From the NCBI GenBank assembly GCA_016191815.1, contig JACPVI010000016.1, forward strand, positions 1 through 64,000: a DNA stretch of 64,000 nucleotides. The letters are read 5' to 3'. The notes beneath the pieces are model-generated. The model was not told where the DNA came from. It was given only the letters and a program-made list of their open reading frames with translations, and did not search any database. The stretch comes from Myxococcales bacterium (GTDB lineage: Bacteria > Myxococcota > Myxococcia > Myxococcales > Myxococcaceae). The position numbers were made by a program, and so were the translations under genes. Of the stretch, positions 1 through 64,000 are shown one piece after another (position 1 is the first letter of the stretch; the number at the start of each line of letters is the position of its first letter).

Positions 1-338
1 ACTACCTGAAGGACACGGTGCCCGCCCTCGATGAGCTCGCGGAGCGGATGATGCTCTTCGAGCGCGGCGAGGCGGCTCTCGTCGTTGGGCTGATCGAACA
101 GCGAGCCGACCTGACGAGCCTGGCCGACAGGCCGCCTTTCCCTCGGTACCGAGGCTTCCTGGCGCAGTACGGGGCGATTCAGCAGCTGATTCGCAACGGG
201 AAGCCGGCCGCCAAGAAGGACCCGGCCGGCCCGACTCCTCCGCTGCAGATGCCCGCGTGGGGCGGACAACTCTCAGCGGAGGACATCGACGGCCTGATCG
301 CCTACCTCATCCGGCAATACCCCTGGGACGACGAATAG
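1..338 (+). CDS. Cytochrome c family protein, C-terminal part (5' end outside window)
   Basis: The reading frame is open from the left edge (first full codon at base 3), so only the last 111 residues are seen. The end contains LQMPAWGGQLSAEDIDGLI, the usual C-terminal pattern of class I cytochromes c: a Met-Pro heme ligand followed by a short helix ending in a YLI-type stretch. The heme-attachment CxxCH must lie upstream of the window. It is followed after 11 bases by a ferredoxin gene, so the two may be co-transcribed parts of an electron-transfer unit. The exact family cannot be told from this fragment. Confidence 0.7.
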   Translation, partial: YLKDTVPALDELAERMMLFERGEAALVVGLIEQRADLTSLADRPPFPRYRGFLAQYGAIQQLIRNGKPAAKKDPAGPTPPLQMPAWGGQLSAEDIDGLIAYLIRQYPWDDE

Positions 339-349
339 GAGGGCCTTCG

Positions 350-604
350 ATGGCGATGACGATCAACGACTCGTGCATCAACTGCGGCGCGTGCGAGCCG
401 GAGTGCCCGAACAAGGCGATCAGTGAGGGCTCCGGCGCGTATCAAGTGGACCCCGAGCATTGCACCGAATGCGTCGGGGCCCACGACCAACCGAAGTGCG
501 TCGAGGTCTGCCCGGTAGATGACTGCGTCGTAGTCAATGCAGCTCGGCCGGAAACCAAGGAGCAGTTGCAGGCCCGATACGAGCGGCTGCGGGCCGCCGG
601 GTAA
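350..604 (+). CDS. 2[4Fe-4S] ferredoxin (YfhL type)
   Basis: This 84-residue electron carrier has two iron-sulfur cluster motifs. The first is C9-x2-C12-x2-C15-x3-C19-P. The second is C38-x2-C41-x8-C50-x3-C54-P-x3-C59, with the eight-residue insertion between the second and third cysteines typical of the YfhL/FdxN (Alvin) ferredoxin group. The ATG at 350 is chosen because AGGAGGG stands just upstream at 337-343 and the cluster motif begins at residue 9. It lies immediately behind a cytochrome c gene, consistent with a redox role. The partner protein cannot be inferred from the sequence alone. Confidence 0.93.
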   Translation: MAMTINDSCINCGACEPECPNKAISEGSGAYQVDPEHCTECVGAHDQPKCVEVCPVDDCVVVNAARPETKEQLQARYERLRAAG

Positions 605-914
605 GAGCGAAGCACAGTGCTTCGCGCCAGCGTCGGGAGATCTTTGCCCTTCGCTTGCCCACGACCGGGCAAAGTGCCCGGGCGAGGAGTATTGCGGCCT
701 GCCCGGCCGGTGTGTCCGGATAAGGTGCTCTGCAAGCAATTACAAGCTCCTCTGGCGCCCCGATGGGTGGCACGGCAAGTGCGAGGAATGCAGCCGGGAC
801 CGGTGCCGCCGTGGATGGGCAGGGCCCCGGCCGAAAAACACGCGCTTAGGCATGACATCGATGGATGTACACAATTCGCGAGCTTCGACGATTTTGCCTC
901 CAGGACGGCCGCGG
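605..914 (+). other. Intergenic stretch with one hairpin
   Basis: About 310 bases without a supported gene. The frame of the next gene stays open backward across it and would encode a Cys-rich extension, but that extension has no recognisable domain and no ribosome-binding site. A short perfect hairpin sits directly behind the ferredoxin stop codon. Confidence 0.4.
607..625 (+). terminator. Possible terminator hairpin behind ferredoxin
   Basis: A perfect 8-bp inverted repeat (GCGAAGCA / TGCTTCGC) with a 3-base loop begins two bases after the ferredoxin stop. There is no T-run, so intrinsic termination is possible but unproven. Confidence 0.4.
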
Positions 915-1346
915 ATGCTCTGGCTGGCCTCTTGGTTCTGCTGCTTGCTCGCGGCCTGCATTCCTGACTTGGGGGCGCCGCTCGCTCAGACTCCCGACGC
1001 GGGCCCGGTTGGAGGTGGAGGCGGTGGCGGTAGTGGCGGCGGTGGGGGAGCAGGCGGAGGAGGCGGTAGCGGCGGAGGCGCCGGAGGCGGCGGTGGTGGA
1101 GGCGGGAGCAGCGCCGACCTCGTCGCCAAGGGAGAAGTGGTGTACTTCACCGCGGGCGGTCAAGGGTGTTCCTCCTGCCATGGAAACGACGCCCGGGGGG
1201 ACCAGGGCCCAAACATTCGCGGCAAGACGCGCGAGGAAATCGTGGCCTGCCTCCAAACGGTGGTGCAGATGGCCTTCCTCAACCTCACCGAGGAAGAGAT
1301 TGACGCCGTGGCGGCATACCTCGCATATCTCGCCACCCAGCCATAG
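915..1346 (+). CDS. Cytochrome c lipoprotein with long poly-glycine linker
   Basis: A 143-residue protein with a lipoprotein signal peptide (LLAAC, lipid Cys at residue 15). Residues 33-64 are almost pure glycine, interrupted by single Ser or Ala. A small class I cytochrome c domain follows, with CSSCH at 85-89 and Met119 as the likely distal ligand. It probably carries electrons in the periplasm while tethered to a membrane by the flexible Gly linker. ATG 915 is preferred because AGGA lies 10 bases upstream and the hydrophobic signal starts there; ATGs at 852 and 861 are in frame and would add a basic N-terminus. It precedes another lipoprotein gene on the same strand. Confidence 0.8.
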   Translation: MLWLASWFCCLLAACIPDLGAPLAQTPDAGPVGGGGGGGSGGGGGAGGGGGSGGGAGGGGGGGGSSADLVAKGEVVYFTAGGQGCSSCHGNDARGDQGPNIRGKTREEIVACLQTVVQMAFLNLTEEEIDAVAAYLAYLATQP

Positions 1347-1516
1347 CCGGTTCGAGGCAAGTTGCCCGGGTGCAATGCGAGCATTCTGCCCGAGTCGTCC
1401 CCGCGCGGCTGAGCGAGGCAGGCTGTTCAAGGTCTTGGACGCAGCGCGACCTGGCTCGCTCCTTGCTGTTTGCCGTGCGAATTCCGTCCAGATCTTTTCG
1501 AAAGGAGAAGGACTCA

Positions 1517-2971
1517 ATGCCCGCGAGGAAGAGAGTGACGAGTTTGAAGTGGGCGGCCGGCTTCGTGGCCTTGACCTTGGTCGGAACCGCCTGCCCCACG
1601 CCGCCGCCGCCCGGACTCACCTGCGGCGCCGGCACCCATGAGCAGGAGGGCGCCTGTGTGGCGGATGCCCCGGCGGTGCTGGTTCAAACCGGGCAGCCGG
1701 TGCCCGCGCCGGCACCCCAGCCGTGCGCTGCATCGACTTGGTGCAACGACCTTTCGGTCAAACTGGGAGTAACGCTGACGAAGCAGTACGACTCCAGTGG
1801 CCCTGACGCTTGGGACCCGGTCCTGCACCCGCTGGTGTTCATCACCCCGGTCGGGCCTGGCTACGGTGGAAAGCTAAGCGGCGTCAAGTGGCCCGGGGTG
1901 ACCGTCATCGATGCGAACAGCCGCGAGATCGTCAAGTACGCCGCCTACGACATGTCGGCCGAAGGCTGGAGCGACGCGAACGTCTTCGAATCCCATGGCA
2001 TGGCTGTATCTCTCGACGGCAAGTGGATCTATCTGCCGACCGGAAGCGGGACGGCCCGTGGGTTCATGGTCATCAACGCGAGGACCCTCAAGCTGGACAA
2101 GTTCCTGCAAACCGACGGCAGACCGCACCACGCCAAAGCGTTCACCGACTCCGCCGGCAAGTCGCGCGTGCTGCTCTATGGCTGGGAGCAGCCGCCGTTC
2201 GTGCTCGACCCGCTGGACAACAACAAGGTCGTCGGAGGGGCCGACATGAACGCCACCGGGATGGAGGGTTACTTGTGGTTCGTGGATCCGACAGGCAAGG
2301 AACTGTGGGGCTCTGGCCGCTGGCGCAACGGCAACGTTCGGGCCGAAGTCCACGGCAATCAAGTGATGATCGTCGACACCACCACGTGGAAGCTGAAGTC
2401 GACCATTCCGTGGGAAGGTGAGAGCACTCCCGTCTGGGTCGACTTCACGCCGGACAACAAATACGCCTACGTGAGCGGTGGCCACTCCAGCACGGTGCTC
2501 AAGTACGACCGAGCCGCGAAGAAGGTGCTCGGCATCTCCAGGGCCGGCGTGGAAGGTCCCTATGGTCTCAGGCTCAACTGGGACGGGAAGGAGATCTATG
2601 CCATTGGCAAGGGTGAAGGCTCGACCAATCTTGGCCAGGACATCGGATTGCTGGACACCAAGAGGATCGAACTGTCCCTGTCCGCCACCGCCAACTACAC
2701 CACCGGCTGCGTACGGGGCGATCACATCACCCTTCACCCCGATCCGGCCAAGAACGAGCTGTGGCTGAGCTGCAACTCGAGCTTCGAGGTGGCCATCTTC
2801 GACATGACCACCAAGGCAGTCAGTGCTCGCATCCCGATGCCCTCCAGCGGCAGCACGCACTCCGGCGCGTTCGTGAGTTACAAGTCGGACTGGAGCGGCG
2901 ATGTTCTCTCCGACCAGAACGGGTTGCACGGCCCTGCGTTTGCCACCCAGCTTAGCAAGTGGGCGCCGTAG
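1517..2971 (+). CDS. Beta-propeller lipoprotein (YVTN/NosZ-like repeats)
   Basis: A 484-residue exported protein. The start ATG follows a strong AAAGGAGAAGG at 1501-1511. The signal peptide ends in LVGTAC, and the mature part opens with the Cys-containing 'CGAGTHEQEGACV' head common in myxobacterial lipoproteins. The body shows repeated blades such as GMAVSLDGKWIYLP and VDFTPDNKYAYVSGG, as in YVTN-type, nitrous-oxide-reductase-like or cytochrome d1-like propellers. No copper- or heme-binding set was recognised, so catalysis should not be assumed; a surface or periplasmic binding role is as likely. The frame is intact throughout. Confidence 0.75.
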   Translation: MPARKRVTSLKWAAGFVALTLVGTACPTPPPPGLTCGAGTHEQEGACVADAPAVLVQTGQPVPAPAPQPCAASTWCNDLSVKLGVTLTKQYDSSGPDAWDPVLHPLVFITPVGPGYGGKLSGVKWPGVTVIDANSREIVKYAAYDMSAEGWSDANVFESHGMAVSLDGKWIYLPTGSGTARGFMVINARTLKLDKFLQTDGRPHHAKAFTDSAGKSRVLLYGWEQPPFVLDPLDNNKVVGGADMNATGMEGYLWFVDPTGKELWGSGRWRNGNVRAEVHGNQVMIVDTTTWKLKSTIPWEGESTPVWVDFTPDNKYAYVSGGHSSTVLKYDRAAKKVLGISRAGVEGPYGLRLNWDGKEIYAIGKGEGSTNLGQDIGLLDTKRIELSLSATANYTTGCVRGDHITLHPDPAKNELWLSCNSSFEVAIFDMTTKAVSARIPMPSSGSTHSGAFVSYKSDWSGDVLSDQNGLHGPAFATQLSKWAP

Positions 2972-3630
2972 CAGCCGTGGAGTGCGCGGTCACGAGCAGG
3001 CCGGTGTGGCCCGGCACCTGGCGTCTTGGATGGCAAGGCGCCGGGTGCCCTGGGAGTGAAAGACGGAGCCCTGACCGGGGGGGCAGGCGAGGGCGGGTTG
3101 CGGCCGCAGGCCTGCTGGTCGCTTTGGCCGCGAGCGCTTGTGGCGGCCCGGCTTCGACCCCTGGCTCCATCGGGCCTGCGGCACCACCCGCCGAAAGCAG
3201 GTATTGCCCGGAAGCGCAGGAGCCGGGGCCGACGGGACTGATGGCGCGCGACCTCTTCCGGATGGGAGTGGTGGGGGACACCGACGTCTTGGCGGCGTTC
3301 TGCAACCCGCTGATGGTGAGCCCGCCCGGTCGGCTCGTGTTCTTCGTCAGCCTCGACAACCACTTCGGAGTCCCGCGATCCGAGCTCGCCGAGCGGAGCT
3401 GGGTGGAGACGAGCGACGGGCGGCACTCGAGCAGTGGGTGGGCCTGGGAGGGGGGCGACCTGGCCTCCGAAGAGCACCACATAGGGGGGCTGCTGAGTGG
3501 GCCACTCAAGATGACCGACGGGAGCGACCTCATTGGGCCGGGGACGAGTCAGGTCACCCTGCACCTCGAGGGCATCGGAGAGGGCGAGACGGGCGTAGCA
3601 CTGAGGTGGCCGCAGGAGCACCTACGTTGA
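2959..3630 (+). CDS. Hypothetical lipoprotein
   Basis: The family was not recognised. The frame has a hydrophobic stretch ending in LAASAC followed by GGPAS, a convincing lipobox, and a globular remainder of about 160 residues. The start is doubtful. GTG at 2959 overlaps the preceding gene by 13 bases, and GTG at 3004 is the next candidate, but both leave an unusually long polar N-terminus before the lipobox. A G-run at 3077-3084 is a place where a base error or indel could have shifted the real start. Its TGA overlaps the TTG start of the next gene, suggesting translational coupling. Confidence 0.55.
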   Translation: MGAVAAVECAVTSRPVWPGTWRLGWQGAGCPGSERRSPDRGGRRGRVAAAGLLVALAASACGGPASTPGSIGPAAPPAESRYCPEAQEPGPTGLMARDLFRMGVVGDTDVLAAFCNPLMVSPPGRLVFFVSLDNHFGVPRSELAERSWVETSDGRHSSSGWAWEGGDLASEEHHIGGLLSGPLKMTDGSDLIGPGTSQVTLHLEGIGEGETGVALRWPQEHLR

Positions 3631-4436
3631 TCCATGCCGTCTGCGGACGCGCCGCCGCTCTGCTCTTCGGAGCGGGTTGCTGCTCGTTGTGTGCGTGCCC
3701 GGGCCGGCCCCTCCCTACTGCAGCGGATGCCGGCGTCGTGTGCGATGTCGCCGAAGAGCCCGAAGTTGCCCCCGATGCCGGCCAGGGCAGGCCAAGCTAT
3801 TGCGTCCGTGCCGTCCCGGACACGGTCCAAGACATCGAGGGCACGCCGGCAGGCCCCTACCTCGTTCACCACCCGAAGCCCGATCTGCCGATGGCCCCGA
3901 CGGTGGTGTTTCTGCCAGGCGGGTCGGGAAGCTGGAACAGCGCGCAGCGGGTATGGGAAAGGTTCGTCTCCGGCGATGCGCGCGTCGAGCAGTACCGCGT
4001 CGTGATTCCCTATTCTTACGCTGAGGACTTCATCGACGACGCGCGCCGGACCTTCGTCATCGCCGACGAGGTTCTGCTCTGCTACGGCGGAGACTCGGCG
4101 AGGGTCCATCTGGCGGGCTACTCCAACGGCGGTCGCGCCGCGTTCGGGCTGATGCTGGCCAGCCCCGAACGCTTCGTGACGCTGCTCGGGGCTCCTGGCG
4201 TGTTCCCGACAAGCGACCGGGCGGTGCTGGCGAAGGCCCTCGCTTGCCGCGGCCGCGCGGTGTTCAACGGCGTCGGCGAGCTCGACGAAGGCTGGAAGCA
4301 ACTGGTCCGCGACGCCCACGCGGCGCTGTTGGAGGCCGGGGTCGACTCGATCTACGTCGAGTTTCCCGGAGAGACCCACCGCCTGAGCGATGCTTTCGAC
4401 GAAGGACTGTTTTTTGACTTCTGGGGCAACCACTGA
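3627..4436 (+). CDS. Alpha/beta-hydrolase lipoprotein (PHB-depolymerase/esterase-like)
   Basis: A 269-residue secreted hydrolase. The nucleophile elbow is GYSNGG with Ser166, and His251 in GETHR near the C-terminus is the likely catalytic histidine. VVFLPGGSGSW near residue 95 probably forms the oxyanion-hole loop. This arrangement fits esterases of the feruloyl-esterase/PHB-depolymerase group; the substrate is unknown. The start is taken as TTG 3627: AGGAG lies 9 bases upstream, a hydrophobic Cys-rich signal follows at once, and TTG overlaps the stop of the previous gene as TTGA. A later start would remove the export signal. Confidence 0.72.
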   Translation: MIHAVCGRAAALLFGAGCCSLCACPGRPLPTAADAGVVCDVAEEPEVAPDAGQGRPSYCVRAVPDTVQDIEGTPAGPYLVHHPKPDLPMAPTVVFLPGGSGSWNSAQRVWERFVSGDARVEQYRVVIPYSYAEDFIDDARRTFVIADEVLLCYGGDSARVHLAGYSNGGRAAFGLMLASPERFVTLLGAPGVFPTSDRAVLAKALACRGRAVFNGVGELDEGWKQLVRDAHAALLEAGVDSIYVEFPGETHRLSDAFDEGLFFDFWGNH

Positions 4437-4496
4437 TCTCGGACGGGCTTCGGCGCGCTCGCTGGCGCCTCGAGCGGTGCTGGCTAGGGATTCTTG

Positions 4497-4871
4497 ATGA
4501 GGGTGCTGGTAGTGGAGGACGACGCCGTCGCGCGCGCGGCGCTGTGCGATCTGCTCGCGATGGATGGGTTTTTTGCGCTCCCGTCAAGTTCGCCCGAACA
4601 GGCGCTGGCGATGCTGGAGCTTGCGAAGGTCGACGCGGTCGTCACCAGCTTGGAGCTGCCCCGCTCGGGCGGACTGAAGATCGTCCATGCGGCCTCGACC
4701 CAAGGCACGACCCGCGTGGTGGTCGTGACCAACCACGTAGGTTCGCCCCAAGCGCGCGCGGCGCTGGCTGGAGGTGCGCGGCGGGTGCTCGGGAAGCCGC
4801 TTCGCTACGAGATGCTGATCTCGGAGCTGAGGGCTCCCGATGATGTGGGTCGCCGGTGCAAACCCAGGTGA
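4497..4871 (+). CDS. Atypical response-regulator receiver domain (phosphoacceptor Asp replaced by Ser)
   Basis: A stand-alone receiver domain of 124 residues. The acidic pocket (E7, D8, D9), the conserved Thr78 and Lys100 of the GKP motif are present. At the phosphorylation position, in the stretch VVTSLELP, Ser51 stands where CheY-type proteins have Asp. It therefore probably cannot be phosphorylated in the normal way and may work as a constitutive or partner-regulated pseudo-receiver. ATG 4497 follows AGGGA. No output domain and no adjacent kinase gene are present; a decayed histidine kinase lies 11 kb away but nothing links them. Confidence 0.8.
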   Translation: MRVLVVEDDAVARAALCDLLAMDGFFALPSSSPEQALAMLELAKVDAVVTSLELPRSGGLKIVHAASTQGTTRVVVVTNHVGSPQARAALAGGARRVLGKPLRYEMLISELRAPDDVGRRCKPR

Positions 4872-5126
4872 TGTGGCTGACTTGCGCGGCCTGTCCGCTA
4901 GCCCCAATGCCGATCACTTGGGGCGAAGTGATTGCCGCAGCATGGGAATACAGCGGCAAGCGGATTCGGGGTGCGCTCGGCGGGCTAAGGGATCATCATG
5001 CCGCGATCGAGCGGAAGGCGATCGCGTGAGCCACCAGGACACCCTGTTTCCCGAGGCCGACAAGGGCGCCTTCGACCGGCCCTCGCTCATGGACGCTGGA
5101 GCTACGCTCCCGGAACTCCCACCATC
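4872..5126 (+). other. Low-information intergenic stretch
   Basis: No gene can be supported here. One frame stays open through the stretch, but its product matches no known pattern and its composition changes abruptly. It precedes the rearranged zone that starts near 5.1 kb. Confidence 0.3.
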
Positions 5127-5210
5127 ATGGGTGTCGGGCTTATGCCGCTGCTGCAGTGGCTTCTCGTTCCCCTCGCGCTTCTTGCCGGCTGCCGGCGCTT
5201 CACATCATGA
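5127..5210 (+). CDS. Very small lipoprotein-like peptide (27 aa)
   Basis: A 27-codon frame encodes a clean lipoprotein signal, LLVPLALLAGC, followed by only five residues before TGA. ATG 5142 is an internal alternative start. The stop overlaps the ATG of the following signal-peptide frame, like a coupled operon. It may be an entericidin-like peptide or the remains of a longer lipoprotein gene. No ribosome-binding site is convincing. Confidence 0.3.
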   Translation: MGVGLMPLLQWLLVPLALLAGCRRFTS

Positions 5211-5325
5211 TGTCCTTCCCTGGCGCCCGCGCGGCAGTGGTGGTGCTCGCGGTCGGGTTGAGCTCCGAGGCGAGAGCCGAGAAGCGGCGTGAACGCGGCA
5301 TCTTCTTCGGCGGCGTGGTGGGTCG
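5207..5325 (+). pseudogene. Truncated gene for a secreted protein (signal peptide and first residues only)
   Basis: From ATG 5207 the frame encodes a typical Sec signal peptide, with a hydrophobic core and an ARA cleavage region, followed by mature residues EKRRERGIFFGGVVG that look like the start of an exported protein. At about 5325 the sequence becomes the 3' end of an oppositely oriented activator gene. The frame then runs on only as antisense. The rest of the gene has been lost at this junction. Confidence 0.5.
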
Positions 5326-5826
5326 TCAGTCGTCCCGGTCCTCGATGACGCCGTACTCACGCAGCTTTCGCCACAGGGTGTTGGTGGCGATGCCGAGCAC
5401 CTTGGCCGTCTCCTTGCGGTTGCCGCCGCACCTCTCGAGGACATGGAGGACGTGCCGGCGCTCTACCACCGCGAGCGAGAGGAGCTCACCGTCATCCGAT
5501 GAAGACGGGCGCGCTCGCCCGAGGAACTCCGGTGGGAGGTCGCCCTTCTCGATCTTGGGCTTCCCCTCGGCCAGCACGACCGCGCGCTCCATCGCGTGCT
5601 CGAGCTCCCGCACGTTCCCTGGCCACGCGTAGCCGAGCAAGCGGTCCAGCGCCTGCGCGGAGAGCGAACAGGGGCCGCAGTGGTAGGTCGCGCATCCTCG
5701 GCGGACGAAGCTGTGGCCCGCCGGCTGGTCGGTGAACACCTTGAAGCCCAGCTTCTTCACGTAGAAGTCCAGCGCCCTGTCGAAATCCTTCACGGTCAGC
5801 CCCACGAACTTGATTCGCTTGATCAT
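5326..5826 (-). CDS. Chimeric gene: glyoxalase/VOC N-terminus joined to sigma-54 activator C-terminus
   Basis: A 166-residue frame made of two unrelated pieces. Residues 1-37 are the first strand-helix of a vicinal-oxygen-chelate (glyoxalase/bleomycin-resistance) domain, containing VKDFDRALDFYVKKLGF. From about residue 55 it is the end of an NtrC-type AAA+ activator: AWPGNVRELEH at 68-78, a linker, and a Fis-type helix-turn-helix at about 118-161. The ATPase core and most of the VOC fold are missing, so it cannot act as either parent would. It retains AAAGGAG 6 bases before ATG 5826 and an open frame, so a small DNA-binding protein could still be made. Most likely it is debris of a deletion that fused two genes. 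Confidence 0.7.
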   Translation of the reverse strand: MIKRIKFVGLTVKDFDRALDFYVKKLGFKVFTDQPAGHSFVRRGCATYHCGPCSLSAQALDRLLGYAWPGNVRELEHAMERAVVLAEGKPKIEKGDLPPEFLGRARPSSSDDGELLSLAVVERRHVLHVLERCGGNRKETAKVLGIATNTLWRKLREYGVIEDRDD

Positions 5827-5922
5827 GTGCATCTCCTTTGTGGCCGATACGTTTGCCACAGCCTCGAAGCGGCTGTAAGGGGACTTGGTGCCAGCTGTAG
5901 TAATAAACGATATATCTGGGGC

Positions 5923-6228
5923 ATGACTTGGTTTCGATTGGACCACCACGTCGCCGATGTGCTGATGCGCGACCTCGCCGGGCACGACCACAGCCCTTCG
6001 GCGTTCGTGGTGTACCTGTTCTTGTGGAGCCGCACGTACGGCGCGCGGCGGAAGACCGCGCGGCTCAGCCACCGCGCCATCGCCGAGGACACCGGCCTCT
6101 CGAAGAGCGCGGTGCAGCAGGCCCTGCGGCTACTCCACCGCCGGCAGCTGGTGGTATCCGAGCGACGGCATGAGACCGACACGCCCGAGCACCGCGTGAT
6201 GCGGCCGTGGCGGCGCGGGGACGAGTGA
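5923..6228 (+). CDS. Winged helix-turn-helix protein
   Basis: A 101-residue DNA-binding protein. The helix-turn-helix lies near residues 45-75 (RLSHRAIAEDTGLSKSAVQQ), followed by a wing-like LLHRRQLVV segment. The layout resembles small plasmid or phage replication/transcription regulators of the helix-turn-helix_36 kind. It is divergent from the chimeric gene. The roughly 30 bases upstream are AT-rich (TAATAAACGATATATC), unusual for this genome and a plausible promoter. Its target is unknown. It sits inside the rearranged zone and may be a horizontally acquired remnant. Confidence 0.65.
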   Translation: MTWFRLDHHVADVLMRDLAGHDHSPSAFVVYLFLWSRTYGARRKTARLSHRAIAEDTGLSKSAVQQALRLLHRRQLVVSERRHETDTPEHRVMRPWRRGDE

Positions 6229-6297
6229 GCGACCGCAACGTTGCGGCAGCGGTCATCCACGCCTCCACCATCCGGCAGCCGCATCCGGCCGCCCTTG

Positions 6298-6747
6298 TCA
6301 GGCCCTCGCCGGCGCACGGGCCCGGGCGTGCACGCCGGACCCGTGTGCGCCACAGATCGCACCGAGCACGCCGCCGTAGACCAGGTGACCCATCAGGCTG
6401 CCGGCCGCGGCAAGGAATGACCCGCTGAAGAGTCCGGCGCCCATCATGGGCATCACCACCATCTGGGCCATGAGCCAGGGCAGCAAGCCGTAGAGCGCCC
6501 CGCGGACCAAGCCGGGTCCCGGTAGCCGCTTGGCGAACAGGGCCGCGTACCCCATCGCCAGCAGCGTGCCGATGATGAAGTGGCCCATCCAGCCGAGAAC
6601 GAGGCTCCCACCCATGACCGAGGCGAGCATGGCGCCGACGTTCATCGGCGGCAGACCCATCTTCGGGGCCGTCAGAAGAAGCGCCGTCATCGCCGCAGTC
6701 CCCGCGAGCCCGCCGATGACAGCACGTTTCACGTTGAACCGTTTCAT
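6298..6747 (-). CDS. Small integral membrane protein (DUF6789-like)
   Basis: A 149-residue protein with about four hydrophobic helices and many Gly and Met residues (for example GWMGHFIIGTLLAMGYAALF). It resembles the DUF6789/DUF1440-type membrane proteins found in proteobacteria, whose function is unknown. The ATG at 6747 is chosen because GGAGGAA lies directly upstream and the product then begins with a basic MKRFNVKRAV followed by the first helix. An open frame continues further upstream but is not hydrophobic and lacks a ribosome-binding site. Confidence 0.7.
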   Translation of the reverse strand: MKRFNVKRAVIGGLAGTAAMTALLLTAPKMGLPPMNVGAMLASVMGGSLVLGWMGHFIIGTLLAMGYAALFAKRLPGPGLVRGALYGLLPWLMAQMVVMPMMGAGLFSGSFLAAAGSLMGHLVYGGVLGAICGAHGSGVHARARAPARA

Positions 6748-6941
6748 CGAAGTTCCTCCAGTGGCGCGCCGCATCGGGACCAACCTTCTACGGACGCCTC
6801 TAGAATGGAGTCCGTTGGTCGCGCGATCCGTTACGGTTCCAGGGATCGCCGCACTCATCTCAAGCGCCGCGTCGTGCACTCGCCCGCCAGACGGCAAGGG
6901 GAATGGCCCGGCACCTCGCGCACACGAGGGCGGCGGCATTC

Positions 6942-7541
6942 TCAAACCTCGCAAGGGCTCGGCAGCCGCCCCCCGTCGATCGCGGCAAGAATCTGCGGGG
7001 TTGATGGCCGCACCTTGTAGTCCGGTTCGGCGTGGGCCCAGCGAACAATTCCCTCGCGCTCGATCAGGAACAACGACGGAACTGCGATGACGTGGTGGTT
7101 CCTCCCGGAGGAGCGCTCAATATCCATCCCGAAACCCTTCAGGCGCGAGAACTTCTCCTCGTCGACGTGGTGCGCGACGCGGTAGGCCCGATGAGCCACC
7201 AGTTCTGGATCCGAGAGGACCGGAAACGGAATGGCGTAGCTCGCGCGCGTCTTCGCCGACTCCTCGAGTCGGTCGACGCTGATCGCCACCGGCAATACGC
7301 CTCGCTTTCGGTACTCGGGGTGGGCCATCGTCAACTCGCGAATCTGGAAGCTGCAGAAGGGGCACCAGCCTCCGCGATAGAACACGAGGAGGATGGGCCC
7401 TTCCTTCGCGAGGTCCTGGATCCTCGCCGGGCGACCGTCCGTGTCCTGGACGGTGGCATCAGGCGCGGCTTTTCCCACGGGGATGCCCACTCCCGATGGA
7501 AGCGCCCCGACCCGGTCCTCTGGAGGGGATCCATATTTCAT
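6942..7541 (-). CDS. Peroxiredoxin-like (AhpC/TSA) lipoprotein whose 5' end is cut off by an insertion sequence
   Basis: The 199 residues left downstream of ATG 7541 hold the complete thioredoxin-like fold, with the redox motif GGWCPFC, as in atypical peroxiredoxins that reduce peroxides. In frame upstream of this ATG lie the end of a signal peptide (IALSGC) and a linker, then the insertion sequence at 7670. Joining the flanks of that element restores the start MTPRWILLPCAIALSGC. The native protein was thus a lipoprotein starting at 9381 and coupled to the anti-sigma gene. What remains could be made only from an internal start and would be cytoplasmic. Normal function is probably lost. Confidence 0.85.
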   Translation of the reverse strand: MKYGSPPEDRVGALPSGVGIPVGKAAPDATVQDTDGRPARIQDLAKEGPILLVFYRGGWCPFCSFQIRELTMAHPEYRKRGVLPVAISVDRLEESAKTRASYAIPFPVLSDPELVAHRAYRVAHHVDEEKFSRLKGFGMDIERSSGRNHHVIAVPSLFLIEREGIVRWAHAEPDYKVRPSTPQILAAIDGGRLPSPCEV

Positions 7542-7665
7542 GGCTCGATGTCCGTCCGTGGGGTGCGCGTCTGACGCCCGCGTGCCCGCATCTGACTGTC
7601 CGACGCTGGGGCCGGCTCCCCGCTGGCAGCCGGAGAGGGCGATTGCACATGGCAGCAGAATCCAC

Positions 7666-7669
7666 CTAG
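7666..7669. repeat. Target-site duplication CTAG, left copy
   Basis: The 4-bp CTAG directly abuts the left end of the insertion sequence and is matched by CTAG at 9371-9374. It fits the YTAR-type target of IS5-like elements. Confidence 0.85.
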
Positions 7670-7689
7670 CTACAGCGTGTCGGGAAATT
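7670..7689 (+). repeat. Left terminal inverted repeat of the insertion sequence
   Basis: Twenty bases, identical to the reverse complement of 9351-9370. Confidence 0.9.
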
Positions 7690-7832
7690 CAGCCACCGCC
7701 CGGGCGGTGGCACGGCGCTTTCCCGCTGCGCGGGGCGCAAAACCCGCACGGAGATGGATCGGTTGCACGAGGGGATCGACAAAGTCGGCGGCGTGTGCTC
7801 CCTGGTCCGCGTGACCTGGGAGGGATGCACGC

Positions 7833-9248
7833 ATGTCGAAGAAGAAGCGCGGCGGCAGCCGCCAGCCGGAGCTTTTCCCGCGGTCGAGAGTGACGAAGCC
7901 GATCGGCATCGAGAAGAACCATCGGCTCGTCATCCTCACGGACGAAACGGACTGGACCGAGCTGGAGGAGCGAGCGGAAACCATCCGCATGAGCAAGGTG
8001 AAGAACGCGGCGGGGCGACCGCCGCACATGCGGGTCAACCTGGGCGCCATGATGCTGAAGGCGACCCGAGACATGACTTGGCGCGAGGTGGAGGACCAGA
8101 TTCGCTATTACGCGCCGGCCCGATATCTGTGCGGACTGACCGAGACGGACTGGACGCCGGACTTCACGACGGTGCACGACTTCGCGGTGTTGATGGGGGA
8201 GGACGGGGTGAAGCTCATCAACGAGTACGTGGTGGGCTGGGCGGTGGACGAGAAATTGGCGGACCCGAGCGTGGTGGTGGGGGACACGACAGCACAAGAG
8301 GCGGCCATCCCCCACCCGAACGAGATGGGGCTGATGGCCGCCTTCATGACGTCGGCGCTGGCCGCGAGCAAGAGGGCCGGGAAGGTGTTCGAGCAGTTCG
8401 CTTCGAAGGTGGCCAGGCAGGTGAAACAGGCGCGAGAGAAGCTGCGCCACTACCGCCTGTTCGCGAAGGACAAATCGAAGGCGGCGAAGAACAAGATGGT
8501 GGCGGAGATGACGGATGTCATCGAGGCCATCAACCGCCAACTCGGCCGAGCGGTCGAGGAGGCGGGGAAGACGGCGAGCCGGGTGACCAAGTACGGCATC
8601 GTCGCTCGCGAGAAGCTGGTGCGCTTGCAGCAAACGATGTCCAAGCTGGTGCCGCAGATTCGGTACTGGCTGAAGACGGGCTTCGTGGCGACAGACAAGA
8701 TCATCAGCCTCCACGTCCCCGAGCTGTACTCCATCGTCCGGGGCAAGGTGGGCAAGACGGTGGAGTTTGGGCTGAGCTGGGGCATCACGCGGCTACGCGG
8801 TGGGTTTCTGCTGGCGCGCTTGGCGCTCGACCGGCGCGAGCTTCAGGACACGAAGTTCGCGGTGAAGGCGGTGGAGGACCACATCGCGCTCTTCGGGAAG
8901 GCGCCGCGCGCCTACGCGTACGACCGGGGTGGCTGGAGCAAAAAGAACCTGGCGACACTCAAGGAGCTCAAAGGCTCAAAGCTCAAAGTCGAGGAAGTGG
9001 GCCTGGCCCCCCGGGGCCGCGCTGGTTGGGTGGTGAGCGAGTCGACGAAAGAGAAGCTGGTCAGCGAGCGGGCACAGGTGGAGGGCGGAATCGGCGCGGT
9101 GAAGAGCAGCCGGTACAACTTCCACCGGCCGCGAGCGCGCTCGGTGCGGATGATGGGAGCCTGCGGTCAGCATGCGGTCCTTGGGTTCAACCTCAACAAG
9201 CTGGTCCGCGGGCTGGCAGCGAGGAACGGAGTCGAAGTGGTTGGCTGA
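7833..9248 (+). CDS. DDE transposase (IS5/IS1182-like)
   Basis: A 471-residue transposase that cuts and rejoins the element ends. The N-terminal region (about 65-135) is a DUF772-type domain that probably binds the inverted repeats. The RNase-H-like catalytic residues are visible as Asp in VVVGDTTAQEA, Asp in YAYDRGGWS and Glu in AQVEGGIGAVKS, with a long helical insertion between the first two Asp. The start ATG 7833 lies 12 bases after GGGAGGG. The frame is undamaged. It fills most of the element and ends 122 bases before the right repeat. Confidence 0.9.
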   Translation: MSKKKRGGSRQPELFPRSRVTKPIGIEKNHRLVILTDETDWTELEERAETIRMSKVKNAAGRPPHMRVNLGAMMLKATRDMTWREVEDQIRYYAPARYLCGLTETDWTPDFTTVHDFAVLMGEDGVKLINEYVVGWAVDEKLADPSVVVGDTTAQEAAIPHPNEMGLMAAFMTSALAASKRAGKVFEQFASKVARQVKQAREKLRHYRLFAKDKSKAAKNKMVAEMTDVIEAINRQLGRAVEEAGKTASRVTKYGIVAREKLVRLQQTMSKLVPQIRYWLKTGFVATDKIISLHVPELYSIVRGKVGKTVEFGLSWGITRLRGGFLLARLALDRRELQDTKFAVKAVEDHIALFGKAPRAYAYDRGGWSKKNLATLKELKGSKLKVEEVGLAPRGRAGWVVSESTKEKLVSERAQVEGGIGAVKSSRYNFHRPRARSVRMMGACGQHAVLGFNLNKLVRGLAARNGVEVVG

Positions 9249-9350
9249 CCGACGACGCCGCACGGCGACGGCCGGCCATCCGCCCCGGGGCGGACAAACC
9301 TCAACGCGGCAGGTGGGCCGAACGTCGGGCGACCCGCCGAAATGCCGTCC

Positions 9351-9370
9351 AATTTCCCGACACGCTGTAG
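9351..9370 (-). repeat. Right terminal inverted repeat of the insertion sequence
   Basis: A perfect inverted copy of the left end at 7670-7689. Confidence 0.9.
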
Positions 9371-9374
9371 CTAG
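9371..9374. repeat. Target-site duplication CTAG, right copy
   Basis: It pairs with CTAG at 7666-7669. On the minus strand it is part of the third and fourth codons of the disrupted lipoprotein, whose ATG is at 9381-9379. Confidence 0.85.
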
Positions 9375-9380
9375 GGGTCA

Positions 9381-10046
9381 TCAGCGTGGCCACCAGAGCA
9401 AGTGAGCTCGCGACGAGGCGGCCGCCAGCGCCGTGGCGAGAAGAACACCGCCGACATGAAACGCCAGGACGTGTGGCGCCGCATGTGTCAATCCGCAGGT
9501 GACTTGAAGCAAGAGGTACCCGGCGAGCCCTCCAAAGGACGCCACTGCGGCGCCCGCGGCAGGAGACACTCTGCTCCTGCTCGACGCCGCCAGAAGGCTA
9601 ACCAGCGCGAAGGGGAGTAGCCCTCCTGCCAACTCGGTGAACAGGCACACCCGCCCCTCGCCAAGGGGCCCCGCCCGAGCACCCGTGAGAAAGACGGCCG
9701 CCACCAGGGAAAGGAGGATGGTCGCCACTGGCAGCCAGCCCCGGCGAGCGCCGACGGCTCTCTCGAGCGCCGAGAGCACGCAAGCTTTCCATGAGCCCCT
9801 GGCCTTCGAAGGTCCGCCCCGTCCGAGTCGACGGAAGCGTGCCAGTAGCTCCTGCCGCACCTCGGCCGGCATCGGCTCGGCTGGAAGCTTGCCCAGCGTG
9901 CGGACGGTCATCTTCATCTGCCGCAAGTAGGCCCGGCAGCGCGCGCACATGCCGAGATGGAGCTCGAAGCCCAGGCGCTTCACGAAGGACATGCGCCCCT
10001 CGAGGTAGTCGGTCACGAGCTCAGTCAATTCCTGGCAAGTGAGCAT
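9381..10046 (-). CDS. Zinc-finger anti-sigma factor, membrane-bound
   Basis: A 221-residue protein that would hold the ECF sigma factor encoded just upstream inactive at the membrane. The N-terminus is a zf-HC2/RsrA-type anti-sigma domain with the H-x3-C-x2-C signature in HLGMCARC (about residues 27-34). From about residue 85 it becomes hydrophobic, with roughly six predicted membrane segments. It begins four bases after the sigma gene. Its TGA at 9381-9383 overlaps the ATG of the now disrupted peroxiredoxin lipoprotein (TGATG), so the three genes formed one coupled operon. The trigger is not evident; oxidative stress is a guess from the third gene. Confidence 0.88.
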   Translation of the reverse strand: MLTCQELTELVTDYLEGRMSFVKRLGFELHLGMCARCRAYLRQMKMTVRTLGKLPAEPMPAEVRQELLARFRRLGRGGPSKARGSWKACVLSALERAVGARRGWLPVATILLSLVAAVFLTGARAGPLGEGRVCLFTELAGGLLPFALVSLLAASSRSRVSPAAGAAVASFGGLAGYLLLQVTCGLTHAAPHVLAFHVGGVLLATALAAASSRAHLLWWPR

Positions 10047-10050
10047 GACG

Positions 10051-10764
10051 CTACGTCCAGTCCACGCAGTCCTCGAGCACACGACGGAGCTTCGAACGCG
10101 CTCGGTGAAGCAGCACCCGCTGGTTCGTCTCGCTGATCTCGAGGACGTTACAGACCTCCTTCGAGTCGAGGCCATCGACGTCCCGGAGGGTGACCACGGC
10201 TCGCTGGTTCGCCGGCAGCTCCGCGATGGCCAGCTCGAGGCGGCGAAGCGCTTCCCTCCTCATCACGAGCTTCTCGGGCGTGTCGTTCTCCCAGTGTCGA
10301 GGTGGTTCCGCCCATCCTCCGTTCGGCTGAAAGCGCGACGGATCCACGGCCGGTTCGTGCTCGCGCCCCGCCTCGGCGAGCGAGGAGAATGGAACGGAGC
10401 GTCCCTCGCGCACTGCGCGCGTCCTGGCGCGGTTCGCGAGGATTCCGAATACCCAGGTCTTCAAGCTGGACCGGCCTTCGAAGGAGCTCAGGCCCTCCAG
10501 CACGGCCACCCAAGTCTCCTGGAGGACCTCCTCTGCGCCCGCCCGGTCGGCGAGGAACATCATGGCCAGGCGAAGTAGCCCCGAGTGGTACTGGTCGACC
10601 AACGATGCGAAGGCTGCCTCCTCGCCTGCCAGAAGTCGCTGGACGAGGGCGATGTCCTCCGGTGAGGCGCCAGGAGCGGGCGATGCGGCCGCACCACGCT
10701 CCATCTCCTTCGGTGCCTTGACCTTCGGGCGGACGAGCGCGGATGTGTTCCTGCTCTCGCTCAT
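10051..10764 (-). CDS. ECF-family RNA polymerase sigma factor
   Basis: A sigma-70-related regulator of the extracytoplasmic-function group. Region 2 is visible in FASLVDQYHSGLLRLAMMFL...AEEVLQETWVAVLEGL. Region 4 is visible in AIAELPANQRAVVTLRDVDGL followed by the helix-turn-helix SKEVCNVLEISETNQRVLLHRAR. The order and spacing are standard. ATG 10764 is a compromise: an in-frame ATG at 10821 adds 19 residues, and neither has a strong ribosome-binding site. It is followed by its likely anti-sigma partner and then the peroxiredoxin-like lipoprotein. It probably activates its own operon, but no promoter motif was resolved. Confidence 0.9.
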   Translation of the reverse strand: MSESRNTSALVRPKVKAPKEMERGAAASPAPGASPEDIALVQRLLAGEEAAFASLVDQYHSGLLRLAMMFLADRAGAEEVLQETWVAVLEGLSSFEGRSSLKTWVFGILANRARTRAVREGRSVPFSSLAEAGREHEPAVDPSRFQPNGGWAEPPRHWENDTPEKLVMRREALRRLELAIAELPANQRAVVTLRDVDGLDSKEVCNVLEISETNQRVLLHRARSKLRRVLEDCVDWT

Positions 10765-10909
10765 GTCATGCGCACGGACAGCTACTCGTAACGCGTCGGA
10801 CGACCCGCGGCCACGCAACATTATTTCGCCTGTGCCGGCGAGGCCACCTCGGTGCGGCCGTAACGCGTGGTGCGGTCGAGAGACGAACTCGCCGAAAGGC
10901 GGGCGGGAC

Positions 10910-11773
10910 TTGGAAACATCCTGCAGCTGCGGACTTGGGTTCCCATGGCGCCGCGCATTGGCTGGCGTCGCCGGCGCGCTCGCCGTCGCGGCTGCCGCAT
11001 TCTGGGCGTGGCGCGCTCATGGCAACGCGGAGTCGCCCAGGGTCGGGAGCGCGGTCGACGCTTGCACGTTCTTCGAGCACCAGCATTCCGGCTGGGATGC
11101 GATCGTCCGGCGCTACGTCCAGGCGGGTTGGGTCGACTACTCAGCGCTGAGGCGCGATGGGGCCGGGGAGCTCTCCGCCTACCTTCGTTCCCTCGAATCG
11201 GTGTGCCGGGGGCACTTCGACACTTGGACGCGCGAGGAAAAGCTCGTCTTTTGGATCAACGCCTACAACGCCTACACGGTGAAGCTCGTCCTCGAACACT
11301 ATCCGGTGCGGAGCATCCGCTCCATCGGGCTTCTCCCCGGGGCCGCGTTCCGAAGGGGCTTCATTTCCCTCAAGCTGATGGGCGGCCGGTCGCTCTCGCT
11401 CGACGACATCGAGCATGGAATCCTCCGCCGAGAGTTCCGCGACCCTCGCATCCACTTCGCCATTGTCTGCGCGTCGCGGAGTTGCCCGGCGCTTCGCTCC
11501 GAGGCCTACCGCGCGCGCGACATCGAGGCCCAGCTCGATGAGGGGGCTCGGGGCTTCCTCGCAGACCCGAGCAAAAACCGCGTGGGGGAAGACGCGAGGA
11601 CGCTCCAGCTCTCGTCCATCTTCGATTGGTTCCGCTCGGACTTCGAGCATGGAGACCAGACCCTATTGGGCCTTGTCACCCGCTACGGAAGCGAACCAAT
11701 GACAGCGGCGGCCTCTTCGGGAGCCGCCCGAGTGGAGTTTCTCGACTACGACTGGAGTCTCAACGGGAGGTAG
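10910..11773 (+). CDS. DUF547 domain protein, membrane-anchored
   Basis: A protein of about 287 residues with one N-terminal membrane helix (ALAGVAGALAVAAAAFWAW) and a DUF547 domain. The domain shows the typical sequence FWINAYNAYTVKLVLEHYP near the middle and HFAIVCASRSCPAL later. DUF547 proteins have no firmly established activity; the Cys and Asn residues suggest a papain-like fold. TTG 10910 is chosen because AAAGG precedes it and the helix follows shortly after. It stands three bases before arsM, and DUF547 genes recur beside arsenosugar genes, so it may belong to the same pathway. Confidence 0.72.
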   Translation: METSCSCGLGFPWRRALAGVAGALAVAAAAFWAWRAHGNAESPRVGSAVDACTFFEHQHSGWDAIVRRYVQAGWVDYSALRRDGAGELSAYLRSLESVCRGHFDTWTREEKLVFWINAYNAYTVKLVLEHYPVRSIRSIGLLPGAAFRRGFISLKLMGGRSLSLDDIEHGILRREFRDPRIHFAIVCASRSCPALRSEAYRARDIEAQLDEGARGFLADPSKNRVGEDARTLQLSSIFDWFRSDFEHGDQTLLGLVTRYGSEPMTAAASSGAARVEFLDYDWSLNGR

Positions 11774-11775
11774 GC

Positions 11776-12717
11776 ATGCCTGGCGCTCCACAGACCGACA
11801 ACGACGTCGAACGAGCCGTCGAGGCGCGGTACTCCGGGGCCGCTCGAATCCCCGAGGAGGGTCTGTGCTGCCCGACGTCCTACGACCCCGCCCTGCTGGC
11901 GGCCATCCCCCCGGAGGTCCTCGAGCGTGACTACGGATGCGGAAACCCGGCCAGGTATCTACGGAAGGGCGAGACGGTCCTCGACCTCGGCTCAGGGGCG
12001 GGCAAGGCGTGCTTTCTGGCGTCCCAGGCCGTCGGCCCGTCAGGGCGAGTCATCGGCGTCGACTTCAACGATGAAATGTTGGCCTTGGCGCGCCGACACG
12101 CCCCTGAATTCGCCCGGCGAGTCGGCTACGCCAACGTCGAGTTCCGCAAGGGGCGGATCCAGGACCTCGCCCTCGACTTGGAGCAGCTCGAGCGCTACCT
12201 CCAGGAGCACCCGGTCCGCTCGGTCGATGAGCTTGCGGCGTTCGAGGCGCACATCGCCCGCACGAGGGCTGCCGAGGCGCTGATCGCCAGCGAATCAGTC
12301 GACGCCGTCGTCTCGAATTGCGTGCTGAACTTGGTCAGGCCCTCCCACAAGCGGCGGCTGTTCACCGAGCTTTTCCGGGTGCTCCGACAGGGCGGTCGGG
12401 CAATTGTCTCGGACATCGTCAGTGACCGGGATGTCCCCAAGCCCCTGCAGCGCGACCCGGCGCTGTGGAGCGGATGCGTCTGGGGAGCGTTCCGCGAGGA
12501 TCTTCTGCTTCGCGCCTTCGAGGGAACAGGGTTCGAGGCAGTCGGCCTGCTGGAGCGACAGCAAACCCCCTGGAAGGTGGTGGAAGGAATCGAGTTTCGC
12601 AGCGTGACACTGGTGGCGCACAAGCCGGCCGGCCGAGCGCGCGCCCAGGCCGGCGGCGGTGGGGTCGCGCCGGTAAGCTGCACGAGCGCCACTGCCGGCG
12701 GAGGGCGCTGCTGCTGA
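11776..12717 (+). CDS. arsM: Arsenite S-adenosylmethionine methyltransferase
   Basis: A 313-residue class I methyltransferase that transfers methyl groups from AdoMet to trivalent arsenic. The AdoMet-binding motif is VLDLGSGAGK with the acidic follow-up GVDFNDEM. Arsenic-binding cysteines occur in GLCCP near residue 33 and in ERDYGCGNP; another lies in SNCVLNL, and the Gly-rich C-terminal tail ends in RCC. This layout matches the ArsM version that accompanies ArsS. ATG 11776 follows GGGAGG, and the TGA stop overlaps the ATG of arsS (TGATG), so the two are translationally coupled. The pathway would convert methylated arsenic to arsenosugars. Confidence 0.88.
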   Translation: MPGAPQTDNDVERAVEARYSGAARIPEEGLCCPTSYDPALLAAIPPEVLERDYGCGNPARYLRKGETVLDLGSGAGKACFLASQAVGPSGRVIGVDFNDEMLALARRHAPEFARRVGYANVEFRKGRIQDLALDLEQLERYLQEHPVRSVDELAAFEAHIARTRAAEALIASESVDAVVSNCVLNLVRPSHKRRLFTELFRVLRQGGRAIVSDIVSDRDVPKPLQRDPALWSGCVWGAFREDLLLRAFEGTGFEAVGLLERQQTPWKVVEGIEFRSVTLVAHKPAGRARAQAGGGGVAPVSCTSATAGGGRCC

Positions 12718-13718
12718 TGAAGACTTCCGCCGCCCGGCCCATGCCGCTGGCCGGCGAAGGCTGGTCCTTCGATGAGGCCCTGCGCGACCACGGAACTGCC
12801 CGGCTGGTCCGGCGCAAGGTCACCACCCTCCAAGTAAACCTGGGCAAGGTGTGCAACATGGCGTGCCGGCACTGCCACGTGGAGGCCGGTCCGAACCGAA
12901 AGGAGGTAATGCCGAGGGCGGTTGCCGAGAGGATAGTGGAGCTTCTCGCGCGCGACCCAAGGCCCGGAGCGGTGGACCTCACGGGAGGGGCGCCCGAGCT
13001 GAACCCGAGCTTCCTCTGGCTGGTCCGGGAGGCCCGCCGGCTCGGGCTCGGCGTCATCGACCGCTGCAACCTCACCATCCTTTTCGAGCAGGGAATGGAG
13101 GACCTGCCGGAGTTTCTGGCGTCGCACCGCGTGCACATCATCGCCAGCCTGCCGTGCTACGAGGCCGAGAACGTCGAGAAGCAGCGCGGCCGCGGGGTCT
13201 TCGCGATGAGCCTCGAAGCGCTGAGGCGGCTCAATGGGCTCGGGTATGGCCGCTCGGGGTCGTCCCTCGAGCTGGATCTGGTCTACAACCCGATCGGCGC
13301 GACGCTGCCGCCTCCGCAGTCGAGACTCGAGGCCAAGTACAAGGATGAGCTGCGGCGCAGGCACGGCATTGAGTTCCACCGGCTGTTCGCCACTACGAAC
13401 ATGCCCATCCAGCGGTTCGCGCAGTTTCTGGAGCGGACCGGCCAGCACGCGGCCTACATGTGCCTGCTGGCGAGTCAATTCAACCAAGACACCGTTCCCG
13501 AGCTGATGTGTCGCTCCCTGGTGAGCGTCGGCTGGGACGGCAAGCTGTACGACTGCGACTTCAACCAGATGCTGGAGTTGCCGGCGGGCGCGAGTACCCG
13601 CACGGTTTGGGACATCGACTCGTTCGGCGCGCTCGATGGCTGTCGGATCGCGACCGGCCGGCACTGCTTCGGCTGTACCGCGGGGGCGGGCTCGAGCTGC
13701 ACGGGGACCCTTCGATGA
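12717..13718 (+). CDS. arsS: Arsenosugar biosynthesis radical SAM protein
   Basis: A 333-residue radical SAM enzyme. The [4Fe-4S] site is C-x3-C-x2-C in VCNMACRHCHVEAGP (about residues 45-53), followed by the GGAPE motif that contacts AdoMet. The C-terminal DUF3641 region carries further cysteines (MCLLASQFN..., LYDCDFNQM, HCFGCTAGAGSSC). ArsS joins a 5'-deoxyadenosyl group to dimethylarsenite. Some relatives have selenocysteine near the C-terminal SSC; here it is Cys, followed by TGTLR. It is coupled on both sides: its start overlaps the arsM stop and its TGA overlaps the ATG of the PiT gene (ATGA). Confidence 0.9.
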   Translation: MKTSAARPMPLAGEGWSFDEALRDHGTARLVRRKVTTLQVNLGKVCNMACRHCHVEAGPNRKEVMPRAVAERIVELLARDPRPGAVDLTGGAPELNPSFLWLVREARRLGLGVIDRCNLTILFEQGMEDLPEFLASHRVHIIASLPCYEAENVEKQRGRGVFAMSLEALRRLNGLGYGRSGSSLELDLVYNPIGATLPPPQSRLEAKYKDELRRRHGIEFHRLFATTNMPIQRFAQFLERTGQHAAYMCLLASQFNQDTVPELMCRSLVSVGWDGKLYDCDFNQMLELPAGASTRTVWDIDSFGALDGCRIATGRHCFGCTAGAGSSCTGTLR

Positions 13719-14652
13719 TGCCTCTCGTTCTCGGCTTCGCGCTGGCCTACGCCAACGGGGCCAACGGCGTCTCGAAGGGAGTCGCTACGCTTGCCGGCGC
13801 CGGAGTGGCGAGCTACCGCCAGGGGCCATTCTTTGGGGCGCCCTCTGGACCGGAGCGGGAGGGCTGATGGCGGCTCTGCTCGCCCGGGCGATGGTGGTCA
13901 CCTTCGGCAACGGCCTGCTTGCCTCCAGTGCGGCTCCTTCGGCTGCCGGCGCTGCCGCAGTGCTCTTCGGTGCGTTGGCCTGGGTGCTGCTGGCAACCCG
14001 ACGCGGTCTCCCCGTGTCGACGACGCACGCAATCGTCGGCTCCCTTGTTGGTGTCGCGGTGGTTTCCTTGGGCGTGGACGGCGTCCGCTGGGGAGCACTT
14101 GGTGGCAAGGTCCTTCTCCCGCTTCTTCTCAGTCCGGCCGCTGCGCTGGTGCTGGTGTTTTTCCTGTTGCGTCTTGCTCTGCGGCGGCCGCCGGCCGGGA
14201 GCCAGTCCCGGGACTGCCTTTGCGCCGAGGTCACCCCGAGCGCCTCGCTCGAGGTTTCCACGGGAACCGCGGCCTTCGCGGCGCGGCCCGCCCAGCTCGG
14301 CGCGACGGGAGGCGTCAGCGAGGTGTGCGCCATAGAGCACCCTCGGTCGCTGCGACTGTCGCTGGAGCACCTTCATTGGCTCGGCAGCGGAGCAACCAGC
14401 CTTGCCCGCGGAGTGAACGACGCCCCGAAGATTGTGGCGCTCGTTCTTGGCGGAGCCGTGCTGAGTGGGCAGGAGGGCACGCCGGCATCCGGGTTGTTCC
14501 TGTTCGTCGCCCTCGGCATGGTGACCGGGAGCGTCACCGGTCTCGGAGGGCGGCGCCATTGGCTGACCCCCCCGGGGTGCTTGCCACCCTCTACGGGAAT
14601 CCTCGCTGAGGCGGGCACCCCGCCCAGACAGGAATCCGCCACTCGCGTGTAA
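13715..14652 (+). pseudogene. PiT-family inorganic phosphate transporter, frameshifted and C-terminally truncated
   Basis: The start MPLVLGFALAYANGANGVSKG is a classic PiT N-terminus. After ASYR the frame is broken near 13820-13826: one base is missing in a G-run, and the family sequence AILWGALWTGAGG continues in another frame. Downstream the second conserved PiT signature (GVNDAPKI, here after SLARG) is present. After VTGSVTGLGGRR, near 14555, the family sequence stops again and the remaining C-terminal helices are missing. PiT transporters import phosphate and, by analogy, arsenate; in arsS operons they probably move pathway substrates. As written the gene cannot give a full transporter. 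Confidence 0.8.
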
Positions 14653-14729
14653 CGTTCGACCCCCTTCATCTACAGGAGAGCAGTTCATTCCCGAGCCGTT
14701 GGGCCGCGTTCTTCTCGGAGGGTACTTCG

Positions 14730-15086
14730 GTGGTCAAGGTTGCGATCGTCGTATTGGCGGACACGGAGTCTCACGGCGACCTGGGACGGGTGGCCAACGC
14801 CCTGGAGTTGGCCAAGGAGCTGAAACAGGCGGGAGACTCCGTCGAGTTGATCTTCGATGGAGCTGGAACCAAGTGGGTGCCCGGCCTGGCCGACCCGTCC
14901 CACAAGGCGCATCCGCTTTTCAAGGAAGTGCGGGAGAAAGTTCGTGGAGCTTGCGCCTTCTGCGCGGGAGCATTCGGCGCGACAGCGGGAGTGAAGGCCG
15001 CCGATACAAAGCTGCTCGGAGAATTCGAAGGCCATCCGAGCCTGCGGCGCCTGCTGGTCGACGGTTACCAGATTGTCACTTTCTGA
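14730..15086 (+). CDS. DsrE-family protein
   Basis: A 118-residue protein of the DsrE/DsrF-like sulfur-relay fold: an N-terminal strand (VKVAIVVLADTESHGDLGRVANAL), a middle EVREKVRGACAFCAGAFGA with two cysteines, and a closing LLVDGYQIVTF typical of the family. DsrE-like proteins carry persulfides or bind small ligands on a conserved Cys, here within CAFCAGAF. GTG 14730 follows GGAGGG at the right distance. It lies between the damaged PiT gene and nrtS, on the same strand, in the arsenosugar cluster. A sulfur or selenium carrier role there is inference. Confidence 0.82.
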   Translation: MVKVAIVVLADTESHGDLGRVANALELAKELKQAGDSVELIFDGAGTKWVPGLADPSHKAHPLFKEVREKVRGACAFCAGAFGATAGVKAADTKLLGEFEGHPSLRRLLVDGYQIVTF

Positions 15087-15522
15087 CCGGGGAGCGGCGG
15101 GGTTGCCCGGTATCGAGCCCCCGAAGCCAGGCCACCGGTTGGGACCCGCCGCTGCGGAGGCGGAGTTGCGGGGCGCCGGAGCAGCCCAGCGGGCTGAGCA
15201 CGTGCGCCGCGCGGCGACGGTGGCGCTCGTGGTGGGCACGTGCCTGACCGCCATCAACCACGCCGAAGTGGCACTGGGCGCCCCGCTGACCTCGGTGCTG
15301 ATGGCGAAGATCGGATTCACGTACCTCGTGCCGTTTCTCGTCGGGTGCAGATCGGCCCAGTACACCCCCCCTCTGGAGGGATGCCCGTTGGGCGTCGCGC
15401 TCCCAGAGGGAGCAGATCTGGCTCCGGCTGCACCCTTTCTCGTCTCGCTCTACTCCGCCATTGCCACCGAGAGAGGCTCGAGGAAGGGTCTGCCGGCAGC
15501 GCGTGAAGGCTCCAAGCAGTGA
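15073..15522 (+). CDS. nrtS: NrtS-type small membrane protein carrying an in-frame insertion
   Basis: The core EHVRRAATVALVVGTCLTAINH...KIGFTYLVPFLV is that of the NrtS family, two-helix proteins annotated as nitrate/nitrite transporters. The family ending (YLVPF-V-S-Y-A) is split here. After VPFLV come 34 foreign residues, then FLVSLYSAIATERG, which is the expected ending. The foreign part is a 93-bp palindromic element plus a 9-bp duplication and keeps the frame open. Whether the enlarged second helix still works is doubtful. The start is uncertain: TTG 15073 overlaps the dsrE gene, and TTG 15103 is the other option. Confidence 0.7.
   Translation: MSLSDRGAAGLPGIEPPKPGHRLGPAAAEAELRGAGAAQRAEHVRRAATVALVVGTCLTAINHAEVALGAPLTSVLMAKIGFTYLVPFLVGCRSAQYTPPLEGCPLGVALPEGADLAPAAPFLVSLYSAIATERGSRKGLPAAREGSKQ
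15334..15342. repeat. 9-bp direct repeat (target duplication), left copy
   Basis: TTTCTCGTC, repeated exactly at 15436-15444 on the other side of the inserted element. Confidence 0.8.
15343..15435. mobile_element. Miniature palindromic element (MITE-like), 93 bp
   Basis: It starts GGGTGCAG and ends CTGCACCC, an 8-bp terminal inverted repeat. The interior is an imperfect palindrome (CCCTCTGG facing CCCAGAGGG), so the whole unit can fold into one hairpin. It is flanked by the 9-bp direct repeat TTTCTCGTC. Taking out the element and one repeat restores the NrtS consensus exactly. Its length, divisible by three, adds 31 codons without a stop, plus three from the duplication. It encodes nothing and presumably moved by a transposase elsewhere. 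Confidence 0.78.
15436..15444. repeat. 9-bp direct repeat (target duplication), right copy
   Basis: TTTCTCGTC, identical to 15334-15342. Confidence 0.8.
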
Positions 15523-15544
15523 CGGGTGGGCGCGGCGAGGCAGC

Positions 15545-16027
15545 TCAGTCGTCGAGCACGTTCCGAGCGGAAGGGCCGAAGTGTTGTGACAAGGCGGTGC
15601 GAGCCAGCCCGTTGTTCTCCGTAAGGATGTCCGACCGGCGGAGGACGAGCACGGAGTCAGCTCGGCCGAGCAGGGCCTCCGAGGCCGGATCGCCGAGGAT
15701 GGCGAGCCGAACCCCAGGCGGTATCTCGGGCTGCAGCAGCTCAGCGACTCGCCGGCCATCGGAGACGAGGGTGGAGACGGCCAGCGGCAGCGTCGGGAAT
15801 CGGGCGCGGACAGCGTCGAACGCCTCTCGCAAGCTGCCCTGGACCGAAGACGACACCGCCGCGGAGATGATGGCGCCGGCGAGCTCCCCGCGATGGAACC
15901 CGAAGAGCTCGTCCAGCCGCGCCAGCCGCCGCGGAGCCAGCTCGGAGCCGCGGAGAAACGCGCACATCTCCTCGACAATGAAGTCGTGCGGGCGGACCAA
16001 CAGCACACCTGCTCGGGGTGGGGCCAT
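15545..16027 (-). CDS. Hypothetical protein
   Basis: Not recognised. The product of about 160 residues is a soluble mixed alpha/beta protein, opening [22 protein letters not shown], with strands and helices spaced roughly like a receiver or Rossmann-like fold but without their key residues. ATG 16027 begins just before the first strand, and no clear ribosome-binding site is seen. It is convergent with the nrtS gene and divergent from the decayed histidine kinase. Codon use is normal for the genome, so it is likely a real gene. Confidence 0.5.
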
Positions 16028-16107
16028 AGGCGTATTGATGGGTCTCCACTCACGCCCTTTCGTTACACGGGCGTCAAAGCGGGCTCTTGCCCTCAGTTGG
16101 CGACCGG

Positions 16108-16589
16108 CCGATGCCTCGACCTGGACCTGGCGATCATGCTCCACACCTGCCGCGAGGACCTGCTCGCCAAGCACGCCCGGGCCGAGCGGCTCTCCACCTT
16201 CGGCCAGATGGTGGGCTCCATCGGCCACCAGCTTCGAGACCCGCTAGGCGTGTTAGAGACCTCGCTGTACGTCCTCAAGGACAAGCTTGCCGGCGACGAG
16301 AGGGGCTCCAAGCACGTCGACCGCAACTTCGCCAAGTGTCCCTGAACCTACTCGAGAACGCGGTCCAGGCGGTCTTGCCCGAGGGGGAGGGGTGGGTCCA
16401 AGGCCGCGAGCACCCGCGCGGAGTGGAGGTTTTCGTGGAGGACAGCGGGCCGGGCGTCGTCCCTTTCATCCGCACGCGGCTGTTCGAGCCCCTGGTCACC
16501 ACCAAGCCGAAGGCGGGGGGACGATCACCTGCGAGACAGGGAGGACGGGCGGCGCGCGGTTCTTGGTGCGACTGCCGCTCCGCAGCTGA
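16108..16589 (+). pseudogene. Decayed histidine kinase
   Basis: Pieces of a two-component sensor kinase occur in three frames. First comes the phosphoacceptor helix with [20 protein letters not shown]. After NFAKC it jumps directly to the N-box NLLENAVQAV in a second frame, with about 60 residues missing. VEDSGPGV and LFEPLVTTKPK follow. The ATP-lid G2 region is deleted and the end (GGARFLVRLPL) lies in a third frame. Several separate deletions and shifts show long-standing decay. No sensor domain survives upstream. Confidence 0.8.
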
Positions 16590-16932
16590 CGGGCGATGGC
16601 GAGCCTTCGGCTAGTCGATGGCGTGTCGGAGCGGCGACGGTTGCGTGAGTAGCGCCCCTTCGGCGGTGCTCTCCCCGCAAACGCCTGCAGGATTGGACGA
16701 GTCGTCGAGAAGACGAGCTGGATCAAGAGCATCGAGATGATGGCGCGCAGCTCGGATGACGCCGCACCTTCCTGCTGCCGCTGAACCCCGTCTCAAGGTT
16801 CGCTGGCCATCAGAACCCGGACGCCCAGGTCCGGATGCCTCGCTGCAAGCGCGGCTGCTCGCCCCCTCGAAGTTGCGCGCCTGCCGGGCATCGCTACCTT
16901 GCGTTCGACGTTGTCGTTCGCTTTGGAGCGCC
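16590..16932 (+). other. Non-coding debris between kinase pseudogene and oxidoreductase
   Basis: About 340 bases with no supported gene. Short open stretches end quickly and match no family. The last 20 bases contain the GGAG that serves the next gene. Confidence 0.4.
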
Positions 16933-18309
16933 ATGGATTTCGACGTGCTGGTTGTGGGCGGAGGCATGGCCGGGCTCGGCGCCGCCAAGGCGGCGGCCGA
17001 CCTCGGAGCCAAGGTGGCGCTTGCCGAGCCTGAGCAGCTTGGTGGCACTTGACTCAACAGAGGGTGCATCCCCAAGAAGGCCCTGGTCAGGGCTGCCCAG
17101 ATGTTCCACCTGGCTCGGCAGCTCGAGGAGTTCGGGATCGAGACGGGGCCGCTCCGCCTCGACTGGGAGCGAGCGGTCGGACGCAAGGATGCGCTGGTCC
17201 GGAAGTACCTCGGCACCAAGGCCGAAGCGCTGAGGGAGCGGGGCATCGAGTGGCTCAAGCATCCGGTGCGTTTCCTGGGCCGACAGGCCATCGAGGCTGG
17301 CGGGCGGAGGCTCACGGCGAGAAAGGTCATCCTCGCGACCGGCTCGAAGCCATTGCGCCCTTCCATTTCAGGCATCGAGCACACGCTGGACAGCGCGGAC
17401 ATCCTCAACCTCAAGCGCCTTCCGCCTCGCCTGCTCGTCGTGGGCGGAGGAGTCATCGCAATGGAGTTCGCCAGCATCTTCGGACACGTTGGTTCGAAGG
17501 TGACGGTGCTCGAGGCCAGGCCGACCATCCTGGCGGGTGTCGATGCGGACCTCCGCCGGGCCATCGAGGACGCCGCGCCCGGCTGGAACGTCGCCGTGCA
17601 CGCCGGCGCGAAAGTCCTCGGCATTGAACGAACGGACGGCCTGCTCTCGGTGGCCACGGAGATTGGGGGCAGGCAGCAGTGGTTCCAGGCGGAGACGGTG
17701 CTGATGGCCACGGGACGCGTGCCGCGACTCGACGGGCTGGAGGTGGAGAAGCTCGGGGTCGTGGTCGAGCGGACCGGCGTTCACACGAACGAGTACCTCG
17801 AAACGGATGCCGAGGGCATCTATGCGGTCGGAGACCTGCACGGCCGGTTTCAGTTGACGCCCATCGCCGACTACGAGGGCAAGCTCGCCGCGCGCAACGC
17901 CATCGAGGGCAACGTAGAGAAGGCCGACTACCGCGTGGTGACGCAGACCATCTTCACCATCCCCTCGGCGTCGTCGGTCGGCTTGACCGAAGACGAGGCC
18001 CGGACACAGGGGATCGACATTGCGGTGAGCACCATCCCGTTTGCGAAGATCGGTCCGGCGGTCATTGTCGGGAAAGCGGATGGCTTCGTGAAGGTAGTCT
18101 TCGAGCGGAGAAGCGGCCAGCTCATCGGGACGCACATCTTCGGGCACGAGGCCGAGGAGCTCATCCACGAGGCGGCCCTGGCCATGCGGGCGCGGATGAC
18201 TCGCGAGCAACTCCTCAGGACGATTCCCGTGCATCCCAGCCTGTCGGAGGGATTCTTCGGCGCCGTCACGAGCGCCAAGACCGGACACGAGGAGAGCTGC
18301 TGCGGATGA
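16933..18309 (+). CDS. MerA-like FAD/NAD(P) disulfide oxidoreductase, probable selenoprotein (TGA = Sec at codon 40)
   Basis: A 458-residue flavoprotein of the dihydrolipoamide/mercuric reductase group. The FAD site is VVGGGMAGLGAAKAA at 7-21. The redox motif reads G-G-T-(TGA)-L-N-R-G-C45-I-P-K-K, so TGA 17050-17052 takes the place of the first redox Cys. Next come the NAD(P) site VVGGGVIAMEFAS, the second FAD site YAVGDLHG, a dimer interface with HPSLSE, and a MerA-like C-terminal Cys pair (ESCCG). All 418 codons after the TGA are intact. A hairpin with loop GGTC follows at 17080-17093. Since selD in this genome also uses TGA, selenocysteine is the likely reading. It would reduce metal or metalloid disulfide-type substrates with NAD(P)H. 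A plain nonsense mutation is the alternative. Confidence 0.82.
17080..17093 (+). promoter_or_regulatory. Candidate bacterial SECIS hairpin for the oxidoreductase
   Basis: A perfect 5-bp stem GCCCT/AGGGC closes the loop GGTC, extendable by one G-U pair. The loop starts 33 bases after the TGA codon, inside the spacing accepted for bacterial SECIS elements, and begins with G. The same GGUC loop occurs in the E. coli fdhF SECIS. Confidence 0.6.
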
Positions 18310-18364
18310 GCGCACCAGTTGCGTGTCCCGCGTGAGGACGGGCCGTATGCGAGCGCCAGGGCAC

Positions 18365-18470
18365 ATGGAGAAAGTGGGGGTGCTCGGCTCCGTCTTCACC
18401 GCGGCATGCTGCCTCGGCATCTCCGCCGTCGTCTCGGTGGCGACTGCGATCGGCCTCGGGTTGGCCCCTG
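18365..18470 (+). pseudogene. Mercury-transporter-like fragment
   Basis: From ATG 18365 the frame reads MEKVGVLGSVFTAACCLG and a following hydrophobic helix, the N-terminus of small MerT/MerC-type mercuric transport proteins with the vicinal Cys pair in the first helix. After about 35 residues the similarity stops and the sequence continues as unrelated, polar, probably antisense material. It follows the MerA-like gene and was likely its partner before a deletion. Confidence 0.5.
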
Positions 18471-18762
18471 CCAGCCGCTCCCAGGGAGGTCACGTGAGAG
18501 ACGCTGGCTCGATTCGCAGTTTTTGGCTTGTGCGGGGGCTGGCGCTGGCTGGCCGGGGGGGCGAGGCGGAGGGGCTGTCTCAAGAGATCCTCGAGCTGGG
18601 AGATCAGCTCGGACATTGCGCCGATGAGATCGACCCGTTCTCGGGCGAGCAGCTCGGCGACTTCCCTCAGGCGTTCACGCAAATTGGCCTCACCGACACC
18701 GCCCTGCGGCTGCGCCAGCGAGGCGTCAAGGACCGCGCCGTGCGCCTGCGGAGCCGAAATGG
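18471..18762. other. Unassigned stretch, possible minus-strand gene remnant
   Basis: No firm gene. On the minus strand a helical frame (REVAELLARERVDLIGAMSEL and following) has plausible codon use but neither start nor family can be assigned. The plus-strand frames look like its shadow. Confidence 0.3.
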
Positions 18763-19386
18763 ATGAGCCTCGTGCTCGCCAGCTGCGCTCAGGGCCCATG
18801 GTGGATTCGCGGCAATACTCTCTGCGTTTTCGACGGGGAGCAGATCCGTGAATACCCCATCGCGCCGGTGCCCGTTGGCGTGGCGGAGCTCTACCGCTTC
18901 ATCGGCCAAGCCGCCCCGCCTTGGTGTCGCCCGCCGCTGCTTTGGCTTGCGCACGCAGGCGGCGCTGGCGGCCTCTATGTCCCCGACCTCATCGCCGTCG
19001 GTGCCCGCGAAGCGGTGGCGCTCTCCAGCGAAGTGCGGCAAGCCCGTTCTGGCAATGCCGCGGAGAGCGTCCTGCTCTCGGTCCTGACCATGGCGCTCGC
19101 CCATGAGCTTGGACACGCGCTTCTCCGCGAACGCGGTGGTGCATCTGGCGGGGTCCAAGGGGAGCTCCGAGCTGATACCATCGCTGGCATCATCGCTGGA
19201 AGACTCGGCTCTGATCTCGATCTGGACCGGGTTGTCATGTCCACCATCGGGTGCAACGAAGTTTCCTGGAGGTGCACGCATCCTCGTTCGGAAGCGAGGG
19301 TCATTGCGTACGAATACGGCCGCACCCTTTCCGGTGGAAGGCAGTGGACGGCCGTCGGGTTCGCGGCTCCCTCGTGGGCGAATTAG
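18763..19386 (+). CDS. Putative zinc metallopeptidase (HELGH) with truncated lipoprotein-like start
   Basis: A 207-residue frame with the zincin motif H114-E-L-G-H118 inside ALAHELGHALL and a downstream E134-L-R-A-D that could supply the third zinc ligand, as in neutral zinc peptidases. The N-terminus MSLVLASCAQG looks like the tail of a lipoprotein signal (lipobox LASC), but the signal is too short, so the true 5' end was probably lost or lies in another frame upstream. Frame and codon use are otherwise normal. Neighbouring debris on both sides suggests the gene survives at the edge of a rearrangement. Confidence 0.55.
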   Translation: MSLVLASCAQGPWWIRGNTLCVFDGEQIREYPIAPVPVGVAELYRFIGQAAPPWCRPPLLWLAHAGGAGGLYVPDLIAVGAREAVALSSEVRQARSGNAAESVLLSVLTMALAHELGHALLRERGGASGGVQGELRADTIAGIIAGRLGSDLDLDRVVMSTIGCNEVSWRCTHPRSEARVIAYEYGRTLSGGRQWTAVGFAAPSWAN

Positions 19387-19707
19387 TGAACAGGGCCTCC
19401 CCCGCCGGGGCAATGGCCCCCGCTGTCCCAGGGCCACCCACCCTGCCTTTCGATGGCTTCCCTCCGACTTCGTACGGCTCGCCCGGGGCGAGTACGAAAT
19501 CCGGGAAGGCAGACGCCAGCAGCGCGTCATCCAGCCCGATGCCGTCCTCGAATTGCGCGGCCAACGGCGCCGCTAGTTCCTCGAGTGCGAGATGGGCACG
19601 CAGCCCATTTCCACCGGAAACGCCGGCGAGGGCGGCGCGACGCTCGCCAAGGCCGGGCGCTACCACAAATTCCTCACCGACTTTTCGGGCGCCGGCTTCC
19701 ACATCAT
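19387..19707. other. Intergenic stretch before the tRNA pair
   Basis: About 320 bases. Both strands have moderately convincing open stretches (a minus-strand frame around 19430-19700 and a plus-strand frame ending near 19576), but neither carries a recognised domain or a ribosome-binding site, so no gene is called. Confidence 0.3.
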
Positions 19708-19781
19708 CGCGCCCGACAGGACTCGAACCTGTGACCCTCGGCTTAGAAGGCCGATGCTCTGTCCGGCTGAGCTACGGGCGC
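19708..19781 (-). tRNA. tRNA-Arg (anticodon TCT)
   Basis: The cloverleaf is complete: acceptor stem GCGCCCG/CGGGCGC, a D-arm with AGCTCAG, an anticodon stem TCGGC/GCCGA with loop CTTCTAA, and a T-arm with GGTTCGAGTCC. The anticodon TCT reads AGA. It is encoded nine bases after tRNA-Pro, so both are probably cut from one transcript. No CCA is encoded. Confidence 0.95.
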
Positions 19782-19789
19782 TGCTGAAA

Positions 19790-19864
<75 letters not shown>

Positions 19865-19911
19865 AAAAGCCGCGCATTCTTGAACCATCCTCCCACACTC
19901 CGCAACGCCCC

Positions 19912-20499
19912 TCACCTCCCCGCCAACGCCAATAGATGCGGCAACATCCTCCTGAACGCCTGCCCCCGGTGCGAGATGGCCGACTTCTCGTGGGGCGAAA
20001 GCTCTGCGAACGTTCGGCCAAGCGACGGGACCCAGAACACCGGATCGTACCCAAACCCTCCCGCACCCCTCGGCCTCCCAAGTATCCGCCCCTCGCACTC
20101 GCCGACCTCTACCACGACTTCGCCTCCGGGCACCGCCAGGCAAAGCGCACAGCGGAAACGCGCTGTCCTCGCGTCCTCGGGCACCTCCCGAAGCTCCTCC
20201 AACAGCCGGCGGATTCGCCCGGCGTCGTCGCTGCCGTACCGCGCCGAGTGCACCCCCGGCCGCCCCCCTAGCGCATCCACGCAGAGCCCCGAATCGTCCG
20301 CCAACGCCGGCAGCCCGCTCGCCTCCGCATACGCCCGCGCTTTCTTCTCCGCGTTCCCCTCGAAGCTCTCTTGGTCCTCCTCCACCTGAGGCGGGTGCGG
20401 GAATTCCGCCGCCGAGACGACCTCCAGCGCGCCGCCCACCAGCCCCCTCAGCTCCGCCAGCTTCCCCGGGTTCGCGGTGGCGAAGATCAACCTGGCCAC
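19912..20499 (-). CDS. rdgB: XTP/dITP diphosphatase (non-canonical purine NTP pyrophosphatase)
   Basis: A 195-residue housecleaning enzyme that hydrolyses XTP, dITP and ITP to monophosphates. It has the family N-terminus [13 protein letters not shown] (substrate-binding TxNxxK-type motif), the central [13 protein letters not shown] with metal-binding Asp, [10 protein letters not shown], and the C-terminal [10 protein letters not shown] and SHRGQAFR motifs. Length is normal. Its start overlaps the end of rph by 13 bases, and the pair is a common operon. Confidence 0.95.
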
Positions 20500-21212
20500 T
20501 GCGAAAGCACCTTCCTCTGCAGCTCCACCAGCTTTCCAATCGCGGCCAGCCCCGCATCCAGCATTGCGTCGAGCTGCCTGCGGTCGAACGGCTTGTGCTC
20601 CGCGGTCCCCTGCACCTCCACCAGCCGGCCGCCCTCCAGGGCCACGAGGTTCATGTCCACCTCGGCCGCCGAGTCCTCCTCGTAGTCCAGGTCGACCCGC
20701 ACCTCCCCGCCCACCATCCCCACCGACACCGCCGCCACCGGCGAGATCGCCGGCATCACCGAGAGCACCTTGTTCTCCTTCAACCGTCGCGCCGCCAGCG
20801 CCAGCGCCACATACGCGCCGGTGATGCTCGCCGTCCTCGTGCCCCCGTCCGCCTGGAGCACGTCGCAGTCCAGCGTCAGGGTCCTCGGCCCCAGCGCCCG
20901 CACCTCCAACGCCGCCCGGAGCGAGCGCCCGATCAGCCGCTGGATCTCCATCGTCCTCCCACCCTGCTTTCCCTTGGCCGCCTCCCGCTGGGTGCGCTGG
21001 TGAGTGGCCCTGGGCAGCATCCCGTACTCGGCCGTCACCCAGCCCGAGCCAGTCCCAACCAGGTGCGGAGGAACCCTGTCCTCCACCGAGCAGGTCACCA
21101 TCACCCGGGTGTGGCCGAACTCCACCTGCACCGAGCCCTCGGCGTGCATCGCCACGCCAGGGAGAAGCTTCACCGGCCGGAGATCCATCGGGCCGCGGTC
21201 GAACGAGCGCAT
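20487..21212 (-). CDS. rph: Ribonuclease PH
   Basis: A 241-residue phosphorolytic 3'-to-5' exoribonuclease that trims tRNA 3' ends. The phosphate-binding and catalytic region is recognisable in [10 protein letters not shown] and [23 protein letters not shown], and the N-terminus carries [20 protein letters not shown]. Length is typical. It precedes rdgB with overlapping ends, and a tRNA pair lies just beyond, which suits its role. Confidence 0.95.
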
Positions 21213-21233
21213 GCCCGGCTCATAGCAGGCAGC

Positions 21234-22010
21234 TCAGGGGCGGGCCACCTTCTCCCGCCCGTCCCGCGCCCGCACCTGGTCCAGAAACGCCTTCGCGCCA
21301 TCGGCAATCGCTCCGGCGAGCAGCTGCTGGTAGGCCGGGTCGGAGAGGCGCTTGCCCTCTTCGGGGTTGGAGACGAACCCCACCTCCACCAGGATCGCCG
21401 GCGCCTCCACGCCCATCAGCACGTAGAAAGGAGCCTGCTGCACGCCGCGGTCGACCGCGCCGGTGGCCGCCACCAGCCGCTGGTGCACCGCGTACGCCGC
21501 CCGCGACGAGTCCACGTGCGCCTCGGTCCTTTGCAAGTCGGCAAGGATGAACGACAAGGTGTCGTCGGCTTTCCCGCCGCCGGCCGCCGGCGCGTCGTCG
21601 TTCTCCCGCGCCGCGGTCCTCCTCGCCTCTTCGTAGGACGCGTTCGCCGAGAGGAAAAAGGTCTCGATCCCCTCGGTGCGCTCCCGCTGCTTCCTGGTCG
21701 GCATCGAGTTCGCGTGGACCGAGATGAACAGGTCCGGCCGATGCCGGTTGGCGAAGGCCACCCGCTCGTCCAGCCCAAGCCGCACGTCCTTCCCACGGGT
21801 CAGCACCACGCGCGCGCCTGCCCTCTCGAGCGCCGAGCGCAATTGGAGCGAGATCTCCAGCGCCAGCGCCTTCTCCAAAAGCTCTCCCACTCCAGTCGCC
21901 CCGGGGCGAGTCCCGCCGTGCCCGGGGTCCACCACCACCAAGGGAGCGCGCTCCCCCGCAGCGAGCGTCAAAGAGAGGGCCAAGGTGCCGACCGACAGCA
22001 TCGGCCCCAT
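21234..22010 (-). CDS. N-acetylmuramoyl-L-alanine amidase (Amidase_3)
   Basis: A 258-residue cell-wall hydrolase that cleaves the amide bond between MurNAc and the stem peptide. The short signal peptide (SVGTLALSLTLAAG) is followed directly by the zinc-amidase domain: VVVDPGHGG (first zinc His), a zinc Glu expected in ELLEKALALEISLQL, LFISVHANS (third ligand region) and the catalytic-type Glu in ILVEVGFVSN. There is no extra binding domain. ATG 22001 is an alternative start. It is in the minus-strand series selD, amidase, rph, rdgB. Confidence 0.92.
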   Translation of the reverse strand: MGPMLSVGTLALSLTLAAGERAPLVVVDPGHGGTRPGATGVGELLEKALALEISLQLRSALERAGARVVLTRGKDVRLGLDERVAFANRHRPDLFISVHANSMPTRKQRERTEGIETFFLSANASYEEARRTAARENDDAPAAGGGKADDTLSFILADLQRTEAHVDSSRAAYAVHQRLVAATGAVDRGVQQAPFYVLMGVEAPAILVEVGFVSNPEEGKRLSDPAYQQLLAGAIADGAKAFLDQVRARDGREKVARP

Positions 22011-22031
22011 CGTAGCGGATGCCGCCCGCCC

Positions 22032-23075
22032 TCACACCACGTCGATTCCCGGCCGACCCTTCTGCACCTCTCCTACCGCGACGGCGGCGACGCCGGCTCG
22101 CTCGAGGAGCGAGAGCGCCCTCTGCACCTGGGAGCGCGGCACCGAGGCCAAGAGCCCGCCGTTGGTCTGGGCGTCGGCCAGCACCCAACGAATGTGCCCG
22201 GGGAGCCCGCGCGGGAAACGCACCTTCGCGCCCACGAATTCGAGGTTGGCCTTGGTGCCGCCCGGCACCACTTCGCGCGCCGCCAGCTCCGGCACCCCCG
22301 CGATGATGGGCACCCGCTCGAGGAACAGGCGCGCCCGCTTCCGCGCCGCGCTCATCATCTCCCACAGGTGCCCGAGCAAGCCGAATCCGGTGACGTCGGT
22401 GAGGGCGTTCACCCGGAAGCGGCGGGAGGCGAATACCTCTCCGGAGGCCATGTTCAGCTCGGACATGACCCGCACCGCGCGGCGGACCAGATCCTTCGGC
22501 GCGACCCCCCTCTTGATGGCGGTGGTGGCGATCCCCGAGCCGAGCGGCTTGGTGAGGAGGAGCACATCCCCCTCCCTCGCCCCGGCGTTGGTGAGCACGC
22601 GCCTCGGGTGGACGACGCCGGTCACCGCGAGCCCGTACTTCGGCTCCGGATCCTGAACCGTGTGGCCTCCGAGAATCGGCACCCCCGCCTCGGCCGCCTT
22701 CCTCTGGCCGCCGGCGAGGATCCGGGTCAACAGCGAGACCGGCAGCTCGCGGGGGAAGGTGACGATGTTCAGCGCGAAGAGCGGCTTCGCCCCCATCGCC
22801 CAGATGTCGGAGAGCGCATTGGCGGCGGCGATCGCTCCGAAGGTGAACGGGTCGTCCACCACCGGAGGAAAGAAGTCGACCGTCTCGACCACTGCTAGAT
22901 CGGGCCTCAGCCGATAGACTGCGGCGTCGTCGCTGGTGGAAAAACCCACCAGCGCGCAATCGTCCTGCACCCGCTTGAGCCGGCGCAGCACCTGCGCCAG
23001 ATCCGCCGCGCGGATCTTCGCGGCTCAGCCGGCGCAGCGGCTCAGCTCGGTCAGCCGCGGCCTCTGCTCGTCCAT
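22032..23075 (-). CDS. selD: Selenide, water dikinase, itself a selenoprotein (Sec at codon 17)
   Basis: SelD makes selenophosphate from selenide and ATP, the selenium donor for Sec-tRNA. With ATG 23075 (after GGGGAGGG) the protein has 347 residues, the normal size. Codon 17, complement of 23025-23027, is TGA, exactly where E. coli SelD has catalytic Cys17 (here R-C-A-G-Sec-A-A-K20); the catalytic Lys follows three residues on. Downstream are DDAAVYRL, the metal-binding ANALSDIWAMGAKP and GGHTVQDPEPKYG. Starting after the TGA would delete the active site. The perfect hairpin at 22999-23017 is its SECIS candidate. The gene shows that this organism inserts selenocysteine. Confidence 0.95.
22999..23017 (-). 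promoter_or_regulatory. SECIS hairpin of selD
   Basis: A perfect 8-bp stem AGATCCGC/GCGGATCT with loop GCG. The loop begins 16 bases after the TGA codon on the coding strand and has G first, matching the bacterial SECIS pattern that recruits SelB. Confidence 0.8.
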
Positions 23076-23200
23076 GGGCCCTCCCCGACCCGCAAGCTAG
23101 CACCAGACAGACTCGGATTGGCCGAGAGCCACAGCGTCGTCGAAATGACGCTCGATCAAGGCGAGAATGTTTAGTCTGGCGGGCCGATGGGGGAGAGAGC

Positions 23201-24151
23201 TCAACCAGCCCGGACGTAGTCCTTGCGGATCAGCTCCAGGACGACCGTCGCTGCGGTGACGTCGTCCTTGTCCGAGTGGTCGAGCACGCCCTGGAGGCTG
23301 CCGTAGTTGTGTACGAGCTGCAAGACGTCGAGCTGCTCGGGCCCGAGCGCGCGTATCGGGGAAGTCATCGGGATCGCCAGGGTCAGCACCGAGGTGACTG
23401 GAGGCAGCTCCTTCTGGATCCGCCTGAACTCGTCGAGCTGCCGCAGCCCTTCCATGAGCAAGGCCTCGGTGGAGCTGTCCAGCTCGACCATGAACTCCTG
23501 CTGGTCCGGGGGCTGCAGCTCGAAGTCGCCGGTCTCCCAGGTGATGATCCGGTTGAAGCTCTTCTGCGGCCCCAGCTCGTGGTTCTCGTCGATGATCGCG
23601 TAGTACACCCGGCCACCCCGGAGGTAGAGGCGGGCCTCCTGGTCGTTCTTTACCACCAGCACCCCGTTCTTCTTCGAGGTGTGGAAGAGCTGCAAGAGGT
23701 CGGGCAAGGGGACCTCTTCGATCTTCCCGGTCATCGAGGAGGCCTTGGTGGCCCGCGCCGCCTGGGCCACCGCCGCCTCTTCCAGCTTCTGCTTGACCGC
23801 GGTCTCGTCCAGGTCGGGCGCGTTCGCCCCCTGGTGCACCAGCTTGAGGATGGAGGTGCCGATGAGGATCCGGTCCCCCTCCTTCAGCCGGGCCTGCTTG
23901 ATCTTCTCCCCGTTGACGAAGGTGCCGTTGGTGGAGCCCAGATCCTCGATGGTGATCTTCCCGCCGATGACGGTGATCTTCGCGTGCTTGCGCGAGACCA
24001 TGTCTTCGACCAGCACCATGTCCAATTCGCTGGAGCGGCCGATCACGATCTGCCTCTCCGGCTTGAGGGGGAACTCTCCTCCCTGGTACTTGCCGGAGAT
24101 GAACCTGAGCGCGAAGCTCTTTTGAGCGCTCGCTGGCGCCGGCGGGCTCAC
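23201..24151 (-). CDS. FHA domain protein with DUF4388 (PATAN) region
   Basis: A 316-residue signalling protein. Residues about 10-105 form a forkhead-associated domain that binds phospho-Thr peptides: IVIGRSSELDMVLVEDMVSRKHAKI and LGSTNGTFVNGEKI are the binding loops. The second half is a DUF4388/PATAN-type region (TGKIEEVPLPDLLQLFHTSKKNGVL...). This pairing is common in myxobacteria, where it links Ser/Thr kinase signalling to other outputs. GTG 24151 is preferred over an ATG at 24214, because the longer form would overlap the preceding TPR gene and add a polar tail before the FHA domain. Confidence 0.85.
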   Translation of the reverse strand: MSPPAPASAQKSFALRFISGKYQGGEFPLKPERQIVIGRSSELDMVLVEDMVSRKHAKITVIGGKITIEDLGSTNGTFVNGEKIKQARLKEGDRILIGTSILKLVHQGANAPDLDETAVKQKLEEAAVAQAARATKASSMTGKIEEVPLPDLLQLFHTSKKNGVLVVKNDQEARLYLRGGRVYYAIIDENHELGPQKSFNRIITWETGDFELQPPDQQEFMVELDSSTEALLMEGLRQLDEFRRIQKELPPVTSVLTLAIPMTSPIRALGPEQLDVLQLVHNYGSLQGVLDHSDKDDVTAATVVLELIRKDYVRAG

Positions 24152-24185
24152 CCTTCGACCCCTTTTGGTTGTGCGTGAGTATACA

Positions 24186-24908
24186 TCAGCCGACCTGGTC
24201 GCCCTTTCCCGCATCCTTGACGAGGTTCAGGTACATCTCCGCGCTCCGGTTGCCTGGGTCCCTGGCGAGCACGTCCTCCCAGACCTTGACCGCCTCCGCC
24301 TTTCGCCCGCACGAGTACAGCGCGATGCCGTAGTGGACCCTCCCCGGCACATAGTTGGAGTTGACCCGGATTATCTCCTCGAATTGGGCGATCGCATCTT
24401 CGTAGCGCTTGAGGTCCCGGTAGGCGTCGCCCAGCTTGAGGCGGATATCCACGAACTGGGGGCAGAGCTCCAGGGCCCTCCGGTACTCGCCGATGGCCTG
24501 CTCGAGCATCCCGGAGGAGCCGAACACGTCGCCGATGTCCGCGTACATGTTGGCGATCTTCCCCTGCACGAAGGGGTCGAGCTGCCCTGGGGAGTTCCTC
24601 TGGCGGCTCAGGGCGGACTGATAGACCTCCTTGGCCTCCTTGTACTTGCCGAGGTCGTTGTAGATGACCGCGAGGTTGAGCGCCGCCTCGGTGTAGGCGG
24701 GGTTTAGCCTTAGCGCCGCCTCGAAGGCCCGCTGGGCCCGGGCGAACTGGCCCTGGTCGTGGTAGACGACGCCGAGCATGTTGTACACGTCGGCGAAGGA
24801 CTGGTTCCGCTCCACCACCTGGGAGAGGCACTTCTCCGCCTCGACGTACTGCTTCTTCTCGAAGTAGCCCCGCCCCAGGGTCAGGAGCTGCTTGAGCGCC
24901 TCGTCCAT
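24186..24908 (-). CDS. Tetratricopeptide-repeat protein
   Basis: A 240-residue cytoplasmic protein of about six TPR units, such as YVEAEKCLSQVVERNQSFADVYNMLGVVY and KAEAVKVWEDVLARDPGN. It has no signal peptide, so it probably acts as a protein-binding scaffold. It lies between the 231-residue membrane-protein gene and the FHA gene, all on the minus strand, and may serve the same signalling complex. No catalytic motif is present. Confidence 0.88.
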   Translation of the reverse strand: MDEALKQLLTLGRGYFEKKQYVEAEKCLSQVVERNQSFADVYNMLGVVYHDQGQFARAQRAFEAALRLNPAYTEAALNLAVIYNDLGKYKEAKEVYQSALSRQRNSPGQLDPFVQGKIANMYADIGDVFGSSGMLEQAIGEYRRALELCPQFVDIRLKLGDAYRDLKRYEDAIAQFEEIIRVNSNYVPGRVHYGIALYSCGRKAEAVKVWEDVLARDPGNRSAEMYLNLVKDAGKGDQVG

Positions 24909-24937
24909 TCCGTGCCGTTCCCCTGCGGCCAGTTAGC

Positions 24938-25633
24938 CTACATGAGGCCGCCCGAAAAGAAGAATTCCCTGCCATTCGATTGGAGCAGGAGCCGGACGGC
25001 GCCAGGCCGGTCGACGGGGCGGTCGGGAGTGTCGCCCTGGAGGCGGTACTCCTCCCGGACCACCACCTCCTCCCGTTCGGAGCGAATGAACCAGGCCAGC
25101 GACCGGTAGCTGCGCCGGCGAAGCCTCAACACCTCCTCGGCCGATTCCACCACTCCGGAGTCTCCGCCCGCACAGAGCGCGGCAAGCGCCGAGGCGTCTC
25201 CCGACTCCAGGGCTCGTCTCCTCCGCTCCAGCGCCTCCACCGCCGCGGACAGCCTCGGCGCCAGGCCCTGCTCCGGCGCCCACTGGTAGCCGGTGCGCAG
25301 GAAGGGGATTCGCTCCAGCCCGAGCGAGCTGACTTCCGTGGGCCCGAGCGCACCCTCGAAGTCCAGGGTGGCGGTCGCAAGGGCGGCCTTGGCGGCCGGG
25401 TCGAACGTGACGCTGATGCGGTCGAACCGGGCCTTCCTGCTCCGCAGCTTGGCCCCGATCTCGGGCAGCTCCAGCTCGAATCCCGCGGCTTCTGCCTTCT
25501 TGAGGGCGGTGATGATCTCCGCCTCTGGGCCGGCGGCGATCCCCAGGAGCCTCGGCAAGAGCACCACCGCCGATACTCCGATGGCCACGATGGAGAGGAT
25601 GAAACCGAGGGCGCGGGCGGATTCCGCTCTCAC
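24938..25633 (-). CDS. Hypothetical membrane-anchored protein
   Basis: A 231-residue protein, not recognised. One N-terminal membrane helix (ALGFILSIVAIGVSAVVLLP) is followed by an alpha/beta periplasmic part. GTG 25633 is the start because it overlaps the bamD stop as GTGA and comes 12 codons before the helix. The coupling to bamD suggests envelope function. The end, RLLLQSNGREFFFSGGL, contains no known motif. Confidence 0.65.
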   Translation of the reverse strand: MRAESARALGFILSIVAIGVSAVVLLPRLLGIAAGPEAEIITALKKAEAAGFELELPEIGAKLRSRKARFDRISVTFDPAAKAALATATLDFEGALGPTEVSSLGLERIPFLRTGYQWAPEQGLAPRLSAAVEALERRRRALESGDASALAALCAGGDSGVVESAEEVLRLRRRSYRSLAWFIRSEREEVVVREEYRLQGDTPDRPVDRPGAVRLLLQSNGREFFFSGGLM

Positions 25634-26403
25634 CCTTCGGCGCCCAAGAGCTTCTGGGCCTTCTGGGCGGCGGGAGTGCCGGGGAGCTTCTGCACCAGTG
25701 CCCTCAGGCTCTCCTTGGCGCGCTCCGGATCGGACAGCTTGAGATAGGCCTCGTGCAGGCCGAAGTAGGCGCGCTCCTCGAAGCCCAGGCCGGCGAACTC
25801 GTTCACCACCCGGTTGAGCCTGCCGACCACCGCGCGCCACTTCTCCTTGGCGGCGTAGAACTCCGCCACGTACATCTCGTGCTCGGCCAGGCGGCGGCGG
25901 GCATCGTCGGCGAGCTTCTTCGCCTCGACGACGTACGGCGACTTCGGGTAGGTGCGAATGAACTCGCCCATCGCGACCAGGGTGCTGCGCACCTCGACCT
26001 GGTCCTTCTCGCGCGAGGAAGGCAAGAGGAAGAAGTCCGAAGGAATCTCCCGGTGGTGGGTGAGCGCCGCCCGGAAAGCCGCGTAGTCCACCTTGGGGTG
26101 GGTGGGGTGCAGCTTGATGAAGTTCCGGTAGCGGTCGCGGGCCTCGAGGAACTGCTCCCGCTCGAAGTCGGTGTCGGCGAGCCGGAGCTCCGCCCCCCTC
26201 GCCGCCTCGAGGAAGGGGTACTTGGTCTTCACGTACTCGAAGTACCGCTCGGCCTCGATGAAGTTCTTGGACTCCAAAGCCTCGTCGCCCTTGGCGAGGT
26301 TGGTTTCGGCGTCGGCCGCATAGTCCGGCTCGGGGACGTCGCCGGAGGTGGTGGCGCAGCCGGCCCACAGCGCCGCCGCCAGCAGCACGCAGGGGGGTTT
26401 CAT
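25630..26403 (-). CDS. bamD: Outer-membrane assembly lipoprotein BamD-like
   Basis: A 257-residue lipoprotein (signal ending AALWAGC, lipid Cys at 16) with TPR-like helices, as in BamD, the lipoprotein partner of BamA in outer-membrane protein insertion. Typical segments are AERYFEYVKTKYPF near residue 55 and ARDRYRNFIKLHPTHPKVDYAAFRAAL. Length agrees with the family. It is coupled by GTGA to the next gene and follows recX. General outer-membrane TPR lipoproteins can look alike, so the name rests on length and layout. Confidence 0.8.
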   Translation of the reverse strand: MKPPCVLLAAALWAGCATTSGDVPEPDYAADAETNLAKGDEALESKNFIEAERYFEYVKTKYPFLEAARGAELRLADTDFEREQFLEARDRYRNFIKLHPTHPKVDYAAFRAALTHHREIPSDFFLLPSSREKDQVEVRSTLVAMGEFIRTYPKSPYVVEAKKLADDARRRLAEHEMYVAEFYAAKEKWRAVVGRLNRVVNEFAGLGFEERAYFGLHEAYLKLSDPERAKESLRALVQKLPGTPAAQKAQKLLGAEG

Positions 26404-26416
26404 CGAGCCGCGGAAC

Positions 26417-26908
26417 CTAACCCTCTCCCTCGGGCGAATCCAGCGCCGCGCCGGCGAGGAGCCGCTCCACCACCTCTTCGCCGAACCCTCGCGCAAGCAG
26501 CAGCCGGGCGGCCTTTGCGCGCGATTTCGCGTCGAGCTTGCCAAAGAGGCCCCTGCGCTCGAGGACTGCCCGGGCGGCCGACAGCGGGTCGAAGCGGAGC
26601 TCGGCTGCCGACTCCTCCAGCGCCGCCCGGATCTGGGCTTCGGTGAGCCCGTGAGCCGCGAGCCTCCGGGCCACCGCGACGGGGCCGAGCCTCCCCTCGC
26701 GCAAGAGCGCGTGCGCCCGGTAGCGGGCGAAGCGGGCGTCGTCGAGGTAGCCGAGCTCGGAGAGGCGATCGAGCGCGGCGGCGACCTCGCGCTCCGGAAA
26801 CCCCTTCCGCGAAAGCAGGCCGGACAGCTCGTGGCGGCTCCGGGAGCGGTGGGAGAGGAGCCTGAGCCCTGCCTCGAGCGCCCCGGCCGCTTTTCGCCCC
26901 GCGCTCAA
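26417..26908 (-). CDS. recX: Regulatory protein RecX
   Basis: A 163-residue inhibitor of RecA filaments. It consists of three-helix repeats with the family pattern ALRLLSHRSRSRHELSGLL, ELGYLDDARFARYRAHALL and GPVAVARRLAAHGL. The length is typical for RecX. recA is not adjacent; the gene stands between pilT and bamD on the same strand. Confidence 0.9.
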   Translation of the reverse strand: MSAGRKAAGALEAGLRLLSHRSRSRHELSGLLSRKGFPEREVAAALDRLSELGYLDDARFARYRAHALLREGRLGPVAVARRLAAHGLTEAQIRAALEESAAELRFDPLSAARAVLERRGLFGKLDAKSRAKAARLLLARGFGEEVVERLLAGAALDSPEGEG

Positions 26909-26914
26909 CGGAAG

Positions 26915-28186
26915 CTAGAACCGCTCGATCTGGAAGTCGTCGTCGCCGGGCTTCTTCTCCGGGGCCTTGGGCGCGGCGGGCTTGGGAGGCGCCGGGGCGG
27001 CCGGCTTGGGGGCGGCGGGAGGGGCGGACCCCATCTGCCCGAAGCCGGCGGTGCCCGGGACGGCCTTCGACTCGCCGGCGGCCTTGTCGAAGTCGTCCCA
27101 CTTCGAGTCGGAGGTGGCGCTGATCCCGGAGAAGCGCAGGGCGAAGTCGTCGGGGTTGCTGGCCTGGCGGTGGGCTTCCTCGTAGGTGATGAGGTTGTTC
27201 TTCACCAGCGACATGAGCGACTGGTCGAAGGTCTGCATCCCGTAGGTCTGGTGGCCCTGGGCGATGGCGTCGGGGATCTCCTTGGTGCGGTCCTTGTCCT
27301 CGACCAGCTCGCGCACGCGGGCGGTGGCCCGGAGGATCTCCACCGCGGCGACCCGCCCCTTGCCGTCGGCGCGCGGCACCAGCCGCTGGGAGATGACCGC
27401 CTTGAGCACCGAGCCGAGCTGCAGCCGCACCTGCTTCTGCTGGTAGGGCGGGAACACCGAGATGATGCGGTTGATGGTCTCGGTAGCGTCCAGGGTGTGC
27501 AGGGTGGACATCACCAGGTGGCCGGTCTCGGCGGCGGTGAGCGCGGTCTCGATGGTCTCCAGATCTCGCATCTCGCCGACCAGGATCACGTCCGGGTCCT
27601 GGCGGAGGGCGCTCTTGAGGGCCTGGCTGAACGAGAGGGTGTCCACCCCCACCTCGCGCTGGTTGACGATCGAGCGCTTGTCGCGGATGAGGAACTCGAT
27701 CGGGTCCTCGATCGTCATGATGTGGTTGGTCTCGTTGGCGTTGATGTGATCGATCATCGCCGCCAGCGTGGTGGACTTGCCCGAGCCGGTGGTGCCGGTC
27801 ACCAGGATGAGGCCGCGCTCGTCCAGGGCGATCTTCTCCAGCGCCGAGGGCAGCAAGAGGTCCTTGATGCTGAGGATCTTGAAGGGGATGACCCGCAGCA
27901 CCGCTCCGATCGTCCCGCGCTGCTGGAAGACGTTGACGCGGAAGCGGCCCAGCCCCGGCACTCCGTAGGCGAGGTCGATCTCGTTGGTCTGCTTGAACTT
28001 CTCTTTCTGGAACTCATTCATGATGCCGAAGGCCATTCGCGCCACCTCTTCGGGCGGCAGCCGTCGGCCGTCCTTGAGCGGCACCAGGGTTCCGTCGACG
28101 CGGAACATCGGCGGGAGCCCGGCCTTCAGGTGGATGTCGGACGCTCCCCCGCGAAGGGCGACCTGGAGGATCTCGTTGAGTTCCAT
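26915..28186 (-). CDS. pilT: Type IV pilus twitching ATPase PilT
   Basis: A 423-residue hexameric ATPase that powers pilus retraction. It shows the N-terminal MELNEILQVALRGGASDIHL, the Walker A GTTGSGKST, the Asp box TIEDPIEFL, the Walker B DPDVILVGEMRDLETI and the His box STLHTLDATETI. About 70 C-terminal residues rich in Ala, Pro and Lys form a disordered tail ending DDDFQIERF, longer than in E. coli or Pseudomonas PilT. ATG 28186 gives the canonical start. An upstream ATG would add 21 non-conserved residues. Confidence 0.94.
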   Translation of the reverse strand: MELNEILQVALRGGASDIHLKAGLPPMFRVDGTLVPLKDGRRLPPEEVARMAFGIMNEFQKEKFKQTNEIDLAYGVPGLGRFRVNVFQQRGTIGAVLRVIPFKILSIKDLLLPSALEKIALDERGLILVTGTTGSGKSTTLAAMIDHINANETNHIMTIEDPIEFLIRDKRSIVNQREVGVDTLSFSQALKSALRQDPDVILVGEMRDLETIETALTAAETGHLVMSTLHTLDATETINRIISVFPPYQQKQVRLQLGSVLKAVISQRLVPRADGKGRVAAVEILRATARVRELVEDKDRTKEIPDAIAQGHQTYGMQTFDQSLMSLVKNNLITYEEAHRQASNPDDFALRFSGISATSDSKWDDFDKAAGESKAVPGTAGFGQMGSAPPAAPKPAAPAPPKPAAPKAPEKKPGDDDFQIERF

Positions 28187-28265
28187 CGCGCCGATGCTAT
28201 CACGCACCTCGCCGGCGCGGGGGCGCCTGATCGAGAGTTCTGCAGGCACCTCACCCCGTTCGGTA

Positions 28266-28664
28266 CTAGCGCTTGCTGAACTGGAACCGGCGGCGAGCGC
28301 CTGGCTGGCCGTACTTCTTGCGCTCCACGGCGCGGGCGTCGCGGGTGAGGAAGCCGGCCTTCTTGAGCGCGGGCCGGAACTCCGCGTTCAGCCTGCAGAG
28401 GGCGCGCGCGAGCCCGTGGCGAATGGCCCCGGCCTGGCCGGAGAGCCCGCCGCCCCGCACGTTGACGGTCATGTCGATCTTGCCCATCTGCTCCAAGACT
28501 TGGAGGGGCTGGTGGATGATCATCTTCGAGGTCTCGCGGCCGAAGTACTCCTCGATCGGGCGGCCGTTGACGGTCATCGTGCCGGTGCCGGCCTTGAGCC
28601 AGACGCGGGCGGTGGCCTCCTTGCGGCGGCCGGTGGCGTAGAACCCGTCGTTGGAAGTTGCCAT
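28266..28664 (-). CDS. rpsI: 30S ribosomal protein S9
   Basis: 132 residues, with the S9 features [15 protein letters not shown] near the start, [18 protein letters not shown] in the middle and the basic C-terminal tail [14 protein letters not shown] that reaches the ribosomal P-site. It lies three bases after rplM, the universal L13-S9 operon. Confidence 0.98.
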
Positions 28665-28666
28665 GG

Positions 28667-29113
28667 CTAAGCTTTCACCTCTTTGGGGGTAGGTTTCTGA
28701 GCGGCGTGGGGGTGCTGGTCGCCGGCGTAGACCTTGAGCTTGGACATCATCTTCCGGCCGAGAGCGTTGCGGGGGAGCATCCGCCGCACCGCGCTCTTGA
28801 TGATGTCCTCGGGGTGCCGCTTGCGCAGGGCCTCGAGGTTGGTCGTCTTGAGCGCGCCGGGGAAGCCGGCGTTGGGGTGCCGGTAGTAGCGCTTATCGGT
28901 TTCCTTGTTGCCGGTCACGCGCACCTTGGCGGCGTTGATCACCACCACGTGGTCCCCGGTGTCGATGGAGGGGGTGTAGATCGCCTTGTGCTTGCCCTTG
29001 AGGAGGGTGGCGATCTGCGTGGCCGCCCGGCCCAGCACCTTGTCGGTGAGGTCGATGAGGTGCCACTGGCGTTTGATGTCCGCCGGCTTGGCGCTGTAGG
29101 TCCGCTGCGACAT
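28667..29113 (-). CDS. rplM: 50S ribosomal protein L13
   Basis: 148 residues with the L13 signatures [36 protein letters not shown] and the motif [25 protein letters not shown] lies just before the ATG. It is followed by rpsI with three bases between. Upstream is an unrelated peptidase gene, so the ribosomal promoter should lie in or just before the 50-base gap at 29114-29163. Confidence 0.98.
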
Positions 29114-29163
29114 GGAGTGCTCCGGTTGAGAGCGGGCCTATCTATTGAGGCCTAGCAGGCAAG

Positions 29164-30939
29164 TCAAGCCCGGCTCCTGGCTCCTGCCAGGGCGAGCAGC
29201 GCCACGGCGGTGCAGTGGGCGTCCTGGCGTTCTCCCATTGCCTCCCCCTGCCGCCTGGGCTCGGACACGGAGCCGCTGCCCGCCTGGTGGCGGGAGATCA
29301 GCGCCAGCAGGGAGCGGTGCGCGGGACTGCGGTGCTCTCCGGCGAGTTGGAGGCACAGCGCCGCCTCGGCCGCCAAGTCGACCCGCCGCTCTGCCACCAT
29401 CCAGTCGCACGCCAGCATCAGCTCCTCTGTCTCGGATTCCAGCTTGCCCGGGAGAAGGGGGAGCCGCAGGTACCTCGTCTCGAGCAGGAAGAGGTGAGTG
29501 AGCCAGTAGAGGTCCAACAGTCGCGAGGTGCCTCGCAGCGCCCTATCCGGAAGGCGGGCCCTCGCCGGGATTCCGAGCTGGTGCGCCAGCTCGCCGAGGA
29601 GCCAGGCGTCGATAGGGCTTTGAGGCGCGAGGTCGGCCACGCAGCGGCGCAGCCATTCTGGGCGTACTTTGCCTCGGATATTGGGGGAAACTACGCCCAG
29701 AATGTCCGCCTCCGCGCTGGGGCGCAGAGCATCGGGCTGGTCGCGGCCGGGGTTGGGACGGTTTGGTGTCTCCCCCCCGATGGACGGCGCCTGGGCGCCG
29801 CGCTCGTGGAGCACGTAGAGGGCGTCCAGCCGGGACATGGCCTCTTCGGGGTCGATCCCCGGGGGAAAATCGATGGGCACCTGCGCGAGCCGGCGCACTG
29901 CCCGACGGAGGTGGGCTCCGAGCTGCGCGGCCCGGAAGAAGGGGGGAGCGTGCGCCTCCAGCATATGGAGGATGAGGGCGCGCTCGGATGGCTGCCACGT
30001 CGCGGTGCCGCTGGTGGCGCGGAGGAAGGCGCGCAGGGCGCTGCGCGCGCGGTGGCGAAAGTCCAGCGGGTCCCGCCGGGAGAGCGGCCGGCAGATGAGC
30101 GCCGCGGCGTCTTCGCGGAATGCCGGAATGCCCGGGCGGCCGCGAAGCGCGCGGGCGAGGGGAGCCTCGGTGGCGCCGATCAGCTCGAGCGCGCGGAGGT
30201 AGCGCTGCCGGAAGGTGGGCGCATCGATCCGCACCGACTCCTCGCCGGCGCGGTGTCCACCGGCCCGGGCGGCGCGGTCCGCTTGCCAGCGGCTCTTGAA
30301 CCTCAGCACCAGCGGTCCGTTCGGCGGACGCGTTGGCGGCCTGGGGGGGCAGCTTGCGGCGTCGAGGATCAGCCGCTCCGCGCGGAGCGGATCGATCGAT
30401 TTCGCCTCGCGGGCGGTGACCGCACGCTTCACGCAGACGAAGCGGGCGCGGTAGCCCAGGTGGCCCCGAAGGGTATCGTCGCCGGACACGAAGACCGATG
30501 GGATGCCTAGCTCCGCGGCGATGGCCAGGACCAGCTCCGCCTCGCTGAGAGCGCGTCCTCCCGAGTACCAGCCGACGTGGGGGCTGACGGTATGAGCGGC
30601 GAAGCCGGGGCGGCCGGCCGGAGCGTGCATTCCGACCATAGCCACCGCTTGGGCGTCCTCGAACAGCCGCTGGCCGTAGGCGTCGGGCTCGAAGGTCAGC
30701 TCGACTCCGGGCGGGAGGCTGGAGGCGAGGATGTTGGGAGCGTCGAGGCCGCCGCGATGGCTGTCGCTCACCCGGATGCGCTCGAAACCGGCGGCGAATA
30801 GTCCGCGCGCGGCGGAGCAGACCTCCTCGGTGAGCCGCGCGCAGGCCCCCGGGTAGAGCGGGCTGCCAGCGAGGACTGCCTCCAGCCGGTCTACCCCGGC
30901 CACTCCCTCGAGATCGGCGATGAGGAGCGCGGTGCGCAT
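29164..30939 (-). CDS. M55-family (DppA-like) D-aminopeptidase with long extra C-terminal domain
   Basis: A 591-residue protein. Residues 1 to about 270 form an M55 peptidase of the DppA type, a zinc enzyme that removes N-terminal D-amino acids: D9-L-E-G-V-A-G, the metal-binding VSDSHRGG, AVAMVGMHA and VFVSGDD are all present. From about residue 330 there is a second, mostly helical part of about 250 residues (for example DLYWLTHLFLLETRYL) that resembles DUF6895-type domains without known role. Ordinary DppA is about 270 residues, so this is a fusion. No signal peptide is seen. It might act on cell-wall-derived D-amino-acid peptides. Confidence 0.8.
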   Translation of the reverse strand: MRTALLIADLEGVAGVDRLEAVLAGSPLYPGACARLTEEVCSAARGLFAAGFERIRVSDSHRGGLDAPNILASSLPPGVELTFEPDAYGQRLFEDAQAVAMVGMHAPAGRPGFAAHTVSPHVGWYSGGRALSEAELVLAIAAELGIPSVFVSGDDTLRGHLGYRARFVCVKRAVTAREAKSIDPLRAERLILDAASCPPRPPTRPPNGPLVLRFKSRWQADRAARAGGHRAGEESVRIDAPTFRQRYLRALELIGATEAPLARALRGRPGIPAFREDAAALICRPLSRRDPLDFRHRARSALRAFLRATSGTATWQPSERALILHMLEAHAPPFFRAAQLGAHLRRAVRRLAQVPIDFPPGIDPEEAMSRLDALYVLHERGAQAPSIGGETPNRPNPGRDQPDALRPSAEADILGVVSPNIRGKVRPEWLRRCVADLAPQSPIDAWLLGELAHQLGIPARARLPDRALRGTSRLLDLYWLTHLFLLETRYLRLPLLPGKLESETEELMLACDWMVAERRVDLAAEAALCLQLAGEHRSPAHRSLLALISRHQAGSGSVSEPRRQGEAMGERQDAHCTAVALLALAGARSRA

Positions 30940-31307
30940 GGCGGCGAGCCTAGGACACCCGCTCGGGCCCAGGGCACCGACCCGCTTGAGGGGAGTCGCG
31001 ACCGCGGGTAGTCCCGCATGGCCCGGAGCGACGGAACGGCCCGGGTCGCGATCTGCGGAGAAGCCGCAGAGGCCAGGTCGCGCCAGATTGAGAGTTCCTC
31101 CGCGATCGGTGGGTGGAGGCTCGCTCCTGGCCGGTCGATCGCAGCCCGTTCTGGCCGTACGCAGGGGGGCGATCAGCTGCCGCGCTGATGCCTTCGTGCG
31201 CAATCGGGGCAGAGACGCAGCTCGAGCACCGTCTCGCGCCCCCGCCGCATGAATCGGTTCGCCTTCGCCCGCGCCGGGTATTCGCGAGCGCGAGACTCAA
31301 CCTCGGT
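30940..31307. other. Intergenic stretch
   Basis: About 370 bases between uvrD and the M55 peptidase. No gene, RNA or repeat was recognised. It should hold the promoter of the peptidase gene. Confidence 0.4.
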
Positions 31308-33353
31308 CTAGCGTGGACCTCGTCCCGCGGGGCCGGGGGAAACCGCTCCCCCCGCGGCCTTGGCCCGCAGGCGCTCACGCAGCTCGGCGATGAAGCTCGT
31401 TCCCTCCGGTTTCGGCGCCGGGGCCCCGAGATCCTCCAGCTCGAAGAGCTCCTCGGGGATGTCGTCGAGGAAGCGCGAGGGAGTCCTGGGCGCGGCCTTT
31501 CCCCGGAAGGTGCGCGAGGCGGCGCGGGTGAGGAAGAGCTTTCTGCGCGCGCGGGTCATTCCCACGTAACAGAGCCGCCGCTCCTCCTCGAGGTTCTGCG
31601 CCTCCCCTTGCATCCCCGAGTGAGGCAACAGGCCCTCCTCCATCCCGATGAGGAAGACGAGCTGGAACTCGAGCCCTTTGGCGCCGTGCAGCGTCATCAG
31701 GCTCACCTTCCGCCCGGCCGGGCCGTCTTCCTCCTCGCGGCTATCCAAAGAGAGCCGGTTGAGATAGCCCAGCAGGTCTGCCTTCTTCCCCTCGCGCCTC
31801 TCGAACGCCTCGAGCGAGGCCAACACCTGCTCCACCGAGCGGATCCGCCGCTCGAGCTGCGCCGCGGAACGCGACTGGAGCCGCGCTGCCTCGCGCAGAC
31901 CGATCTCCGTGAGGAGCTCCCTCGTGGCGCCGGCCAGGTTCCCCTTCCGGAAGACAACGCGGTAGCGCTCGACGAGGGCGCAGAACTCCGAGAGCTTCTC
32001 CGCCGCGCCTCGGGGCAGGCCCTCGATGCCGGCCGCCGACTCCATCGCCTTCCACAGCGGCACCCCGCGCTCGCGGGCGAACTGCTGCACCCGCTCCACG
32101 GTGACATCGCCAATGCCCCGAGGCGGCACGTTCACCACCCTGAGTAGGGCCAACTCGTCCCTGGGGTTGGCGAGCGCCTTGAGGTAGCCGAGGGTGTCCT
32201 TCACGTCGCGTCGGTCGAACAGCTCCATCCCGCCGATCACCTCGTAGGGGATGCCCTTCTCTCGGAGCGCCTCCTCCACCGGCCCGGATTGCCCGTTGGT
32301 GCGGTAGAGGACCGCGACCTCGTCCGGGGAAAGCCTGCCGGCCATCGCCTTGCCGATCTCGTGGGCGACGTAGCGAGCCTCCTCGACCTCGTCCGGGGCG
32401 ATCACTACCGAGAGGGGCGAGCCTCCCTCCTCCGCCGTCCACAGCCGCTTGTGCCGCCGCGAGGGATTCTGCGCGATCACCGCGTTGGCCGCCTCGAGGA
32501 TGAAGCGGGTGGAGCGGTAGTTCTGCTCGAGGCGGATCTCCATTGCGCCCGGAAAGCACCGCTCGAACTGAAGGACGTTGGCGATCTCCGCGCCCCTCCA
32601 GCCGTAGATGCTCTGGTCGTCGTCGCCGACGGCGCACACGCTCGTGGCCTTTGCGGAGAGCAGCATGAGCAGCTTCATCTGGGCGAGGTTGGTGTCCTGG
32701 AACTCGTCCACCAACAGGTGCCGGAAGCGGCGGGCGTAGGCGTCGCGCACCTCGGCGTCCTCCTCGAGCAGCCGCAAGGGGAGGACCAAGAGGTCGTCGA
32801 AGTCCACCGCCCCCTGGGCTCGCAGCCCGCGCTGGTAGAGCGGGAAAGCAAGATGCGCGACCAAGTCGTAGTCGCCGCCACGACCCTCCGGAGCAGGCTC
32901 GGGCTCGGTGCCGGCGTTCTTGGCACGGGAGATGAGCGTGAGCACCCGCCACGCATCGAAGGAGCGATCGTCCACTCTCCGCTCGCGCATCGCCCTTCGC
33001 ACCAGGGCCAGCTGGTCCCCCGGATCGGCGATGGCGAACCGCTTGAGCAGGCCGAGCTTGGGAGCGTGCTGCCGGAGCATCCCAGCCCCGAAGGAGTGGA
33101 AGGTGGAGATGGAGACGCCCTCCGCGCGCGGCCCGGCCATCGAGAGGACCCGTGCCTTCATCTCCGCCGCCGCCTTGTTGGTGAAGGTGACCGCGAGGAT
33201 GGCTTCGGGTGGGGTTTTCTGCTCGAGGAGGTGGACGATCCGGTGGGCGATCACCCGCGTCTTCCCCGAGCCCGCGCCGGCCAGCACCAGGAGGGCTTTC
33301 TCCCTGGCGAGCACGGCCTCGCGCTGCGGCGGGTTGAGCCTCGTGAGGTCCAT
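31308..33353 (-). CDS. UvrD/Rep-type superfamily 1 DNA helicase
   Basis: A 681-residue 3'-to-5' helicase. Motifs in order: Q-motif LNPPQREAV, Walker A AGAGSGKT at 25-32, motif Ia AVTFTNKAAAEMK, STFHSFG, DEFQDTN (Walker B), VGDDDQSIYGWRGA, RLEQNYRST, LMTLHGAKGLEF and VGMTRARR. It ends in a Lys/Pro-rich tail as in PcrA/UvrD. The role is in excision repair or in removing blocks to replication. ATG 33353 starts directly before the Q-motif. It is divergent from the Cys-rich protein gene. Confidence 0.93.
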   Translation of the reverse strand: MDLTRLNPPQREAVLAREKALLVLAGAGSGKTRVIAHRIVHLLEQKTPPEAILAVTFTNKAAAEMKARVLSMAGPRAEGVSISTFHSFGAGMLRQHAPKLGLLKRFAIADPGDQLALVRRAMRERRVDDRSFDAWRVLTLISRAKNAGTEPEPAPEGRGGDYDLVAHLAFPLYQRGLRAQGAVDFDDLLVLPLRLLEEDAEVRDAYARRFRHLLVDEFQDTNLAQMKLLMLLSAKATSVCAVGDDDQSIYGWRGAEIANVLQFERCFPGAMEIRLEQNYRSTRFILEAANAVIAQNPSRRHKRLWTAEEGGSPLSVVIAPDEVEEARYVAHEIGKAMAGRLSPDEVAVLYRTNGQSGPVEEALREKGIPYEVIGGMELFDRRDVKDTLGYLKALANPRDELALLRVVNVPPRGIGDVTVERVQQFARERGVPLWKAMESAAGIEGLPRGAAEKLSEFCALVERYRVVFRKGNLAGATRELLTEIGLREAARLQSRSAAQLERRIRSVEQVLASLEAFERREGKKADLLGYLNRLSLDSREEEDGPAGRKVSLMTLHGAKGLEFQLVFLIGMEEGLLPHSGMQGEAQNLEEERRLCYVGMTRARRKLFLTRAASRTFRGKAAPRTPSRFLDDIPEELFELEDLGAPAPKPEGTSFIAELRERLRAKAAGGAVSPGPAGRGPR

Positions 33354-33474
33354 CGGGCGCGCGCACTCATACCTGCTTGCCGGCCGGGCGCAAACTCTCG
33401 CGGGGCCAGCGAAGCTGGGGTAAATCTTCCCCCGAGAGGGCCACCTGGGCACCGCCAAGGAGACAGCTCCGAGT

Positions 33475-33951
33475 GTGGACCGCGGCGAAGAGGCCGCCGC
33501 GAGGCAGCAGATTTCCCAGCTCGGCAAGCGCGACTTCCAGGAGCAGCTGAACCGGCTCATCCGCGGCTTCGCCGCCGACCCCGGCAACCCCGGCAGCTAC
33601 GCCTCCAACGGCTGCGTGCGCTGCGCCAATTGCATGTTCTGCACTGACTGCGAGGGCTGCTACCAGTGCACGCACTGCGTCCGCTGCGAGCTGTGCAACA
33701 GCTGCAGCCACTGCGTCGAGTCGAAGAGCTGCCACGCCTGTGCCTACTGCGTGCAATCGGAGAACTGCACCGGGAGCGCCTACCTGGTCCTCTGCCAGAA
33801 CCTCTCCGACTCCACCTACTGCTTCGGCTGCGTGGGGCTGTCCAAGAAGGACTTCTACATCCTCAACGTGCCCTTCTCGCGGCAGGAGTATTTCCTGGTC
33901 ACCAAGCGGCTGAAGAAGGAGCTTGGGATCGGCGAACCCTCGGGGCGCTGA
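33475..33951 (+). CDS. Cys-rich CxxC-repeat protein (myxobacterial 'caib/baif' annotation group)
   Basis: A 158-residue protein with a stretch of about 65 residues in which Cys recurs every three to six positions (CVRCANCMFCTDCEGCYQC and on), more than twenty in total, with a few aromatic residues between. The pattern suggests a right-handed coil or metal-binding ladder, perhaps with several zinc or iron-sulfur sites. The termini are free of Cys. Similar proteins in myxobacteria carry the misleading name caib/baif; it has nothing of CoA transferases. GTG 33475 is used, AAGGAG lying 12 bases before it. No signal peptide is present, so it is cytoplasmic. Confidence 0.75.
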   Translation: MDRGEEAAARQQISQLGKRDFQEQLNRLIRGFAADPGNPGSYASNGCVRCANCMFCTDCEGCYQCTHCVRCELCNSCSHCVESKSCHACAYCVQSENCTGSAYLVLCQNLSDSTYCFGCVGLSKKDFYILNVPFSRQEYFLVTKRLKKELGIGEPSGR

Positions 33952-33978
33952 GATGGGCCGTGGCGCCCTCACCCCCTG

Positions 33979-34002
33979 CCCCTCTCCTTTGGGGGAGAGG
34001 GG
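33979..34002. terminator. Bidirectional terminator hairpin
   Basis: A 9-bp stem CCCCTCTCC/GGAGAGGGG with a 6-base loop lies between two convergent genes. The sequence belongs to the common 'CCCTCACCCCCTGCCCC' type of intergenic repeat found in many proteobacteria. Confidence 0.6.
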
Positions 34003-34003
34003 T

Positions 34004-35185
34004 TCAGCCGAGGGGCCTCACGAAGAACGCCTTGAGGTAGTCGGTCTCCGGCAGCGAAGAGAGGACCGGGTGATCGATGCCCGCGCCCCGCCGCTCGAGG
34101 ATCTGCACTGGACGCTTCGCATCATCGGCTGCCTCCCGAAACATCCGCTCGAAGGCGTCCCGGGTCAGCTTCCCCGAACAGGAGCAACTCACCAGCAGCC
34201 CCTCCGGGCGGAGGATTCTCAGCGCCCGCAAGTTCAGCTCGTGGTAGGCGCGCAGCGCCGCGTCCAGCCCCTCCTTCCGCTTGGCGAAGGCGGGAGGGTC
34301 CAGGACCACCACATCGAAAAGACGCCCCTCGCGGTCGAGGCCTTTCAACACGTCGAAGGCGTTCGCGTTCATTACCTCCACATTGGCCCGGCCGTTCTCC
34401 GCGGCGTTCTCCTTCGCCCGAGCGGCGGCCCGCTTTTCCTGCTCGACCGCGATCACCCGCTCGCACTTCACCGCCAAGGAGAGCGCGAATCCCCCGTGGT
34501 AGCTGAACGCATCCAGCGCCTCGCCTCGGCCCAGCTCCCCCGCCCGGAGATGGTTGTCCGCTTGATCGAGGAACGAGCCGGTCTTGAAGTCCTCGCGGAG
34601 GTCGACCGCAAAGCGGTTCTCCCCTTCGCGGAAGTGCGCCTTCTCCGGCCGGCCCGAAAGCACGCGCACTTCCCGGGGGAGCCCCTCGAAGTCGCGGCCC
34701 GCCCCATCGTCGCGCCCCAGGATGTCCGGGGCGCCGGTGAGCTCGGCGAGCAGCCGCGCCAAAAGCTCCTTGCGCGCGTCCATGCCCTCCGACAGGCACT
34801 GCATCACCAGCGCGTGGCCGTACCTGTCCACGAACAGCCCCGGCAACAAGTCGGATTCGCCGTGCACCAGGCGAAGGGCCTCGCGGGAGGCGAGGGTTCG
34901 GCGGCGGTCGATGGCGGCCTCGAGGCGCCGACGGAAGAAGCCCTCGTCGATTGCCTCCTCCCTCGGGCCCTTCCGAGTGAGGAGCCTGAGCGCGAGCTGG
35001 GAGCCCTGCGAGTAGAGCGCCTGGCCGATCAGGTTCCCTTGGGGATCCACTACCGTCACCGCCGCTCCGCGCTCGGAGGTTTCGGGCGAACGCCGAAGCT
35101 CCGCGCGGTAGCACCAGGGATTGTGCCGGCGGAGCTTCTGCGCGGCGCGGGCGCTGACCACCGCCATCGGGCCGGGCTCGCTCAC
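34004..35185 (-). CDS. rlmI: 23S rRNA m5C1962 methyltransferase (RlmI-like)
   Basis: A 393-residue SAM-dependent methyltransferase with an N-terminal PUA domain (SARAAQKLRRHNPWCYRAEL) and a Rossmann core. Family motifs are DLLPGLFVDRYG, REDFKTGSFLDQADN, LDAFSYHGGFAL (AdoMet loop), VIAVEQEKRA and FDVVVLDPPAFAKRK, followed by LLVSCSCSG with the conserved Cys residues used in m5C chemistry. ATG 35185 is used; ATG 35167 gives a slightly shorter start. A terminator hairpin follows. Confidence 0.9.
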   Translation of the reverse strand: MSEPGPMAVVSARAAQKLRRHNPWCYRAELRRSPETSERGAAVTVVDPQGNLIGQALYSQGSQLALRLLTRKGPREEAIDEGFFRRRLEAAIDRRRTLASREALRLVHGESDLLPGLFVDRYGHALVMQCLSEGMDARKELLARLLAELTGAPDILGRDDGAGRDFEGLPREVRVLSGRPEKAHFREGENRFAVDLREDFKTGSFLDQADNHLRAGELGRGEALDAFSYHGGFALSLAVKCERVIAVEQEKRAAARAKENAAENGRANVEVMNANAFDVLKGLDREGRLFDVVVLDPPAFAKRKEGLDAALRAYHELNLRALRILRPEGLLVSCSCSGKLTRDAFERMFREAADDAKRPVQILERRGAGIDHPVLSSLPETDYLKAFFVRPLG

Positions 35186-35198
35186 CCCGGGCGACCTA

Positions 35199-36443
35199 CT
35201 ACTCGAGCCCCCTCGCCGCCAGCTCGAAATCGTCCTCTCCGCGCAGATGGCCGATCTCGTGCAAGAGCGTGACCTGGATTTGCTCGATCAGCTCCTCCTT
35301 CGACTTCACCGCGCGGGCGAGGTTCCGCCGGTAGAGCGCCACCGAGCGGCAGGGCTCGCCTGGGGCGAGATCCTCCGGAGCGCAGCGCTCGCTGAGTGGC
35401 GGACCGCGGAACAACCCGAGGATGGCCGGCGACAAGGGCGGCTCGCCGGAGAGGAGGTCGTCGTCCCGGGGCAGCTCCTCCGCGGTCACCGGCACCCCGG
35501 CCAGGTCGCGGCGCATGTCCTGGGGCAGGCCGGCCACCGCTCGCGTCACCTCCGCGCGGAACTCCTCCTCCGGGAGGATCTGCGGCTCGGGGAAGTCGTC
35601 GGAGTCCAGCTCCCGGGCCCTATTGAAGTGCCTCTCGGCCGCCTTCCATCTCCCCTCCCGCTCCAGGAGCAGCCCGAGGTGGTGGTGGGCGTGGGCGCTC
35701 CTTTGCGAGTCGGCGAGCAAGTCGGTGAAGGCCGGCTTGGCCTCGGCGAAGCGGCATAGCTCGAAGAGCGCCACCGCGCGCTCGTAGCGGGCCTCCGCGT
35801 CGCCCGGCTCCAGCCTCAGCATCTCCTCGGCGCGCTCCAGCGCGTCGCGCGCCTGCCCGAGGTCGTTGAAGGCCATCGCCGAGAGGAGGGCGAACTCGGC
35901 CACCAGCTGATTCTCCCCCTGCTCGTCGGCCAGCTCGAGCCCGCGCTCGGCGTACAAAGAGCCCAGCTCGTCGCGCTCCCGGTTGGAGGGGAGGCTCACC
36001 GCGTACAGATGGGCGGCGCCGAGCAAGGCGTCGAGGTGGCGCGGCTCCAGGGCCAGCGCCCGCGCGTAGGCGAGCTGCGCCTCCTCGAACCGCCCGAGCG
36101 CAGAGAGCGCGGCGCCCCGCTCGGAGTGGGCTTGGGGATCGTCCGGAGTGAAGGCGCAGGCCTGCGCGGCGCAGGAGAGCGCGTCTTCGAACTTTCCCTG
36201 GTCATAGTACTTGCGCGCTGCCTCCAGCGGCTCCTGGCCCTCGCTGCGGCAGACGGAGAGCGGTGTCAGGCGCGGCAGCGAGACCGTGGGGTGCGAAGCC
36301 TCGGGTTTGCTCGCCGCTCCGGCCGATCTCTCCGGGCCCCGGTTTGGCGAAGGAGCAGTCTGCTTCTCTCTCGGATCCCTCTGGCAGGCGACGCAGGCGA
36401 AGAAGAGCAGAGCGATCCAGGGCCGCCCGAACATGTCCCGCAT
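35199..36443 (-). CDS. TPR lipoprotein with C-terminal zincin-like metallopeptidase domain
   Basis: A 414-residue lipoprotein (LLFFACVAC lipobox, Cys at 20). Residues about 70-290 are TPR repeats. The last 100 residues are a zincin-like domain of the metallopeptidase family-1 kind, with QVTLLHEIGHLRGEDDFEL giving HExxH plus the downstream acidic cluster. TPR binding and a weak zinc peptidase on one lipoprotein suggest quality control or processing in the periplasm. The second ATG at 36434 also fits the signal peptide. Confidence 0.8.
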   Translation of the reverse strand: MRDMFGRPWIALLFFACVACQRDPREKQTAPSPNRGPERSAGAASKPEASHPTVSLPRLTPLSVCRSEGQEPLEAARKYYDQGKFEDALSCAAQACAFTPDDPQAHSERGAALSALGRFEEAQLAYARALALEPRHLDALLGAAHLYAVSLPSNRERDELGSLYAERGLELADEQGENQLVAEFALLSAMAFNDLGQARDALERAEEMLRLEPGDAEARYERAVALFELCRFAEAKPAFTDLLADSQRSAHAHHHLGLLLEREGRWKAAERHFNRARELDSDDFPEPQILPEEEFRAEVTRAVAGLPQDMRRDLAGVPVTAEELPRDDDLLSGEPPLSPAILGLFRGPPLSERCAPEDLAPGEPCRSVALYRRNLARAVKSKEELIEQIQVTLLHEIGHLRGEDDFELAARGLE

Positions 36444-36495
36444 GGTACGGCACTTTTCGGTCGGTGGGCAGGCCGTGCGGCGGGCGAGCGGACTC

Positions 36496-37455
36496 TCAGG
36501 TCAGCGAGGCGTCGAAGAGCGCGAGCTGGGAAGGGGTGTCCCGGCGCGGGGACTTCGGAGCCGGCGATTCGGCGGCGGGAAGCAGCCCCACCCGCTCGCA
36601 GAGCCGGTGGAAGCTGGAGTGCAGCTCCGCCTTCTCCTCCTCGGTGGGCGGCCGGCGTCCGAGCACACGGCGGAACCTGGCGGCCAGCTCCGGGTAGGCG
36701 GTGGTGACGTGCGCCAGGAAGGTCTCCCGCTGCCCGGGGCCAAGCTGCAGCATCGACACCCCGGCGAAGCGGGCCCCGGCGTTGGAGGCGCGCACCAAGA
36801 GCGGCTCGAGGCCCAGCTCTTCCTCCTCCAGCCCGGGCATCACCGGCGAGACCATCAGGCCCACCTTCACCCCGGCCCGGGAGAGCGCCTCCAGGGCCGC
36901 CAGCCGGCGGAAGGCCGAGGGGGCCAAAGGCTCGAGCAGCCGGTTCACCCGGTCATCGAGCGAGCCGATGGAGAGGGTGACGGTGACGTCGCCCTTGCGG
37001 GAAAGCTCGCGGATCAGATCCGCGTCGCGGGCGATCAGCGAGGAGCGGGTGTGAATGCGCAGGTCCACCGTCTCCAGCTCCTCGAGCGCGGCGAGGATGG
37101 ACCGGGTGAGGCGGAAGTGCTCCTCCGCCGGTTGCCAGGGCTCGGTGGCGGTGCCCAGATGGATCGGCCGATCGAGCGCCGCGGCCTCCAGCTCGCGCCT
37201 TAGCACCTCGACGGAGTTGGTCTTCACCGCGATCCGCTTCTCGAAGGAGAGCCAGCCGGCGAAGTCCTTCCGGTCCAGCCTGAGGTGGCAGAAGGTGCAA
37301 CCGAAGGCGCAGCCATCGTACGGGTTGATCGCCCACCGCCAGCCGCCCTCCGGCGACGGCTCCCGCCGGAGCAGCGTCCTCACTTTGAGATCGATGTGGC
37401 TCGCCACCCGCTCGGTGGCCCGGCCTTCCTGGTGGGACGCGATCGGCGCCTGCAT
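36496..37455 (-). CDS. Radical SAM protein of the spore photoproduct lyase (Rv2578c-like) group
   Basis: A 319-residue radical SAM enzyme with NPYDGCAFGCTFCHLR, giving the C-x3-C-x2-C cluster site, followed by LGTATEPWQPAE and LSIGSLDD as in SPL/Rv2578c-type proteins. These are often annotated as intein-free Rv2578c homologues; the reaction is not established. The last 40 residues are Pro/Ser-rich and not conserved. It stands alone, 267 bases after the DHH gene. Confidence 0.85.
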   Translation of the reverse strand: MQAPIASHQEGRATERVASHIDLKVRTLLRREPSPEGGWRWAINPYDGCAFGCTFCHLRLDRKDFAGWLSFEKRIAVKTNSVEVLRRELEAAALDRPIHLGTATEPWQPAEEHFRLTRSILAALEELETVDLRIHTRSSLIARDADLIRELSRKGDVTVTLSIGSLDDRVNRLLEPLAPSAFRRLAALEALSRAGVKVGLMVSPVMPGLEEEELGLEPLLVRASNAGARFAGVSMLQLGPGQRETFLAHVTTAYPELAARFRRVLGRRPPTEEEKAELHSSFHRLCERVGLLPAAESPAPKSPRRDTPSQLALFDASLT

Positions 37456-37722
37456 CTGCCGCCTTCCTTTCTCCCCCGGCCCCGGCCCGAGGGGCGAAAA
37501 GTTGACACGCGTGACAATGCGTGCCGCGACAAGCTGAGCATCGCCACTGGGTCTGACAACACGCCCCCGAAGACACGTATTGCCGATGCGTACACTGGCC
37601 TACAAATCGGCCTTGGCGCAGGCGAGACACTGTTTAGGCGCGAAAACACTGAGCCGCGCAATGCTCAAAGTCAGACGTTTTTCACGCCTCGCCTAAGCGT
37701 CGGCTGTCGCACATTGCGCTGA

Positions 37723-38679
37723 TCAGCGGCGCAGCTCGGCGAGGACTTCCCTGGCCACCTCGCGGGCGCGCTCGAGCTGACCGGGGCCGAAGCTGACCGC
37801 CGCCACCACCGGGTGGCCGCCGCCGCCGTAGCGCTCGGCGATGCGGGCGAGATCGTGAGTGCGCGCCTCGGGCCGCCAGGGGTTGGAGCCGATGGACACC
37901 TTGGCGCGCTTGTCGCCCTTGCCCACCCAGACCGTGTAGCGCGCCTCGGGGAAGAGGTAGTAGCCGATGAACTTGTTCAGGCTCTCGAAACCCTCGTCGG
38001 CAATGTCGAAGAAGACCACTCCCTTTTCCAGTGCGGCCTTTTCGCGCACCACCTCGATCGACTTGCGGTGCTTGGCGAGGAGCGGCTCGAGCGGGCCCTT
38101 GACGCAAGGGAACTCGGCGATCTCTTCCAGCGAGGCCGATTGCAGCTCCTGGATGAGCCGGCGGGTGAAGGCGGGATCGCGGTTGGCCTCGAGCACGGTC
38201 ATGATCCGCAAGGCGGGCCGCTCCAGCTCCACCGCCATCTTGGGGCTGTCGAAGAGCGCCCCGTCGATGATCTCCGCCCAGTGGATCAGCCCGGCGAGCG
38301 GGCGGGGGTCGAAGCCGAAGCGGTCGCGGCAGACATCGGCCAGAAAGCCGGTGCAGCTCTTGCGGGTGGGGTCGTGGAACTTCCGGCCGCTCTTGTCGGC
38401 GCGGAAGTGCTCCTCGTCGCCCGGCCGCTGGAAGGCGGACTGGTGGTGGTCGAACCACCAGACAAGCCGCGCGTCCTGGGAGTAGCGGAAGTCGACGATC
38501 GCGTTCTCCTCTCCCTGGAACACCGCCGGGTCGATCGGCTCTCCGCCGGCCTTGTGCGCGAGTCCCTGGTAGGTCAGCTCGGCGCCCGGGTTCACCCGCT
38601 CGCGGTAGAAGCGGGAGAAGACCGCGGCGCTGGAGGCGCCGTCGAAGCAGTTGTCGTGGAAGAGGACGTGGACTCGCAT
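37723..38679 (-). CDS. DHH-family phosphoesterase
   Basis: A 318-residue protein of the DHH/DHHA1 superfamily, which cleaves phosphodiesters such as oligoribonucleotides or cyclic dinucleotides. The first metal motif reads HDNCFDGASSA, the second is the DHH-type triad in WWFDHHQSAF, and the DHHA1 part ends with ERYGGGGHPVVAAVSF, the GGGHP nucleotide-binding signature. Length is normal for NrnA-like enzymes. The substrate cannot be told from the sequence. Confidence 0.87.
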   Translation of the reverse strand: MRVHVLFHDNCFDGASSAAVFSRFYRERVNPGAELTYQGLAHKAGGEPIDPAVFQGEENAIVDFRYSQDARLVWWFDHHQSAFQRPGDEEHFRADKSGRKFHDPTRKSCTGFLADVCRDRFGFDPRPLAGLIHWAEIIDGALFDSPKMAVELERPALRIMTVLEANRDPAFTRRLIQELQSASLEEIAEFPCVKGPLEPLLAKHRKSIEVVREKAALEKGVVFFDIADEGFESLNKFIGYYLFPEARYTVWVGKGDKRAKVSIGSNPWRPEARTHDLARIAERYGGGGHPVVAAVSFGPGQLERAREVAREVLAELRR

Positions 38680-38687
38680 CGCCTCGA

Positions 38688-39752
38688 CTACTTAATCGAA
38701 AGGCTGGCGCCGATCTGCTCGAACACCGCGCGGCCCACCCGAGGGTCGGGGTCCTGCGCCACCACCGCCAGCATGGCCAGTCGGCCGTCGGGCAGCTTTC
38801 CGCACGAGAGCCGGCCCACCGCTCCCGAGGCGGTGCGAAGCTCGAGCACCAAACCCGAGCTGCCGAAGGCCCCCGGCGCCGGGCTGCCGAGCGGCACGGG
38901 AGGGTTGGTGCCCCCGAGCACCCGCAGGTGCTCCTGGCAGCCGCCGATGAGCTGCGAGCCGGGATCGCGATCGATGGTGAGGGCGCCGTAGATGCGCTTG
39001 GCGCGGTTGCCGAAGCCGAAGCTGCGCGCGGAGGCGGTGGCCAAGGGAAGGTGCAGGTGCGGCAGCATCTCCTCGCGGCTCAGGGCGCGGTAGCCGTCGG
39101 GGACCTGGAGCTGGAAGCCGTGCTCCTCGCTCATCAGCCGGACCTCGCCGGCCTTCGGGTTGGAAGTGCCCACGGCCAGCCCGACGATGGCCAGCCCGGT
39201 GGCGACGATTCCGAGGGCGAGGCCGGCGTTCCGCCGGGCGGTGCTCGGCTCTCCGATCACCACCAGCAGCACGGTGGCGGCGTGGCCGACGAAGGCCAGG
39301 TGGAGGAGAGCGGCGAAGTCGCCCTGGGCTAGCGAAACCGAGACTCCGAGCTGGAAGAGCCCTCCGAGCTGGGCGACGAGCTTCGCCGGCCCCAGGCCGA
39401 TCCACAGAGCGAGAGCCATGGCCAGGTCCAGCGCGGCGATCGCGAAGATCCACTTCGGCTCGTCCAACTGCGAGAGCACTCCGCCTGCGCGGAGGAACCA
39501 GATCACCGCTCCCAGGGTGAGCACCGCCGCCGGCTGGGCCGGATGCGCGAAGACCGACCCGGTGACGCTCCCTCCCATCGCGGTGGGCTCGGAGTCGACG
39601 CTGTCCCGAAGGCGATCGAGCGGCCTCCCCTTGGCGCGCTTGTGCATGGGGAGGAAGGCGAACGGCTCGCCGCACTTGGGGCAGGCCTCGGCGCCCGCGG
39701 CGATCGGGCTGTGCCCGCAGTTGGGGCAGAGGGTCTCCGGCTTGGCCATCAT
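38688..39752 (-). CDS. Zinc-ribbon membrane protein, hypothetical
   Basis: A 354-residue protein with an N-terminal zinc ribbon (LCPNCGH...EACPKCGEPF), four or so membrane helices in residues about 60-180, and a C-terminal soluble domain (EEHGFQLQVPDGYRALS...). The family is not recognised. ATG 39752 overlaps the TGA of the preceding lipoprotein gene (ATGATGA arrangement), tying it to the TonB-receptor operon. Confidence 0.7.
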   Translation of the reverse strand: MMAKPETLCPNCGHSPIAAGAEACPKCGEPFAFLPMHKRAKGRPLDRLRDSVDSEPTAMGGSVTGSVFAHPAQPAAVLTLGAVIWFLRAGGVLSQLDEPKWIFAIAALDLAMALALWIGLGPAKLVAQLGGLFQLGVSVSLAQGDFAALLHLAFVGHAATVLLVVIGEPSTARRNAGLALGIVATGLAIVGLAVGTSNPKAGEVRLMSEEHGFQLQVPDGYRALSREEMLPHLHLPLATASARSFGFGNRAKRIYGALTIDRDPGSQLIGGCQEHLRVLGGTNPPVPLGSPAPGAFGSSGLVLELRTASGAVGRLSCGKLPDGRLAMLAVVAQDPDPRVGRAVFEQIGASLSIK

Positions 39753-40654
39753 CGGGGCTTGATCCTCGCCCGCCGGACGAGCCACGACTGTCCGCCGCGG
39801 CCGTCGCGGACCACCGCCCAGAATGTCACCTCTTCCCGTGCGGAGCTCTTCGAGGGGGTCCACTCCACCCGGTGGCGGCTCCTCTGCCCGCCGAGGTCGG
39901 TGCCTCCGGTCTCGTCCGGAGAGATCCGCCCGGAGGTGGAGTGCCAGGAGATCTTCCAGCTCTCCTGTAGCTGGACCGGCCTCAGCTTGAAGCTCGGCAC
40001 CACGTAGGGCTCTTCGAGGCCCTCCAGGCTGTCGGGCTCGATGCGAAAGAGGCCGGCGCCGGCGAGCTCGGGCGGCTCCTCGCCCCAGCTCTCCGCGTCC
40101 AAGCGGAGTCCGGGCAATTGCGGGGTGAGGTTCTGCTTCATCTCCCTAAAGAAGCGGCAGCTGAACACCATCAGCTTCCGGGCGAACACCTCTTCCTCGC
40201 CCGCCTTGAGGCGGAGGCTGAGCGGCAACCGCAGCCCGCCCAGGCCCTTGTACTCGTCCTGCTCGGCCACGCGCTGGAGGAGCGGGGTGCCGTCCTCCAG
40301 CAGGGTGGCGCCGGGGGAGATCCCCAGCTTGAGCTCCCCGGCGGTGGCTTCGCCGCTCCGCAGCTTGATCCGATCGCCCGCTCGCGAGCAGGTGCGGTCG
40401 GAGGGATGGGCGCAGGCAACCAGCTCGTACTGGATGGTCCGCCCCTCGCCCGCCGGATCGGCGATGAGCGCGGTGAAGGTGACTCTCGAGGCGAAGACCG
40501 CCAGCACGTCGGGGTCCTCCACGCAGGCGGGGGCCATCAGCTCCGGGGGCTCGAGGGATATCCCGAGCACTCGAAGGTCCTTCACCAGGCTGGGGTTGTC
40601 CTGCGGCCCCACGCAGGCGGCGGCCACGGCGAGCAGCGGGGCCACAGGGCGCAT
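39749..40654 (-). CDS. Hypothetical lipoprotein downstream of a TonB-dependent receptor
   Basis: A 301-residue lipoprotein with signal LLAVAAAC (lipid Cys at 14). The mature part is rich in beta strands; VTFTALIADPAGEGRTIQYELVAC and the closing EVTFWAVVRDGRGGQSWLVRRARI look like Ig-like modules. No family is recognised. Its ATG overlaps the stop of the receptor gene (TGATG) and its stop overlaps the next ATG, so the three are translationally coupled. Likely role: surface partner of the receptor (inference). Confidence 0.75.
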   Translation of the reverse strand: MRPVAPLLAVAAACVGPQDNPSLVKDLRVLGISLEPPELMAPACVEDPDVLAVFASRVTFTALIADPAGEGRTIQYELVACAHPSDRTCSRAGDRIKLRSGEATAGELKLGISPGATLLEDGTPLLQRVAEQDEYKGLGGLRLPLSLRLKAGEEEVFARKLMVFSCRFFREMKQNLTPQLPGLRLDAESWGEEPPELAGAGLFRIEPDSLEGLEEPYVVPSFKLRPVQLQESWKISWHSTSGRISPDETGGTDLGGQRSRHRVEWTPSKSSAREEVTFWAVVRDGRGGQSWLVRRARIKPR

Positions 40655-43296
40655 CAGAAGCTCCCTCGCACGCCGACGATGGGCAGGATGGGGATGCCAG
40701 GCACCTCGACCTCCTCGCGGTAACGGTAGTCGAACCACGTCGCCTCGACGTTCTGGGCGTAATACACGTTCTGCACGTCGAGGTAGGCGGTCAGGGTCCA
40801 GCTCTCGAAGAGCCAGCTCCGGTCGAGCCGGAGGTCGAGCTGGTGGAAGTCCCGGAACCTCGCCGAGCGGAATTCGCCGAAGGTGCCCGAGAAGGCGTTG
40901 GAGTCGGCGTTGTACAAATCGTAGCGATGGTCGAGCGGAGTCTTCGGCCGGCCGGTGACGAAGCGGAAGCGCGCTCCCAGCTCGAAGCTCCACGGCAGCC
41001 GGTAGCTCCCCACCGCGGTGAGGATATGGGTCTGGTCGTTCGATGAGACGAAGTACTTGTCCTGCCCCACCCGGCTCGACTCGGAGCGGTTGAGCGTGTA
41101 GGCGATCCAGCCGAAGAATTCGCGGGTGACGTCGTGGCGCAAGAGCAGCTCGAGGCCGTACGCGCGGCCGAGCCCCTGATTGGAGAAGCGCTCGCGCGTC
41201 ACGCTGCCGTCCTCGTTGGCGTAGATGCGCCCCGGCGACGACACGTTTTCGAAGCGGCGGTTGAAGTAGCCGGTGAGGTCGAGTTGGATGACGTCGGTGA
41301 GCTTCTGCTCCACCCCCAGGCTGGTCTGCAGGGCCTTCTCGTGGGTGAGGCCCGGGTTGCCGAAGGGCGGCTCCTCCATGTCGGTGACGTCGGGCGGCTG
41401 GGCGTACAGCCCGACCGAACCCTTGACCGTGGTTGCCTCGGTGGCGGCGAAGCGCAGGAAGAGCCTGGGCTCGAACGCCCAGCGCGTCTGGCCGGAGAGG
41501 AAGGCATGGCTCGCCCTCAGGCCCGGAGTGACGGTGAGCGGCCCGGACTTGATGTCCAGCTCGGAGAAGACCGCTCCGTCGTAGGAGTCGATGTCGCGGG
41601 AGATCCGCTGCATCGAGGCCTGCGGGTCCGCGCCAGGGAAATCGACGTACTGGGTGTCGCCGATGAAGGGGATCTCCGCCTCGCCCCGGAGGTGGTCCCA
41701 CAAGAGGTCCACCCCGGCCCGAGCGGTGAGCCACCCGGTCAGCTCGAGCGAGAGGTCCTCCCTCAGGCCGACCTCGTACTCGTCGGCGCGGACCGAGGAC
41801 ACCCCGAAGTTCGCAGCGCCGAGGTCGTACCCGAGATACGGCGTCAGGGTGAAGGAGAGGCCGCCCTTGCGGTAGGTCCAGTTGCCCACCACTCTGTGGA
41901 AGAGGGTGTGGATGTCGAGGTTGACGTCGCGGTTTCTCCCGCCTCCGGTGGCCACCACCTTGAGGACGTCGTCCGAGCCGAACGCCATCAGGTAGTAGCT
42001 CGAGCGGCCGCCGGAGGATGGCTCTTCCCTTCGCCGCTCACCCACGTCCAGGCGGACCTGGTAGTCCCAATAGCGGGGGAGCACCATCAGCGTGCCGCCC
42101 TCCGGATCCTTGGGGAGGAGCAGCGGGATGAGCGCGTCGATGTAGCTGCGGCGCGCCGCCGCCGCGAGGGAGACGCCGGGCACGATCGGCGCCTCGAAGA
42201 ACAGGCTGGAGTCCTGCAGGTCCACCTTGGCGACTCCGTGGAAGGTGTCGCTCGCGCCCTTGCGGGTGGCCACGTCGACGATGCCGCCGACTGCGCGGCC
42301 GTAGTGCGCCCCGAAGCCGCCGGGGAAGAAGTCGATCCGGTCCAGGAACTCGCCGTTCACCACCGAGGGCCCGCCGCCCAGATGGTAGAGGATGGGCACT
42401 TCCACTCCGTCGAGGAAGGTGAGCGTCTGGTCCGGGCTGGCACCCCGCACGATCAGCGCGCCCGAGATGAAGGGAGCCCTGGCCACCCCAGGGAAGTTCT
42501 GCAGCACCCGCACCGGGTCGCCGAAGGAGCCGGGAATCTTCTGCAGCTCCTGCCGCTCCAGGGTGCGGCGCACCACTTCCTTCTTCTCCCGGGTGCCGCG
42601 CACCACCGTCTCGAAGCCGGCCGCCTTGGGCAGCAGGTGGTAGACCACCTCGGTTGTTTCTCCTGGCGAGAGTTGCTCGGCCGTCTCGTAGAGGTGGAAG
42701 CCGTTGGCCACCACCTTCACCCGGCACTCGCCCGCAGGGACGGTCAGCTCGAAGCGGCCGTCCTCCGAGGAGACCGTCTCCGGTAGGGAGGGATCGTCGC
42801 CGCACCGCACCGTGGCCGCGCCGATCCGGTTGCGGCTTCCGCGGGCTACCAATTCGCCCTTGAGCGTCGCCGTCGCCGGGAGAGGAGGTGGCTCAGGAGG
42901 TTTCTCCAGGACGAAGTGGTAGACGTAGTCCATCTGCACGGTGGCTGGCCTGCCGTCGACCTCCGCCGGCCGGAAGCGGAAGCGCCGCACCGCCTCCGCC
43001 GCCGCTTCGTCGAAGCCGTGGCCAGCGGACCTCGTGACTGCCGCCTCCGACACCTGACCGGTCTCGTCGATGGTCAATCGCAGGCCGACCTCGGCCTGGA
43101 GGCCGGCATCGAAGGCGTCCTTGGGATACTCGGCGCGCGCATCCCCGAGGAGCTCGGGAGCGCGGGTCAGCACCGGTACGTGGACGCCCGCGTCGACCTC
43201 TTCGCGGCGCACTGTCTCTTCGAAGGCGTGAGCGGGTGCGGCGGCCAGCACGGACAGCAGCAGCGCGCGGCGCAGTTGGGCCAAGGTGCGGCGCAT
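40654..43296 (-). CDS. TonB-dependent outer-membrane receptor with N-terminal TonB-like domain
   Basis: An 880-residue protein. After a signal peptide (LLLSVLAAAPAHA) comes a TonB C-terminal-like domain of about 100 residues (LRLTIDETGQVSEAAVTRS...AVRRFRFRPAEVDG), then a carboxypeptidase-regulatory-like beta domain (LKGELVARGSRNRIGAATV). The plug follows with VLQNFPGVAR and LIVRGASPDQTLTFLDGVEVP, then a 22-strand-type barrel ending in TAYLDVQNVYYAQN. Such fused receptors occur in Myxococcota. The imported substrate is unknown. ATG 43296 gives the best signal peptide. It heads the three-gene operon running toward 38.7 kb. Confidence 0.9.
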   Translation of the reverse strand: MRRTLAQLRRALLLSVLAAAPAHAFEETVRREEVDAGVHVPVLTRAPELLGDARAEYPKDAFDAGLQAEVGLRLTIDETGQVSEAAVTRSAGHGFDEAAAEAVRRFRFRPAEVDGRPATVQMDYVYHFVLEKPPEPPPLPATATLKGELVARGSRNRIGAATVRCGDDPSLPETVSSEDGRFELTVPAGECRVKVVANGFHLYETAEQLSPGETTEVVYHLLPKAAGFETVVRGTREKKEVVRRTLERQELQKIPGSFGDPVRVLQNFPGVARAPFISGALIVRGASPDQTLTFLDGVEVPILYHLGGGPSVVNGEFLDRIDFFPGGFGAHYGRAVGGIVDVATRKGASDTFHGVAKVDLQDSSLFFEAPIVPGVSLAAAARRSYIDALIPLLLPKDPEGGTLMVLPRYWDYQVRLDVGERRREEPSSGGRSSYYLMAFGSDDVLKVVATGGGRNRDVNLDIHTLFHRVVGNWTYRKGGLSFTLTPYLGYDLGAANFGVSSVRADEYEVGLREDLSLELTGWLTARAGVDLLWDHLRGEAEIPFIGDTQYVDFPGADPQASMQRISRDIDSYDGAVFSELDIKSGPLTVTPGLRASHAFLSGQTRWAFEPRLFLRFAATEATTVKGSVGLYAQPPDVTDMEEPPFGNPGLTHEKALQTSLGVEQKLTDVIQLDLTGYFNRRFENVSSPGRIYANEDGSVTRERFSNQGLGRAYGLELLLRHDVTREFFGWIAYTLNRSESSRVGQDKYFVSSNDQTHILTAVGSYRLPWSFELGARFRFVTGRPKTPLDHRYDLYNADSNAFSGTFGEFRSARFRDFHQLDLRLDRSWLFESWTLTAYLDVQNVYYAQNVEATWFDYRYREEVEVPGIPILPIVGVRGSF

Positions 43297-43460
43297 TAAA
43301 GGGGCAGGGACGCGCACCGGCAACCACCAGCTGGCCCGCTGTGCTCCCCGAACGGATTACAGCCGTTCACCTCGACCGGAGGGAAACCCCTCGTCCTCAC
43401 GCGCACTCCCTGACGGCACATCGCCTGCTTGCCTGTCCTGGCGAAGCAAGGAGGTCGCCC

Positions 43461-43673
43461 ATGGCGAGCGCAATCGGAAAGGCGGCAGCGCGAAGGGTGC
43501 GCCGGAAGGAGCGCGGGCTCGAATCGGGGGTGAGGCAAAAGGTGATGCTCAGTGTCGGCGAGCTGGTGGCCGCGGCGTTCGACGCGCTGGGGCAGGACGC
43601 CGAGAGGGTGGCGCGGGTGCTCGCCTCCCGCCCGATGGCATCGGCGGTGGGGCGGCGAATCGTCCTCTGCTGA
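43461..43673 (+). CDS. Small basic protein, 70 aa
   Basis: No known domain. A strong AAGGAGG stands 6 bases before ATG 43461. The product is helical (LSVGELVAAAFDALGQDAERVARVLASRPMA), with a basic N-terminus (ARRVRRKERG). The helix pattern and small size resemble small DNA- or membrane-associated proteins, but no function can be assigned. It faces the long convergent gene to its right. Confidence 0.6.
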   Translation: MASAIGKAAARRVRRKERGLESGVRQKVMLSVGELVAAAFDALGQDAERVARVLASRPMASAVGRRIVLC

Positions 43674-43697
43674 GCATTCCCTTCGTCATCCGCTGTC

Positions 43698-46538
43698 TCA
43701 CGGCCTCGTTCGCGGGCCGTCTGGGACTGCGTCAGGTGCCGGGTCGGGCAACGGGCGCGGAGCGGGATGCGCCGCGGCAGGCAACGGGGACCGGCACGCG
43801 GCAGTCCAGAAGGTACTGAGCCGCCGCCGCGCCGACGCGGCAGAGACGGACTGCTTCGACAAACGACCCCCGACTCGGGTGTGGCTCTCGTCTTGAGCGG
43901 CAGATCCCGCGGAGGGCGTCTTCGCGGCGTGTCTGTGGAAGAGCCGAACCTTGCGCTGAGAACGCCGCGGGCAGAGCACGACCGCCCAGATCGCCAGTGC
44001 AATTGCCAGCAGGCCGGGCGCCGAGCTGCAGCCGATTCGGCCCAACACGCCTGGTGGGGCTTGGTCGCGGGCGTCTTCGACCTCCTCGGTTGCCCCGGGC
44101 TCGGAGGGGAGCGCTGGCGGCTGCTCGACCGTGGGGGCGCCGGTCTGGCAGAGAGCAGAACTTGGATTCGCCGCTGACTTTCCTTCCAGCGCGAGGAGGC
44201 GCTGGATGACCAGTCCCCTCGCCTCGGCGAGCTTCTCGGCCGGCTGCCGCGCCTGGTAGGCGGCCGGAAACAATCCCGAGGCGATGCTCCGCGCGAAGGC
44301 GCCATCGCCCAGGTCGGCCACGCGTCTGAGCAGCTCGTAGTCCTCGAGCCCTTCGCGGATCATCTTGAGTCGCAAGCTGGCCACGGGCACGTGGCTCGCG
44401 CCTCCGATGGCGGCGGGAGTTCCCGGGTAGAGCAGCGTCCCGTCGCCGTTCCCGCCGAAGGCGTAGACGGTGCTCCAGGCGTCTTTCAGCCGGTGAGTCG
44501 TCCGGTGGTAGAGCTCCCCGCCGATGCCGTAGCTGAAGGCCAGCCAGCCCATCGCGCGGTTCTGCACGCCGGTCGCGTCGATGACGTAGCTCGGCCAGCC
44601 GGAGTGGTAGCTGCCTCCGACGACGTTGCAGCCATGGCTCTGGCAGGTCTGTCGCCAGTAGAGGCGCCGCTTGGGGTCTGCGAGGAAGCCGTCGTACGTG
44701 GGGCGCTGGTTGCCTTCGTAGGCGCTCCCGAAGCCGGGTTTGTCGTGCATCTGGTTGACCGTCGGCGCGAGGATGTCCACCGCCCCCAAAACGCCGTTCT
44801 GCGCAGCATCTTGGAGCGAGGCGGTGACCAGCGTGCGCATGCCAGGATCCGCCGCATGCACCAGGGCGGCGCGGGAGGTGATGTCCGCCCACGCGCAGGT
44901 CGAAGGTGGCTCGTCACAGCTGAAGTCGAACGCCCGGTCGAGCCAGCCGCGGCTCTTCAAGTGATCCGTCCAGGCTCGCAGCGGATCGACCGCGGTCCTC
45001 CAAGGCAGTCGAGCGGAGCCGAGCCGGGCTCCCTCGAGTAGCCCGGGCGCCGTCCCGTCGAGCAAGGGGGAGTTCCTCGCGTCGAAGGCGGCCCAGTTCC
45101 ACCCGCTGCCTTCTTCCACCGGGCCCCCGCGGACCGCGTCGGCGGACACCCGATGGTCCAGCAGAAACCGCGCGTACCGGAGCCGAAGGCGGTCCGCCTC
45201 TTCCGCGGTGCAGGCCGCCGGAGATCCGAAATGCGCCGCGCACGCGTCCGCCTCATTCAGTCCGAAGGAGGTGGGCAGCGAGCTGCTCTTGGGCATCGCC
45301 AGATCGACCACCAGCAACTCGACCGGAATCGCCACCGAGCCGAGCCCTCCGCCCGACACGGTGAGCGTTCCCGAGTAGGGCCCGGGCGCGGCGTCCGGAG
45401 GCACCTGCACCTCTGCGTACACCACTCGGTTCTCGTTGGCCGGGACCGCGAACGGGAAGGCGGCCCGCTTTTCGAGCGCCACCTCGTCCACGTCGGGGAT
45501 GAGCGGGTCCGGCCACCGGCCGGTGCCGCCTTCCGCGCTGGAGGGAGTGGTGAGCTGGAGGTAGCCCACCCGGTAGAGGCGGACCGAGGAGGCCGGAATG
45601 CTCCCGCATGGCCCCTTCAGCTCGCCCGCTGCCGCCGAGACGCCGGTGGCGCCGCTGGACCCGCCGTGGACGACGACCTGGAAGGGCTCGACCTCGCTCC
45701 GCGCCGCGGTGAGCGTCGCCTTGGGCGAGCCTGGCGGCGACTCGCTCGGCCGCACCTTGATCGAGGCGTCCACCACCACGGCAGCGGGCTTCTGAGTGGG
45801 TGGCGGGGGGGGAGGCGGTGGCGGCGGCGTGGACGAGAGCACGTCCGAGAGCAAGGTGGCCAACATCATGCCGTCATGGAAGAGCACGCCTTCCTGGGCG
45901 ATGGTGGAGTTCCGGTACAGCCCCTGCTTCAGGTAGTTGGTCTGCCCAGCGAACATGGTCACCGCGTTCTTCTTGGGCAGGACCAGCTGACCATCGAGGT
46001 ACAGCTCGACGAATCCCACCGACGGGTTCGACGACCATTTCACATGGAAGATGAACTCGCGCCACTTGCCGCGGACCAGCGGCGCCTTCCAGATGATCGG
46101 GCTTCCCGAGCCGCCGACTCGGAGCCGCACCTCCTCTCCGTAGACGTAGAACTCGACCGGGGGCGAACCGCTCGAACCGGAGTGGTGCCATTGGGTGAAG
46201 AGCTGCCAGGTAGAAGCGCTCGGGTAGTTGGCCGCCCAGAAGGTGCTCCAGCGGTAGTAGCGCTCGGTCCCCGCCACCTCGGGCGCGGTGTAGAGCAGCT
46301 CCGCCCGGTCGCCGCTGGCGTTGATCGGATCGTCCCCCTGTCGCACCGTCACTTTGAGCGCAAACTTTCCCTCCGACACCGGCGAGGGGACCACCGCCAG
46401 CCGGTCGGCACTCACCGCCTGAGTCCTGCTCCACTGCGAAAGATCGCCTGTCTCGAAGTCGCCCCGCCAGACGACCGTGGCCAGGGCCGGTGGGCAAAGC
46501 AGCAGAGCGAGCGCAAGCAGGGTCGTCTGTGGAGGCAT
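43698..46538 (-). CDS. Secreted polysaccharide lyase-like/DUF4091 protein with MYXO-CTERM-like tail
   Basis: A 946-residue exported protein. Residues 1-20 are a signal peptide. An N-terminal heparin-lyase-like jelly-roll (DFETGDLSQW..., WQLFTQWHHSGSSG) binds or cleaves polysaccharide. A poly-Pro linker near 240 follows, then a beta domain and a large glycoside-hydrolase-like DUF4091 domain (about 500-790, including CDEPPSTCAWADI and GWLAFSYGIGGELYHR). Near residue 836 stands a MYXO-CTERM-like unit: GCSS, a hydrophobic helix, then an Arg cluster. Such units normally end the protein, but 83 low-complexity residues follow here, so the original stop has probably been lost. Confidence 0.82.
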   Translation of the reverse strand: MPPQTTLLALALLLCPPALATVVWRGDFETGDLSQWSRTQAVSADRLAVVPSPVSEGKFALKVTVRQGDDPINASGDRAELLYTAPEVAGTERYYRWSTFWAANYPSASTWQLFTQWHHSGSSGSPPVEFYVYGEEVRLRVGGSGSPIIWKAPLVRGKWREFIFHVKWSSNPSVGFVELYLDGQLVLPKKNAVTMFAGQTNYLKQGLYRNSTIAQEGVLFHDGMMLATLLSDVLSSTPPPPPPPPPPTQKPAAVVVDASIKVRPSESPPGSPKATLTAARSEVEPFQVVVHGGSSGATGVSAAAGELKGPCGSIPASSVRLYRVGYLQLTTPSSAEGGTGRWPDPLIPDVDEVALEKRAAFPFAVPANENRVVYAEVQVPPDAAPGPYSGTLTVSGGGLGSVAIPVELLVVDLAMPKSSSLPTSFGLNEADACAAHFGSPAACTAEEADRLRLRYARFLLDHRVSADAVRGGPVEEGSGWNWAAFDARNSPLLDGTAPGLLEGARLGSARLPWRTAVDPLRAWTDHLKSRGWLDRAFDFSCDEPPSTCAWADITSRAALVHAADPGMRTLVTASLQDAAQNGVLGAVDILAPTVNQMHDKPGFGSAYEGNQRPTYDGFLADPKRRLYWRQTCQSHGCNVVGGSYHSGWPSYVIDATGVQNRAMGWLAFSYGIGGELYHRTTHRLKDAWSTVYAFGGNGDGTLLYPGTPAAIGGASHVPVASLRLKMIREGLEDYELLRRVADLGDGAFARSIASGLFPAAYQARQPAEKLAEARGLVIQRLLALEGKSAANPSSALCQTGAPTVEQPPALPSEPGATEEVEDARDQAPPGVLGRIGCSSAPGLLAIALAIWAVVLCPRRSQRKVRLFHRHAAKTPSAGSAAQDESHTRVGGRLSKQSVSAASARRRLSTFWTAACRSPLPAAAHPAPRPLPDPAPDAVPDGPRTRP

Positions 46539-46839
46539 GTTCCCTCGGGGCTAGAGGTCCGTCCGCCGGTGAGCAATCCGCGGGCCGTCATGTCCGCACG
46601 GCGCCGTGAGGGAGACCTCGGGCCCGCCCTGTCGCCAGCGCGGACAGCGAGATGCCAGGGATGACAGCGCTTCCGGGGCGCCGAGCGGAGGCTCGCCGGC
46701 TCATTGGCGGGCGGGCGCGCCATCAGCAGGACGATCCGAGCGCGAGCGGACGGAGGATACGCGGCCAGGCATCACCCTGTGAAATGGTTGCAGCCGACTG
46801 TTGCCGGCATGCAACCGATGCGCGGTTCGGACGCCTGTC
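46539..46839. other. Intergenic stretch with one inverted repeat
   Basis: About 300 bases. An inverted repeat GGTTGCA/TGCAACC (46786-46792 and 46810-46816) lies 24 bases downstream of the small basic gene and could be its terminator. The remainder should contain the promoter of the polysaccharide lyase-like gene. Confidence 0.4.
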
Positions 46840-47052
46840 CTAGCGGCCGCGCCTTCTGCGGGCAGCCGAGCGAGCTTGCTTGGCGAGTGCTCGCCGTAAC
46901 GCTCCCTTCGGTTCCCGTTTGAGCGCCTGGCGCACCGCCTTCGAGCGGCCAGCGGCGGGGCGAGCCTTCCGCCCCTCTTGTCCCGCGCGGTAGGCAGCCT
47001 CGGCGGAGCGCCGCGTCTTGCGCTTGGCCTTGCCCTTTCTCTTCTCAGGCAT
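46840..47052 (-). CDS. Small highly basic protein, 70 aa
   Basis: About 40 percent of the residues are Lys or Arg, with Ala-rich spacing (KRKGKAKRKTRRSAEAAYRAG... ending AARRRRGR). It looks like a nucleic-acid-binding, histone-H1-tail-like peptide. No domain is recognised. GAGGG precedes ATG 47052. It follows the CBS-domain gene by ten bases on the same strand, and the two may share a transcript. Confidence 0.55.
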   Translation of the reverse strand: MPEKRKGKAKRKTRRSAEAAYRAGQEGRKARPAAGRSKAVRQALKREPKGALRRALAKQARSAARRRRGR

Positions 47053-47062
47053 CGTTCTGCCC

Positions 47063-47494
47063 TCAGTGGATCGCCGGAGCCTCGCGCTCGGCGATCTCCC
47101 TCATGGTGCGCGCCGCCCGCTGATCCTCCTCGGCCTGGACGATGTCGGAGAGGCTAATCACCCCCGCGAGCCGGCCCTGCGCGTCCAAGCAGACGATGCG
47201 CGACTTGTGGTACCGGCCCATCAGTTCCTCGGCGCGGCGGATGTCGTCGTCCGGCCGGCAGGAGATCACCTCTCCGGTCATCACGTCCGAAACCGAGGTG
47301 CTGGCCGGCAGGTCCTCTGCGACCAGGCGGATGGCGATGTCCCGGTCGGTGACGGTGCCGAGCACTCGGTTGTTCTCGTCGCACACCGGAAGGAAGCCGA
47401 CGTTCGCGTCCCTCATCAGGCGGGCCGCCTTGCCCACCGTGTCGTCTCCCGCCACCGATTCGACCTCCGTCTTCATCAGCTCCTGGCAGTTCAT
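47063..47494 (-). CDS. CBS-domain pair protein
   Basis: A 143-residue protein made of two CBS repeats (residues about 7-60 and 70-125: VGFLPVCDENNRVLGTVTDRDI and KSRIVCLDAQGRLAGVISLSDI). Tandem CBS units bind adenosine nucleotides and sense energy state, usually as regulators. No catalytic domain is attached. Length is typical of the stand-alone type. Confidence 0.9.
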   Translation of the reverse strand: MNCQELMKTEVESVAGDDTVGKAARLMRDANVGFLPVCDENNRVLGTVTDRDIAIRLVAEDLPASTSVSDVMTGEVISCRPDDDIRRAEELMGRYHKSRIVCLDAQGRLAGVISLSDIVQAEEDQRAARTMREIAEREAPAIH

Positions 47495-47608
47495 GGGCCC
47501 TCCGGGTCCTGGGTTCGAAGCTCATGTGTGAACGCCCGCGGGCCCCTTCAACGGTGAGCCGGAGGGTCGCCTGGTCCAACGCCCGCCCAGCCGCACATAC
47601 TCAACAGG

Positions 47609-48415
47609 GTGATCGACACCCACTGCCACCTCGATTCCAGCCGCTTCGACGGCGACCGCCCCTTGGTCCTCGATCGGGCGTGGGCCGCGGGGGTGGCCGG
47701 CATGCTCGTGCCGGCCGTCTCCCCGGAGGGCTGGGAGGCGCTCCTCCAGTTGCCCGCGCGCGACCCACGCGTGCAAGTCGCGCTCGGCATCCACCCGCAG
47801 CTGCTGCCGGGCGTCCCCGACTCCGAGGACGGGCCGGGCCTCGATCGGCTGGATGCCCTGCTCTCGCGAAGGCTGGCGGTGGCCGTGGGCGAGTGCGGCC
47901 TCGATGGCCCCTCGGTGGCCAGGGGCGCGTCCTTGGACCGGCAGCTCCGCGTCCTCGAGCGCCAGCTCGAGCTCGCCGAGAAGCACGGGCTCCCTTTGGT
48001 CCTGCACTGCCTCAAGGCCCACCCTGCGCTCATGGAGCTGCTCGGGAGGCTCCGACTTCCTCCTCGGGGAGTGCTGCTGCACAGCTACAGCGGCAGCGCC
48101 CAACAGGCTCGCCTGTACGCCGAGCGCGGCTGCCACTTCTCATTCGCCGGCCCCATCACCTACCCGGGGGCTCGAAGGCCAGCCGAGGCGGCGCGGGCGG
48201 TGCCGCTGGAGCGGTTGATGGCGGAGACGGACGCACCCGATCAGGCGCCTCACCCCCACCGTGGTGGCCGCTCGGAGCCGGCCTTCCTGCCACTCGTCGT
48301 CTCCGCTCTGGCGAGCGCGCGCGGGCTGCCCTCCGAGGAGATGGCCGCCCGCACCGCCGACAATGCGCGAGCCTTCTTCCGCGTGCGCCCCTGGGGCGGC
48401 GCTTCCCTTCGCTGA
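47609..48415 (+). CDS. TatD-family metal-dependent hydrolase
   Basis: A 268-residue TIM-barrel hydrolase. Metal ligands: DTHCHLD at the N-terminus, the Glu in VAVGECGLD, LVLHCLKAHP, and the Asp in LMAETDAPD. TatD enzymes act as DNases or deoxyribonucleases in repair. GTG 47609 starts two codons before DTH, the usual position. It is followed by tcdA, forming a plus-strand pair. Confidence 0.9.
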   Translation: MIDTHCHLDSSRFDGDRPLVLDRAWAAGVAGMLVPAVSPEGWEALLQLPARDPRVQVALGIHPQLLPGVPDSEDGPGLDRLDALLSRRLAVAVGECGLDGPSVARGASLDRQLRVLERQLELAEKHGLPLVLHCLKAHPALMELLGRLRLPPRGVLLHSYSGSAQQARLYAERGCHFSFAGPITYPGARRPAEAARAVPLERLMAETDAPDQAPHPHRGGRSEPAFLPLVVSALASARGLPSEEMAARTADNARAFFRVRPWGGASLR

Positions 48416-48464
48416 GGGTGGGCCGCTTCGTGGCCGGGGCGGTTTCGCGGTAGATAGGCCGCCG

Positions 48465-49277
48465 ATGGAAACGGCCCTGCCGGCCTTCAAGCTGAGCCGC
48501 CGGTTCGACCGCACCGGGCGGCTGCTCGGGATGCGCGCCATGGAGCGGCTCGCCTCCTCCCGAGTGATGGTGCTCGGCCTGGGCGGGGTGGGCAGCTACG
48601 CCGCCGAGGGCCTTGCGCGCAGCGGCGTTGGCCGGCTCACCCTGGTGGACTTCGATCTCGTGTGCGTCACCAACACCAACCGGCAGCTGCACGCCACGGC
48701 CGGTTCGGTGGGGAAGCCGAAGGCGGAGCTGATGGCCGCGCGCTGCGCGCAGATCAACCCCGAGGCTTCGGTTCAGGGGGTCCGCGAGTTCTACCGCGAG
48801 GAATTGGCCGAGCAGCTTGTCACTCGCGAGTGTGACTTCGTGGTGGACGCGATCGACAACGTCAAGGCCAAGCTGCACCTGTTGCACAGGTGCGTCACCT
48901 TGGGTGTCCCAGTGGTCAGCTCGATGGGGGCAGCGGGGCGGCTGGATCCGACCCTGGTACGAGTGGAGGACCTCTCCCAGACGCACATGGATCCCTTCGC
49001 CAAGGACATCCGGAAGCTCCTCAAGCGGAAGTACGGTCTGGGCACGCACCGGCCCACCGGCATCACCGCGGTGTACTCGATCGAGCCGAGGCGCGAGCCG
49101 CTGCCGCTGGTCTACGACGGCGACGAGGGCTTCCGTTGCGTCTGTCCGCAAGGGGAGAACGAGTTCCACTCCTGCGAGCACCGGAACCAGATTGACGGCA
49201 GCGCGGGGTTCGTGACCGCGGTGTTCGGCATGAACATGGCCGGGGTGGTAGTGCGAAGACTGGCCACTTTGAGGTAG
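48465..49277 (+). CDS. tcdA: tRNA threonylcarbamoyladenosine dehydratase
   Basis: A 270-residue E1-like (ThiF/MoeB fold) enzyme that cyclises t6A37 in tRNA at the expense of ATP. The nucleotide site is VLGLGGVGSYAAEGLARSGVG with TLVDFD, and the N-terminus has the family RRFDRTGRLLG. Later comes VVDAIDNVKAK and the conserved GAAGRLDPT. Length and motifs match TcdA rather than the sulfur-carrier activators. A PilZ gene follows. Confidence 0.9.
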   Translation: METALPAFKLSRRFDRTGRLLGMRAMERLASSRVMVLGLGGVGSYAAEGLARSGVGRLTLVDFDLVCVTNTNRQLHATAGSVGKPKAELMAARCAQINPEASVQGVREFYREELAEQLVTRECDFVVDAIDNVKAKLHLLHRCVTLGVPVVSSMGAAGRLDPTLVRVEDLSQTHMDPFAKDIRKLLKRKYGLGTHRPTGITAVYSIEPRREPLPLVYDGDEGFRCVCPQGENEFHSCEHRNQIDGSAGFVTAVFGMNMAGVVVRRLATLR

Positions 49278-49288
49278 AAGGGGCCCCC

Positions 49289-49591
49289 ATGAACGAGCGG
49301 CGAAGACACTCCCGAGTTCCCGCCAACCTCCTGGTGCAGCACCTCGCCGGAGCGGGGGAGTACCAGGTGGACTACTCCACCGATCTCTCCCGGGGCGGCC
49401 TGTTCATCCGCACCGGGCGAACGGCGAAGGTGGGCGATGGCCTCACCGTGCAGTTCGCGCCGGCGAAAGATGGCCGGCTGGTGCAGGCGTTCTGCAGGGT
49501 GGCCCGGGTGACCGGCGAAGGCATCGCCGCCGAGTTCCTGAGACTCGACGAGGGATCCGCGGAAGTGTTGAAGGGGACGCTCAGGAACTAG
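49289..49591 (+). CDS. PilZ-domain protein
   Basis: 100 residues forming a single PilZ domain, which binds cyclic di-GMP: RRRHSR near the N-terminus is the RxxxR motif, and YSTDLSRGGLFIRT is the D/N-x-S-x-x-G motif. Such single-domain proteins control motility or exopolysaccharide in myxobacteria. Its TAG and the stop of the convergent nuclease gene share the four bases CTAG at 49588-49591. Confidence 0.92.
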   Translation: MNERRRHSRVPANLLVQHLAGAGEYQVDYSTDLSRGGLFIRTGRTAKVGDGLTVQFAPAKDGRLVQAFCRVARVTGEGIAAEFLRLDEGSAEVLKGTLRN

Positions 49592-50538
49592 GTCGAGGGC
49601 AGAGCGACCTGCTTCCCGCAGGGCCTCCGGAACACACAGCGGGCACAGCTCGAGGCGTCCGTGGTTTGGCCGAAGCACTCTTCCGCCAGCGGCACGTTCG
49701 AGGCCGGATCCTCGAGGAGCGCGCGCATCGCGGCCACGCTCTTGCCAAAGCGTTCGCGGAAGCCGGCCACCGCGCCCTCGTCGATCGCCACCGTGTGCTC
49801 TTGGCCCTGGTTCAGGTAGACCAGCACGGCGCGCATCCGCGAGAGCGGCAGCCGGTAACGCGACGAGAGATAGAGCGCATAGCCGAGCACCTGGTCGTCG
49901 TATCCCTCGCGGGCTCGCCCCGTCTTCCAGTCCACCACCACCGGCGAGCCATCCTGCTCGAGGTAGGCGAAGTCGGGCACCGCGAAGACCTTCACCTCGT
50001 CGAGAAGGAAGACGGATCGGTCGAAGTCCAGCTCGTCCACTTCGAGCCACTGCTCCCGCTGGAGCGAGCGGGCCAGCTCCACCCAGCGCGAGCTGAAGAA
50101 CCCAAAGAGCGCTTCGCGCACGGTCTCGAAGTTGGCCCTCCATTCCTCGTCGGAGACCGGCTCGCCGTACTCGTGCTCCACGAGCCCGCTGAAGTCCTTC
50201 CGGGAGCGCTCCTGCCAGTAGGCGCGCCTCCGTGAGAAGGCGTAGTCCTCCCTCATCGTGTTCCGGACCCGCTCGATCGCCTGCTCTGGCTCCGGCGTCC
50301 GGCCGCGCCGGAGCGAGAGCAGCTCGCGCCGGATCGCCGAGTGCACCATCCCCCCGGCCCAGGTGTGGCGGTTGTGGAGCTTCTTGAGCACGTACAGCTC
50401 GCGCACCTTCCGTGGTGCTTCCGACTCCCAGCCTCCCCACGAGCCGTAGTAGTGAAAGAAGTAGGCCCGCTGGCATTCACTCATCTTCTCGTGCCGGCTC
50501 TTCGACCACGAGAACTCGTTGGCCAGCGCCCGACTCAC
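49588..50538 (-). CDS. PD-(D/E)XK nuclease (Cas4/RecB-like) with C-terminal cysteines
   Basis: A 316-residue protein. The nuclease motif is VPDFAYLEQDGSPVVVDWKTG: a catalytic Asp, then D-W-K. FSWSKSRHEKMSECQRAYFF near the start contributes the first Cys, and the end has CFGQTTDASSCARCVFRRPC, giving three more. This is the four-Cys arrangement that ligates an iron-sulfur cluster in Cas4 and AddB. No CRISPR array or cas gene is nearby, so a repair role is more likely. It overlaps the PilZ gene tail to tail. Confidence 0.85.
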   Translation of the reverse strand: MSRALANEFSWSKSRHEKMSECQRAYFFHYYGSWGGWESEAPRKVRELYVLKKLHNRHTWAGGMVHSAIRRELLSLRRGRTPEPEQAIERVRNTMREDYAFSRRRAYWQERSRKDFSGLVEHEYGEPVSDEEWRANFETVREALFGFFSSRWVELARSLQREQWLEVDELDFDRSVFLLDEVKVFAVPDFAYLEQDGSPVVVDWKTGRAREGYDDQVLGYALYLSSRYRLPLSRMRAVLVYLNQGQEHTVAIDEGAVAGFRERFGKSVAAMRALLEDPASNVPLAEECFGQTTDASSCARCVFRRPCGKQVALPST

Positions 50539-50568
50539 GCGGACATCCTAGTCGAGAGTCCAAAGCCG

Positions 50569-50595
50569 CTCGACCCTCGACCCTCGACCCTCGAC
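50569..50595. repeat. Short tandem repeat (7-bp unit CGACCCT)
   Basis: Three full copies of CGACCCT plus a partial one lie between the nuclease gene and the SDR gene. Such repeats can vary in number by slippage. Confidence 0.6.
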
Positions 50596-50613
50596 TGCCT
50601 ATGGTGTCCCTCG

Positions 50614-51420
50614 GTGCGGAGCTCCCACAAGGTCGTCTTGATCACCGGCGCCTCGAGCGGCATCGGACGGGCCACCGCCCTCGCGTTTTCCCGGCGGGGT
50701 GCAAGCCTCGTCCTCGCAGCCAGGAGAGAGGGGCGACTGGCCGAGGTCGCCACAGAGGCCGCAAGGCTCGGAGGCTCCGCCCTCGCCGTGCGCTGCGACG
50801 TCACCCGCCCCGAGGAGGTCAGAGAGCTGATGGCACGCGCCGGCCGCGCGTTCGGCGGGCTCGACGTCCTGGTCAACAACGCCGGGCTGGGACTGTACGG
50901 CCCGCTGGAGCAGTGCACCGACGAGCAGGTGGAACGCGTCTTTGCCGTCAACTTCTTCGGCTTGGCGCGAGTCACCCGAGAAGCGCTGCCGCTGCTCCGG
51001 CGCAAAACCCGCGCGCAGATCATCAACGTCAGCTCCGTGGTCGGACACCGAGGGCTTCCGATGCTCTCGGGCTACTGCGCCTCGAAGGCGGCGGTGAACG
51101 CGCTCACCGAGTCGCTCCGCGCCGAGCTGGCCCCCGAAGGCCTCGACGTGCTCCTGGTCTCGCCCGGGCTCACCGAGTCCGAGTTCCGCGAGGCGCGGCT
51201 TTATCCCCAGGGGTACCAGCAAGAGAAGGTCCCCTTCCGCGCCGTGAGCGCCGAGAGCGTCGGCGAGGCGATCGTCCGCGCCAGCCGCACGCGACGGCGC
51301 ACCACCGTGCTCACCCTGGCCGGCCGGGCGATGGTCTACGCCAACCGCGTCAGTCCCTGGCTCATGGACAAGGTCGCCCGGCGCATGGTGGGCGGACCCG
51401 CGGGTGAAGGCGAGGCGTGA
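50614..51420 (+). CDS. Short-chain dehydrogenase/reductase (SDR)
   Basis: A 268-residue NAD(P)-dependent oxidoreductase of the classical SDR family: cofactor motif TGASSGIG at about 11-18, NNAG, and the active-site residues Ser in NVSSVVG and the Y-C-A-S-K tetrad in SGYCASKAAVNALTE. The C-terminus has a helix for substrate specificity and RRRTTVLTLAGRAMVYANRV. The natural substrate is unknown. GTG 50614 opens eight residues before the first strand. Its TGA overlaps the ATG of mutY. Confidence 0.9.
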   Translation: MRSSHKVVLITGASSGIGRATALAFSRRGASLVLAARREGRLAEVATEAARLGGSALAVRCDVTRPEEVRELMARAGRAFGGLDVLVNNAGLGLYGPLEQCTDEQVERVFAVNFFGLARVTREALPLLRRKTRAQIINVSSVVGHRGLPMLSGYCASKAAVNALTESLRAELAPEGLDVLLVSPGLTESEFREARLYPQGYQQEKVPFRAVSAESVGEAIVRASRTRRRTTVLTLAGRAMVYANRVSPWLMDKVARRMVGGPAGEGEA

Positions 51421-52538
51421 TGCCGCGCCCCTCGCCGCTTTCCCGTTCCCGGCGGCGCCGATCCTCATCGGGGCTTCGAGCCGGGCTCCTGCGATGGTTC
51501 GATGCCGAGCGCCGAGATCTTCCCTGGCGCCGAACCCGCGACCCGTACGCCATCTGGCTCAGCGAGGTCATGCTGCAGCAGACCCAGGTCGCCACCGCCA
51601 TTCCCTACTTCCACCGCTTCCTCTCGCGCTTCCCGACCGTCGAGGCCCTCGCGGCCGCGGAGCTGGAACAGGTGCTCGCCGCTTGGCGCGGGCTCGGCTA
51701 CTACTCCCGAGCGAGGAACCTCCATCGCGCTGCCCGCGAGCTGGGCGCTGCAAATGCAGGAGGGCTCCCCAGCACCGCCCGCGAGCTGGCTCTGCTTCCC
51801 GGATTCGGCCGCTACACCGCTGGCGCTGTCGCCTCCATCGCCTTCGGGGAGCAGGTGCCCGCAGTGGACGGAAACGCCGCCCGAGCGCTCTCCCGACTCT
51901 TCTGCGTCGAAGGCACTCCCCGCCTCCGCGAGACCGCGCTTTGGGAGCTCGCCGGGAGGCTCTGCCGGGGAGAGCGGCCCGGAGACCTCAACCAGGCACT
52001 CATGGAGCTGGGCGCCCTGCTCTGCCGCGCCGAAACTCCTCTCTGCGACCGGTGCCCGGTTCGAAGAGCCTGCCGAGCGCTCTCGCACGGCCGAGTGCAG
52101 GCCATTCCTCCGGCGAGGCCCCGGAGGGCACGCCAAAGCCTGAGGCTCACCGCCGCCGTGTGGATCCGCCAACGCAGGGTGCTGCTCGCGCGCCGCGAGG
52201 AGCGCGGCCTCTTCGGCGGTCTCTGGGAGCTGCCGTGCTCCGAAGCGCGGGGTCGGCCCGATGCCACCCTCCGGGCCCTGCTCGGTCCGCGCCTGCGAGT
52301 GGGGAGGATGCTCGGCGAGCTAAAGAGGACGCTCACCCACCGCGAGCTGACCCTCCGGCTCTATGAGGTGAGCGGCGGCAGGCCGCCGGCAACGGCGGCT
52401 CCGTACCGAGAGCTCCGCTGGGTGGGGCCAGCTTCGGCGCGGCGGCTGGCGATGAGCACCGCCATGCAGCTCGCTCTCGCAACCGCGCTCCGCCGTCCAC
52501 TTGCCGACAAGCGGAAGGAAGCGCTGTCCAGTCGCTAG
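51420..52538 (+). CDS. mutY: A/G-specific adenine glycosylase
   Basis: A 372-residue DNA repair enzyme that removes adenine paired with 8-oxoguanine. Motifs: WLSEVMLQQTQV with the catalytic Glu, helix-hairpin-helix LPGFGRYTAGAVASIAF, catalytic Asp in VPAVDGN, and the iron-sulfur loop C-x6-C-x2-C-x5-C (CRAETPLCDRCPVRRAC). The C-terminal domain of about 120 residues is a NUDIX-like 8-oxoG recognition domain with FGGLWELP. ATG 51420 overlaps the preceding stop by one base. Confidence 0.95.
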   Translation: MPRPSPLSRSRRRRSSSGLRAGLLRWFDAERRDLPWRRTRDPYAIWLSEVMLQQTQVATAIPYFHRFLSRFPTVEALAAAELEQVLAAWRGLGYYSRARNLHRAARELGAANAGGLPSTARELALLPGFGRYTAGAVASIAFGEQVPAVDGNAARALSRLFCVEGTPRLRETALWELAGRLCRGERPGDLNQALMELGALLCRAETPLCDRCPVRRACRALSHGRVQAIPPARPRRARQSLRLTAAVWIRQRRVLLARREERGLFGGLWELPCSEARGRPDATLRALLGPRLRVGRMLGELKRTLTHRELTLRLYEVSGGRPPATAAPYRELRWVGPASARRLAMSTAMQLALATALRRPLADKRKEALSSR

Positions 52539-52618
52539 AAGGATGTACCGCGGTCGCCTCGCGAACCCCGCGCCGAAACGGTATTGGGCCCCAGTCTCAT
52601 TCCAGAGGAGGACGACCG

Positions 52619-52813
52619 ATGGCACGCCCAATCCAGATCCGCAGCACCCCGGAGCGCTTCGGTGAGCCGTACGCTCGGCCGGAGGAAGGCCCCACCCACG
52701 AGGAGATCGCCCGCCGCGCCTACGAGCTGTGGCAGGCCCGCGGCCGCACGCACGGCCGGCAGGAGGAGGACTGGCTGCAAGCCGAGCGCGAGCTGGGCAT
52801 GCGCCGCCGCTAG
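52619..52813 (+). CDS. DUF2934-type small protein, 64 aa
   Basis: A 64-residue protein with HEEIARRAYELWQARGRTHG...DWLQAERELGMRRR, the DUF2934 consensus found in Myxococcota and related groups; its function is unknown. A strong AGAGGAGG lies before the ATG. It is charged and helical, without membrane segments. Confidence 0.75.
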   Translation: MARPIQIRSTPERFGEPYARPEEGPTHEEIARRAYELWQARGRTHGRQEEDWLQAERELGMRRR

Positions 52814-53899
52814 TCAGGGCGCATGAGCGGGCGACGGGGCCGGCTCGGCCGCCGCGAGCTGGCGGAGCAGCCTCTGCGCCTGGCGAAGCTCATCGAAGCT
52901 GCGCTCGGAGTCCACCACCGAGCGCATCGCCAGGCCGCAGGCAGGAGTGATCAGCATCTGCGAGAGGACCGCTCCAAAGTCGCTCGCGGGCACGGTAGCG
53001 CGCAACCCGGCCTCGACCGCCTCCACCAGCTCGTCCACCTGGTAGCTCGACGCCAGGTCGGTGGGGATGATCCCCAGCGAGAGCGCGGCACCACAGGAGA
53101 GGAAGCTCCAGAAGGCCGGTTGCTCCTCGAGCACCGCGTCCAGCGAGAGGCGGACGTCGATCGACAGCACGTCCAGGCCCAGCTCCAAGAGCGCCTGCCA
53201 GTCGGTGTTGCTGCAACAGTGCACCCCCACCAGGCCGCCCTCGCGCTGGATCGCCAAGGCCAGCATCCGCAACTCCTGCATCGCGAGCAGGTGGCGGGGG
53301 TTTCTCCGGTCCAGCGCGTAGAGGCCGGGCTCGTCAAGGAAGAGGATCGGCGTCGCCCCCGCCTTCCGCACCGCCCTCACCAGCGCCATCGACTTGGCGA
53401 GCAAGAGGCGGAAGATCTGCTGATCCAGTGGCTCGACCTCCGAGGCCGGTTTGCCGGTGGAGGCCATCGCCACCCACCGCACCGTGCACGGTCCGGCGAT
53501 CTGCACCTTGGCGAACGGCAGCTTCCGGGTCTCGACCTCCCAGAGGAAGGGCTTCCAGGCCCGGCAGGCTTGGGAAGAGGGCTCGAAGGCCTCCAGGGCG
53601 CCGGACTGGAGCGCGACCTCGATCGACATCCCGAATCCCTCGCGCTGGCCCAGCCACGTCTCCATGTCCACCAGGCACAAGCCCTCGCCATCGAACGACA
53701 TGCCCGGCAGTCCCTCGAGCGCGCTGGGGATCATCAGCTCGGAGGGATGATCAGAGGGCAGCTGAGGCAGGTAAGGGACGTCCACCTGGAGGGCCATCTG
53801 CAGGGCGAGCTCCTGCTGGGTGTGCGGGAGGCTGCCGATTCCAGTGGTCGCGCAGGGAGGCAGCAGCCTCAAAGCTCGTCGGATGCTCGGCGCCGTCAT
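52814..53899 (-). CDS. Cobalamin-independent methionine synthase-like (UROD/MetE-fold) protein
   Basis: A 361-residue TIM-barrel protein resembling the C-terminal catalytic half of MetE and related core methyltransferases: TTGIGSLPHT at the start, QIAGPCTVRW, ILFLDEPGLYAL, a zinc-site candidate VGVHCCSNTDW, and the closing ITPACGLAMRS. His and two Cys at these places match the zinc ligands that activate the homocysteine thiol. It lacks the MetE N-terminal folate domain, so the methyl donor may be a corrinoid or another protein. It stands alone on the minus strand. Confidence 0.85.
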   Translation of the reverse strand: MTAPSIRRALRLLPPCATTGIGSLPHTQQELALQMALQVDVPYLPQLPSDHPSELMIPSALEGLPGMSFDGEGLCLVDMETWLGQREGFGMSIEVALQSGALEAFEPSSQACRAWKPFLWEVETRKLPFAKVQIAGPCTVRWVAMASTGKPASEVEPLDQQIFRLLLAKSMALVRAVRKAGATPILFLDEPGLYALDRRNPRHLLAMQELRMLALAIQREGGLVGVHCCSNTDWQALLELGLDVLSIDVRLSLDAVLEEQPAFWSFLSCGAALSLGIIPTDLASSYQVDELVEAVEAGLRATVPASDFGAVLSQMLITPACGLAMRSVVDSERSFDELRQAQRLLRQLAAAEPAPSPAHAP

Positions 53900-53986
53900 G
53901 GCCGCGCGAGTCTATGACAGCGGCGCGCGGATCTTCTTGCGAAATGGTCCGTGCGCTTTCAAAGTGCGCCGGATACGGAGGAAGTG

Positions 53987-56074
53987 ATGGGACAGATCAA
54001 GCCCGACGACATCCGCGATGTCGTGGTAGTGGGCCACAAGGGCTCAGGGAAGACTCAATTGCTGGAGGCGATGGCCTACCTGGTCAAGGCGACCCCCCGC
54101 ATCGGGAAGCCTGGTGACCGGACGTGCGGGCTCGATGACACGCCGGAGGAGCGGGGTCACCTGGCGACGCTCGAAACTCGGCTGATCAGCTTCGGCTGGC
54201 GGGACAAGAAGCTGAACTTCCTGGACACGCCGGGCGACACTGCCTTCTGGGCGGACACCCAGCTCGCCCTGGCCGCGGCGGACGCGGCCATCCTGGTGGT
54301 GAGCGCCAAGCATGGAGTGGAGACTGGCACCGAGAGGGTGGCCAGGTGGATTCGCGACCACAAGCTCCCCTGCATCGTCGCCCTTTCCAAGCTCGACGTC
54401 CCCGACTGCCGCATGGACGAGGTGCTGACGGAGGTGCGGTCGCTCAAGCTGCCGATTGCCCTGATGCAGTACGCCCAGGGCACGGGCGAAACCTTCAAGG
54501 GCGTCGTGGACCTGAGGGCGCGCAAGGCCTGGCTCAAGGCCGAGGGCCCCGGCGCCTACGACGCCACGGAGCTGCCGGCCGAGCTTCGCGACGCGGTGGA
54601 GAAGGCCCGCGGCAAGCTGGTGGACGAGATCGCCAGCTCCGACGACGCTCTCACCGAGCGCTACCTGACCGAGGGCGACCTTTCGGCCGAGGAGCTGGAC
54701 CAGGGAGCGCGCAAGGGCGTGGCCGCAGAGCGCCTGGCGCCGGTCTACCTCACCTCGGGCCTTTTGCCAGTGGGCATCGCCGCGCTGATGGACGCTCTGG
54801 TCGAGCTGGCGCCCGCCTCCTCGGAGCGTCCCGGCTGGACCGGCGCCGACGAGAAGGGCAACGAGGCCACCCGCCCGCCGATCGCCGACGCCCCGCTCGC
54901 GGCCGCGGTGGTGAAGACCAAGATCGATCCTCACGCGGGGCGGATCTCCCTGGTCCGGGTGATCTCGGGCGTATTGCACCACGACGCCCATTTGTGGTGC
55001 CAGTCCTCAGGCCAGCGCGAGCGGGCGGCGCAGCTCCTTCAGGGCACGCCCAAGGACATGAAGCCGCTGCCCGAGGCCGTCGCCGGCGAGCTGGTGTACG
55101 TCACCAAGCTCAAGTCGGCGGCCACCGGCGAGACGCTCTCCGACGAGAAGCATCCTTTCGTTGCCAAGCTGCCGGCGAAACCGGTGTCGCTCTACTCCCG
55201 CGCGGTGATCGTGGAGAGCAAGCAGGCCGAGGACAAGGTGACCCAGGCGCTCCAGAAGCTGTGCGAGGAGGACGCCGGGCTCGGCTACTCGCACGCCGAG
55301 GGGAGCCGCGAGCTGCTCATCTCCGGGCTGGGCGCGCAACATTTGGAAATCGCGATCGAGCGGCTGAAGCACCGGACCGGCCAGGAGCTCAAGCTCGGCC
55401 CGCCGCGCATTCCCTACCGGGAGACGGTCGCCCGGGCGGTCCAGCACGTCGAAGGCAAGCACAAGAAGCAGACCGGCGGGCACGGCCAGTTCGGCGTCTG
55501 CTACATCGACGTGGAGCCGCTCCCGCGGGGAAGCGGCTTCGAGTTCGAGGACGCCATCGTGGGCGGCTCGGTGCCCCGCCAGTTCATCCCCTCGGTGGAA
55601 AAGGGAATCAACCGCGCGCTCGGCCAGGGCGCCATCGCCGGCTACCCGATCGTGGACCTGAGGGTGCGGCTGGTCGACGGCAAGTACCACTCGGTGGACT
55701 CCTCGGACGCCGCGTTCCAGATGGCCGGCTACAAGGGCTTCAAGGCGGCGATGCTCTTGGCCCATCCGATCCTCCTCGAGCCGGTGGTGAAGCTCGAGGT
55801 GCACATCCCCTCGGAGGCGATGGGAGACGTGATCGGCGACATCTCCAGCCGCGGCGGCAAGGTGCTCAACACCGAGCAGGACGGGGAGAGCACCATCATC
55901 ACCGCGCAGGTGCCCCTCGCGCAGACCCTGGAGTACGAGCCCGCGCTCACCGGCATGACTCGGGGCCGCGGGCGGTTCACCTCCGCCTTCGATCATTACG
56001 AGCCCTGCCCGCCGCACGTGCAGGAGAAGGTCATCAAGGAGAGCGGCTTCAAGGCCCAGGTGGAGGAGGACTAG
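53987..56074 (+). CDS. Elongation factor G-like translational GTPase
   Basis: A 695-residue protein of EF-G architecture. The G domain has the P-loop GHKGSGKT at 16-23, FLDTPGD, and, in place of NKxD, the sequence SKLD (ALSKLDVP). EF-G domains II-V follow, including HGQFGVCYIDVEPL and the domain V GRFTSAFDHYEPCP. Such EF-G2-like paralogues often lack ribosome translocation and may act in ribosome recycling or stress. ATG 53987 follows GGAGGA. It is not in a str operon, which supports a paralogue. Confidence 0.88.
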   Translation: MGQIKPDDIRDVVVVGHKGSGKTQLLEAMAYLVKATPRIGKPGDRTCGLDDTPEERGHLATLETRLISFGWRDKKLNFLDTPGDTAFWADTQLALAAADAAILVVSAKHGVETGTERVARWIRDHKLPCIVALSKLDVPDCRMDEVLTEVRSLKLPIALMQYAQGTGETFKGVVDLRARKAWLKAEGPGAYDATELPAELRDAVEKARGKLVDEIASSDDALTERYLTEGDLSAEELDQGARKGVAAERLAPVYLTSGLLPVGIAALMDALVELAPASSERPGWTGADEKGNEATRPPIADAPLAAAVVKTKIDPHAGRISLVRVISGVLHHDAHLWCQSSGQRERAAQLLQGTPKDMKPLPEAVAGELVYVTKLKSAATGETLSDEKHPFVAKLPAKPVSLYSRAVIVESKQAEDKVTQALQKLCEEDAGLGYSHAEGSRELLISGLGAQHLEIAIERLKHRTGQELKLGPPRIPYRETVARAVQHVEGKHKKQTGGHGQFGVCYIDVEPLPRGSGFEFEDAIVGGSVPRQFIPSVEKGINRALGQGAIAGYPIVDLRVRLVDGKYHSVDSSDAAFQMAGYKGFKAAMLLAHPILLEPVVKLEVHIPSEAMGDVIGDISSRGGKVLNTEQDGESTIITAQVPLAQTLEYEPALTGMTRGRGRFTSAFDHYEPCPPHVQEKVIKESGFKAQVEED

Positions 56075-56117
56075 CGAAACGGCTAGACGCGCAGCCCTGG
56101 GGCGGCGGTTTCTCGCC

Positions 56118-56296
56118 GGGCCAGGGCGCGCCGGGTAGCCGCCTCCGCCAACGGAGTCGCCGGTATCCAGTACCTGCGCATCCGAAGGGCCATCGAGGCC
56201 AACCGCCCCGTGCCGGTGGGAGGAGTGCTTGTCCCCGCCCTCGCCGGACTGGTGTCGGTGCCGGGGGGGCTGCTGCTGCTCGCGTTGAGTCATTGA
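56118..56296 (+). pseudogene. Remnant of a small membrane protein (DUF202-like)
   Basis: The frame contains AASANGVAGIQYLRIRRAI, then PVPVGGVLVPALAGLV, and ends LLLLALSH. This looks like the second half of a DUF202/YidH-type protein. No start codon with a ribosome-binding site fits, so only a 5'-truncated piece remains. Confidence 0.35.
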
Positions 56297-56354
56297 GCCG
56301 ATCGGCCTGGAAAAAAAGCGGGGCCTGTGTCATTAGTTTGACCTCAAATCTTCA

Positions 56355-57827
56355 ATGCGAAGCGACTGGTTGACGTTGGCGCTGCTGATCGCCAGCGGTG
56401 CGACCCCGGGCAAGGGCGGCGCGCCGGCCGGCGAGCCCGACCTGGGCAACGCACGGGCATACTTCAACGGCATTGAGCTCCGGCCAGCCTCCTTCCAACT
56501 CACCGGGCGTCCGGCGGGCAACATCGTCTGGATTGTGATCGACGCGCTGAGGCCAGACCACCTGGGCACCTATGGGTACCACCGGCCCACCACGCCGCAC
56601 CTCGACGAGCTGGCGAAGGAGTCGTTCGTTTTCCTGCACGCCTATGCCAACGCACCGTGGACGCGCCCCTCCACGGCCTCGATGTTGACCGGGCTCTTCC
56701 CCTCCCAGCACCGCACCCAGACGGACAAGAGTCGTCTCCCCGCCGAGGTCCGCACCATCGCCGAGGACCTGCGCACGATGGGGTACGCCACCGCGGCGGT
56801 GGTGGCCAACGGCAACGGCTCGTCGATCGCCGGCCTCGACCGCGGCTTCGAGCACTACGTCGATCCCGCGAATCACTTCAAGAAGCTGCCCGCCGCCGAG
56901 GAGGTCTACGCCCAGGCGCTGCAGTGGCTCGGCTCGCGGCCCAAGGGCCGCCCCTTCTTCCTGTTCGTGTTCGTGGTGGATCCGCACGACCCATACCGGG
57001 CGCCGCCGGAGTACGAGAAGCGCTGGCTCGGAGAGGGCGCCAAACCCCTCCGCCGCACCGCCCACTGGGAGTACCAGAACGACTACCCGGAGCCGGAGCG
57101 CCGCGCGATGCTCTCTCTCTACGACGCGGCCATCCGCTACACCGACGACCAGACCGGGAAGTTCCTCGCCGAGCTGGAGAAGCTCGGGCTAGGCGAGAGC
57201 ACGAGCCTCTTGGTCACCGCGGATCACGGCGACGGCTTCGGCGAGCACGGTTACTACCTGCACGGCCACCATCACTACGACGAGATCATCCGCGTGCCGC
57301 TGCTCATCCGCACCCCGGCGTGGCAAGGGGCGGGCCACGTGTTTCACCTGGTGCAGGCGGTGGACCTCTTGCCGACCCTGGTGACCGCCGCGGGCGGCAG
57401 GCCGCGGCCCGGGCTGGGTGGACGCGACATCGGCGCGATGCTGGCGGAGCCGGCCGACCCGGCGCGGGTCGCGCTCTCCGAGTACAACGCGTTCGGCATC
57501 CGCCGCTCGGCGCTGGTGAGCCTGAAGTACCGGGTCATCCTCCAGCTCCCGGCCGACCGGGAGGCCTTCCTCGCCCGCATCCCCAAGCTCGAGCTGTTGC
57601 CCAGCGTCAGCTTCGATAGCGAGGTGCTCCACGTCTACGATCGCCAGGCCGATCCCGCGGAGCGGCGAAACCTCGCTCCCGACCGGCTGCCTCCCGCAAC
57701 CTCCGCGCTCGTCTCCGAGCTGCGAAGGCACATGCAGTCGGGCGGTGCCCCGAGCGAGGCCGCTGCGGAAGAGACCGTCCCGGCCGGCATCCGCGAGAAC
57801 CTGAGGAGCCTCGGCTATGTGCAATAG
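56355..57827 (+). CDS. Sulfatase-family hydrolase/transferase with Thr at the nucleophile position
   Basis: A 490-residue exported enzyme (hydrophobic N-terminus WLTLALLIASG) of the alkaline-phosphatase superfamily. The first metal Asp is in IVIDALRPDH (D63). The nucleophile lies in NAPWTRPSTAS, where Thr103 replaces the Cys/Ser needed for formylglycine, as in lipoteichoic-acid or phosphoethanolamine transferases. Metal ligands continue in TADHGDGFGEHG. It is therefore more likely a phosphotransferase or phosphodiesterase than a true sulfatase. It ends ENLRSLGYVQ. First gene of the 56.4-61.8 kb operon. Confidence 0.86.
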   Translation: MRSDWLTLALLIASGATPGKGGAPAGEPDLGNARAYFNGIELRPASFQLTGRPAGNIVWIVIDALRPDHLGTYGYHRPTTPHLDELAKESFVFLHAYANAPWTRPSTASMLTGLFPSQHRTQTDKSRLPAEVRTIAEDLRTMGYATAAVVANGNGSSIAGLDRGFEHYVDPANHFKKLPAAEEVYAQALQWLGSRPKGRPFFLFVFVVDPHDPYRAPPEYEKRWLGEGAKPLRRTAHWEYQNDYPEPERRAMLSLYDAAIRYTDDQTGKFLAELEKLGLGESTSLLVTADHGDGFGEHGYYLHGHHHYDEIIRVPLLIRTPAWQGAGHVFHLVQAVDLLPTLVTAAGGRPRPGLGGRDIGAMLAEPADPARVALSEYNAFGIRRSALVSLKYRVILQLPADREAFLARIPKLELLPSVSFDSEVLHVYDRQADPAERRNLAPDRLPPATSALVSELRRHMQSGGAPSEAAAEETVPAGIRENLRSLGYVQ

Positions 57828-59955
57828 CAGGGCCGCCGCGCTGGCCTTTCTCTTCCCGCTCCCCGCGCTGGCCTACATCGACCCGGGCACCGGAGGGCTG
57901 ATCGTCGGAGGGCTGACCGGCCTGATCGCCTATGGCGCGCTGATCCTCTTGGCGCTGCGGAAGAAGCTGGCCCTCCTCGCCCGCCTGCTGGCAAAGGCCG
58001 TCTCGCGGCACCGCGTGCTGTCCGCGGTGGTGACGGCGTGCGCCGCCTTGGCGGCGGTGGCGTTCTGGGTCTGGGAAAGGTCGACCATGAGCCTCGCTCC
58101 TCCATTGCCGGCCCGCTACGAGCGGGTGCTGGCCATCGGCCTGGATGGCGCCGACCCGAGAGTCGTGGGCCGGATGCTGGAAGAGGGCCTGCTCCCGAAC
58201 ATGAAGCGCCTCGCCGAACAGGGCAGCTTCCGGCCGCTCGCCATTCCCAATCCGGCGCAGAGCCCGGTGGTTTGGGCCACCCTGGCGACGGGTCAAAACC
58301 CGGGCGCGAATGGGATCTACGACTTCATCGGCAGGGACCCCAAGAGCTACACCCCCAAGCTCTCGCTGATGACGGACTCGGCGGGCGGCGGGGAATACCG
58401 CCACCCCATTCGCGCCAAGGCCTTCTGGGACGTCACCACCCAGCAGAGGGTGCCGGCGGTGGTGCTGCGCTGGCCGATGACCTTCCCGCCGCGGGAAATC
58501 CACGGGCGCATGCTCGCGGGGCTCGGCGTGCCCGACATCCGCGGCAGCCTGGGCCGCTACACCTTCTTCACCGACCAGCCGCCGCTCCCGGACGAGGAGG
58601 GGCGCGACAAGGTGACGGTGGTCCGGCCCGACGGCGACGTCATTCGCACCGAGCTCGGCGGGCCGCGGGTGCGCTGGCTCTCGGGCGTGAAGACCCTCAG
58701 CGTCCCGCTGGAGATCCGGGTGGACCGCGCCTCGCGCGCCGCGCGGCTGTCGGTGGGCGGCAGCACGGTGGAGGTGAAGGAGGGACAGTGGAGCGGGTGG
58801 CTGGAGCTGACTTTCTCCGCCGGCCTGTTCACCAAGCACCGCGGTTTGACCAAGGTGTTCCTCTCCAGCGCGGCCGAGCCGTTCGCCATGCTCGCCGGCT
58901 CGGTGGAGCTCCACCCCGACGCCCCGCTGGTGCCGTTCGCCCATCCCAAGGGCTACGCCTCGGAGCTGAGGGCCCAGCTCGGCCTCTTCCACACCCTGGG
59001 GATGCCCGAGGACACCAAGGCCTACGCAGAGGGGCGGGTGAGCGAAGAGGCCTTCTTGGCCCAGTGCCGGGAAGTGGAGGCCGAGCGGAGGGCGATGCTC
59101 CGGTACGAGCTTTCGCGCTTCGAGTCGGGCGTGCTCGCGGTGGTGTTCGACAGCCTGGACCGCATCCAGCACATGACCCCCCAGCCAGAGGAGCTGGCCA
59201 GCTCCGCGGCGGGCCGCTACCTGATCGACTTCGACGGATTTCTCGGCGCGGTGCTCGAGGAGGTGAAGCCAGGCACCGCGATCCTCCTCTTCTCCGACCA
59301 CGGCTTTAGCGAGTTCGAGAAGTCGGTGGATCTCAACCGCTGGCTGGTCGAAGCCGGAGAGATGGCGATCGACGAGGAGGCCTACCGGTCGCGGCCTCCC
59401 GGCTCGCACGGCGAGCTTTTCCGGCACGTGAAGTGGGAGAAGACTCGCGCCTACGCGGTGGGGTTCAGCGGGCTCTACCTCAACGTGAAGGGCAGGGAGG
59501 GGGCAGGCATCGTCTCTCCCGACGAACGTGCCGCGGTGGCCGCCGGCCTCGCCACCCGGCTGCGGGCGCTGGCCGACCCTGGAACCGGCGAGCCGGTCGT
59601 CCACCGGGTCTACCGGCGCGAGGAGCTTTACCGGGGCGCCCACTCCGAGGAGGCGCCGGACCTGGTGGTGGGGTTTCGGCCCGGCTACCGCGGCTCGTGG
59701 CAGAGCGCCATCGGAGGGCTCGCCGAGGGGGTGTTGGCGGCGAACCAGAAGCGCTGGCAGCGCGACCACATCGTGGACGCCGAGTTCGTCGACGGGATGT
59801 TGCTGACCAACTTCGAAGTCCCATCGGAGCGGCCCCGGGCCTCCGACATCGCCCCCACCATCGTGTCGCTGATCGGCCTGCCGGTTCCCGAGGAGTTCGA
59901 AGGCACCGCGCTTCAAAGGCAGCCGGACCGGCTGGCCTCTCGGGAGCGGCGATGA
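57817..59955 (+). CDS. Alkaline-phosphatase-superfamily phosphodiesterase, membrane-anchored
   Basis: A 712-residue protein. Two membrane helices (residues 5-20 and 30-50; a third at 68-88) precede a type I phosphodiesterase/nucleotide pyrophosphatase domain. It has VLAIGLDGADPRV (first metal Asp), the nucleophile region PNPAQSPVVWATLATGQNPG with Ser or Thr, and the second metal motif LLFSDHGFSEF. The remaining parts include AVVFDSLDRIQHM. It acts outside or at the membrane on phosphodiesters. ATG 57817 overlaps the stop of the preceding gene, showing coupling. Confidence 0.86.
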   Translation: MCNSRAAALAFLFPLPALAYIDPGTGGLIVGGLTGLIAYGALILLALRKKLALLARLLAKAVSRHRVLSAVVTACAALAAVAFWVWERSTMSLAPPLPARYERVLAIGLDGADPRVVGRMLEEGLLPNMKRLAEQGSFRPLAIPNPAQSPVVWATLATGQNPGANGIYDFIGRDPKSYTPKLSLMTDSAGGGEYRHPIRAKAFWDVTTQQRVPAVVLRWPMTFPPREIHGRMLAGLGVPDIRGSLGRYTFFTDQPPLPDEEGRDKVTVVRPDGDVIRTELGGPRVRWLSGVKTLSVPLEIRVDRASRAARLSVGGSTVEVKEGQWSGWLELTFSAGLFTKHRGLTKVFLSSAAEPFAMLAGSVELHPDAPLVPFAHPKGYASELRAQLGLFHTLGMPEDTKAYAEGRVSEEAFLAQCREVEAERRAMLRYELSRFESGVLAVVFDSLDRIQHMTPQPEELASSAAGRYLIDFDGFLGAVLEEVKPGTAILLFSDHGFSEFEKSVDLNRWLVEAGEMAIDEEAYRSRPPGSHGELFRHVKWEKTRAYAVGFSGLYLNVKGREGAGIVSPDERAAVAAGLATRLRALADPGTGEPVVHRVYRREELYRGAHSEEAPDLVVGFRPGYRGSWQSAIGGLAEGVLAANQKRWQRDHIVDAEFVDGMLLTNFEVPSERPRASDIAPTIVSLIGLPVPEEFEGTALQRQPDRLASRERR

Positions 59956-61382
59956 AGGCGCGCCGAGTCGCGGTGGTGGGCATCGACTGCCTCACCCCCC
60001 AACTCGTGTTCGAACGCTACTTGGACCAGCTCCCCACCTTCCGCGCGCTGATGGAGGGCGGGGTGTGGGGGCGGCTGAGGAGCACCGTCCCGCCCATCAC
60101 GGTGCCCGCCTGGACTTGCATGGCCACCGGGCAGGACCCGGGGCTGTTGGGGCTGTACGGCTTTCGCAACCGGCGCGACCACTCGTATCGTGAGCTGAGC
60201 GTGGCGGACGCGAGCTGGGTGCGAGTACCCGCGCTCTGGCAGCTCTTGTCGCGCCGGCGGCGCCGCTCCATCGTGCTCGGGGTGCCGCTCACCTTTCCCC
60301 CGCGCCCCATCGCGGGGGACCTGGTGTGCGGCATCCCGGTGCCGGCCGACGCCGAGGCGTTCACCCATCCGCTCACGCTGGCGGCGGAGCTGGACCAGTG
60401 GTGCGGCCCGGCGCGCTACCAGGTGGACGTCCGAGAGTTCCGCCGCAAGGAGCTTGCGCCCCTGCGAACCGAGCTGGACCAGCTGAGGGAGGCGAGGTTC
60501 GATGCCGCGGAGGCCCTGGTGCCGTCCCGCGAGTGGGAGCTGTTCTTCATGGTGGAGATGGGAGTCGACCGGCTCCACCACGCCTTCTGGGCCCACTGCC
60601 ACCCCGACCACCCTTGCCACCCGCCGGACAGCCCCCATGCGGGCGCGATCTCCGACTACTACCGAGCGCTCGACGCCAGGCTGGCCCGCCTGCTCGAGCT
60701 GCTGGGAGAGGACACGGCGGTGCTGGTGGTGTCCGATCACGGGGCGCGCACCATGCGCGGGGCGGTGCGGCTGAACGAGTGGCTGATCCGAGAGGGGCTC
60801 CTTTCGCTGGCTCGGAGGCCGCCCGAGGCGTCGCGGCTTCGTCCCGCGGACGTGGACTGGAGGCGCACCATCGCCTGGTCGGACGGCGGTTACTACGCGC
60901 GGGTCTTCCTCAACGTGGCCGGCCGCGAGCCCGAAGGGGCGGTGTCGCCCGAGCGGCATGAGGAGGTGCTCTCCGACCTGCGTCGGCGGCTCGAATCCAT
61001 GCCGGGTCCAGACGGCCGGCCGCTGGGGAACAAGGTGTTCGTCCCGCGCGAGGTCTATCGCGAGAGCCGGGGGGTGCCGCCGGATCTGATCGTCTACCTG
61101 GGAGGGCTGGATTACCGCGCCAACGCCACCGTCTTTCCCCCTCCCGGGCCGCCGGAGGGGCCGGAGGGCCTCTTCGCGGTCGAGAACGATACCGGAGCGG
61201 ACGGCGCCAACCACGCCGAGGAAGGGGTGCTCCTGTACCGCCCGCCGCGAGGCCTCCGGGCCGCCGGCCGGCTCGACGCCAGCATCTACGACGTGGCGCC
61301 GACGGTGCTCCGCCTTCTGGGCGAGCCCCAGCCGCCTGAGATGATCGGCCGGGCCCTGCCCCGGCTGCTCGGAGAGGCTTGA
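59952..61382 (+). CDS. Second alkaline-phosphatase-superfamily phosphodiesterase, cytoplasmic
   Basis: A 476-residue protein without signal peptide. It shows VAVVGIDCLTPQ (metal Asp), the nucleophile stretch PPITVPAWTCMATGQDPG, VEMGVDRLHHAFWAHCHPD with a metal Asp and His, and LVVSDHGARTMRG. This is the type I phosphodiesterase fold related to phosphoglycerate mutase and nucleotide pyrophosphatases. Start and stop couple to the neighbours (ATGA). Probably acts on the same substrate as the preceding two. Confidence 0.86.
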   Translation: MKARRVAVVGIDCLTPQLVFERYLDQLPTFRALMEGGVWGRLRSTVPPITVPAWTCMATGQDPGLLGLYGFRNRRDHSYRELSVADASWVRVPALWQLLSRRRRRSIVLGVPLTFPPRPIAGDLVCGIPVPADAEAFTHPLTLAAELDQWCGPARYQVDVREFRRKELAPLRTELDQLREARFDAAEALVPSREWELFFMVEMGVDRLHHAFWAHCHPDHPCHPPDSPHAGAISDYYRALDARLARLLELLGEDTAVLVVSDHGARTMRGAVRLNEWLIREGLLSLARRPPEASRLRPADVDWRRTIAWSDGGYYARVFLNVAGREPEGAVSPERHEEVLSDLRRRLESMPGPDGRPLGNKVFVPREVYRESRGVPPDLIVYLGGLDYRANATVFPPPGPPEGPEGLFAVENDTGADGANHAEEGVLLYRPPRGLRAAGRLDASIYDVAPTVLRLLGEPQPPEMIGRALPRLLGEA

Positions 61383-61383
61383 G

Positions 61384-61824
61384 ATGGCTTTCACCCTCTT
61401 CCTCTGCGGCCCTCGGGTGGCCGAGCTGAGCGCGGCGGCGCCGGCCATCGTGGAAGAGCTTGCGGCCCGCGGCGTCGATGCCCAGGTGCTCGGCGGCGGG
61501 TGGCCGGCGCTCGAAGCCGCCCTCGCGGCGATGCCGGAGGGCAAGAGCGCGCTGGTGCTGGTGTCCGAGCCCAGCCGCGCCCGGCGGGCGGAGCTGTGGG
61601 CACGCCGTCCGGAGGCGGTGGTGGTGGACTGGCTCGGGGAGGACTCCTTCGAGCCGACCGCATCGCCCCACTTGTCGCTCGCTCGTGGCAAGGGCACGCC
61701 CGAGGGCCTGGGCGAGGTCCTCGCGCTGCTCGAGGGCCTGGGGTATCTGCCCTTCTCGGGCAGCTACTCCGGCGCCCAAGAGGAAGAGCTGGTCGGGCGC
61801 CTCAAGGATCTCGGCTACGTCTGA
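61384..61824 (+). CDS. Hypothetical protein at the end of the phosphodiesterase operon
   Basis: A 146-residue alpha/beta protein with two conserved-looking strands (FTLFLCGPRVAEL and ALVLVSEPSRARR), perhaps nucleotide- or sugar-binding, and a C-terminus EEELVGRLKDLGYV like that of the first gene of the operon. No family was assigned; some kinase-like small proteins look similar. It starts one base after the preceding stop. Its own stop lies in the arm of the long palindrome that follows. Confidence 0.65.
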   Translation: MAFTLFLCGPRVAELSAAAPAIVEELAARGVDAQVLGGGWPALEAALAAMPEGKSALVLVSEPSRARRAELWARRPEAVVVDWLGEDSFEPTASPHLSLARGKGTPEGLGEVLALLEGLGYLPFSGSYSGAQEEELVGRLKDLGYV

Positions 61825-61906
61825 CTCGGGTTTCGCCCTTTTCCGCCGTCGCGAGGCCGAGGATCGCCGGAGGCCGCAGCAGGCGGAAAAGGGCGAAACC
61901 CGAGTC
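61823..61906. repeat. Long perfect inverted repeat (25-bp arms, 34-base loop)
   Basis: The arms 61823-61847 and 61882-61906 are exact reverse complements (outer ends GACTCGGG and CCCGAGTC). The unit lies between two convergent genes, so it can act as a bidirectional terminator. Such long, exact arms are more than a terminator needs. Confidence 0.8.
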
Positions 61907-61952
61907 TGAGCTTCCCGAGCCGCGGCCTTGGCCGGGCTGGCCGGCGGGCGGC

Positions 61953-62315
61953 TCACTGCGCCGCTGGAGCCTGGGCGCCCAGGCACTGGCCGAGCATCTT
62001 GGCCATCGACTGCACCTGCTGCAGGTCCTTGGGGTCCTTGGCGTTCAGCCTGAGGATCGCCCCCTCTTTCGTGTTCTCCACCTTCACCTCGGCGCCTGCA
62101 GCCATCGGGCACTGGCCGGCCATCATCCCCCCGCCCATCATTCCGGCGCCGCCCATTCCACCCTGCATCCCCATCATCGGGCAGGGACACAGCATCTGGC
62201 CCCCCATCGGCGGCTGGGCCTGAGGTCGGTACGGCTGCTGCGCGGGCGCCTGGGCAAAGGCCAGACTGCTCGCCAGCGCCGCCGCGGCGGTCAACGCTCT
62301 CCACGGTGCTTTCAT
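61953..62315 (-). CDS. Secreted Met/Gly-rich protein with CxC motif
   Basis: A 120-residue exported protein (signal ending AFAQA). Residues about 36-70 are rich in Met and Gly with paired cysteines: LCPCPMMGMQGG...GMMAGQCPM. The Met and Cys clusters resemble copper- or silver-binding periplasmic proteins. The C-terminal 45 residues are helical (KDPKDLQQVQSMAKMLGQCLG). Metal handling is inferred from composition only. It is convergent with the hypothetical gene beyond the palindrome and divergent from the TauE gene. Confidence 0.75.
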   Translation of the reverse strand: MKAPWRALTAAAALASSLAFAQAPAQQPYRPQAQPPMGGQMLCPCPMMGMQGGMGGAGMMGGGMMAGQCPMAAGAEVKVENTKEGAILRLNAKDPKDLQQVQSMAKMLGQCLGAQAPAAQ

Positions 62316-62568
62316 CGCTTCCTCCTCGCGCTTTGAGCCTCGTCATCGGCCCTCGGGTGCGGGACCCTCGCCAGATTCGGCTCCGGCTGGCCGTCAGCTC
62401 TCGGGCGCGCCGCCCGCGTGCTGAGCGGCGCGGGAATGCAGCGACCCGGGGTGCGACCGCACCGGCGCTTCGGGAGAATCGGATTCGCGACATTGCGCGC
62501 CCGCCGAAAGCGCTGCGCGGGCGCGTTGACGGGGCCGCCCGAGCGCCGTTCAATCGCCCGGCCCAATC

Positions 62569-63348
62569 ATGGATCCCTTTCGACTGTGGCTCTTGTTCGC
62601 CGCCGGCCTCGGAGCGGGAAGCGCCGGCGCCCTGCTCGGAGTCGGCGGGGGGATCCTGCTGGTGCCGCTGCTCAACCTCGCCTTCCGCGTTCCCTTGCCC
62701 GCGGCGGTGGCGGCGAGCCTGGTGTGCGTGATCGCCACCTCCAGCGGGGCGGCTTCGGTCTACGTCCAGGACCGGCTCTGCGACATCAAGCTGGGGATGG
62801 TGCTCGAGCTGGCCACGGTGGTCGGCGCCGTGGCCGGCGCGCTGGCAGCGCCGCTGTTCGCGAGGGATCTGGTGAGGCTCGCCCTCGCCGGGTTGCTTCT
62901 GTTCACCGCCTGGCAGCTCCTCCGCCCGCGCCCCTCGGTCCCTGGCGAGGACCCTTCGAGCTACGCCATCCGCCGGTGGCCTCTGGGCCTGGGCGTCTCC
63001 TTGGTGGCCGGCGGCCTCTCCGGCCTCTTGGGCATCGGGGGCGGGCCGCTCAAGGTGCCCACCATGCACCTCGGCATGGGAGTCCCCTTCCGCACCGCCA
63101 TCGCCACCTCGAACTTCATGATTGGAGTCACCGCCGCCGCGAGCGCGCTCGTCTACTACTCGAGAGGGGATCTCGATCTCGCGGTGGTGGCGCCGACCGC
63201 CACCGGGGTGGTGGCCGGTGCCGTGCTTGGGGCGAGGCTGATGCCGAGGGCGCCGGTGAAGCTCCTCAAACAGGCTTTCGCGGGGCTCCTGCTCTTCGGG
63301 GCGGCCGAGGTGGGGATGAAGGCGATGCACCTGGGGCCGTTCCGGTGA
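62569..63348 (+). CDS. TSUP/TauE-SafE family membrane transporter
   Basis: A 259-residue protein with about seven to eight membrane helices. The two repeats contain the family motifs GALLGVGGGILLVPLL and GLSGLLGIGGGPLKVPTM. TauE/SafE proteins export sulfite, sulfoacetate or related anions. It is coupled (GTGA) to a DUF1634 gene, a pairing seen in many bacteria. Confidence 0.93.
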   Translation: MDPFRLWLLFAAGLGAGSAGALLGVGGGILLVPLLNLAFRVPLPAAVAASLVCVIATSSGAASVYVQDRLCDIKLGMVLELATVVGAVAGALAAPLFARDLVRLALAGLLLFTAWQLLRPRPSVPGEDPSSYAIRRWPLGLGVSLVAGGLSGLLGIGGGPLKVPTMHLGMGVPFRTAIATSNFMIGVTAAASALVYYSRGDLDLAVVAPTATGVVAGAVLGARLMPRAPVKLLKQAFAGLLLFGAAEVGMKAMHLGPFR

Positions 63349-63722
63349 CAGGCGGCGCGGGCCCCCTCCTTGCCGGGCGCGATGCAGGAGGCGCCGCCGC
63401 GCGCTGGGTAGGCGCCCTGCTGGCGACCGGGGTGACGGTGGCCGCCGCCTGCCTCGCGGCGGGACTTCTCATGGCACCGAGCGCAGCGGGGCCCCTCCTG
63501 GCGCCGGTCGGACCGACCCCGGAGGTGCTCGCGCGGGCGATGCGGGCGGAGCCCACCGGGCTGATGAACCTGGGAGTGCTGGTGCTGATCGCCACCCCGG
63601 TCCTCGGGGTGGCAGCCCTGGGTGTCGGCTTCGCCGCGCGAGGCGAGAGGAGGTACGTCCTCTCGGCGCTGGCGGTGCTGGCGATGCTCATCGTCGGGGC
63701 GTGGCTGGGCGGTGTGCGGTAA
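63345..63722 (+). CDS. DUF1634 membrane protein
   Basis: A 125-residue protein with three hydrophobic helices (WVGALLATGVTVAAACLAAG, LMNLGVLVLIATPVLGVAALG, LSALAVLAMLIVG). DUF1634 proteins are partners of TauE-type transporters. GTG 63345 overlaps the stop of the transporter gene (GTGA), supporting translational coupling and a joint complex. Confidence 0.88.
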   Translation: MTGGAGPLLAGRDAGGAAARWVGALLATGVTVAAACLAAGLLMAPSAAGPLLAPVGPTPEVLARAMRAEPTGLMNLGVLVLIATPVLGVAALGVGFAARGERRYVLSALAVLAMLIVGAWLGGVR

Positions 63723-63756
63723 GGGCCGGCCTCGCCCAAGCCCGTCGCCTGCCCTG

Positions 63757-64000
63757 TCAGGCGTCGAAGACGAGCTTGTCCGGCCCGGCTTCCCGCAGGG
63801 CCCGGTAGGAGCGGTTCGCCTCGCGGAGCAGATCCTCGCTGGAGCTCACCCGCTCGTGCGGAAACACCGCCCCGCCGATCCGGACCTTCACCGACACCTT
63901 TCCGCTTCGGCCCTCGGGAGCGAATTGGCGGACGATGGCGCCCAGCCGCTGGGCCGTCAGATGGGAGCCCTTGAGGTCGGTCTCCGGCAAGAGCACCACG
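63757..64000 (-). CDS. GGDEF-type diguanylate cyclase domain, C-terminal part (5' end outside window)
   Basis: The last 80 or so residues of a GGDEF domain: VVLLPETDLKGSHLTAQRL follows the active-site loop, then RIGGAVFPHE, SSEDLLREANRSYRALREAGPDKL. The GG(D/E)EF loop itself lies outside the window, so activity cannot be judged. The C-terminus is short, and no other domain follows. Confidence 0.75.
   Translation of the reverse strand, partial: VVLLPETDLKGSHLTAQRLGAIVRQFAPEGRSGKVSVKVRIGGAVFPHERVSSSEDLLREANRSYRALREAGPDKLVFDA

Follow-up and report, generated by a model that had tools for sequence, protein, structure and literature searches.

The question raised by this locus is whether the 34 residues that interrupt an nrtS-like gene in the window (the whole 64,000-nucleotide stretch of DNA analysed here) belong to the encoded membrane protein or were carried in by a mobile element, and, if so, what moved it. 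A preliminary description of the sequence had recognised a palindromic 93-bp element with inverted ends GGGTGCAG and CTGCACCC, folding as one hairpin and flanked by 9-bp direct repeats, and the coordinates (Table 1) and folding calculations bear this out, the repeat being TTTCTCGTC on both sides. The outer 8 bp of the unit form perfect inverted ends and the rest pairs imperfectly; a single long hairpin is predicted for both DNA (-25.2 kcal/mol, z -2.7) and RNA (-54.8, z -3.9), outdoing nearly all shuffled sequences.

Table 1. Features of the interrupted gene, the 93-bp element and its candidate partner (window positions unless a contig or locus is named)
Feature	Position	Strand	Remarks
nrtS-like gene, interrupted in frame	15073..15522	+	longest ORF, from TTG 15073; NF038050 profile match
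Target-site duplication, left copy	15334..15342	+	TTTCTCGTC; nrtS codons F-L-V
93-bp MITE	15343..15435	+	non-autonomous, no transposase gene; hairpin; three copies in genome, 93/93 identical
MITE left end	15343..15373	+	84% over 31 bp to left end of C31 IS; outer 19 bp 18/19
MITE right end	15415..15435	+	21/21 to right end of C31 IS
Target-site duplication, right copy	15436..15444	+	TTTCTCGTC
Second MITE copy	C53:156186-156278
Third MITE copy	C47:8448-8540
Partner IS, 1832 bp	C31:13587-15418	transposase on minus	paired GGGTGCAG-type ends; duplication GGCTGAATA
85-bp MITE-sized unit inside partner IS	L033:2088-2172 (G000:C31:13587-13671)		left end plus internal CTGCACCC
Radical SAM ORF	12465-13718		DUF3641 C-terminal domain
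PHO4 phosphate-transporter ORF	13636-14652		profile positions 24-262 of 350

The host gene, a small one of the nitrate-transporter type, is recognised by the NCBIfam NrtS model (NF038050, cut-off 25) with 29.8 bits as it stands and slightly better once the empty site is rejoined (33.5 bits); a Pfam search gave no match for the ORF. Its conserved domain starts near 15211, the match in the genome extending from 15211 to 15345. Two NrtS homologues, one on a Vibrio plasmid (WP_152470956) and one in a genome of the same phylum, span the insertion point without an insert, reading TYCVPFCVS and TYSVPFIVS (in common, TYxVPFxVS) where the host gene reads TYLVPFLV-insert-FLVSLYS, so that excision restores the family consensus, as had been proposed. 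Homologues containing the same 34 residues, named beforehand as the sign of native sequence, were looked for, and both of those found lack them. A search of 135 relatives gave the nrtS match alone, and one of 195 genomes of the phylum gave it and a single other, a sparse distribution that suggests horizontal acquisition.

The preliminary description had also proposed a search of the genome with the 93-bp unit, both for further copies and for an autonomous element with the same ends and 9-bp duplications. Applied to the source genome, 6.77 Mb in 89 contigs, this search returned three copies, one in the window (contig C6) and two more on contigs C53 and C47, all identical over 93 of 93 positions, the two extra copies far exceeding chance expectation. 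Each is flanked by its own perfect 9-bp duplication, and the three duplications (TTTCTCGTC, AAATGAGCT and CCTTGAATT) all differ; the unit is thus mobile. That the 34 residues are native to NrtS and the repeats a coincidence has, in our judgement, virtually no chance of being right: the open frame and a gene score above the NrtS cut-off would suit such a reading, whereas the identical copies at two unrelated sites already refute it, and the perfect duplications and the homologues without the insert likewise count against it.

The settings of the other two copies are of some interest in themselves. On C47, the copy has an rve-type transposase on one side and an IS1595-type zinc-ribbon gene fragment on the other. 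The copy on C53 (L002:1438-1620) adjoins an apparent 3' tRNA fragment, which drew no ARAGORN call, upstream of a tyrosine-integrase-like gene, a setting that looks like the attachment site of an integrated element.

A candidate autonomous element was found in the same genome by a permissive search with the unit, which gave two weak matches in the same order and orientation on contig C31, unit positions 1-31 matching from 13587 and positions 73-93 up to 15418. These bound an insertion sequence (IS) whose ends are imperfect inverted repeats, identical at 15 of 20 positions, and which is flanked by a 9-bp duplication, GGCTGAATA. It carries one uninterrupted 531-residue transposase frame; the genome has no other gene of this kind, and no further full copy of the IS was found there. 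With an element of this kind and three identical copies bearing three different duplications in hand, the claim of a MITE making 9-bp target duplications holds. The 93-bp unit in nrtS is a genuine MITE: it is short and without a transposase gene, has terminal inverted repeats, carries a perfect 9-bp duplication at each of its three copies, occurs in identical form at unrelated sites and shares its ends with an autonomous-looking element. Prokaryotic MITEs in general (PMC10969869) are likewise short, palindromic and multi-copy, with the inverted ends and target duplications of an IS; the present case differs in comprising only three copies in one genome.

The transposase of the C31 IS matches the ISKra4 model NF033572 best of all families (E 9e-52, residues 91-493), with a score of 176.6 bits that falls below the equivalog cut-off of 205, and its distant second-best models are ISLre2 and ISH6. 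These two are other prokaryotic Mutator-like families. A Pfam search gave no match for the transposase. In an alignment of six transposases, D220, D335 and E455 are invariant, and would represent the expected DDE triad, consistent with a functional site. Prokaryotic Mutator-like elements have inverted repeats of 18-39 bp, a conserved terminal base and duplications of 8-9 bp (Guerillot et al. 2014, PMC3942029), and the C31 IS shows the combination of 8-9-bp duplication and inverted repeats used to define p-MULT (PMC3942029). With the ISKra4 group, or p-MULT 4 (Guerillot et al. 2014, PMC3942029), it has in common similarity in the catalytic region, inverted ends with a terminal G/C and 9-bp duplications; in contrast to that group, its transposase scores as an outlying relative and the 93-bp unit has no transposase at all.

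How the MITE relates to this IS can be judged from the ends (Table 1), the right end matching throughout and the left end less completely; the left end fits the IS of another locus, L039, better (17/17). Between the ends, the 41-bp interior of the MITE (positions 32-72) shows no detectable similarity to the C31 IS, and the MITE is thus not a simple internal deletion of that copy. Judged from these alignments, it probably stems from a related IS variant, and not from the C31 copy by a single deletion, or else its core has been replaced; its true parent may be an IS variant other than the C31 copy. Within the C31 IS itself, an internal CTGCACCC makes up, together with the left end, a MITE-sized unit of 85 bp, and such an internal end is a possible route to short IS derivatives. 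Derivation of the MITE from this sub-unit is not claimed, the core of the MITE being unlike the IS.

The unrelated core also lends itself to another reading, in which a different transposase family moved the MITE and the resemblance to GGGTGCAG is coincidental. We consider this improbable, since the two ends correspond to those of the IS in order and orientation and the duplications are of equal length, and since the places in the genome that pair such ends are the three MITEs, the C31 IS and a few matches at chance level. An ISKra4-like, that is, prokaryotic Mutator-like, transposase is most likely the mover on the sequence comparisons made here.

Related transposases were found in 17 instances in other bacteria, with up to 65% identity. 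Among the elements with both ends and a duplication readable, to which the comparison applied, those at L041, L044, L046 and L048 carry GGGTGCA at their ends and are flanked by exact duplications of 9 bp. The eight duplications of the group, a small sample, yield an AATTCA-like consensus of 7.56 bits, compared with a null mean of 4.68 with orientation optimised in data and null alike, and none of 300 random sets reached that value; these alignments point to a weak target preference.

Outside this genome, no copy of the MITE was found in genome_contigs and viral_contigs (by pattern scan), in plasmids and phages (by blastn) or in 195 genomes of the phylum, the collection scans demanding exact ends and the collections possibly omitting records of the source genome or of near ones. 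A pattern scan of 13 genomes with related transposases gave about control rates and no clear MITE, the matches in G201 looking like a low-complexity repeat. A partial match in G080 (77% over 57 bp), without a second end, was taken as chance, as were weak matches in other genomes of the phylum, which lie mostly within the unit and lack paired ends. The MITE is provisionally regarded as confined to one genome. The suggestion of a new MITE family stands in so far as the sequence was not found elsewhere, and is tempered by the fact that an IS belonging to a known group has the same ends. A literature search on MITEs linked to ISKra4 found no paper in the library searched.

What the insertion does to the reading frame follows from its length and composition. 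The gain is 93 + 9 = 102 bp, exactly the 34 stop-free codons originally described, and any insertion of this unit keeps frame, as its 93 bp and the 9-bp duplication are both divisible by three. The unit is GC-rich as well as palindromic and is open in all six frames (frame 0 reads GCRSAQYTPPLEGCPLGVALPEGADLAPAAP), so the nrtS frame survives. All six frames are open in 2% of shuffled units and in about 10% of 93-bp stretches of the window, estimates to be read in the knowledge that palindromy makes the frames of opposite strands interdependent; combined with a one-third chance for the length, they put the outcome at roughly one to a few per cent, which is unusual, not strong. The in-frame outcome is too common to point to selection, and a single family, with just one of its three copies in a gene, is insufficient to demonstrate it.

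In-frame fusions of MITEs with genes are in any case documented, most strikingly in Rickettsia (PMC10969869), and to call the insertion rare, as had been done, was an overstatement: Rickettsia palindromic elements (RPEs) and other intragenic MITEs do likewise (PMC10969869), and of the three copies here only the one in nrtS is within a recognisable, intact coding gene. The likeness to RPEs invites the view that this ISKra4-linked MITE has kept its length and its open frames as harmless or useful to proteins, and that NrtS works with its new 34-residue segment. The six open frames, the 102-bp gain and the otherwise intact nrtS frame would agree with this. RPEs, which have in common with the unit a short palindrome in frame within a gene (PMC10969869), are about 150 bp long, recur in coding genes and encode a conserved peptide, whereas the recurrence is lacking here; against the view, too, stand the frequency of six open frames by chance, too high to weigh strongly for a single family, and the position of the insert, which splits the second membrane segment (TM2) and lowers hydropathy past the junction. 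We give this view only a slim chance, if a slightly better one than movement by another transposase family.

The reading that we hold with high confidence is that the MITE keeps the ends of an ISKra4-like IS, that the transposase of the C31 IS or of a lost close relative mobilised it and that this placed 34 residues in NrtS. We infer mobilisation in trans, in which the 531-residue DDE transposase would bind the GGGTGCAG ends and excise or copy the MITE, which would enter a weakly preferred AATTCA-like 9-bp target through cuts staggered by 9 bp, the filling of the gaps then producing the duplication. At nrtS, the insertion would have fallen on the F-L-V codons within the second membrane segment, keeping the frame and lengthening the protein, with transport probably lost or reduced. 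Hydropathy over 19 residues is about 1.4-1.6 on the empty site and drops to some 0.4-0.8 past the junction, and because the insert divides this hydrophobic segment, impaired transport appears a likelier effect than new function.

Upstream of nrtS, a PHO4 phosphate-transporter ORF ends in unrelated-looking residues after the matched part of its profile and may be truncated or frameshifted; it is overlapped by an ORF for a radical SAM protein. A small promoter scan around nrtS found no promoter. Insertion upstream of sigma-A promoters is a trait of several ISKra4 family members only.

Knowledge of MITEs in general is left unchanged by this finding, which provides a clean case of a known type of mobile DNA. 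It does bring together, for the ISKra4 group, an apparently recent MITE, its candidate autonomous IS and a weak target preference, and it offers a natural test of how a membrane protein some 75-80 residues long bears a 34-residue insertion.

Follow-up and report, generated by a model that had tools for sequence, protein, structure and literature searches.

The selD Gene and Its In-Frame UGA

In the window (the whole 64,000-nucleotide stretch of DNA that was analysed), the minus strand carries a gene for selenide-water dikinase, selD, in which an in-frame UGA at codon 17, counted from ATG 23075, is followed by two adjoining hairpins, denoted here as H1 and H2; 4 kb from selD, the plus strand carries another gene with an in-frame UGA (Table 1). 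The SelD product was recognized by two curated family models, its TIGR00476 score exceeding a cut-off of 125 and that against PRK00943 reaching 333.6 (cut-off 299), and the closest solved chain, itself a SelD, was matched with an E of 2.4e-71. In the alignment with this chain, U17 and K20 of the window protein stand opposite a Cys and a Lys, so that the catalytic Sec/Cys and Lys of the N-terminal loop are both in place. A preliminary description of the locus had held that the N-terminus R-C-A-G-(TGA)-A-A-K is read only if the TGA is translated, and the frame, the UGA and the peptide R-C-A-G-U-A-A-K were all found as claimed. Its warning that automatic gene callers would start 28 codons late and lose the catalytic residue was equally sound: the next in-frame start is GTG 22991, which opens a conventional ORF of 319 residues and which, besides being a false start, forms the loop of H2. 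For annotation, the point is that callers stopping at the UGA drop the catalytic residue of SelD.

Table 1. Features of the selD locus and of the second UGA-containing gene (offsets are counted from the respective UGA).
Feature	Position	Strand	Remarks
selD, selenide-water dikinase	22032..23075	-	347 aa with Sec17; TIGR00476 369.4 bits; closest solved chain 3u0o
In-frame UGA, read as Sec17	23025..23027	-	TGA or Cys codon at the matching place in relatives
GGGGAGG, Shine-Dalgarno-like	23080..23086	-	4 bases ahead of ATG 23075; by eye
H1, AGAUCCGC-GCG-GCGGAUCU	22999..23017	-	+8..+26; upstream element of variable strength
H2, likely SECIS, GGCGCAG-GUG-CUGCGCC	22982..22998	-	+27..+43; adjoins H1, just outside the interval of the preliminary description
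GGUG of the H2 apex	22989..22992	-	+33..+36; candidate SelB contact
Putative second Sec gene, class I pyridine-nucleotide disulfide oxidoreductase	16933..18309	+	GGT-U-LNRGCIP; UGA 17050-17052
SECIS-like hairpin GGCCCU-GGUC-AGGGCU	17079..17094	+	GGUC at +33..+36

The genome holding the window (6.77 Mb in 89 contigs, 98.8% complete) contains the machinery for selenocysteine. A tRNA-Sec with anticodon TCA (UCA) scored 77.9 bits (cut-off 47), SelB 334.2 bits (cut-off 242.25) and SelA 570.3 bits (cut-off 267.9), so that selA, selB and selC, the three genes that define the Sec-decoding trait, are all present. The preliminary description had proposed a search for selA, selB and tRNA-Sec and had named absence of the Sec machinery as the result that would speak against its reading; all three were found over their cut-offs. 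Neither a selenouridine synthase nor a formate dehydrogenase alpha subunit was found over cut-off in this genome.

Sec- and Cys-Type SelD in the Myxococcota

A search of 195 Myxococcota genomes with a SelD query (E <= 0.001) gave matches in 175. Among the matches listed, 83 genomes are Sec-type, with TGA at the site, and 62 are Cys-type and stop-free, counts from which were left out genomes with only weak or unlisted matches, G002, G171 and G187 (no stop in a SelD match of less than 50% identity), G086, which is a fragment, and the additional Cys-type copy in G005. The Cys-type codon at the Sec site was TGC, and once TGT, in the Myxococcota loci extracted. The comparison of Sec- and Cys-type proteins, suggested in the preliminary description, shows TGA alternating with a codon for Cys at the UGA site of the window. 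Together with the SelD score and the Sec machinery of the genome, this alternation upheld the claim that selD is itself a selenoprotein gene with Sec17 as its catalytic residue. The selD of the window is, in this respect, an ordinary Sec-type gene and a new example of a known situation: in the portion of PMC13188914 drawn on here, Sec-type SelD ranks second among prokaryotic selenoprotein families in breadth of distribution, and Table 3 of PMC1794560 lists it for Anaeromyxobacter dehalogenans.

SelA was present in 80 of the 83 Sec-type and 60 of the 62 Cys-type genomes, and SelB, at E <= 1e-80, in 66/83 and 55/62, respectively. Seventeen Sec-type genomes were without SelB at this threshold and three without SelA, which speaks against the Sec reading (several of these genomes are incomplete); both proteins are kept in 55 of the 62 Cys-type genomes, for instance in Myxococcus and Corallococcus. 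A quick-method tree with 75 Sec-type and 35 Cys-type SelD proteins (110 in all) needs four state changes. All four can be read, from these sequences, as Sec replaced by Cys, and three fall within the window's family; this kind of change is already described for SelD in the same portion of PMC13188914. In this tree, the SelD of L023, from a record that bears the name Comamonas sp. KCTC 72670, nests within Myxococcus, and that genome is probably mislabelled.

Some further variation was observed around the site. Within SelD residues 14-20, an extra Cys lies at -3 in the window's family (CAGU-AAK) and at +2 in the sister families (GAGU-ACK), and some distant SelD proteins have it at neither place. 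The genome G005 carries both types, L189 (G005:C477) and L178 (G005:C273) being one Sec-type and one Cys-type; the Cys-type gene retains a perfectly paired 9-bp hairpin (loop at +28), possibly a relic of a recent Sec-to-Cys change, or else a sign of a foreign contig.

H2 as the Likely SECIS

From 80 loci, 39 (L018-L056) were taken into the Myxococcota sets, and L058, the SelD of an Actinomycetota MAG, was added to set A1. The hairpins were compared in 51 Sec-type sequences aligned without gaps (50 from Myxococcota plus L058), which are related and hence not independent. Full pairing of the window sequence (8/8 in H1, 7/7 in H2) was reached by 7.7% and 3.5%, respectively, of its synonymous recodings, and a single sequence thus decides little.

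Across relatives, the pattern of H2 is clear-cut: its columns are paired in 98.9% of cells in the 51 Sec-type sequences vs 62.3% in 25 Cys-type sequences, and three of its pairs changed on both sides (G-C to C-G nine times in one, G-C to C-G once and G-C to A-U once in the others). The joint score of H1 and H2 in the Sec-type set was matched by 0/500 shuffles. Against a null of synonymous recoding, H2 had 6.93 vs 5.04 of 7 pairs in the 27 Sec-type sequences of the window's family and 6.96 vs 4.72 of 7 in the 26 of the sister families (0/1000 in both). After thinning at 90% identity, which left 15 window-family Sec, 19 sister-family Sec and 17 Cys-type sequences, the result was 0/300 in both Sec-type groups. 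In 30 Cys-type sequences, H2 pairing (4.23) lay at the null (4.41). Part of the invariance of H2 is due to a conserved LAQV peptide, which the synonymous null takes into account. Unconstrained RNAalifold predicted H2 alone on the 51 Sec-type sequences, omitting H1 from the consensus, and placed neither hairpin in the consensus of the 25 Cys-type ones. The Sec- and Cys-type relatives amount to a clean natural experiment, in which the window's family keeps H2 with Sec and loses it after the change from Sec to Cys.

The form of H2 likewise agrees with the bacterial SECIS model in the Fig 2 legend of PMC13188914, which gives a loop of 3-9 nt on a stem of 4-16 bp, 16-37 nt between the UGA and the loop, and a G at loop position 1 or 2, as a rule with G or U after it. 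H2 has a perfect 7-bp stem, extended to 9 bp (23000-22980) when a U-G and a C-G beneath it are included. Its loop is of 3 or 5 nt, which sets the spacing at 33 or 32 nt, and the GU columns of its GGUGC apex (G-GU-G-C, fitting N1 G U N N2 with N1 and N2 pairable) are invariant in the 51 Sec-type sequences. The mean folding energy in the 15 thinned window-family sequences is -10.70 kcal/mol, below the limit of -7.5 kcal/mol. What departs from the model, as stated in that legend, is the additional hairpin between the UGA and the SECIS and a spacing at the upper end of the range, the latter counting against the H2 reading.

Searches by score were less telling. With 12.5, H2 came joint first, in a three-way tie, among the 254 open-frame UGAs of the window, which means that the hairpin score alone is not specific. 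An Rfam scan of positions 20000-26000 at E <= 5 gave no SECIS and two sub-threshold chance matches. A covariance model of H1 plus H2, run on 145 genomes, gave 61 matches at selD places with E from 2e-16 to 9e-11, a search that is partly circular because many of these sequences are in the model. Weaker matches began at 1.5e-5; four of them were set aside as chance, the one in the window genome (C66) having no UGA at the match start and the other three no discernible Sec gene.

The explanation that fits best, and that we hold with high confidence, is that selenocysteine is inserted at codon 17 of SelD under the direction of H2. In the mechanism proposed, the ribosome would meet the UGA at codon 17, and SelB carrying Sec-tRNA-Sec would bind H2 through the GGU apex 33 nt downstream and deliver selenocysteine at the UGA, with H1, lying between the two, acting perhaps as an accessory fold. 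Sec17, with Lys20, would then convert selenide and ATP into selenophosphate, which would feed SelA and hence the synthesis of SelD itself.

H1 and the Alternative Readings

The preliminary description had drawn attention to H1, whose perfect 8-bp stem with a GCG loop, starting eight bases past the TGA, lies where it was said to; what did not hold was its designation as the SECIS. H1 leaves a spacing of 15 nt, one short of the bacterial range of 16-37 nt. Its loop lacks the G[G/U] of bacterial SECIS, being GCG in the window and mostly CCG, CCC or GCC in relatives, and its stem is often imperfect in Sec-type relatives, 83.8% of cells being paired in the 51 Sec-type sequences vs 53.0% in the 25 Cys-type ones. 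In the window's family (27 Sec-types), the pairing of H1 equals that of synonymous recodings (5.74 vs 5.76 of 8; 586/1000), rising slightly above the null in the 15 thinned sequences (6.07 vs 5.76; 35/300). In the 26 Sec-types of the sister families, it reached 7.62 vs 6.04 of 8 (0/1000), and since H1 is selected there, it is more than noise. The 30 Cys-types showed a small excess without explanation (4.33 vs 3.99; 11/1000).

The alternative that survives best is that H1 and H2 form a single two-hairpin SECIS, in which the folding of H1 would take up part of the 32-nt spacer, so that the apex of H2 lies about as far from the UGA as that of fdhA. This is possible, if rather unlikely, and it refines the best explanation, being compatible with H2 as the SECIS. 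In the sister families both hairpins exceed the synonymous null, and in the thinned sets the spacer has a lower folding energy than its synonymous recodings in each Sec-type group (-5.81 vs -3.78 and -10.50 vs -4.57; 0/300 each) and not in the Cys-types (-1.65 vs -2.20). Moreover, H1 shows compensatory changes (A-U to C-G 10 times in the 51 Sec-type sequences), and L058 retains both hairpins at matching positions, in a different sequence. Against this stand the weakness of H1 in many window-family relatives, the weak spacer fold (-3.7 kcal/mol) of the second Sec gene, whose element is also at +33, and the fact that H1 could equally be a ribosome-pausing stem. A broader and more speculative proposal is that, in selD of the Myxococcota, an H1 of variable sequence compacts a long spacer, so that one SelB could read two SECIS spacings by means of a compensating RNA fold.

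That H1 is the SECIS, and H2 a by-product of protein sequence and codon usage, is very improbable. H1 is the stem closest to the UGA, it is perfect in the window and it is selected in the sister families, but its spacing and loop do not fit, its pairing in the window's family is at or barely above the null, and RNAalifold omits it, while H2 exceeds the null in both Sec-type groups at its own spacing. Scarcely credible is a true stop with translation from GTG 22991 (codon 29 being a possible start), or a decayed or mis-sequenced gene, given a TGA at the exact site in 83 genomes of many genera among the matches listed, alternating with Cys codons, an open frame with SelD conservation upstream of the UGA, the Shine-Dalgarno-like site ahead of the ATG and a complete Sec machinery. 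With Sec insertion directed by H2, the case shows that a SECIS need not be the stem closest to the UGA, and the folding of the spacer becomes a testable question.

Comparison with Known Systems

In E. coli fdhF, the distance from the UGA to the apex is 18 nt. The SECIS of that gene, as outlined in the part of PMC8659212 used here, is a 17-nt hairpin with a bulged U17, G23 and U24; H2 shares the GU in its apex and differs in its perfect 7-bp stem, without a bulged U, and in an apex about 14 nt farther from the UGA, the missing bulge counting against the H2 reading. The fdhA genes of relatives of the window genome have SECIS with a GGU or AGU apex, and H2 resembles them in its GGU apex and short GC-rich stem, its apex lying at +33, unlike theirs at +19/+20. 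With Sec-type SelD proteins of bacteria such as Anaeromyxobacter dehalogenans, the window gene shares the family, the single Sec position and a downstream bacterial SECIS, as far as the excerpts of PMC1794560 and PMC4561486 go. The selD of Anaeromyxobacter sp. PSR-1 (L055) has the same UGA, H1 and H2 as the window. Anaeromyxobacter, in another family of the phylum, has GAGU-ACK, unlike the window SelD, whose residue -3 is Cys (CAGU-AAK). A search of the open-access literature found nothing closer on myxobacterial SelD or selenocysteine, or on tandem-hairpin SECIS.

Spacing and the Second UGA Gene

The apex positions of fdhA and selD indicate that spacing is set per gene, and the same SelB would need to accept two spacings, a further point against the H2 reading. 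In distant Myxococcota selD (L170-L175 and L176-L184), SECIS-like hairpin loops lie at +28 and +21, and the element appears to shift its place within the gene from one lineage to another. For the six genes with the loop at +28, pairing did not exceed that of synonymous recodings (7.50 vs 7.13; 56/300), so that this placement rests on inspection. A single fixed UGA-to-apex distance per lineage was ruled out by these distant genes and by fdhA. L058, 49% identical, has H1 and H2 where the window selD has them, in another sequence, which may reflect transfer, deep conservation or misbinning.

The product of the second UGA gene belongs with the disulfide oxidoreductases of lipoamide dehydrogenase/mercuric reductase type, with a best NCBIfam score of 394.9, just below the cut-off of 408.8. 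The idea that SelD is the sole Sec protein of the genome was dropped once this gene turned up. Its hairpin was outside the top 40 of the ranking of 254 open-frame UGAs, and its fold was unremarkable in shuffles of the whole 66-nt stretch (z -0.01); it carries weight solely because loop and position coincide with those in selD, its GGUC standing where selD has GGUG, an independent case of that spacing. Among the matches listed from 145 genomes within the order, none of the others has a TGA, and the nearest of them shares 38% identity. Table excerpts from two reviews name CoA-disulfide reductase/NADH oxidase and not this kind of oxidoreductase, which, judged from its sequence, may be a new selenoprotein family. 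In its redox pair, the UGA stands in place of the first Cys, and the C-terminus reads ESCCG.
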